64,000 nucleotides of DNA, taken from NCBI RefSeq assembly GCF_002234675.1, contig NC_019875.2, positions 22,748,299 through 22,812,298 of the forward strand, given 5' to 3'. The stretch is from Oryzias latipes. Lineage: Eukaryota; Chordata; Actinopteri; Beloniformes; Adrianichthyidae. The notes under the pieces were generated by a model, which saw only the letters and a list, made by a program, of their open reading frames with translations, was not told the origin of the DNA and did not search any database. Below, piece after piece: positions 1-64,000 of the stretch; the first letter of the stretch is position 1, and every line of letters begins with the position of its first letter. A program made the translations under genes and the position numbers.

Positions 1-398
1 GTTATATTTTATTCATGGGAAATTAAACACGGAGAAAATTTATAGTTAGTTTGTTTATAATTATGGCAAAATATCACATACACAAGTGCAAATATGCTAA
101 CAGAAAAACCTGTATGATAGTTTTTTTTTTTAAATAAAATAAAAGAGAGAGACTTGTAAAGGATTGAATCCTGCACTAGAAAGAACTGTTTAACCAGTTG
201 AAGCTTGGTCTCATTTAAAACTTTAGGAGTCTTTTTTTTCCCAAATATTTTTAGCCTTTATTTTTCTTTTTTAAATATTTTAAGTATTATTGCTTTTTGC
301 TGTTTTTATTCAACCTCCTGTCACAAGTTCAATATTTTTGTAGGTAGTATTATAAGATATTCTGTATGTGCAATGTTTGTCAGTAAAGTTTGTTTAAA

Positions 399-400
<2 letters not shown>

Positions 401-468
<68 letters not shown>
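401..468. repeat. (AT)n microsatellite
   Basis: About 68 bp of uninterrupted AT dinucleotides. Likely polymorphic in length. The ORFs running through it are artefacts of the repeat. Confidence 0.98.
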
Positions 469-470
<2 letters not shown>

Positions 471-793
471 CGTTATAACTTGATCCTTTTTTTTATAAAT
501 GCAAGAAAAAACAAAGTACTACAAAAAAATAAGTCTGCAAATATTGAACAGACCCATAATGAGAACATATTTGTAAAGGATTATTTTTGATGGCATCCCA
601 AGAATCCCTGTCCATCGCAGATGTATTCTTATTCGATTTAGTAACAGTGGTACAAATGACTCCCTTTGGGTCTTAATGAAGGTTAACCAATCTGGTGTTG
701 TTGTGTAAACAGCTGGATTGAAAAGTAAACTGTATAAATTGGTCTTGGGAGAAATACATTTTTGACTAGTTTTTCATTTGATACTTGACCTTT

Positions 794-1080
794 TTCCCAG
801 GCACTAAACAGTGTTGAGATGGAGGACACCTGACACTGGACGGTTCGGTCGACCTCCCGACTGACACCAGGAATTGGACAGAGCCTGCTGCTTTTTGCCT
901 CCAATCTGAGCTCATCCAGATATCCACCCTAGTGTGTCCCATGGAAGTTGTGCCACACAGTACGGATCTTTGACAGCAATGCCGTGCTGCCAGGTTTTGA
1001 GGGAAAAGACATTGCCTTGACCTAAAACTGTACTGTAATTAATAAATTAATAGGTGATTGAGACTAATAAAGGATTAATG
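794..1080 (+). other. possible terminal exon and 3' UTR of an upstream plus-strand gene
   Basis: A pyrimidine-rich acceptor (tttttcccag, ending near 800) is followed by a short open stretch GCA CTA AAC AGT GTT GAG ATG GAG GAC ACC TGA, then a non-coding stretch and two AATAAA signals (about 1040 and 1067). This is what the last exon of an upstream plus-strand transcript would look like. I recognise no protein from ten residues, and it could equally be chance or an untranslated stk11 leader. The rest of 1-1337 is AT-rich with no other coding signal. Confidence 0.25.
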
Positions 1081-1424
1081 TTGTAGAATTATATATTTTT
1101 AATTTTTTCTGCAAATGCACCTATAGCTTTAGTTCCTAATGCAGAGTTCTAGGCGCTAAATTGTCACAGCAGACACCCCTTCTCATTGCTCTTGAGGAAG
1201 AAGAGTCCTAATGTTTACAGATGTCCAACTGATAATCCCTCAACTCCAAGGCCTCATAATTCCCTCCTCCATTTTCAGTATTTTTCAAATTCTCCCCCTT
1301 GAATAGAAACACCTGATTTCCTGCTGACAGATTAACAGTGGATTTTACCCCAGTAGCATTAAAGCCGTTTGCAAACATTGTGTTTCACACAAGGCTAAAG
1401 GTGCAGTGTTTGAACTTTGCAGTC

Positions 1425-12343
<10,919 letters not shown>

Positions 12344-14300
12344 CGGCTCTCTCCTCTTCCTCTGACAGCAACACACCCAGTAAGCGTGCAGCCATGCGCC
12401 TTTCCAGTCGAAGCCTGTTTACACATGTGCTGCAGATCCAGGCTGAGAGATGAGGAGAGGGAGAGTGGCAGAGAGAGCATAGCGAGGACATGAAAATGGA
12501 GAGAGAATCCGTTGATATTCAGCATGCAACGCCGTGACTCATCAGCTCTCCACAGGCAAACGCGGGCGTTTTCTTACACAATCTCAAAAACGACAAAAAA
12601 TCAAGACAGATTTCTCCACAATCCATTGTTTCGGCGAGGGGCTCTTCTTTCAGGCGGAGCGAGACAAATATTTACTTAGAGCATCAATGAAAACGAAACA
12701 GGTCTTCTTCTTTTTCCAGCCACCACCCACAGCTGCTCTTCCTGTCTCTGTGTGTCATGGCTACAGTGCAGAGTAAAGAGTGTGCTCTCATTTTTTCATA
12801 ATTCAGGGTATGACTCACCCTAACTGATAGAAAGTGGGTTGCAGGATCATCGTGTCTCTCTAACCCTGTGGGTTGATGGTTTCCTTTTGAACATTCGTCC
12901 TTGGTCCGTTTGTCTTCCTCCTCAGTGTTGGCCCAAGGAAAAATGTTCTTTCTTTTTTTCTGTGAAAGTAAAACAAAAGTACGACAGAGTATTAGGGCCA
13001 ACATAAAAATGAAAATTTAAATTATTACTTAAAAAAGTCGTAATTTTACAAGGAAAAAGTCATGCTTTTTGGAAAATACAGTTGGTGGTGTAATTAAAAT
13101 CCATCAATGCAGCCATTTATGATGATGCCATAAGGCTTTGGCTCATAGGAATCTGTTTTCCATAATTTATTTGGACTTCTTGTACCGACGGTGTAAGCGG
13201 GGTCACCTGCTGGAAATCCACACATTAAGGGTCAAGATTTTTTTTTCTTAAGAGTCCCAGTGTCCTGCTCATCCTTTTCAATGTCAATGTTCACCCCTAA
13301 AAGACTTTCCTTTTATTGTGAAACCAATGCGGAAGTAACCGCTTACAAAGCGCTCTTCTTCTATCATAAACAACTGAAACACAATAGTTGTTTGCCTCAT
13401 AAATATACGACTTTAATCTCATTATTTATATCTTATGAAATTATAACTTGTCGTATTTCTACAAATGTATCCTCTTAAAATGACTTTTTTTCTCCTGAAT
13501 TTACGACTTTGTTCTTGTAAATGTATGTATTTATTTTGATGGTGGCCCTTTTGCTCCGTCGTACCAACGTGCGCCCCAGTTTCCTTTAGTGGTCATTGAG
13601 TCCGTTCTTTTTTTCCTCCTCCAGGTTGATCTTTCCTGGTTCTCCTGCTGACGTTGATGTCCCCACACCTCCTTGGACCACTGTCTTCTGAAGATATGAG
13701 ACCAGAGGACGACGGCATGAAAAGATCTTTGAGCTCTCAGACTGAGGCTGCGACGTTGTTGTTGTTTTTTTTCAGTGTTGCCCTTCAAAAGTGTCATCTC
13801 TGCTCCCTCTCCTCCCATCATCTTTGCAAGAGGCCAAGTGTTTCAGCCGGACACAAAATCTCCCCCCTCATCTCTCCACCTTCTGTTTTCTTTGACTACT
13901 TTTGTTTTTACAGACTCCCAATGGCCGTTTTAAATACACATTGTGATGTGTAACGAATTAAAGTGGGATAAAAATGTATGTAGAATTCTATATTTACATT
14001 TGTAATGAGGCTAAAACACCACAGACATAAAACTGCATGCTGTACAGCGCTGGATGAAAGGGAAGGTGTGGACAGACTAGATCCATCACCAACCTGTTGT
14101 CTGATTTCAACTTAGGTTTTATTTTTATTTTCAAAATGACTTTTTAAAAAGAAAACGACTATTATTTATATAAAATGTCTCCCAAACAGGGTCTTTTGTT
14201 GAATTTTCTTTTCTGTTTGCATTTTAGTTGATATCTTCCAACCTGCAGTCATTTTTTCTTTTGGTTTTGGTTTTCAGAGCTTCTGGGGTTAGTTTTTCCA
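12344..14300 (+). other. stk11: stk11 3' UTR and downstream region
   Basis: No coding exon is seen after the stk11 stop. An ATTAAA hexamer at about 13957 is a possible polyadenylation signal. From about 13020 to 13530 there are recurring degenerate units of the type acgacttt / aagtcgta / ttacaaggaaaaagtc, like the low-copy minisatellite-type repeats common in fish. Small ORFs here have no recognisable product. Confidence 0.4.
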
Positions 14301-14895
14301 CTTCTATAGGTTAGAGAAATGCCGCATAACTGTTCTGCCTGCAGCAGTTCTGTAATCGGAGCCGGCCTCCCTCCATTCCCTGACAGTCGTCCAGTCAACC
14401 CTTTTTTTTTTTTTGGATGGTAGTGACGCTTTGTTGCTCCGATCCCGTCAATGGGAGCTCTGCCAGACCCATCACCAGCTCCTCCCTGGGAGTAGATCAG
14501 AGAGCAGGTGAGTCACCGCTGCGAGGGAGGGAGGGAGGGAGAGCATCGCCTCCTACGTCAGCGAGGTCGGCACGGAGGCTCTCCCTCAAACGAGAAGCTC
14601 CTGGATTGGAGGGGTGACGGGTGGCTGCAGCATTAGTGTGTGAGGACACGTCGCATCTCTCCGACAGTTTCACACGAAACATCACTCCACAAGAAAAAAA
14701 TCAAAGAGGGAGCTGGTCTGCAGATCTTTTTTTTTTGGCTTTTCCTTTTTTGTTGGTAAAATGTTTTTGTCTGAATAATCTTCTGCAGTAATTTCTCTCT
14801 CATGGTGCATTGAGGCAAAGAAAAAATGAGGACTCTAGCTGTTTTGAGATGGTGCAAGTTTAGTTCTAGTGCCTTTTCCCACCTAACCCCATTAA

Positions 14896-15513
14896 ATTAC
14901 GTGTCACACAGCCACTATGTACATTTTCCACGTATGAATTTTCAGTCTTTTGTGATACATGCGTGATAAATATGATATATATTCTTGTTCGTCATTCGGC
15001 GTTGTGCACAGATGTCCATCAAGGGTTTTTACCGACGCGTCTTTATGTGAATTCGGTTTTGAACTGTTCAGCATTAATGCTTCATTGAGAGTTATGCCAT
15101 TTATGCCTATTTTTCGTAGTGTATTCGCAGTTATCACATAACTTACGCAATTGTGCATGATTTTTGCAAGATGCATAACCAAATTTGTGGCTTTCCACAA
15201 CCCTTCCATGTATGTCTAGCAGACTATTCACACATGCACCACCAATGTATGACTTGCATTGTGTTAACGCTGCACATATCACATGAAAAGTACGTAATTG
15301 GTGCATGAATCACTAAAGAAGTGCGTATTAACCCGCACAGTTTGTGTTCTATGTGGATTTACGTGCTCTTTGCGTCGTTCATTCGTTCTTCCATGGTTTT
15401 GACGTGATTCCCTTGTGCAAATTTCACGAAAAGGCCGTGACTTATCCCATGTTTTCCACGGATTACCATTTGTCATCCACGCAAAATATACATAGCAGCT
15501 GCGTGACACAACC
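14896..15513. mobile_element. TTAA-flanked inverted-repeat element (MITE)
   Basis: The first about 38 bp (from 14901, GTGTCACACAGCCACTATGT) and the reverse complement of the last about 38 bp (from 15510, TGTGTCACGCAGCTGCTATG) are clearly similar: GTGTCAC-CAGC--CTATGTA-ATTTT---CGT--GA. TTAA tetranucleotides flank both ends (14892-14895 and 15514-15517), as expected of a TTAA-specific transposon (piggyBac or Kolobok type). The interior is rich in acgtg/tgcgta words and holds no transposase. It sits between the stk11 and cbarp 3' ends. Confidence 0.7.
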
Positions 15514-15535
15514 TTAAGAAACTTGACACCATCTC

Positions 15536-15541
15536 TTTATT
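15536..15541 (-). terminator. cbarp: candidate cbarp polyadenylation signal
   Basis: AATAAA on the minus strand, about 0.97 kb beyond the cbarp stop codon and just outside the TTAA element at 14896-15513. This gives a plausible 3' UTR of about 1 kb. It was chosen by position only. Confidence 0.4.
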
Positions 15542-16505
15542 CAAGCAGCAGTTTGTAGAAGCAGCATCTGGACAGCAGATCTTCTCTTTTAAGATCTGAA
15601 GCACAAAAAAATATGGTAATGGATAAAATGATTAAGAAGATTTGTGAGATACTTCCAGGTATTAATATTGAAAATGCTTTAAATTGAAGGTTAGGAAATA
15701 ATTACAAGAAGTTGTGCAAATCGCTTTTAATGAATTAAAGTTAACCAGATAAAATGCTTTTTTCTTTTTTTTATGCTTATCTCTGAGGGATTCTTAAACC
15801 TGGGAAGTGTAACATTTTTTTAATATGGGTTTCATGTCTTCAAAGCTTCTTGACCTTCAAAAATCTCGCCACTACAAATAACAGTGCTTTTTTTTCTCTA
15901 AAACGTCACTGAATTGTTGATCTGACAGCTTTAAAGGTTCATGACTCATCCAAGCATCACTCGCCAACCATGACTCAGCAGCTCTTCACTGACCACTACT
16001 GACAAAAAAATAACATAAGAAGTGAGAAAATCTCCAAAAATATTTAGAACATTTATCTTCAGTGCAGTTTCCATTTCATGCTCTTAAGTTTCACTCGAAC
16101 ACAAAAGTGTGACTGATATGGAGGAGAATCGTCAGAATATCTAATGTGTTCTTCATATTGCCGAAAACATACTCGCGGTTGGCCTTTTCTGATGACAGAG
16201 GATGTTGGGGGGCGGGGTTACGATGTATGACGGGGGGGTTTACGAGCTGGACCATTGGCAAAGTGCTTTTAGAGGGTAAATCTGTACAGTATTCACACAT
16301 ATTATCAGGACCAACAGTAGCATGCTGAGAACTCACAGTTAGGTCAGAAAATATTTGTGTTTACATCTTCAAAGCTGTTCGGAATGATAAAAAGGGGCGC
16401 TCATATGTCACATGGAGTCACAGTGGTAGATCATGTCTGATTAGAGGAGAGTCTACCTGACAGATACACTAATATGGATGGTGAGTCTAAATAAATGAAG
16501 GTGGA

Positions 16506-19500
16506 TTATGTGGGACTGAATCCAGGCGAGGCCGTGTGGGACGCTGTGAGCACACGCTCCGATCCTCCCTGCCTCTCTGCTCCCTGCAGGCCGCCATAAA
16601 GCCTCTCCTCCACCGAAGCCACCAACTTGTCTGTCAGGCTGCTCTCTGATAGGATGGCTTGGCTGCTGTTGTTGTTCCTGTTGTCCACTCTTGGGTCCAT
16701 GATGCCCATTGGCGCAGAAGCAGTGCTGGGAGGTCTCTCTGCGCTCGGGGAGACTCTACAGTCTTCAGTTTTTTTTTGGTCTGATCCTTCCGTTGGTTTT
16801 TTGGTCGTACTCTCTGCTCCATCGCTGGGTCGCTCTTTGCTCTCTGCTCTTTCTATGGCTGCTTCTTCTGAAGCTGCAACCTCGCTGGCTTCCTCGTCTG
16901 CTGCACTCGCTATGCGGGATAGAGTGCTGTGGTATCTGGTGTCCAGGGGGTATCCCGCACTGTCACCCCTCCTCAGTGGGGTGAACCTTTGCCTCTCCAA
17001 AGATGGAGAGTACCTGCCCCCTGAGGCTGAGCCGGGGTCACTGTATTGCTTGTGTCTTTGCCACTGTTTGCGGAGGTGGACTCTGGATCTGTGTCTGGAG
17101 CGTATAGGAGAGTCCTGCTGGTCGAAGCGAGGGTCGTGACGCAGGAACTCGTTAAAAAGAGCGTCTGTCTTCTCGTCGATGCTGTAGTCACGGTGCCTGA
17201 GACGAGCTTGGTGAGGGCTGGAAGGCTGTGGGATCGACTTCATCAGTGGAGACATCAGCTGGGATTCTGAAGGTTTCCGAGGATGGAGGGGATTCAGGAC
17301 TTTATATGGCTCTTGGGGAACGAGGGAGCTCTGCTTGAGCATCTCCTCTCCATCTGCGGTGTTGGCTATCTGGTCCTCCAGCTCCTCCTGAAAGAGTCGA
17401 GCATCTACGCTTTCACACACAGAACCTTTTCTGCCAGAGTTGGTGAAAAACAGCCTCCTCTCGGATGCCGTCTTCCCCCGGGGGGCTCCCGGGGTCCCAA
17501 ACAGGCGCATGTCCTCAGGCGCCCTGGATGGAGCTTCAATGGAGGCGTAGCCGCTGTCCATTTGAAGGAGTTTCCTGTTTCCTCCTTCACTGTCTCCTCC
17601 AGCTCCATTTCCCACCTCACTGTCCACACCCGATGCTCCATCTAGCCCCTCTGCCTCCCCGTCTCCTTCGGGCTCATCATCCAGTTCTTGGGACAAGCAG
17701 CTGTCCAGGCCTGAGCGAGCTCCAGCGCCACCGAACGATGAAACGCTGTCGGCGTCGCTTCGGATGGACTCTCGGTCTGTGCTGCTCTGATCTGAGGAGG
17801 CGTATTGCTCCAGGGAGGCACGCAAACTCCAAATGTCTCTATACAGAGAAGGGGGGGCTTCCAGGCTCGTGAAGGACTCTGTTCTCCGCCTGCCCTCTGC
17901 TCCTAACAGCACCTCATCTCCGTCTTCCGCATTTCCCCCGTTCAATTTCCTCACATCTGCCTCATTGCTGCCTACTTCGGTGTCTTTATTTCCTCCTAGC
18001 TGGTCTTCAAAGCCTTCCTGCAAGACCACATCCGGTTCTGCTCCAAAGAAGTCTTCACCTTCTGCAGGTCTGGGCCCGTCTTCTGCTGCTCCTGTTTCAA
18101 CATCTGCTCCAAACACAGTCTCCTTTTCTGGTTCTGTTCCATTGGCTGTGACCTCTTTATCCATTTGACTCAGAAGCGACGGCATCGGGAGTTCCTCCCT
18201 CCTGGAGGGGCTGGTACCATCTCCAACCTCCACCATGGCCTCCAGCTGGAGCCTGCAGATGAAGAGGGGGGTTAGTCTGGAGTTATCTGACATTAAGAGA
18301 GTCGGGGTGTTATGAGTGGTTTACCTCTTGAGGAAGACTGAGGGTGTGGGAGCTATTGCAGGGTGAGACAAGGACTCTGCAGAGAGGGACTGGAATCCCA
18401 CCGTCTGGATGGGGGTGTGCGGAAAAGACTCGAAGGCGTCGTCACAGAGAGAAGAGTCATCTTCGGTGTGGTCTGTGTTTTCACTCGCTGCCCTTTGTCT
18501 TTGGAAGGGCTTCCTCTTTGGGGACCCTAAAGAAAAAAAATTGACCACCCCAAAATTCAAAATTGTGTTTCAAATTAAAATAATTTGAATATTTGGCAAA
18601 AATTCTAAGTTGTTCTGTCTAATTGTGAGTCAAATTAGTCTAATTGAACAACAGACAGAGACTGAAGTATCTCTTTTTGGAAAATACATCAAATTATTGA
18701 AATTTCTGAAAAAACAAAACAAAACTGTCTGTAGCAATATCCTTTTCTGTTATCAGATTCAAGTTGCTTATCTAATAGAAAAAAACAACATTTGAGTTTT
18801 ATTTTAATAATATTAATAATAATAAATTTTATTTATAAGGCACCTTTCTGGGCACTCAATGGTGACGCACAACATGTTTTCAGTATAAGAAATACAATAA
18901 ACACTTACATTTCCAAAAATACAACCAAATTATATTTTAAAGTCGTCATTTATAAATCAGGGCCTCTACATCAAAGTATTTACAGAATTGTTTTATTTTA
19001 TTTTTATTGGAATTAATTAGTATTTTAACCTCTTGTGACACAAAAACACTTTTGCAGTTTTTTTTTTTTATGGCATATTGAAAGCATATTTTATGATCCA
19101 TTAGGTGATTTGGTAAGTTTTGGTTCACAACAATGTTAGTTTAAGATGCAACAATATTGACATGAAAACACCATATTTACCTACTGTCTCAAATTTGATC
19201 CTCACACATTTTAGCACGGCGTAACTTTATTATAAATAAATATTTCAATTCAGCAAGTAGTCATTTAAAAATGAATTACAATAGACAAGTCTTTTTCCCA
19301 TCTTAAAGTCTTAGAAATTAGCTACATTTTTCCGACCAAAAGAGTTTTTTCAAAATTTAACGAAAGCAGACATTTTGGAACAGCCTTTCTACTGCCCCTA
19401 GTGGAATGAAGATGAACTACAGGGCAGGCAGTTTTTCAGGAAAGTTTGGATCACTCTAATGAGCCAGGAGTCAAAGAAGTACGTGTATCAAATATGACAC

Positions 19501-22500
19501 AAATGCTTGTATAGGGTTATTTAGATCTGAATTTAGACATGTATTTTTGGTGAGATTTGTAATTTCTGTGTATAATCCACACTAACCTTTGGCGTCCAGA
19601 CTGGCTGCCCTATGACTGGTGTCAAACTTCCACCTTCTAAAGTAAGGCCCAGCTCCCTCTAGGCTGGCGTGACGCCGGAGTTTGGAGAAAAAATGCAGAA
19701 CGGAAGTCTGTCCACTGCGGCCCTCAGCCTCCCTTTTGTCCCCGAGAGGCTCCATCTGACAGAAGAGATGAGGAGAGACGAGGATGGATGGAGGAAGCTG
19801 ATGACACATTAAGGGAGAAGACGTGCTGAGATGAATTGTGACGGGCAGAAGCACAAGCCCCCAGGAGACCGCACTTTGTCATGTTGTCATTCAGCCGCAG
19901 TGGTGACGGATGTCAGCGAGCATCAGTACTTTGAGACGATGGCAGCTGATTTTTACCATTTATTTGTTCAGATAAAAAAAATAAAGCTGCACTGGAGAAG
20001 CTGCAGGTTTCTGGTCAAATGACAAAAAATGCTAACCAAAGCTTTTTACATTTACCATACATGATTAGAAACAGAAAAATCCAGAAATCTTCAGGATATT
20101 TGTTGTTTTTGAAAGGATGTTTCTCAAAATCCCTTCTTTAAAATGCTTTTTTTGTGAAATAGTTTCTTTGTGCTTTATTGCTTTTCTCGTACTTTTATTT
20201 TCCCCCTCACGTCTTTGTTGGATTGCATTTTTTGTTTTGTTTTTTTTTGTATTTTTCCATTCGGTTTGTCTACATTTTTCACCTCAAGGCTGCAGCAAGA
20301 ATGAAAGTTTAATGAAAAACGTTTGAGCCAAAACAAGTTTCTGGCGCAGAAACGCAGCCAGCAAGACAAACTGTGAAAATCGCCACGCTGAAATAACCTT
20401 TCTCAGGTTCATGGTCGTTCTTGAAGCTCCACCGTGATGTACTTTGGGGTTTTCAGATAAAATTTCAAAAGTAAATCTTTGGTTCCTTCTCCTGAACATG
20501 TTACAATATACAGTAATACCTTAAAGTCGTCTTATTTTCCACTTTCAGCTTTTTTTGTCTGCTTATACCAGTGACATATTCAGTTTTTCTTTTTTTCATA
20601 TTATGTTGAAATAAGCGTAAAACTTACTGTCTGGGAGTGTGTGTGCTGTGGCTTCATGGCTGATGAGGACTTCCTGCCTCCCTGGTCCAGGATGATGGAG
20701 TGATGTGGATCTCCAGGCAGACCCCCACTCACACTCTGCCCCATCCAGTCACAAACTCTCCTCTCACCAGGCTGATTCAAGGAAAAAATTAGCTCTGGTT
20801 TGAATTCCTGCAAACACCAACCGTGCTCTTTCTCGGGGTGCTCTGCTACCTGGTAGATGGTGAGGGGTAATTTGGACGCTCCACTTTCATTGATGTTGGT
20901 GGAGCTGCTCTCTGTGGATTCACACTCCATGATGGTGAGTATTTTCAGGTCGCATTGCGCTGGAGGCAGGTGAAGGTGGGTCAGCCTGGCCTTTTTAAGG
21001 TGGTGGAAGTCTCCTTCAGTCAGAGTGTACCTTCAGATGGAGATCAACCATCAGGCTTCTGATCTAAAGCTGCATCAGAGATGGTTTGGTTGCAGTGTAC
21101 CTGCGTCCTTTGTCCTGAGTGGTTTTCTCCTGTTCGTAGAGTGCAGATTCATTGAAGGACACTCTGCGGCCGGTGGACCCAGTGAAGACAAATCGCTCTG
21201 ACTCTCCATCATGGCAACTTGATGCTGAGAGAACGTCCGATTCGTCCAGGCGAATAGTGATTTCTGATCGACAAAAAGGCAACAAGGACACCCCAACGTG
21301 GAGTAATTGAGGCTGTGGTGATCCTTGCAGGAATACACGTGTCAATAAAGCCATAAATGAAGAATCGCAGCTGACCTTGAGTGGGCTGAGAATCCTCAGC
21401 ATAGGTGGTGTTTGTCTTCTCCAGGTCATCGCTCGCCCTGAAAAGTAACTTAAATGTCACCTTTTCGCAAACAATAAGGGGCTTTATTTTCCCTTTTCAC
21501 TGTATTTTGAAGGCTCCATCACATTGGTGCCTGTAATCCTGAAGCCAGCACGCACCTGGAGTACCGGCGCCCGCCCAAACAGCAGCGGTGGCAGAAGAGG
21601 AGCAGCAGGGAGAGCAGCACCAGCGTCCCGCCTGCAAACACACTCAGGAGCACCAGCAGCAGAACGTAGTTCTCCACCTGACCAGCCGACACAGGCACGT
21701 CCTGCAAGCATGTACAATCCTATTTTCTGATTTGAAATGATGTGTAACTCCCTGATATTTATACCCTTTTTACCACTTTTTAGCTGTTTTGTGCCACTGC
21801 TATTTAAATGTGTTTTTATTCACTTGTGAGTTAACCTCTTTTACAAACATGGATGAACTCAACTCTTTGCTCTGATTTGTTTTTTTTTTTCTGGAGTCAT
21901 TTTCAGAAAAAACACACACAAACCCATTAAATTTCATGTGAAAAATGAATCCCAACCAAAGAAAATGTGTCCAAAACTGATGGATGCCTCATTAAAAGAC
22001 ATCCTTTCGTTGATAATGATCAGCTGCATCACTGCAAGCATCAGCCTCATCAGTCAAAGCCTAATGTTGACAAGCTGGAGTTCATGACTTCTTCCATCAA
22101 ACAGGCAGACAAATACAAGTTTCTGCTGTCGTGTTTTGCTGCTGTGAGCCTCAGCAGAGTGGAGTAATTGATTCCTGCACTCTCTGACCTTTGCAGCAAT
22201 GCCAGGGCTTTTGGTCGTATTAAACTGGAGCTAATCTTTAATGAGTGGAATTAGCTCTCTTAAGTCGCTGTTTTCTTGCAGTGCTTCTTGATGCGCGCTC
22301 ATATTTTGCTGTCCGCGCGTTCACACACTCTCACGGTTGCTCTCCTCTGATTAAAACTCTCAGTATTGGCTGCGCGAGACTGGATGCTAATCAAAACGTC
22401 AACTAGACCCTTAATTCAATTTCCCAGCTCTTCTCAATGAGAGGGAAATGAGGCCTTTGCAGGCTAAAAATGGAAGTCAGAGGAGGTGGAGGAGGAGTAG

Positions 22501-23531
22501 GAGGAGGAGGAGGAGGATGCCGACACACTTGAGCAATCCCCACATAAGTCTTTCCTGTCTCGTGTCCTGATGTTAGTTTCAAAAGAGAGTAGAAAAATAA
22601 TTGGGTTCTCAGAACCACATATGGGAATATTTATCTGCTGCAGTGTTTAATGTTGTATAACATCTGAAGATGGGAGAGGGTTTCACGATGGAAGTGTTAG
22701 GCAGAGGGGTGAGGAGCCCCCTCAAGGAGCAAAGTGTAACAATGAAAAACAGGAGCTCCAACAGAACCAGAACTGTCGGAGCAGAACTTCATTTTTATTA
22801 TCCCCCAATTTAATTTTTTTTTTAAAAAGGTACAAAGTAAGGATGTCTGTGGACCAACCACAACAAAGCAGCAGATTTCATGGTGACTCTAACTCCAGAG
22901 TCAGTGATTGGAGTTTGTCTGTGATGCTGCCGCCGTGCATCCATCACCCTCCTCCGGCTCCATTCACAAGCAGCAAGTCACTACAAGGAAAGAGGCTGCT
23001 GCACAGAAACTGCTGTCACTACCTCCTTGAAAGAAAAGAAAAAAACACCAGGCTTGTCAGATGCTTTCTTTTTTGCCTCCAACTTGCTGCAGGCCCAAAC
23101 ATGTAAAACCTCAGAAACACTGCAGAACCCTCATGGAAGCCGTCACTCTCTCTGAATCACAGTGTAAAAGTGACCTAACGGCATCTGCTGTGGTCTATAG
23201 ATCAGCCAAATGGAGGCAACAGTCATTGAAGCTCCTGCAAAGACAGCTTCAACCGACCCCCCTCTGCACACAGAGCCAGCTGCACCATCACCACCAAACC
23301 TCCACCTGCAGATCTGCACACTTTCCTAAAACATGCTGTTGTGTCAACACGTGTTTTCTTGTTGTTCCGGTTCTGACTGATTCTGTGAATGGTTTTAGTC
23401 ACCAGACAGCTGACCGCAGCCCTGTGAATGGAGGCGTGGAGAGTACGTGTTGATGCAGCGCTCAGAGACACAGCAACACTCACAGTGGAGCTCTCCGTCA
23501 GACTTGTCAGGACTGGAAGATCATTGCTCAT
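16506..23531 (-). CDS. cbarp: CBARP (BARP), voltage-gated calcium channel beta-subunit-associated regulatory protein
   Basis: Single-pass membrane protein that binds CaV-beta subunits and lowers surface calcium-channel activity in neurons and secretory cells. Exons in transcript order: 23531-23484, 21701-21556, 21437-21376, 21263-21101, 21030-20850, 20771-20628, 19755-19587, 18526-18325, 18252-16506. The total is 2862 bp, 953 aa, longer than human (about 705). Visible: short N-terminal ectodomain, membrane span about residues 28-52 (NYVLLLVLLSVFAGGTLVLL) followed by CHRCC, then conserved cytosolic blocks TGRRVSFNE, GRRYTLTEGDFHHLK, RRHASLEGAGPYF, RAASLDAKG, SLRASLEQYA, LLQMDSGYASIE and DYSIDEKTDALFNEFLRHDP. 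ATG at 23531 has A at -3; the same exon is open upstream, so a longer N terminus is possible. The large acidic last exon explains much of the extra length. Confidence 0.95.
18815..18905. repeat. SINE/RTE-type 3' tail fragment
   Basis: aataataaattttatttataaggcacctttctggg followed by cactcaatgg resembles the conserved 3' tail of widespread fish SINE/RTE repeats (tttatttataaagcgccttt). It is in a cbarp intron. The family name is uncertain. Confidence 0.45.
20772..20849 (-). other. cbarp: 78-nt in-frame mini-intron of cbarp
   Basis: Between ATCTACCAG|gtagca and ttgaatcag|CCTGGTGAG. Removal gives LTIYQPGERRV, which aligns with human LAIFQPPGKALTG as I recall it. The segment is 26 codons with no stop, so retention would simply insert 26 residues. 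Both readings keep frame; homology favours splicing. Confidence 0.65.
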
Positions 23532-25186
23532 GGTCCAGGTCAGTGTGAGTGAGCCCTGCAGAGAACAGGGAGGCACAGTCAGAGAGGTGTGTCATCAGTG
23601 ATCCTGGCCTTTTTATGACTAGAAAAAACATCAAAATGATGGGAATGAGACGAAATTTGATCTGTTAACAAATCCAATAAAAAGACCAGAAAATCTGGGC
23701 TGAACTTCTTTTCTGTCACAAAATTGTAAACATATTCATCCTTTTAAACAAATAACTCTAAAAGTGTTTTAGTGTAATTGTTTTAATACTTTTCTTTTTT
23801 TTTAGTTTGATATAAATATTATTTTATTTTATTTTTTTACACATGAAGCATGCCATGTTACACTATCGGCTAATGTTTACATTTCAATGAAATAAAGAAC
23901 ATTTGTGTAAAAAAAATTCAACCTTTTGTTCCATAACTAATCTTTCTCCATCCATCCAATTAATTGATCTGTTGCTCACTTATTTAGACTAGAATTTTAA
24001 CAGTATAACTTTAAAATAATAATTTTGACCAAAAATTGTTTTGAATTTTTATTTTCCTTTGGTTTGATCGATTAAAATGAGTAAAAAATGACTGATAATA
24101 CATTGAAAATGTTTATCTTTTTCTTCCATTTAACTTGTTTTATTCTAAAATATGAATGGAACACTAGCAAACTTTTAGCGTGCAACGTGAAATCTCTTTT
24201 GACAGGTTGCTGGTTGAATTCCACTGCCTTCAAATGTCTGTGACGAAAACAGTTTCCATTGCACCTGCCGTGATACAAATGTGAGTCTTCTCCTTCTGTG
24301 GGGTGACCACCGTGATGTGCAGCTTGTGCGACGTCAGGCCGCTCTGCTCTCACATGCGGATTCCACACACTCTCACTCCAAGAGTCATCTTTATATAAGG
24401 GTTCAGGAAAACCTCCAGCCATGAGAGAAATGAAGCTTCAAATGGCAAGACAGTGCAGAGACTGTTTGCTGTGACAGCTTGTTTTACTGTCATGAGTGTG
24501 CCAACGTTTCTGTCTCTTTTGGTCACGCAGACAGAGCAACCAGAATTCTAAAATATTTGTTGCAGTTCTCTAAGCATCACTCAAGTTGGAGGTTTTTTTT
24601 AATTGAGTTTGTTTTTATTATTCCTGTTTTATTTTCTGAAAAACTTGCCATAAAAATATACTAATACTTATGCCTTTCAGCTCTGATGGCAGACTTTTGA
24701 GGGTTAAAAAGTCTTTAATCATGTGAGATCCAGATGTTTTTTTTGACCCGCTGATGCTGCCTCCATCTTTGCAAATACCTTGTTAAAAGGAGCGGGGCAG
24801 GGGGATTACAGCATGTCACCCTGACGTGTGAGAGGATGACGATGATGAAGTGCACCAGATGCGCGCGGTAGTTCTCGGTGTGTGCTGGATGTGCTTCCCC
24901 CCGCTTTGAGCGGAGTGACTACAGCGATGCGCTGCAGCCGGCGGCGCTCAGCATCAGCATCAGCACCAGCAGCATCCTCCTCTGGTCACTGAAGACATTC
25001 CAAGCAGGGCTGCCCCAGGGCTCCGCGCGCGCCTGCCGGAGATAATCACATGTACCGGACATATGGAAGCTGAAGTCATCCCTCAAACACATCCCAGACC
25101 ACAGTCGGCTGGGCAGCTTACATAATAAAATAGTGGCTCTGTAAATCCACGCGCGGAGGTCAGGGGAAGTCAGAAAAGAGACTCAC

Positions 25187-25300
25187 CCGGTGGTGGAGTC
25201 GGTTTGAGGCGGTCCGCAGGCAGCCTTCCCCGTCTGCATACTTCAATTTGGGCTTCAAATAGAGTGTAGTTATGAATGAAAGCGCACACGATTGGACACA
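25187..25300 (-). promoter_or_regulatory. cbarp: probable cbarp first (untranslated) exon and promoter region
   Basis: A strong donor (CCACCGG|gtgagtct on the minus strand, exon edge at 25187) follows a GC-richer stretch about 1.65 kb upstream of the coding ATG. No start codon here is in frame with the next coding exon, so it would be 5' UTR. The GC- and CpG-rich zone extends over roughly 24.8-25.5 kb. Confidence 0.5.
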
Positions 25301-25529
25301 CCCACCGCCCGTTCCTGCTGCGCCATGTGACCACTGTCTTTTTTTTTTCGTGCGCGTGTGAGGATGCGAGCTGGAGGAAAAAGCCCCGCTGTAGTTAAAA
25401 ATGCGTCCTCACACCAAAACATATTCATTTATGCTGCAATCAGGAAGTGTTCGAGTCCGAATATTTATTCCAAAACAAATTATGCACAGACACGCGCGCG
25501 GGGGATAGTTATTGTAGTATTGATCCTTA

Positions 25530-25544
25530 CCACTAGGGGGCAAC
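25530..25544 (+). promoter_or_regulatory. CTCF-like motif
   Basis: CCACTAGGGGGCAAC matches 13 of the 14 positions of the CTCF core consensus CCASYAGRKGGCRS. It lies between the divergent cbarp and midnolin genes, where an insulator would make sense. This is sequence match only. Confidence 0.35.
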
Positions 25545-26074
25545 AATGCACTGCTGCTGTTCATGTGGTTTTGCATGCAGGTTCTGCTTTCTGCGTCCAT
25601 TTAGGTCCATTTTATTCGATTTCAGTCAAATGAATTTAAAGCATAACTGTAAATAGATGATTAATCAATTATTGAAAATTGTTAAAGTGATTGATTTCTA
25701 TTTATATTACTTCACTTGCTCCAAAAATTGAAAAAAATAACTCATGACACATAACATAATTTTGCACATATTTTAACTTTTGATACTTGATCAAATTTGG
25801 CAAAGAAAATTTTTGAAATACTGTTATGTTTATTTTACTGACATAGTATTATTTTTATTAATCATATACATGACTTTTATAAGTAACATACTCTGCGTAT
25901 ATTTTGGATAAATGATCTGCATTTGCCATGTTGATTTCTAAAAGTTATTTTACCATAATAATTTAAGTAATTCTTCTTTGTCATGTGCTTTATTGATACT
26001 TCAGGATTCTTAATTCTGTCTGATAAAAGCTAGGAACCGGATAATGATAAATCATGTCATAAAATGGTTACGGC

Positions 26075-26260
26075 ATAACAGGGAGGGATTATATAAGTTT
26101 GCTTCCTTCCACTCCCTTTCAAGCAATATTATTAATATGTCTTATTATTCTAAGTTTGATTCATCATTGTATGAATGAGTAACTGATGATGGTATTGTTG
26201 TTGTGTATTATTCTTATTTGATTGCTTGAAATAAACCATTTCAAATCAAGTCAAATATAT
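26075..26260 (+). repeat. LINE 3'-end fragment (L1-like tail)
   Basis: gggagggattatataagtttgcttccttcc followed by a T-rich part and ttgcttgaaataaaccattTCAAATCAA resembles the 3' end of fish L1-type elements as I recall them. The rest of 25.6-29.3 kb is AT-rich with no recognisable gene. Confidence 0.45.
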
Positions 26261-29200
26261 CACGTGCGTGTCTCACTGTTTGCCCTCAATTACGACTAAT
26301 AAACTACCCTTCAACACCCCTTCAATAAACATTAACACACTAATGTGATATCCAACACTCTGGGGTCTAGTTAACATCTTTTGTACTTTACTGTCACCAT
26401 TTTTTGCTCATTATTTTCACAGAAATCAATAAACCAAATGAACTAAACTTTCAAGCTCTGACTCTATTTTGTGAGAGGCAGAAAATCTAGACAACACCTG
26501 CGACAAATCCAGACAAAAAGATGCTTGTAAACAATATATTTTATTTCTCTTTCCTGTAAATGAAATGTATTTTTTCGGCATTATGTAGATCTTCTATGGG
26601 GTTATTTTAAAGCGTTTTTGATCTTCCAACAGCCTTATTGTAAATGTCTGCACCTCACATTTGGATAGAATCTGCTACTACAGGCCATCGTTTGATTTTT
26701 AGTAGGTTTGTGTCCAGGAGCAACAGATTTTCACGTGAACGTTAAGGATGCTTGGCACACGCATGATCAAAAACCTTTGGAGGAGTGAAAATATTCATTC
26801 CAGAAACAGTCACAGGACACCCAAATGGTAGAAGTTTGATGATGAGGAAAAAAAGTGGGGTGGTAGGCGTTTTTTAATCATAATGTCACCCTGAGTCTAA
26901 AGATGTTCCTTCACAATTTTGAGCCAGGTATTGATGTTTTTAGACATAACAGAATATAAATGTTTAACCTCCCTAGTAACAGTAAGATTATGTGTGCAAA
27001 GGAGTAAAAAATAAGTGCAATAGCACGTCTCTCTTGACCTTTAACGCTCTGTATGCGGCCGGGCTACAGGAGGGGAGGGCAATCTTTAAAACTGGTCTTA
27101 AGTCTTTTTCCAACAATCCCAGAAATCCTCAGACTCACAGGAGGGTCTTGAGGAGAATGAGTCATCATTTTCACGCAGACTCTGGCTCTGATGTCATCTA
27201 TGTGGGATCTTGATGACAGAAACTGATAATAGATGGAAATCATCGTTGCAGAGGTGCACATTAGAACATTTTTTTTGTGAAACCACAGGATCAGACTTGT
27301 GCGAGTAAAATTTTAAATTTCAGTTCAGATGAAAATAACAAAGCTGTTTTTTTTTAGTTTTTTTTTTTACATTCTTTGTAAACATTAGACAACGCATCTT
27401 TTGTGTCATGAGATCTCAGGTCCATGCTCATTTGTCCTGAAATTTCTCAGGATGCTGAGGTGAGACATACCACAGGATCTGGAAAATGATGCAAGACGAT
27501 GCTGAGCAGGGGCAGGAGGACTACGGGGAAGATGGGGTAGTGCAGTGTTTGTGTGTTGCTGGGCTGTTGACGTCAGAGCTGCGTCGGTGCACAGTCTGAA
27601 AAGTACATCCTGTCGAATTGTTCACACGGAGGCTCGAAGAAGCCTGAACTGTCTCGCTCATCTCAGCAAAAAGCCAGAGTGACAGAAAGAGAGGAGACAG
27701 AAGCTGAGGGGGAGGAAATCACACCAACTTCACGTTTGAAGAGGGAAGACTGAGGAATTCCTTGGTGATTCCAGGGAAGATTAGCCAAAAAATGTACATT
27801 TTAAGGGGTTCAGTTGGGATTTACTTGTGTTTATGTGATCAAGGACAGATTTAAGTTGTCTCTTATGTGGGTTTTGAAACAGCTTTGAAAAGGAGAGATG
27901 GAGGTAGTTTTTACACACTGCAGGTGTTTTTAAAATGGAGGAGACTCGAGCTGACGACGCTGTCTGCATTTAGAAGTGACCTGAATGAAGGCGTGGAATG
28001 ATGCATAAGGGACGGTGGTGACACGGGGAACAAAGCAGGGGGGAGATGGTGGTGCAGCTATTTTTAGCTATTGTGAGGAGGCCCTTCGACTACTTCCTAC
28101 GTCACATTTTTACTCCAGGTCGTTTCTCTTCATGACAGGCGCAGCCCCGGATACTGCTGTGCAACGGAGGGTTGAGATGAATACCAAACAGCCAAAGCTG
28201 TGAGGGACTGCAGAGGAGTGGGTGTTTTCTATGAGCATCTCCTCCCACAGACTCCTGAACAAAGTCAGTGATTCATGTGAGCGCATGCAATGTGTTCCCC
28301 TGTTGTGACTAAAATACATGCTGGAGCAGAACTCTGAAACTGACATTTATTTAGAACAAAAGCTAAAAATATGTTTTCTTGTTTTTTTAAATGAAGCGCC
28401 TTAAAATCATGTTTAGAAGTTTATGGAGACTCCCCACTTTACAAATTGTATGTGTGTTTTTCATAAAGACTGTGAAAATGTGAGGATGTTTCCTAACCTT
28501 GTATGTCCAAAATGTAGCTAGGTAATTTACACATTTTTTCAATTTAATTTTGCTGTTTTGTTTTTGCTGAATTTGCAAAACACGACAAAATGATAATAGT
28601 AATATGCATATAATATAATAATAATAACGTTTTTCAATCCTTGCATTGCAAAAGCAAAGATTTTATGTGGGGGTGGTTTTAAAAATACATTTAAATCAAT
28701 ATTTTAATTTCAATTCCTTAGATTGACAAAGGATTTTTCCGTCAAAGCAATTCATTGTTTTTCTGCTAATAATTTTTATTGCTGGAAATCTTACTTTCCA
28801 GCAGTAAAAGTTCCATAAATTTTCAGTTTGGATCATAAAGCAATGTGAAAACTGTTTTTATGACGAAACAATAACCTTTTATTTAAAAAGACAGTGAGAA
28901 ATAAATTTACTCTAAGTAAGATCCCATAAAATCAATGAATTTGTGGCTCAAGCTGAACTAGTTCAGACATTATACTGTGCGTTTTGAACATTTAAAGGGA
29001 AATGTATTTATAAAAATGTTTTTCATTACCTACTAAATAAATGTTTTCTGTATAGGACTAACAACATAACCATGTAATTTTATACTTTAAAAAACAGTGA
29101 TTTGTTCTTCAGTTTTCATTATTTAGATCCTATTTTAGGAAGTTAGAAAGATTTTATACTTTAGCAAGAAATCTAACTTCATCATATATCTTTCTGTATT

Positions 29201-29369
29201 TTTTTTTTTAGTAAAAGTTTAATTTTAAACATCATAAAAGGACATCCAAAAAACAGCAATCTGCGTTGAGGTGAGCATAGCACAAACCGGGGTGGAGTCA
29301 AGTTAGTGTGAGATGGGAGGGTTGGAGTTTATGATTGGACGAGCGAGACCCAGTTTTTGGTGTGGCTTT

Positions 29370-30031
29370 TGCTGATTGGCTGATCACGCCTGCGTGGGCG
29401 GGGCTTCCTCCTTGACTTTACTACGCTGGTGGAGCTTCTGCTAAAGACGGACCGTAAATGTTTTCTGCATCCTTTGTTTGGTTTCTTGGAGGTTAACACG
29501 GCGGATGAGGCGGAGCAGAGTCGAAGAATAAAACAGAAAAACAATCCCAGCAGCTAGAATAAGTTTTTTTTTAACCGATAAGAGCCACAAGTCCAGGACA
29601 GAAGCAGCATCGGACCCCCTCGCTTCTTCACCTCCTTCCCCCTCCTCCTCCTCCTCCTGTGAGAATCCGATACGGTTGTTCATTACCCCGACAGCCAGCA
29701 GCTCTGATTATCCCCCCCACCCCACCCAAAGAGAGACTGTGGAGGACACGCATCCACGAACACGAATCCCACTCATGCATAGAGACAGACAGGCAAGTGC
29801 TTTCCTGCTGCTGCATGTTTGCACGGAGCGCCGCGCGAGGCTCCTATTTTTGTGAATGGATGGAGTCCTCAGGTGTATCAGTGAGGGTTCAAGACACCTG
29901 AGCGGAGGGACACTGTTCAAACGGAATCTCAGAAATCCTAGCATTCATCATCACAGCTGATTTAGCCGTGGAAAGGCGCGTGCACATCTACAAACTCTAC
30001 TCAGACTTGAACTGTTTTGATTGTGTTGCAG
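29370..30031 (+). promoter_or_regulatory. midnolin promoter and 5' UTR region
   Basis: GC-richer stretch with an inverted CCAAT box (gattggct near 29374), a GC box (gggcggggc near 29398) and a (TCC)n tract near 29640. An acceptor at the end of tgattgtgttgcag (to 30031) leads into the coding exon, so at least one untranslated exon lies in this interval. No ubiquitin-like-domain coding sequence was found here in any frame. Confidence 0.5.
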
Positions 30032-30058
30032 AGCTCATCAGACTGAGAGGACACCAAC

Positions 30059-33000
30059 ATGGATGCACTGGAGAGTTTATCAGACACACAGGTAAGTGCT
30101 TTACTCTACTTCATGTTTATTTTTCTAGATGTTCTCTTCGGTGACTCATTAAACGAGTCACATTGATGATCTCAAGCAAACCTGCGCACAACAAATTATG
30201 TCATCTGTGGAAACAAGGAAGTGAGCACTGCCAGTAACGCATGGATTCACCTCTACACAACATACCTTACTAATTTACTAGTAATAGCTATTACTACTAC
30301 TAGTAGTAGTAGTAATAGCTGTTTATATTTTTATGTTCCACAGTAAGATTTCTATTAAAGATCCACTCCGGGAAAATTCTTTTTGGTTTTTTTTAACATG
30401 TTCTTGTGGCATTTTTCCAAAAATTGATGACATATTTAAAGAAAGTGAGGCCTTAAATAGAATTTCTGAGTATTTCATTACTCAAATCATCAGGAGCAGA
30501 GGAAAAAGTAACACTTGCCATCTACAGAAGTTACAATCAAAGGGACTCAAGCACATCCACTTGCAGACAAATAGATCCATGTAGGTCTTTGTTTTCCTCC
30601 TCTGAGCTGACATTAGGGCTCAAAACTGGATAGCTCCAATATTCATCACCACTTTTGTTGCACCGGTAATGTTAGGTTGGGGGTGTGAGGGGCTGTAAGC
30701 TAGCGGGAGAGTGCATAAACAAAGGGATGATGGGAAAGGGGAGCAGGCTTACTCCCCGCCCACAAGCCAGAGGCAAATTTCAGATGACCTACTGACGCTC
30801 TGCAGAAACTGTGTCCTAGAAAACAACGCTGATTTTTCGATTTAACAACGGCACAATCAAAATACCACTGGGAACGCTTTTACAATAGATGAAAAGATGA
30901 TCGGAGTGGGTCTTCAAATGTTTCTGTGATTAATATCCATTATTGACAGCCCCTCTTTGATATCAATGTGAACATAAAGATTAGTAAAAATGCACTTCTC
31001 TTCTTTGGCTGATTGTTTAACAGATGGAGGACTTCCTTTCTGGACGCTCCTCCCTGACCCTCACGCTTGGACTTGGTGCCCACACCATGCATGTGCAGCT
31101 GCAGCTGTCTGCGCAGGATGTGAAGAAGCTGCAGCAGGACAGGGATTCAAAGCCGCTGTGTGGCTCTGAACTCAAAACTGACGCTCCGACATCTGACAGC
31201 GCCCATTCCTCCTTTAGAGGATCCAGTACCTCACAGACTTCCTCTCCAGCTCTGCTCCAGACTGACCTCACATCCTCTGTCCAGAGTACTCAGAGACTCA
31301 AGCGTACCGTGAACCCAACAAATCGAGTTCCACCTGGGAACCTTTGTGGTCCCTCATCTGAGGTTCAGTCCCACTCTGCGCCCTCGCTACCTTCAGCGTT
31401 TCCATTTGCCAGCTGTCCGGCTGGAAATGCTCCAGTCTGCTCTGCTGGACACGGCGGCTCGGACCCGAGGCCTCAGAGCCCGAGACCAGCCTCCACGGTG
31501 TCAGAGGTCAGCCATAGATAGAGCCATCAACACGCCATACAAAAGCATGATCAAATGTTATGTTTGAGTTGCAGTGTGATTCGAAAATAAGCATTTGTTG
31601 TTTTTGTTGCAGGTGGGTGTTAATGGGATGGAGTCTCAGCCGTCAGGGGCAGTCATAGAAAGCTTGGTGAATGATTGTCCAGGTGTCGTCTCTGGGACTT
31701 TTTCAGGTCAGTGGAGGAGACCGCGCCCCTTCTGGTATATGTAACCCATAAAATCAACTAAATAAAGACTGTAAAGACAAGAGTACAACACAAGTTTGCA
31801 ATTATCATGCCACTTTTTATTAGAATGAAACGCATTTAGTAGAAATCTCATCAGCAATTTTTGTCTTCCATCAGGGACTCTGTCGTCTTGCAGTCAGAGT
31901 CATCCTCGACGTGGCGTCGCCATCATTCTTCAAATCCTCAACGATCTCCTCATAGCAGCCCACCGACACCAGAGGGCTCTAACTCCTCCTTTTCCTCCCA
32001 GCTCTGCGGTCGGCCAACTCACCACAGAGGAGGCCCGCAAGAAAAGAAGGAGGCTGCCGACAAAGAAGAGAGTGTGTCACCATGGTAAAAACAGAAACCG
32101 AGGCAGTCCTGCTGGTTTACTGTGTAACTTTAATGTGTAACTGTTCACCTTCAGTCGGTGCTCCGAGATTCAGACAGGGAAGTGAAGCTGATCTCACGTG
32201 AGCAGAAAAATGTGATCGCTCCGGTTTTTCTGTTCACAAGAAAACAAAACCTGCTCTGATTACTTCATTAAAAAGAGATGGGGACTGCAATGAGAGGCCT
32301 AACTGATGTCATTCAGTGTTTTTGTTAGACTTGTGTGATCTAATCATCATGAATTTCCTTTCTTGTGATGCTGAATTAGTTGAAAATATTTATTGAGACA
32401 TACAATTAGCTGTTCTGTGGCATATTTTTCCCATTTTCCAACTAATTCAATGCATTTTAACATGAAATCATTAGCTTTTTTTTACAACTATAAACCTTTA
32501 CTAGATTTTTTAAAGGCTTATAGTCGTATTTTTGACTCAACTTCTATGAGCCCTGCAGAAGCCTGGTCTTAAAACTTTACATTTGATTTGTTTTAACCTT
32601 TGTTAAACAATGTACCAGTCGTTGAGAACCAGTTCTTGTTTACAGTGACAAACTGGATCTGTTTACGTGAAAAAGGCATCCGTGGGCCGCAAAACAAGTA
32701 AAACCTGCAGAACATGAGAGGTTCAGAACAGGGAAACACTGCTGTTAAATGAAATTTCACATGAAGTAAGCAAAGTGTTCTTAACTTTAGGCTGCAATGT
32801 TAATGAACATGTGGAGCCAAAAATATCAAATCAAGCATTAAGACATGCACAGGCACATGCAAAAAAGGTAATTTTACCTATATTTGTTGTGCATAAACTA
32901 CATGTGTTCTCCTGGCTTTGTTCTTTAATACACTCTTTCTCTCAATTCATCCTCAAGTGAAGCAAAGTTTAAATGTTTTATTCCCAAGCACTTTATCAGA

Positions 33001-33249
33001 TAAATTGATTATAAAATAATTAAAAATGTCTGATTTTAAATTTTTTGCTTGTCTAACAGGTTATTTTCTGTCTTCTATGCAGGCGATGAAAGCCGACCGC
33101 TTAACTCTGTAGCAGAAGAAAACCAAACCATGCATTGTAAGCTAGAACGCCTCCAGCTTTTGATGCGACAGAGGCGTCTTCGCAGAAGAACTCGCCAGAA
33201 CTCTCATCTCAACCAAACTACTTGTTGGTATCAGCATCAGCGCTCCTAA
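30059..33249 (+). CDS. midn: midnolin lacking the ubiquitin-like domain
   Basis: Midnolin delivers nuclear proteins, including immediate-early transcription factors, to the proteasome without ubiquitination. Coding exons: 30059-30091, 31024-31506, 31613-31706, 31875-32084, 33083-33249; 987 bp, 328 aa (human about 468). Residues 1-45 (MDALESLSDTQMEDFLSGRS then LTLTLGLGAHTMHVQLQL) match the first Catch segment. Residues about 185-232 (GAVIESLVNDCPGVVSGTFS, then IILQILNDLL) match the second. Residues 291-311 (HCKLERLQLLMRQRRLRRRT) match the C-terminal helix. Absent are the N-terminal ubiquitin-like domain and the long acidic tail. The first ATG has an in-frame TGA (30043-30045) 15 nt upstream in the same exon, so the short N terminus is not a missed start. 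It is probably a diverged teleost paralogue; the orthologue name is uncertain. Confidence 0.88.
30286..30320. repeat. perfect 17-bp-arm palindrome in midnolin intron 1
   Basis: AGCTATTACTACTACTA, one central G, then its exact inverted complement TAGTAGTAGTAATAGCT. It is built from TAC/TAG triplets. Confidence 0.95.
30355..30918 (+). mobile_element. TTAA-flanked MITE, family A, copy 2 (full length)
   Basis: Starts TTAAAGATCCACTCC and ends GGAGTGGGTCTTCAA; the ends are inverted copies of AAGAYCCACTCC and the right TTAA has decayed to TCAA. It is about 560 bp with no ORF for a transposase. It shares ordered blocks with copies at 11.6, 54.8 and 58.3 kb, such as acttgcagacaaatagatcc and gatagctccaatatt. 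It lies in midnolin intron 1. Confidence 0.8.
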
Positions 33250-33288
33250 CCTTCTGGAAGGGGAAGGTCCTCTCACTGTGCTGAGCTC

Positions 33289-33294
33289 AAATAA
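33289..33294 (+). terminator. midn: midnolin polyadenylation signal
   Basis: AATAAA 40 bp after the stop codon, which implies a very short 3' UTR. Confidence 0.6.
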
Positions 33295-33842
33295 AGAGGT
33301 CATTTAGTGTCGCACATTTCTGTCTCTGGTCCAATAGTTCCCAATGTGTGTCTTTGTTTGTAACCCAGGCTGGAAATATATTTAAAAAACACTGAACTGA
33401 GACTTAAATTTAGGCCTTAAATATGTTTGATGCATTGGAAATAATCTAGAAAATGTTTTTTATACACTGTCATCTCAGTAAAACTACAACTGTTGTGTCT
33501 TTGTGGGTTTGTAGTAAAGCCTTAGAGTTGTTGTAGTCTGGTTCCTCTGAAATAATGTTTTCTCAAAGGTCATAGTATTAGTTGTCCTTGAGTCTACACA
33601 AATCTTAACGTTTACAACTGTGTCTGAAAAAAGAAAACTTTTGTGTTTATGCATTTTTTTATGCTATTGCCTTAAATGTTTCTGTTTTCATGTACACTAT
33701 GGGTTTTCTCTGGGTATCCCTTTAAAATGATATAAACATTCAAAAGGTAGGCAAATAATGAATAAAAATAAAAGAAAACTGGAACTTTTTATGTCTTTTT
33801 TTTCCACTGGAGGAAGAAACAAAATGAAGGCCTGTCTGTTTA

Positions 33843-34511
33843 ATTCAATTCAATTTTATTTGTATAGCACAAATTCACAACAACAGTTGTCTCAATGGGC
33901 TTTGTATCGGTAAAGTTAAACATAAAATCAAAAGGATCATGAATACATAGAGTTCCATAGACTAAAATGAACTAACAAACTGACTAAGCTAGACTGGCAT
34001 CCCTGCCCGTAGACCCCCCTTCGCGGTAAGGAAAAACTCCTGAAAAAAACGGATTCCGGAAAAAACGAAGAAACCTCAGGGGTGCCCACATGAAGGAGGG
34101 ATCCTCCCCCAGGACGGACAGGCGATTTACCAGAACTCATAGAGAAGAACTACCTTATCTAACTCTACAACTACATATTTAAAGTCCAGCAGACGAAATT
34201 CATCCAGACGGAGTTGGGGGGACAGTCAGGGGCGCGAGTCGAGCCGGAGACAGGATCCACAGCCAGGTGTAGAAGCAGTAGTAGAGGCGAGCCAGAGACA
34301 AGGTACACGGTCAGGTACAGGAGCACGGATTAGCCAACTGGAATCTGGAAGCACTCCCACTCACCTGGAGGGGAGAGGGAAAGAAGGACAGTACATGAAT
34401 CGCACTGCACCAAACAGAGGCATGGAGAACTAAATTATGAATAATGATCAAGAATAGAGAGGAGAAGAAGGGTAGAAGCATAAAGAGGACAGAACCCCAA
34501 TGCATCATACT
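33843..34511 (+). repeat. interspersed fish repeat with 'tttatttgtatagcac' head
   Basis: Starts attcaattcaattttattt gtatagcac, continues with aaggaaaaactcctgaaaaa and agaaacctcaggggtgccca blocks, and runs to ccccaatgcatcatactagt. These blocks are widespread in fish genomes. No ORF is intact. The remainder of 33.3-35.5 kb is AT-rich with nothing recognisable. Confidence 0.6.
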
Positions 34512-35501
34512 AGTAAAAAAAAATGACTGTCATATGGTTCCTCAGGATTCAAGTTTGTTTTCTGAATTAGAAAATCTTTATCCTTAACATTTTCAGTGAA
34601 AAAAATTCTTAGCCTTTAAAATTTGGGTTGCTGTTTGGAAAAAATAAACCTTTGTTGTCTTATTTCCAACTCAAAAAGTGCACTCTGGCACAGGTTAGGA
34701 TGCAGCAGTAGATTATTTTGAATCTCTGTAAATGTTCTCAGCTTCAGGAATGCAGGAAAGTTAATGTAATTATTCAGTACCTAACTTCATCTGTTAGGTG
34801 GAGTCAGAGGATATGAATAAAACATGCATGTGTGAATATGAAAAAATGTGCTTTCAATATTTAGCTTTCTTAAACTGTTTCTTTTAAAATTCTTGTAGTT
34901 TTGAAAATGGCACATAATAAAATTTTATTTTCATAGATATATAAAATTTTGCTTTCAAGTGTGATCCTCAATGTCCAAAATGGAACAATCAGAAAATGGC
35001 ACGAATTCCCTTTTGATTATAAAATAGATTAGTTTGAAGTAAGTTATATATTGCTCTGCTAATAAATTCTACAAAAACGGTTTAAATTTTACAACTTTAA
35101 GAGACCCACGTTTTCTCCAAAAAATGTGGTTTAATTAAACAGAAAAGGCAAAAAAAGACGTATTTAACACATGCCGAACTTACAGCAGAAACATGTTTTG
35201 TTCAAAATACAAAAACGATCGTAACACTTAAGAGATGTATGAAAGCAAAAAGAAGCATACTAGCAAACTATAAAAGAAGCAAACTTTATTGTAAAATTCA
35301 AAAACAACAACCCAACAAAATAAACGACTTTTAACTTTGACTAGTAGGCAAGAGAAGGGTTTAAAATTGCTTTTCGAACAGTATTTTCTTTTGAGGGTTA
35401 AATGCCTTTTTCCTTACAGAACAACACGTGGGCTTAGTTTCGGTCTCTAAAATCTCTTTGTTTGGTGTCGTTTTCCGGGTCCAACCGCCAGAATTTCCTG
35501 A

Positions 35502-35515
35502 ACAGTAGGTGGCGG
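35502..35515 (+). promoter_or_regulatory. CTCF-like motif upstream of cirbp
   Basis: ACAGTAGGTGGCGG matches 13 of 14 core positions of CCASYAGRKGGCRS, about 85 bp upstream of the cirbp TATA box. Sequence match only. Confidence 0.3.
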
Positions 35516-35586
35516 TATTAGCCTTTAAAGTTACAATGCGGGATTTCAGAGCTCTAAACCACCATAGAAGAAGAAGATGCAGCTTG

Positions 35587-35674
35587 TATAAATACGAAGG
35601 ACCGTTCCCTCCCCCGCCATTTATCTGCATTGCAGCACCGTGCGTCTTTCTCTCCATCCCTTGTAAGGACAAAG
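35587..35674 (+). promoter_or_regulatory. cirbp: cirbp core promoter (TATA box) and first untranslated exon
   Basis: TATAAATA at 35587-35594 is followed about 25-30 bp later by a pyrimidine-rich start region (ttccctcccccgccatt) and an exon ending GGACAAAG|gtaatc at 35674, joined to the coding exon at 36318. CCCCCGCC at 35611-35618 differs by one base from the mild-cold response octamer TCCCCGCC described for mammalian CIRBP. Downstream, AAAATGGCG (about 35995) and CGCCATTTTG (about 36187) are YY1-like. Confidence 0.6.
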
Positions 35675-36329
35675 GTAATCGCAGTCTTTTTTTAAACTGT
35701 GTTGAAATGGTGAAATATGGTGCTTATGTTTGCTTTAAAGAGCAAGTGACCTAAATGTTTTTCTTCGCAATCTAACTTGTCTTAGGAAAATCATAATTTT
35801 TAAATTTAGGATTTTCAATCTTAAAATGCGTAAAAAACTAACTATATTTTGCAGTAATTGTATGAGTAATAGTAGGTTAAACTGTCGTTGACCTAATTTT
35901 CTCAAAGTGGGGCACTTATGTAACCTTGAAAAGAGGCTTTGCGGACTCGTGGCGAAGTAGGTCATTGAACAAAGAAGACGAGCTCGACGCCACAAAATGG
36001 CGCTGGGTGAAAAAATTAAATCCTTCGCAGCACCATCTATTTGTACCGTTTCGTTGTGTTTAAGGTGCATATAGCCAATATTAATTGTGAGTAATGTATT
36101 ATGGTATGTTTTCATAAAAACAACTTAAATTTTAAGTTAAATTTAAGGCGGTCCAGCTTTGGCGCTAAAGTGCGCAACGTGCGGTCGCCATTTTGAGTCG
36201 TCTCGCTGACCTACTTTCACAATGCCCCACCCTAGTAACCCTTAATGCTCGATGTTTCCTTTCATTTATTCATGTATTCTTTTTTTAATAATCGATTTGG
36301 TTTCTCTTTATATGCAGCTATCCCTTAAA

Positions 36330-39273
36330 ATGTCGGACGAAGGCAAACTTTTTATTGGAGGTCTGAGCTTCGAGACCAACGAAGACTCTCTTGCCGCCGC
36401 TTTTGGCAAATATGGAACCATCGAAAAAGGTAAACATTTGACGGTGCTTTAAAATTTGTATAAACACTAGTGTCGTTATTTTTTTTTTACAATTTTTTTT
36501 TTTGGTCTTTTCAGTCGATGTGATCAGAGACAAAGAGACCGGAAGATCACGTGGTTTCGGCTTTGTGAAGTACGACAATGTTGAAGATGCTAAAGATGCG
36601 CTGGACGCAATGAACGGAAAGGTATGTTGTCGATTATTTATTTCTTGCTTAAGAAGTTTTGTTTTAAAAATAAAATTAAAATTTCATGCATTTTGTTCCC
36701 CAGACGCTTGATGGCCGGGCGATCCGAGTGGACGAAGCAGGGAAGGGAGGTCGCGCCAGAGGAGGATTTTCATCAGGCCCGCGCGGTGGACGCTTCAGCG
36801 GATCAAGGGGTAGGGGCGGCCGTGGTTTCTCCAGGGGTGAGAACTGCTGAAGAATAAAAACCTCGCTCCACTTTAAATTTGGTGCGGTAAACCCTATTTT
36901 AATCCGTTGTTTCTTTCATGTTTATAGGTGGCTACAACAGCGACAGAGGCTACGGAGACAGAAGTTATGGCGACAGGAGCTTTGGAGGCGGAGACAGGAG
37001 CTTTGGTGGAAGCGGTGGCGGATTCAGAAGTGGTGGATACTCATCCAGCGGCTACAGAGACAATAGGTAAGTTTAATCATTTTTTATTGTTGAATGATCG
37101 CATAATGAGGTGAATTAATAATTTTTATCATTCATATAGGGGGCAGGGAGGATATGGTGACCGATCTGGGTCTTACAGGGACGGCTATGACAGCTATGGT
37201 AAGCATTGAGCTTTAATCACACTTTGGGGCTAAAAGACTATAATCATTAGGATTGTAGCGTTTTTAGGAACAAGTTTAATGCCTAGTCATAAATGCAGCT
37301 CGTGATGGGGTGTCCTCAACCTTTAGTTGGTACAACTTGATCTCGAATCTGCCCCTTGTTGCAAAAAAAGACCTCAATCCCTCTCATATTACGAATTTCC
37401 GAACTTTGCACAAGAGGATGGAGGAGAAAACGAAATAATGCTGCCACCTCTAAAGTTGCCTTGTCCTATGACGGTGCCTCTTTGACAGAATAAAGGGAGG
37501 GTTAGTATACTACCTGGTGGGATGAAGAATGTAATGAAACTCCAGTGTCGGAACTTTCAGTGTCTTCACCTTTTTGCCCACTTCTGCTCCCCCAGCTTCA
37601 CACGAGTAAACACCTCCTTGAATCAAGACCATCACTTGGCTGGCTGTTTTTGAAAGATGCTCTCCTCAAGAAAATTGTCCATGTATTTTGCTGACCTGTT
37701 TTGTAGTTCGCCACCTTAAGTGTAGTTGTTAATTTGCTCCTCAAAACCTGTTACAACAGTTAACGAGTCTTGCCTGGCTCAATTTGACAACTTCCTACAG
37801 CTTTGATTCGATCTGTCCTTGGTAGAGCACAGAGCCATTCTCAATTTGGGAGCTTCTGATAGCTCAGCGACAGCTTTGCTGTAGACCTTTTTTGTCTGAC
37901 ACTTTACATGTGTTCTAATATAATTTTCAATTTTTATTATAAAGTATAATGGGGCATAGTTTTCCTTGGTCAATCATCTACCTCCTTAAGAGTTTTAAAT
38001 TGAGTAAGGAAAAAGCTTAAATAGTTTTGGGGTTTATGGATGAAGTCCTTTTCCTATTGAGAGAACCTTCATTCAGCCAAGGCTCCTTTCTGTTCCATTT
38101 CCCAAAAGAGTGAATGCCTTTGACTGGTGAACTACACATCCGAAGTGGCCGGCTGTTCATGAAGTTGCACAATGCAGCATGCTACAGTCTGTCCAAGGTA
38201 TCTTCTGTGCTCTCTGCTCAACGTCTGCATTATAAATGTGCTGTAAAATGGACTGTTTAAAGTGATTCAAAATGTAATTTCGTTTACCCAAAAGTTTAGT
38301 CTAAAGCGGGAACAGTTTTGTACTTTTTGTTCTTTGTATGATACAAGAATATTTTTTTTTGTCAGTTTGGCTTCATGGAGCCTATTAAACGAAACATGGA
38401 AAATGATCCTGATTCTGCCTGTTGAAAGTGATCACGTGGGAGTCAGATGGGAAGAAATTGAGATGGAAGTAAAAGATCAGCTGAAATCAAAATTGAGTTA
38501 AAATGCATTACAGTTGCAGTCGAGTGATATGTGACTTTTGCATTTTTAAATCAAATTTTTGTGCTAGATAGCTTTTTACCCAATGCACTCTGAAGTCAAG
38601 TCAGCCATGTTTGAACAGTGTCTTGGTCAACCTTCCAGTTAAGGGAAGTGCCAAACGGCACAAGGAATGGTACAATGCCTGTCATGTCAATGCTCCATTA
38701 CGTTCCAAGAACTCAGCCTCCTCAATAACCAACAAGTCCTTGAAGAGTGAAGCGTTGCGCCTACCAAGTGCTCATCCGATGAAAGCTGCTCTTGCCTAGC
38801 TCAAATGTGAAGAAAGTAGGCCAATGCACGTGAGGTAAAAATCTCCTTTTGCTTTGCTCACATCCTTCAAACTCAGTTCTCATTGTTTCCATGAATGCCT
38901 TCCAAGTTAGCCGCTGTGTAACATCCTCTGCTTCAGATGTCTTACAAACATTCCAAGCCTCTGCTCTGATTCAGATTACCATAAGTGGAGGGAAGGTCTC
39001 TAAAGCTCCTCTGGATTGTATCGCCCCACCTACAGTCTACAAAAGAGCATTTTTGCCTCCTTAACCATGGGTAGCATTGTTCTCAGTCAACTTCTGATCA
39101 CTGCATTACTCCTCAAATTTGCTCCGATAATGCCCCTCAGCTGTCCTGATGTTACATATACTGCACTCAAGTGTCTTGTTGGATGTATGTTTTAATAGTA
39201 TTGCATGCTGTCAACTGAATCTTCTGTTCTGATGTGCTTGGTCTAATGCAGTTTTCTTTCTCTAGTGACTTGA
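36330..39273 (+). CDS. cirbp: CIRBP, cold-inducible RNA-binding protein
   Basis: Stress- and cold-induced glycine-rich RNA-binding protein that stabilises and regulates mRNAs and shuttles between nucleus and stress granules. Coding exons: 36330-36429, 36515-36621, 36704-36836, 36928-37066, 37140-37198, 39266-39273; 546 bp, 181 aa (human 172). RRM occupies about residues 6-84, with RNP2 LFIGGL at 7-12 and RNP1 RGFGFVKY at 46-53. An RGG/GYG-rich tail follows from residue 86 ([32 protein letters not shown]). The spliced C terminus is YDSYVT, comparable to human YDSYATHNE. If the last intron is not removed, translation would end YDSYGKH at a TGA at 37207-37209. The gene directly follows midnolin on the same strand, as in mammals. 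Which teleost cirbp paralogue it is cannot be settled here. Confidence 0.95.
37199..39265 (+). other. cirbp: long last intron of cirbp (2.07 kb), candidate for regulated retention
   Basis: Much longer than the other cirbp introns (69-100 bp between coding exons). It begins with a stop shortly after the donor and ends ttctctag|TGACTTGA. No transposon is recognised, and its base composition is less AT-rich than typical introns here. It could hold alternative 3' exons, since mammalian CIRBP 3' exon use changes with temperature, but I identified none. Confidence 0.4.
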
Positions 39274-39565
39274 CGTGATAGGGGACAGACTTGATCTACC
39301 GTGTGATGTGGCACAAGTAGTCTGTTACGGGGAAACCGGGCCTGAGCCGTACCTGGTAAGTCTCCTGGACCAGAGATGTGAATTATCTGTGATTACATCT
39401 GACTAATTTGATCTTTATCTTTCAGGTCTGGGATGCGATGTGATGGCTTCACGCAGTTTGAAGGCCTGTAGTGGCCTGCAATGGATGGTTGAAGATGGCC
39501 GCAGTGACAAACTGCAAAAGAAATGCTTTTTATGTTAAAATAAAGATTTTAGTAAATCTGAAAAC
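39266..39565 (+). other. cirbp: cirbp 3' UTR exons
   Basis: After the stop the exon runs to a donor CCGTACCTG|gtaagt (edge 39355). A further exon begins at about 39426 (ctttcag|GTCTGGGATG). AATAAA lies at 39539-39544, so cleavage is expected near 39560. Confidence 0.6.
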
Positions 39566-40371
39566 AGTTTTTCTTTTTCATAATCATATTTGAAGCTTGT
39601 GAATTGGGTTGAGGAGAAAATGGAAAATGTCTTTAATAGCCAGGAAAGTCTGCAGAAAGGCTATAAAAAAATTGGTGAGACCTGCTCCCATTTAGAAAGG
39701 AGTTGAGGATGGAAAAAGGGCCTTAATACAGACGACAGAATAGGTAGAAAAAGATTGGCTGGTAACTTTCCATGAAGATGCGCCATCTTGGTCTCATGAG
39801 GATACACGTTTTAAGATTGCATCAGCTGGCCAGTGATTGGGTGTAAGGAGTGACGTGGGGGTTGTTTGCCTGACAACAAAGCAACCAATAAGCTACGAGA
39901 CAGAGTTGGGCTACACCACTGACTATTAAATGGGTGGACAAGATTTCGTTGCGCCGTTTGTAGTCAGAGAAACCAGTTTTTACAAGGTTCCAAATTTTTT
40001 GTAGCAGTCTTTTGCTCATCTGTGGTCAAGCAGCTGTCAGTGGCTTGAGCGGTAGTAAGAACAGAATGCCCTCATTGGTTGAGAACAGGCGCTTGGTTTA
40101 GGAATCAGACGGCTTCATGTTGTAGAATCGAAAGTACACCGCTTAGCGTTTGCAGTTGATCGGAAATGCTGAGGGGACAAGTTTCAGTCCGTAAAGTAAA
40201 CAGCTCTTGGTACCAGGAAAGTTTCCATTCTACATCGAATGTAAATGTCAAACTGTATTTTTGAAAGGTCACTTAATGTTGTTTTTCGAAATTGTGAAAG
40301 CAGGAATAAGATTTTTTGGTAGGCACAGCTAACTTATAAATCCCCCCCCCCCCCCCCCCCCCCTGTCAGTT

Positions 40372-41643
40372 AAAATTATATAAAATAAGATATTCCTGTA
40401 TTAGTCCCACGATGAAGAAATTTCCTTTTTGCTGCAGCAGTACAGGTACAATATGCACACATGTATATTTCCAAAAATTGCACAGGATGACCATATAATC
40501 AGTTATTGCACAGGGTAAAAGAAATATGACAGAGATGATGATGTTGGTTAACGTGGTTCACTGGGAGCAGCTAATGTTGTACAGTCTAACAGGTAGAAAC
40601 GACCTGCTGTGTTGCTCCTTCAGACACTTAAGATGTATCAGTCTGACGCTGAAGGAGCTGCACAGTGAGGACACAGAATCATACATGGGTTGGGCGTTGT
40701 TCTCCATCATAGATGATAGCTTAGCTACCATCCTCCTCTCTCCAATCTCTCGTATTGAGTCCAAAGGCAGCCCCAGAACGGAGCTGGGCTTCTTCACCAG
40801 CCTCTCCAGCCGCCAAGATGCTGCTACACAAGCAGACCGCTCCATAAAAATGGCTGATGCCACCACAGAGTCATAAAAAGTCTTAATGAGAAATCCCTGC
40901 ACTCCTAAAGACCTCAATCTCCTCAATAGATAAAGTCTGCTCTGTCCTTTTTTGTACAGTGCTTCTGTATTGTGTGACCAGTCCAGTTTATTCTTGAGGT
41001 GAACACCCAAGTACTTGTACGAATCTACTCTCTCAATGTCCCTTCCTTGGATGTTCTTCGGCGCTAATGTAGAGTGTGGATCCCTGCGAAAATCTACCAC
41101 CACCCCCTTGGTTTTCCCTGCATTGATCTGGAGGTAGTTTCGCTGAAACCAGTCCACAAAGTTCTGAATCAGTTCTCTATACTCTTTGTCATTGTCATCC
41201 ATGATTAGTCCGACAGCAGCAGAGTCATCCGAGAACTTCTGCAGGTGACAAGATGCTGAGCTGAACATTAAGTCTGCGGTGTAGATAGTGAACAGGAACC
41301 GAGCCAGAACTGTTCCCTGCGGTGCTCCTGTGTTACATACGATCATGTCAGACTGACAGTGGCCTGACCTCACATACTGCCGTCGGTTTGAGGGGTAGTC
41401 CAGCATCCATGCAGACAGATGCTGGTCCACGCCCCATGTGCACCAACTTGTCCCTCAGCAGCGCTGAAGAAGTCGAAACACGACTCTCACAGTGCTCCCA
41501 GTCTGGTCCAGGTGTGACAGAGCTCTGTCCAGGAGGAAGATGACAGCATCCTCAACTCTGATACCGGGCCGGTAAGCGAACTGCAGCGGGTCCACTGACT
41601 GGCTGACCATGGGACGAAGATGTGTGAGCACCAGCCTGTCCAT
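40372..41643 (-). pseudogene. 5'-truncated non-LTR retrotransposon (L2/CR1-like) reverse transcriptase, frameshifted
   Basis: On the minus strand, 41643-41455 encodes an RT segment (SQSVDPLQFAYRPG, VEDAVIFLLDRALSHLDQTG) and 41430-40558 continues it in another frame with GAPQGTVLARFLF and the catalytic FSDDSAAVG box, then thumb and C-terminal sequence (YKYLGVHLKNKLDW, LRRLRSLGV). The two parts are out of frame with each other, the endonuclease domain is missing, and the element ends in a 3' UTR near 40372. It is therefore dead. Clade assignment is by general resemblance to fish L2/Rex-type elements. Confidence 0.85.
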
Positions 41644-41731
41644 TTATTTAATATTCAAAAAATGTATCTGTAAAGCTCCACATAAAATAATACAGTAGAA
41701 GCCTTAACTGATCCTGAGTTACTCAGTCTTT

Positions 41732-41934
41732 TTAACCCTTGTGCTATCTTAGATGACCCCACCCTTACAATGACGTGTTCTCCCTACCATGACAAAGGTG
41801 GAAAGATTTCATGTAATTCATGGACACCAGTGAACATCACAAATCATTGAAGAAAAAAGGTTCAGAGCACTGTCTATTGGGTCTAGATGACCCAACTCCC
41901 AATGTTAAAGTGCCTAGGATAGCACAAGGGTTAC
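41732..41934. mobile_element. piggyBac-type MITE
   Basis: TTAA followed by CCCTTGTGCTATC at the left; the right end is the inverted GATAGCACAAGGG followed by TTAC (decayed TTAA). It is about 195 bp between TTAA sites. Internal ggtctagatgacccaact also resembles the left-side tagatgacccca. This is typical of short piggyBac-derived elements of fish. It lies just beyond the ndufa13 3' end. Confidence 0.85.
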
Positions 41935-41992
41935 AGAAGAAGAAGAAAAAAAAAAAAGAGAGAAGCTGAGATGGGGTACGGAAAAAAGATAC

Positions 41993-41998
41993 TTTATT
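41993..41998 (-). terminator. ndufa13: ndufa13 polyadenylation signal
   Basis: AATAAA on the minus strand, 91 bp past the ndufa13 stop codon, which gives a compact 3' UTR typical of this gene. Confidence 0.7.
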
Positions 41999-42088
41999 AT
42001 TGAACATTTACAAGCTGAAGGAAAATACAGGTCCACGTGCTCTTGGCTGTGGAGAGTGGTGGAAACGAGGACACGCTCCTTCTGGTGA

Positions 42089-44408
42089 CTAAACGTACCA
42101 CAAGAAGCCAAAACGCTTGTGTAGAAGCTCTTCGCGTGGCCGGAGGTGGAAGAGCTCCTCTGTCAGAGGGGTGGTCCAGCGATCTGTGTGGAAGACGCTC
42201 TCACCCACCTGCAATAGTTACAGAGCAAAAAATAAAAAGAAAAACATGTTTATTGGCCTCTGGAGGTTTTTAACCGGATTAAAACTGTCAAAGAAACATT
42301 TTGAATATACTTGGACCATTACTTCTGCCATTAGGTTCTAACTATCTCTTTGGTATCATTGTAAACTTTGAAATAAACAAAATCACAAAAAATTGATTTA
42401 AATTTCTGAGATTGGATGTTTGTAATATCTGTATAAAACATGCTGTCATTGTTAAGGTATAAACAATTTTTTTTTTTTAGTTCTTATAATATTTATGTAT
42501 AATTGAAGTGCAGACCTTCATTTTTGCTTGATATGTTTGTCATTTGTAGATTAAAAATGACTATCCCGGTAAATTTGAGATAATTTCTATTCATTTTCTT
42601 ATAGGGAGTACTTAAAAAAGCATCAGGGACCCCTTTACCTTCCATCCTGGCACATCTTTCATGACGATTGCTTCCTCTTCCAGGTTTTCTCTCAGCATCC
42701 TCAAGGTCCTGGAGAAATGCAAATACAGTTGTTACACACAAAGACCGTTCTCCTTTTTCGAGCGTTTGGAAGAGATTCCAGCATCACCTTCGGTCTTGTT
42801 CTGCTTGTAACAGAGGCAACAGAGCTATCCGTGCTTCCAGCTCCTCAATCTGCAGTCGCCTATAAAACACAATGGCTGCTGTAACCTTCACAACACCCCG
42901 TCCAAGGAAATGCATGACGTCTCCTACCTCCTTTCTCTGTTCCAGCTGAATAGTCTCCAATATCCAAACACCATGATGCCGATGCCAATGCCAAACATAC
43001 TGTATCCTAAAATGTAAAGAACAATGAATTAATTCTCTACATTTTTTCAAAGCTTTTGTGTTTTTACAGAAAAACATGAAGTATCATAAGGCAAGTGATG
43101 GTTAAATATCAATTTCCATCTTGAAGGGTGGACTTAGAACTTTGTGCTGGTCCGGGGGACCCTGACACCCGCCTTTAGTAATACAGCTATACACAGAGAT
43201 GACTGGGGGTCTTTTTAGTGCTAACATGTTTTCCTTTAGTACCTCTTTAATCAATCTTTCATTGATTCAGTTACTAATTTCTCTCTTTTGATTTATACAT
43301 CGTGTTTTTTTCCCCCTCATTCTTTGACCCCCAGCTGGTCCCAGTAGATGGTTGACCTTCAGAGTCTGGCTTTAAGAAAATCTGGAAATATTTGAGTGAA
43401 TCTGTTGGCCAATAAACTGATTGAAAAGTCTAACTTTTTTGTGTCATTCAAAATATAAATTTTAACTACCTCAGTAATGGATTATGTCTGTTTTATAGTT
43501 AAATATTTTGATATAAAACAGACCAGATAATTGTTACATATAGTCTGATAAATATTGGTAAACTGATGCTTTTGTTGTTTACTATTAGAATTGCAATATT
43601 ATTAGGTATGATTGTATAGCTTTCAGCTCCGTAACTGTTAAAAAGGCAAATTACAAATCATAATAATATTCAAACAAAGGCATTAGTAAGTTTAGCACAA
43701 AACCTAAGAAAATGTGGGTTAAAAAGATTTGTTTTATGATTTCTTCTTGGCAATGAACCCAGTACTGATAATTCCCTATTACATTGCCTAAAAATAATAA
43801 TCATTTTATTTATCACCAAAAACGATTATTATAATAAATAAATTAAATGCAAAAGACATTTGTTGTGCTATGTATGTATGTTTAAAAACTGGATTTAAAC
43901 CAAAAAAAAATTATTACACAAAATCTGTCTTCTTTTAGCCTGACAGTAAACAGTTTTGTGAATATTTATTGCGCATTTGCCGTAATATAATAAATATTTA
44001 GCTGACTTTAGTCTTGACCTAACAGCAAAGATGTGCTGGCTAGTAGTTAGCATGCGGTTAGCATTGCTGTTTATAAAAAAAAAAAACCTAACATCTTAAA
44101 ACGCTATGGGCATTCTAACAAGACAGTGACAAAATTAGAACTTAGTAGATGAGTCAATGAGTAAAACCAGCTACTACACTTGCTTTGTGTTGTTACGATT
44201 ATTACTCCAGTATGCTAGGTAGTTAGCTTGCGCGGCTAATTCGTAAAGTAGTGTCATTTTAACACCAACAAAAGTCTAAAAAGCTGTCGAGTAGTGTGTA
44301 TATTATGCATGTACCCGAAAGTCCTCGTTTCGGTAGGTTTCTCTTGTAATCAAAGGCGGCATAGCCTCCAGGAGGAGGCATGTCCTGCTTCACCTTGGAC
44401 CCCGCCAT
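42089..44408 (-). CDS. ndufa13: NDUFA13 (GRIM-19), mitochondrial complex I accessory subunit
   Basis: Inner-membrane subunit needed for assembly and activity of NADH:ubiquinone oxidoreductase; also described as a STAT3-binding, cell-death-related protein. Exons in transcript order: 44408-44315, 43006-42928, 42859-42788, 42708-42639, 42208-42089; 435 bp, 144 aa, exactly the human length. Visible: conserved N terminus [13 protein letters not shown], single membrane span about residues 33-49 ([15 protein letters not shown]), then [40 protein letters not shown] and the C-terminal GFLWYV. There is no cleavable presequence, as in the family. It lies tail-to-tail with the cirbp block and 3 kb downstream of gatad2a on the same strand, matching its mammalian neighbour. 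Confidence 0.97.
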
Positions 44409-45683
44409 CTTCCTCCGGCCTCCTCCACTACACGGTCAGTGACGTGAGTGAAGATTCTTCTTCTCGCAAAATGAAAATCCAAGAATGACTCTCTACCGCC
44501 CCCACATGTCAGAATTGAACAATGTCATGCGTTTGGCACTTCGTCGGACCATATTTTGTACATATTCTTTTTGAATAGTATATTTTTAAATCTATTTTTT
44601 GAAGAAGAGAAACATCAATTATTTGTGTTTGTCAGACACAAAAAAAGTAATTTGATTGATGTCAGAGGCAGAAATAAATGTCTAAAGAACACAATCGTGA
44701 TGCAGAAGCAATAATATTGATATTCAATATTTTCAAGCACACTTTGCATTTTATTTTTCTCTTTTAATTACACAATTTTATACATCTTCATAAAAAATCA
44801 TTATGTCTCATATCATCCATTTTCATTTGGATTTATTTTAGAGTAGTCTAGAAAAATATCCAACCTTCACTAGGGTTTAGGTTGACTGAGTAAGCTCTGC
44901 TGCATTCCTACTGTTTAGACTTGAACTATATTGTCAGAAGTATTCATTTGTCCATGCAAATAATTGAATTTATATGTTTTAATTACTTAATCAGCTAAAA
45001 ATATGGGAAATCTTGCACACAGATTTGTGCTTTTGAAAACATTTGTGAAAGAATAGGCCGTTTTCACGAGATCAGTGAATTCCATCTAGTGTGCTACTGT
45101 GAAAGGATTCCGGCAGTAAAACGATTGCAACTACCCCGTTCCCTCCTTTTTAAATATTACATTCAACTGAGTGATATTGCATTAAAGGACACATTTAGCG
45201 TGACCATAATTCAGCAGTGGAATGGTAATTACGTAAACTGACACTTTCTGCAGTCAACACCTGCAGGACTGCAAACTTTGTGAAATCTTCCTCTTAGCTC
45301 AAGAGCAGCAAAAACATTTGTTTTTATTGCAGAGTAACAGCACCCAGAGGCAGAGGTGTAGTATTGTAAAGCAAATTAAGCAGGATCATCCTTCTCCATC
45401 TAGAATTTGATGGATGAGTTTGACAGTTTTAAGGAGAACTATATTTATCTGACTGTAAAATCCCAAATGTGGAGTTTGGATTACCCTTGCAGTAAATGCT
45501 TCAGTTTCAAAGACAGGCGGGGAGGCTTCTTCCTACTTTAATACAAATTTCAGCACACAAAGAAGGTTCAAAAAAGTCAAGGATGGGGAAGAACTTAACA
45601 GAGGATACACAAGACCTCTGACCACTTTAACAAAGTACATGAGAGATGAATCAGAGCACCATCATTTCATGCAGCATGTACTC

Positions 45684-45899
45684 TCACAAATATGTTCCCC
45701 ACTTTTGAATATTCACATTTTCTGAACTTTGCTGACTCTCCACTGCAAACCCCCTCACCCACAAAAGCAGAACTCTTAGTAAGAATAGAGTAACGTATAG
45801 AGCAAGAAAACTGAGGCCGGCCAATAAATCCTTTAAATAAAGAGGATCATCGGCTGCCCTCTCCCATTCCTGGAAGAACTGTACAGTTCCCACTGCCTA
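45684..45899 (-). CDS. unidentified small membrane-protein ORF or terminal exon
   Basis: A minus-strand open stretch preceded by a good acceptor (gccttttctag|GCAGTGGGAACTG, exon edge about 45899) encodes about 71 residues ending at TGA. Seen: a polar start VGTVQFFQEWERAADDPLYL, then a strongly hydrophobic segment KDLLAGLSFLALYVTLFLLR and VLLLWVRGF, then a polar tail ending QKWGTYL. It looks like one membrane span with a cytosolic tail. There is no ATG; the ORF opens with GTG, so if real it is a 3' exon of a gene whose first exon I could not find. It lies between gatad2a and ndufa13, abutting an antisense LINE fragment. I do not recognise the family. Confidence 0.35.
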
Positions 45900-46258
45900 G
45901 AAAAGGCTCGGAACATTCTGCAGGATCCATCACACCCTGGACATTCTCTGTTTGAACTGCTGCTTTCAGGCAGAAGATACAGGACAATTAAAACAAGAAC
46001 AAACAGATTAAAAAACAGCTTCTATCCAAGAGCCACCATGGCCTTAAACGCTGCTAAATAAGGTTAATTTATTAAGGGAAGCGTGCAATAGCTGGAGAAG
46101 GTGTAACCTACTGGTGTTTTTATATTTCTTTTTTTATATTGTCCTATTTCGCAGTTTTAGTTTTTTATTTTGACTTTTTTTTATTCCACCGCAAGAATTG
46201 CACTGTAATTTTGTTGTACATGTACAATGACAATAGAGATATTTCATATTTCAAATGT
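45900..46258 (+). repeat. LINE 3'-end fragment (L2/CR1-like)
   Basis: Translation in pieces gives the C-terminal LINE signature (SLFELLPSGRRYRTIKTRTN, then LKNSFYPRATMA). It is followed by the usual 3' UTR end gaattgcactgtaattttgt and acaatgacaatagagatatt, with a short repeat tail. It is 5'-truncated. Confidence 0.8.
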
Positions 46259-46317
46259 TTTGGTGGTAAATAAACTAAAAACATCAAATAAACACAAGCT
46301 TTTAAAATTTATAATTT

Positions 46318-46323
46318 TTTTAT
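46318..46323 (-). terminator. gatad2a: candidate gatad2a polyadenylation signal
   Basis: AATAAA on the minus strand, about 1.07 kb past the stop. It implies a 3' UTR from 47384 to about 46300. Chosen by position; there are other AATAAA-like words nearby. Confidence 0.4.
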
Positions 46324-47384
46324 TTCTTTAGGAGCTAAGAAAAAATAAACCAAATAAATGTCAACATAAGTCTGAATGATGCAAGTAAGAATATTGGAAA
46401 GCAGGAAAAAAAAGCAACATGGTTAAGAATTCAAAATGGTTTTGTGTGTAATCCAAAATCTCGGCAGGTGGGAATTCCTTCAGGAAGTAACTCAGGAGGA
46501 CTGCATATGTCCCACGTCAGGGACTGTAGATCAATGTCAAAGGCAAGGTCTCTGATTTGAGTGTGGCAAAAATCAGCTCCTTCAGAGTTTTGCATTTCTC
46601 AGTGATGTAACACTCAAAAATAATCGTACAAAGTTGACATCAATATAAAATAAGCAAATTACATATGGTAATAATTACAGATGACCAATGACACCGCGCT
46701 TCTTCACCTAAGGTGCAAAACGGGCAGAAAGATAATCATGCTGTTAAACAGGAGGAGAAAAAAAAAGACGAAGCTAGAATAAACTCTTCATCAGTGGAAA
46801 CCAAACTGAGGGAATTTTCACCTCAGTCATAAAACAAATAACTTACTGCAAATACAAAATAAAGTCAAACCTTTAACTACAGAGGTGGTTTAATGGAAAT
46901 TTTACAACTTGGTTACTTATTTTTATTTATTTGTTTTGCTTAAAATAAACATGTGTGTTGAATGGAAACTCTAGAGTGTGACAAAAGCCATTCAAGTGTC
47001 AGAGACCGGGTCCGTTTGACCCACATTATGGCAGAAGGGAGCTAATGAGTCTAAAGGAGAGTCCTGGTTCTTAAACGGAGGACTCACACACGTCTCCTAA
47101 CAGATTACAGAACATGGAGAATAGAGCCCAGGGGAAGCCCTTCAAGTAATGTTCTATCTTTTGCCCCACTCAGGTGAAAAATGGTTTCTGCATAGTTATC
47201 AAAGAACAGCAAACTTCAAAATATACAACAGAAATGGTGAAATAAAAAGCATACAAAGGTGATTCAGGAACGTTGAAAGACTGCAGTTGCTTATCGGTCC
47301 TGCGGGGGTGCTGTGGATCATTATATTGTAGCAGAGGAACTTTGACATAAACTAATTCTGGGCAGGAGAGTACTTTGAATCGAG

Positions 47385-57176
<9,792 letters not shown>

Positions 57177-60100
57177 TCCCTGTCAACAACAAAACAAAAA
57201 AAGTTGATGCATTCTTTCCCGGAATATCTACGTATAGCAACATTTAAATCCCGTAAGAACAACAAATACATTAAGAATTAGAGTAGAAAACAGTAGGAAT
57301 TGATACTGTAGAGTAGTTAAAATGCTTTTTTAATTAAAGTAAATTGGTCATCTGGTACCGAAACACTTCAGCAGCTGTTCAATTTAAAAAGACTATCGCA
57401 TTTCTTGAATCTCTGTCATTGTATTTTCATAGTTTCAGCATAAAAACCGAATCACAGCAGCTCTGTTCTGTGACAAATGATCTTTTTTCTACACCAGGTG
57501 CTGCTATTGCAGCTCACCCATCATTAAGTACAGCTCTAGACTAAACTGACCTTGAAACAGCTAAAGGATACAGAGCTGAACTCTGAAGCCGGATAAAATG
57601 GCTCCCAGAACAAAACATGTTGGATAAGCATGATCACATGACCGAAACGTTGACTCTATTTTCTATAAACATATAACAACTTTAATGTAAAAAAAAAAAT
57701 CCAATAACAGGAAAAATGTTGCAGTAGGTGTTCATTAGAACAGCATGTTGTTCGGAGAACTGTTTAATCAAAATAAAAACAAATGCATTGACTTTAACAC
57801 AAAAATCCATATATTTGATCAATGTTTAAAAGGAAAATGACTTTAATTGATCCTTTCTTCTGAAGGGTCAGACACTAAGTAGCACCAGTTTCATTACCTT
57901 CTCATGTGGTACACATTTGAGTTCCATCAGACTCAGCCATGCCAGAAGCAGTGAACAGAACAAATACTGCAGCCTTTTTTATCAGACAGACGAGCGTTAC
58001 AGAGAGCAGCAGTACATGGCACACAGTGTCACACTTCACCCCGATGAGTGGACGCTCTGAAGGCCTCAGTCATGGCTGAAATGTGTGGAGATGCATTGTT
58101 TTCTTTGGGATGAAGTCTCTACATCAACATTTTGTCTTTTAAGTAAGACTGGGTATAAGCTATTGGACCATAAATCTCATATGAAAACCAACAACAACTA
58201 TAGATGAATGTGGAAACTTTGTGGAAGCCTTTTATTCTTAAAAAAAAACAACAACGAAGAAGCTATGGTGAAAATTGTGTTTTTGGTGTCATTAAAATGC
58301 TCTTACGGCATTTTTCTGATGATAGAGGACGTATTAAGCTTAATTCAAATCATTGTGAATAAGGGGCAGAAGGAAAAAAATGGCGTTGAACGTAGAAAAT
58401 ACACAGGGCAGGCCACAAGCTCCCTGCTCTGCTCCATTCTGATGCATCCACTGTAGATGACTAGATCCATGGACGTCTTTGCTTTCCTCATCCGAGATCG
58501 GCATCTGTCTTGAAACTGTACAGCCTGATAGGTCCACTATTGCTCAAGGGTAATGTTAGTTTGGGGGTGTAAGGAGCTGTAAGCCAGCGGGAGAACGTGT
58601 AAACAGATAGCTCAGTTATGGTAAGGAGGTGGCTTTGCTCCATGTCAAAACTCTCAGCCACCACTCAAGAGGCGAATTTTAATGAACCACTGCTTCTCTG
58701 CAGAAACTATGTCCTTAGAATAAATCAAAAGAGGATCAGAGTGGGTCCTTAAAGGAACAATAAAATACACACAACTGTTTAAAAACAAAGCCAAAAAAAC
58801 TGTAATGTTTGTTAGTCCATATTTGTCTTGGGCTTAAAATGAGTCATAATTGTGTACAAACCAACACCTTTAAACAAAATTGAAAAGTAGTCTAAATTAA
58901 ACACGAATGATTGACATAAGTTTAGAAAAAACCTGAGTTCAGAAACCCCCTTATCAATACCTACTGGTAGGTTATTTAACTACAGTTTAGGGGTGTGGTG
59001 GGACAGATTTTCTGAGGTAAGTGAGTTATTATTATCTTCACTTGGAATGTGAATCAGTCAGTCCAGCACAGCCAGCCTGAGTGAGATGCCAGATGTTTAG
59101 GAGCACGCTAAAATTAACATCAAACTAAAATAAAAATGAGTGTTGTTTTTTTTTTTTTAATCTGCAGGTTTCAAAAGTCATGTCAGTTTTGGGGGTTTCC
59201 GTGTAAATATTTATGGTCTGCAGGTGTGTCTTTCCTCAGATTAAATGGGTGTGTCTGTATCTATGACACATTTGTTAATGTTGAAACAAATAAATACAAT
59301 TCACCTCCCCACCAAAGCTGAAGTAACCACCACAAGTAATCTCAAGTCTTAACAGTCAGGGTTTGAGTTCAGTTTCAGGTGTCTGAACACTTTCCCCTTT
59401 GGACGCAGTCAAAATGACACAGCAGAGACTCTACAGGGCTGATGCCCTTTGGATGCTGCTACAAACAGGAGTTTGAGAGTACACCTGTCCTGAAGAAACA
59501 CTGTGTTTTTAGTACAGTATTAACCCTGAACTCTTGATCTGAGATGCAAAACTCAAGAGGAAATGGAAAACTCAATTTGGCGTGAAACTTATAAAAGGTT
59601 CCTGCTTATCCTATGGTTTCTGCCCACCACCAAAGAGTCAAAGCGAGGAAAAGTGAATCCTGAGGCCAGCTGATATGAAAACGTCTGAGTTTTAGGGTTG
59701 ATTTTGGTTATCATTAAATGTACAAGTCATTATACAAGCTGGTCTATAAGAAACACATCTATGAAAGCCTCAGAACGGAAGAACTAAGACATCTTTAATT
59801 GTTTATTGACCACAAAGAAGTCATATTTTTGACTTCATGTTCGTGCAGTCTACCCGCTCTGCACAGAACTTTGCTCCAGGAAGTTATGTTTTGTTTTTGT
59901 GAGGGACAGAAAAAAACTACAATTAACCCTTACAACCTGGGCTTCTGCTGACGGAAACACACCCTACCAACATTTCCCCCCTCCCTTCCCTGCTCTCAAA
60001 GCGGTTATTATGGTGGGCATCAAGCACACTTTGCAACATACGACGCTTATATCTCATAATCAGGAGCTGGCAAGGTTTTTTTTTTCCTCAATACTCTGAC

Positions 60101-63100
60101 ATCACTGAGACACACATGACATGACCCTTCCCAGGATTCAGTGGGACACACAAAGCACTTTTCCTGAGAACCGGTTTAAACCGGTTGACTACTGTGTGTG
60201 TGAGGGTGTGTGTGAGACTGTTAGTGTGTGTGTGTGTTTGACAGAGAGAGGCTGAAGCTGGTTTTAACCCTTCAGGTGCTGGAGCAGGCGCAGCGCCTCC
60301 ACACTCACAGCCATTATACAGTGTGTGCATGTATGTATAGAAATGCAGATTGGGGGGCGATTCCTCTGATTAGCATTAGAGCGCATCACAGCCAAAGGAT
60401 GCTGTGGGCAAAAGTTGGGCACAAGACATGCCCACCAACACCCCCGACCTTACACGAACAGTGACCCTATCTTTGTAATGGGGTGTGTGTGTGTGTGTGT
60501 GAATGAACGGGTGGCAGGTTTCACATTTCATCTCCACCGCAGTTTACACACAATTCCCTCAACCTCTCAAACACACACTGAAAGGATCAGACCCCCCAAC
60601 ACACCCGAGAACTTGACATTACATTGCATGCAACCAATGCCCCCCCCCCCCCCCCCCCCCTGCAAATATAAACTGATCCTACACAAAGTGAGCTGCCTTC
60701 TAAACAAAGTTATCAGATCACAGGAAACAAGGTCCATTTAAATATTAACCTTTTTTTTTTTTCAAGGGGATTATGCAAGTGCTGTGGTGGAAGGAATAAT
60801 AAATATTTAATTAAGATGGAACCACCGTCAAACCCAAAGGATGCTGAATGTCCCTGTCCTTAAGTGGGCTGAATGTTAATGAAACAGGTGTAACTGGTTT
60901 CCCGTCCATCTCATTTTTTTCATGACTTTAAGCTTTCACATGCTGCCTTTAACAAAGACTGAATGATAGCAACCCAAACATACGATTTACACACAACATG
61001 ACTCATGTGAAGCACATTTATGGGGGCAAACCCCTGCGTTTGTGGGTTAGGATCTGTCAGAGCCGACTGAGCGCATGATGCTTCAAACAGATATAACATG
61101 GTGGTCATTTGATCGCATGGTCAAGTAGAATAATTAAACGTGTCTGAGCAGGAATGAGGATCAACAGCGAGGATGGGAGCGACTACTGCATAAACCCCCA
61201 TTTCATATGACGCAAGATTTCAACTTTGATAGGAAAAAATTAACATTAAAGATAATGCAAGAAGGTTTCAACACAAAAATCTGCAAAGATTAATGCTAAC
61301 CATCATTTATTTTTCAAAGGAATATGCCATGAGCACATTAAATCTATCTACAAGATGGGTTATCCTTGAAACCCAGATTAGAGCAAATGTGCGTAAGGCT
61401 AATATCTGTTTTTATACAGAATGCAGAAAAAGATTAGCTCATTTAGCAGCACACAATTCTGCATGAAACACAAGGTTCTCCCTCTGCAACGTTTGAGACA
61501 TTTAATGGTAAAAAACGTAGAATAACACAAATGCACTGGACATGACTCACAACAGAAATGAAAAACACATTTTTGCACTGATGTGTTCCTTTTTGTCACC
61601 TCTTCGCAAGTTATAAGTTAATATGGTAGAACAGAAATCACTGAAGATACGTTGTATTAAAATCTAAGACATTATATTGCAGATATAAGAGCTTTAGCGT
61701 TGTAAAACCGAAACAGTGGCGGTGTAGGACGAAGCAAAAAGCAGCTATGAATGAATGAAAATCTGTCGTTACATGTTTTCATGTTTCTTTAATGTCACAT
61801 GACAAAACTGTACAGAAAAAAGGGTTTTAATATCATATTTCTGCAGTGAAATATTTAGCAGCATCTGTGCCTGAAACTGCATCACTGCCCTGAAAGCGTC
61901 CTGATCGCTCCGCTCCCTGAGGCTGAGGATGGGGCGCTTTGCCCTTCCTGCCCCCCTTATTGTCGGCACAATACTGAAGGACGCCGCATTAAAGAATGAA
62001 GATCTATTATTAGTAAAGTGAAGAATAATGTCAAAGGCATAGAGTTTCTCTTTCTATGGTAACTGCATCACTTTTGCTTTCTGGAATTCCAGACTAAAGT
62101 GTTTACCCAAAACTGGTGACACACAAACCAACACACACACCTGAGCATAGATGACTTAGTGGAGGCTCACTAGAAGACCAATTTTGAAGACTACAGTGAA
62201 CAAGACTTCTATGGATAAATGAGGAATGGGTTTTGAAGGATAATGCCACGTTTCCATTCAGCTAACAGCAGGTTGATAATACTAAAAAGATACCGAGCAC
62301 ATGAATAAATAACTAAAAACTATTGTTGCACCTTCACATTTTTGGAAAATGGCATTCGACAAACGGTTTTATAAATGAAACCCCAGGAGGACGGATACCA
62401 GTCTATTTGGACTCATTCTGGTTCCTGATAGCCTAGCATGTCACTGCCTTAGTTGGCTGATTACAGATTCTTCCTTCTTAAATTGAGGCGGATTACAGAT
62501 TCACTCCAACAAATATTTGAACGCAGTTCTCCAACTTAAAAGGCCGACATTTTGTGTCCACAATAAATCTGTCAGTGTTGCAATTTTGTGGGCAGTTCCT
62601 GAAGTCACTGGCAGCTGCACAGACAAACCCCTGCCATCAGTCCAGCTCAGAGAAAGGTTTCTTTAGATGAAAATAAGATTGAAATCCTTTGTCAGTGTCA
62701 CCAAGGTGAAAGAAAGCATTTTTTGTACTTTACTGACATTTGGCAACCAAGTAACTGACATGGAAAGTCTGTATGTGTGAGATCTACTCTGCAGTTTTCA
62801 CTTATATATTATTGTTTGAGTTTCCTGTAGGAGTACAACTCTTTCTGTAGGTTATCTCCTATTAAAATTTACCATGTAATAAAAGCAGCATTATCACTGA
62901 CTACCACATGGCCACACTGTACTGTAGCAGGAATCTTGACAGCTCTGACGTTCACCAGTGCAGAAAACACACAACCCAAACTGGTATCAGGTGCATCCAC
63001 TGTGTCAGAACCGCTGCCCGTGTTCTTCTCGGAGCTGATCCTACTTTCTCAATGTGAAACTCTTGGCAAACTAATATTGGAGCTTTGCATTTTGTTTACT

Positions 63101-64000
63101 CAACCGACCCATGAAAAACTTGTTTTCACATTGCACAAAAATGTAGAAAACTGCGCAACTATGCAATCGTGCTACATTTTTTGAACCAAACCAGTCACTT
63201 TTAACGTGTTTATGTAAAGTTCCCGACAGAATAACAAGTTCAAGGATGGCTTCCATACAAATAAAAATAAATGCTTTATTATGACTTAATATTAGTGCAG
63301 GACCTCTCTTAGATAACCTTGTACCGACCAATCGGTTCACTAAAACAACCAATTTTCCCGTCTGTAAAAGTTAAAGATCTCCCCAAATAAATAAATAGGG
63401 CTTCAATAGAGGATTATACTCTTAAGTGACTGACCGGGAGCTGCCTTGTAACCCCCCACTGTTTTGCACAGCACTTTAAAATATGTTCAACAGATGACCT
63501 TCTACTAAACTGAAGCTGATTACAAAACAACTCTGGGTCCCCTTCGGTGAGAAACTACTGGAAATACGCTTAAGAGAAAAAAACTTCTGATACATAACTG
63601 CAACAGTAATTCTAGATGCTCTTAGGTAGGTGTACTACCACAGCATCGCGATAAGAGCACAAGTCCTGCTGTGGAGGACTGGTAGTTCCATAGAACTGCA
63701 GTTAACATCTTCTCTTTTCTGACAGAATATTTACTAGAGGCAACCAGCACATTGTTTACATGGAAATGACATTTTACAAAGCCTTTGTTCATGTAAACAA
63801 TTGAGAGTCCATTCTGGATCTCAACAAAAAAAGCAGTAAAGTGTCCCAACACCACCCTCCGTTTACACTCCACCTGCACTAACGCTAGACGACAAGGTTC
63901 AAATCCACAACCTGATATTTAGTTTTCCTAACAGTAGGGGGGGGGGGGGGGGGAGCTGGTAAACTTTCAAAACATTTTTGATGCCTATGGGAAAGAAGGA
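57177..64000 (-). other. gatad2a 5' intron/upstream region, no exon recognised
   Basis: Apart from the MITE copy at 58.3-58.75 kb, this holds GT-rich simple repeats (about 60190-60240 and 60480-60500), poly-C at 60640-60660 and poly-G at 63937-63953. No ORF resembles a known protein. In mammals TSSK6, an intronless kinase gene, lies near here; no such ORF is present. Confidence 0.5.
58270..58752 (+). mobile_element. TTAA MITE, family A, copy 4
   Basis: Contains cggcatttttctgatgatag and aggacgtattaagctt, tagatccatggacgtctttg and aatgttagtttgggggtgta blocks, and ends GAGTGGGTCCTTAA (TTAA 58749-58752). The left end is not sharply defined. Confidence 0.75.

Follow-up and report, generated by a model that had tools for sequence, protein, structure and literature searches.

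A UBL-less midnolin paralogue of Oryzias latipes and its full-length partner on C4

The locus and the gene model

The window (here the whole 64,000-nucleotide stretch of Oryzias latipes DNA that was analysed, NC_019875.2, positions 22,748,299 to 22,812,298) contains no N letters and carries, at 30059-33249 on the + strand, a midnolin gene without a ubiquitin-like (UBL) domain. The surrounding genes are mostly assigned by appearance. Positions 1317-1712 presumably belong to stk11, with a kinase match below the Pfam cut-off; the reading frame at 16506-18320, which has no Pfam family, is taken to be cbarp; 36246-36452 (Pfam RRM) is presumably cirbp; and we take 48323-48829 (Pfam GATA) to be part of a GATAD2-like GATA-finger gene. 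The mammalian midnolin gene adjoins cbarp and cirbp. On the - strand, a 298-aa open frame (40558-41454) looks like a retrotransposon fragment, with a match to the reverse transcriptase family RVT_1 (36.7 bits, cut-off 29.6) and a 40-residue match to ALKBH8_N (27 bits, cut-off 21), and a repeat at 41686-42007 has several close copies within contig C4 (2016736-2033665). Of immediate-early promoter motifs, there are three CArG boxes (CCWWWWWWGG) in the window, none of them within 18 kb of the midnolin gene, and two CREs, one of them near the gene at 27568; 13 of 100 shuffles reach this CRE count.

The five coding exons are separated by GT/AG introns and, when joined, give 328 codons with no internal stop, while the alternative frames contain 10 and 11 stops. 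Exon 1 (30059-30091) encodes MDALESLSDTQ, the start of Catch1, and its ATG lies in the context ACCAACATGG. The rest of Catch1 and a variable linker come from exon 2 (31024-31506), and Catch2 is divided between exon 3 (31613-31706) and exon 4 (31875-32084), the latter also coding for linker. Exon 5 (33083-33249) encodes the C-terminal helix with its basic run and ends in the stop codon, without an acidic tail. On a home-made scale, two donors of the four coding introns are weak (6.0 at 31507 and 5.4 at 32085) and the other two reach 12.6 and 8.5. A candidate poly(A) signal, AATAAA (33290-33295), is found 41 nt past the stop.

Upstream of the ATG, the first coding exon extends to its best acceptor at 30031/30032 (5.2 on the same home-made score) and includes an in-frame TGA (30044-30046) that prevents read-in from upstream. 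The acceptors between this TGA and the ATG are very poor, with scores of -9.5 and -8.2 against 5.2. The segment 30032-30058 is homologous to part of exon 3 of the midnolin gene on C4 (see below) and is now untranslated, reading SSSD-stop-EDTN where the C4 gene has SQASRPEQSV. The least certain part of the gene model is a putative non-coding 5' exon at 29440-29792, the start of which is guessed; it ends at a GC donor (cag/gcaagt, 29793) that scores 6.0, nearly equalled by a GT donor at 29873 (5.8), again on the home-made scale. If the GC donor is used, a predicted upstream frame of 10 codons (MHRDRQSSSD; 29775-29792 plus 30032-30046) ends at the TGA, 12 nt before the main ATG. Further upstream ATGs occur at 29458 and 29505, so that with the GC donor, and if the 5' exon starts early enough, there are three short upstream frames in all, and these might influence translation of the window midnolin. 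The first intron apparently holds a repeat insertion, since 30485-30929 resembles several stretches of C4 (near 1.972-1.973, 2.008 and 2.017 Mb).

Parts kept and parts lost

An earlier note, made from the letters of this DNA alone, had described a midnolin that keeps both Catch halves and the C-terminal helix but has no UBL, with a TGA 15 nt before the ATG in the same exon and no acidic tail. This description stands. The 328-residue product aligns to human midnolin 118-412, contains no Pfam family, and is not preceded by a UBL in a shuffle-controlled search (see below); the TGA is in the exon that begins at the acceptor at 30031/30032. The acidic C-terminal tail of the human and C4 proteins is missing, the frame ending at 33249, 14 residues past the end of the helix alignment.

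A phmmer search against solved structures returned 26 sequences, of which 21 are midnolin, the top match being an EGR1-MIDN chain (E 1.1e-25); five antibody heavy chains among the matches (E 0.0047-0.06) are regarded as noise. On the EGR1-MIDN chain, window residues 1-45 correspond to Catch1 and 180-242 to Catch2. Longer midnolin chains match up to residue 314; in the 468-residue chain, residues 1-44 of the window protein pair with 118-161 and residues 105-314 with 193-412.

Catch1 (human 112-156) is present, with 27 of 40 residues identical over 118-157, positions 112-117 preceding the start codon. So is Catch2 (human 266-332), with identity at 37 of the 59 gap-free positions; gaps removed 8 of the 67 human positions. 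The C-terminal helix with its Rpn1 contacts is likewise recognisable by sequence (19/37 identical to human). Among the residues that PMC12888917 gives as important for Rpn1 binding, E384, N385 and L395 are identical, V392 is replaced by L, and L399 by M, as it also is in the C4 copy, so that each is either retained or conservatively replaced. The basic nuclear localisation run in the helix, KRLRRKARR in human, reads RRLRRRTRQ, with Q for one arginine. Given this substitution and the 19 of 37 identities, proteasome binding may be weaker. Hydrophobic character is kept at 37 of the 41 human hydrophobic positions in the Catch and helix segments. By descent the gene belongs to midnolin, while for want of the UBL it is not a full midnolin; hence the name used here, UBL-less midnolin paralogue.

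A full-length partner on C4

The same genome has a complete midnolin gene on C4 (1994040-2013433). Its seven exons (1994040-1994260, 1995038-1995125, 1995293-1995355, 2004331-2004861, 2005564-2005687, 2006113-2006433 and 2013171-2013433) encode a protein of 536 aa that has the UBL, the Catch halves, the helix and the acidic tail, and the N-terminus passes the Pfam ubiquitin cut-off (30.7 vs 25.4 bits). When the genome was searched with the window protein, eight matches were listed. Four are its own exons and three are on C4 (2005612, 2006094 and 2013170); the eighth, on C18 (E 0.005, two stops), is regarded as a low-complexity chance match.

The window coding exons correspond one to one to C4 exons 3-7, and all four shared introns have the same position and phase (0, 0, 1, 1). 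C4 exon 3 is 63 nt long and codes SQASRPEQSVMQALESLTEIQ, while its window counterpart (30032-30091) is 60 nt long and in the same frame reads SSSD-stop-EDTNMDALESLSDTQ. Former linker codons, with an in-frame TGA among them, have thus become 5' untranslated. The start codon is likely the old internal methionine at the start of Catch1, which lies in a good initiation context.

The neighbours of the window gene also have relatives on C4. For the 604-aa frame at 16506-18320, the one other genome match at E <= 0.001 is on C4 at 7.08 Mb; for the GATA-finger exon, the best other match is at C4 2.196 Mb, ~0.18 Mb from C4 midnolin, with a weaker one on C11. Both of the window neighbours that were searched thus have a C4 match. 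Midnolin and these two neighbours all have C4 relatives, an arrangement that fits a pair of chromosomes duplicated when the teleost genome doubled. When frames of the window were compared with C4 1960001-2050000, the matches besides midnolin looked like repeats by eye. The two midnolin genes of this fish probably arose in that event, which is dated to some 250-350 million years before the present (PMC1890551).

The missing UBL

No UBL-coding sequence could be found upstream of the window gene. Human UBL gave a best score of 19.6 bits against 22001-31000, where the best scores of 50 mononucleotide shuffles averaged 17.8 and reached at most 22.3. C4 exons 1 and 2, which code for the UBL in this fish, were searched as peptides against 25001-31030; they gave 17.7 and 13.9 bits, with means of 17.4 and 14.9 in 60 shuffles, and so leave no trace there. 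The C4 exon 3 peptide scored 18.5 bits in the same interval, above its shuffles (mean 13.7, maximum 16.9). One candidate for a UBL remnant, 29733-29801 (ETVEDTH...LMHRDRQAS, 18.9 bits to human UBL), was rejected as chance: the score is inside the shuffle range, the segment is not among the matches listed when the UBL exon of this fish is the query, and its donor would have phase 0, against phase 2 at the end of C4 exon 1.

Genome-wide, the first 124 residues of C4 midnolin gave eight listed matches, comprising three C4 exons and five matches at E >= 0.44, none of them in the window. Among the matches listed, one midnolin UBL is thus found in the assembly, and the window gene does not adjoin it. 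The genome search scores no more than the best candidates, so a very diverged further midnolin copy or UBL exon could be missed; the search with the window protein, for example, did not list the C4 Catch1 exon. The Pfam PF00240 list (34 matches) was also used. At 26 of its loci (8 + 18 stretches), a search with human midnolin gave three matches, to the low-complexity linker or its neighbourhood, with no UBL and no Catch; a pair on C9 near 12.99 Mb is outside these 26 loci. The C4 UBL, divided between two exons, is missing from the list, which is therefore insufficient as a test, and the genome search is the better one.

These results bear out the remaining claims of the earlier note, that UBL-coding sequence is absent upstream, and that a full-length midnolin might exist elsewhere, with the window copy as a diverged duplicate. 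The arrangement which it had set against its own reading, in-frame splicing of a UBL exon onto the exon at 31024, finds no support, as UBL exons are on C4 only among the genome matches listed.

Unequal rates and constraint

A core alignment of 136 gap-free codons was made from Catch1 (118-157), Catch2 (266-332, with 8 of 67 positions dropped for gaps) and the helix (377-413). Human and C4 midnolin are identical at 130 of these positions, while the window protein is identical to human at 83 and to the C4 protein at 83. Lineage-unique changes number 49 in the window copy and 2 in the C4 copy (chi2 43, p 5e-11). The aligned sequences point to a strongly unequal rate, the window copy having evolved much faster than the C4 copy.

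Between the window and C4 cores, dN is 0.31-0.33 and dS 1.6-3.0 by three methods, giving a dN/dS of about 0.1-0.2, a rough value because dS approaches saturation (identity at 12 of 40 shared fourfold sites); it is pairwise rather than branch-specific, and comes from one fish genome. In a simulation of neutral drift, the window frame stayed free of stops in 12 of 2000 copies at 0.2 substitutions per site and in 413 of 2000 at 0.05, and the latter figure makes the open frame compatible with a recent loss of function. By its sequence, the frame that encodes both Catch halves and the C-terminal helix has stayed open and is still constrained.

A proposed role for the UBL-less copy

Published experiments have assigned separate roles to the parts of midnolin. 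A helix-MBP fusion binds proteasomes and Catch alone binds substrates; human midnolin with its UBL mutated or deleted still binds EGR1 and the proteasome, but degradation of IRF4 and FosB is abolished by either change, and the level of human midnolin rises upon UBL mutation (PMC10617673). Cryo-EM places the helix on RPN1, the UBL on RPN11, and Catch above the ATPase entry (PMC12888917).

By analogy with these results, and with about as much doubt as conviction, we favour the view that the window product is a stable, proteasome-tethered substrate holder that competes with full-length midnolin. From the sequences, both UBL exons and the acidic tail have gone from the window copy, while the C4 partner kept the full protein. 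The product would enter the nucleus and bind midnolin substrates via Catch and the proteasome (Rpn1) via the helix, and as it could not dock on Rpn11, its substrates would not be committed to degradation. The product itself would be stable, outlasting the full-length protein. Because it would bind both substrates and the Rpn1 site without Rpn11 docking, it would compete with full-length midnolin for each, and the destruction of immediate-early proteins would be slowed or buffered.

Helix tethering might also suffice for the copy to hand substrates to the proteasome without a UBL, more slowly or by another route, a reading that we consider unlikely. The Rpn1-contact residues are mostly kept, and mice whose midnolin is reduced to two UBL-less isoforms are born, though at less than the expected ratio, which the authors take to mean that function without the UBL is enough for life; the same report has proteasome stimulation severely reduced in delta-UBL and delta-C-term midnolin (PMC11022886), and the abolition of IRF4 and FosB degradation in the human protein likewise speaks against delivery without the UBL (PMC10617673). 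As such mice are born, the UBL-less form may keep a positive function, rather than being a pure antagonist.

A duplicate under relaxed constraint, becoming a pseudogene and without a present role, would be expected to look in part like this gene, which has strongly accelerated, has lost two parts and has two weak donors. Its frame is open, its splice sites are canonical GT/AG, its start codon has a good context and a candidate poly(A) signal follows; together with a dN well under dS and the 37 of 41 hydrophobic positions kept, this makes such decay improbable. Overexpressed Catch is also reported, for viral proteins and in cell lines of pig and human, to recruit MARCH8 and Tollip (PMC12172420), so that a Catch without UBL might work as an autophagy adaptor; that source describes an overexpression system with viral substrates and the window copy retains the proteasome helix, and we regard this as very improbable. 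That the 5' end is wrong, with a diverged or distant UBL exon spliced onto the window gene, is hardly credible: the acceptor of the 30032 exon makes an upstream exon probable, the human-UBL match at 29733-29801 (ETVED...LMHRDRQ) exists at its 18.9 bits, and a very diverged UBL exon could escape a search that scores best candidates, but that match is within shuffle range and is not listed for the fish's own UBL exon, the TGA closes the frame with only very poor acceptors after it, and the UBL exons are on C4 only among the genome matches listed.

If the window product is the competing substrate holder favoured above, the pair may have divided midnolin function after duplication, with a degrader on C4 and, on C17, a gene dedicated to antagonism or substrate holding without a UBL, a natural dominant negative setting the persistence of immediate-early transcription factors; possibly, each of the two genes took over one of the ancestral isoforms, full-length or UBL-less. 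We offer this broader scheme tentatively, and think it rather doubtful.

The subject touches a live question, as the UBL is dispensable for substrate and proteasome binding and yet required for degradation (PMC10617673). A vertebrate gene apparently kept under selection without the UBL would separate tethering from commitment in nature, and in animals amenable to knockout. It is also a warning on synteny-based naming: the copy adjoining the cbarp- and cirbp-like genes is the stripped one, and the full-length copy is elsewhere.

Comparison with known midnolins

Full-length midnolin (human MIDN and the C4 copy) and the window copy are alike in having Catch1, Catch2, the C-terminal helix and most Rpn1-contact residues, and differ in that the window copy is without the UBL and the acidic tail. 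A transcription-factor duplicate pair is said to have divided ancestral 5'-exon isoforms between its copies, a parallel from another kind of gene. A UBL-less midnolin is not new as such, since the mouse has two UBL-less Midn isoforms of 401 and 358 aa (PMC11022886). In the titles and abstract openings of the midnolin literature surveyed, a survey that is no proof of absence in print, no UBL-less midnolin paralogue is reported; what seems new is a gene committed to the UBL-less form beside a full-length partner. The mouse isoforms are, like the window copy, natural midnolin products without UBL, but as reported they are made alongside the full protein by one gene, and presumably have the tail, whereas the window gene seems to be UBL-less only. 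Laboratory delta-UBL midnolin (residues 31-105 removed; PMC10617673) likewise has Catch and helix without the UBL but, unlike the window copy, is an engineered human sequence that retains the N-terminal leader and the tail.
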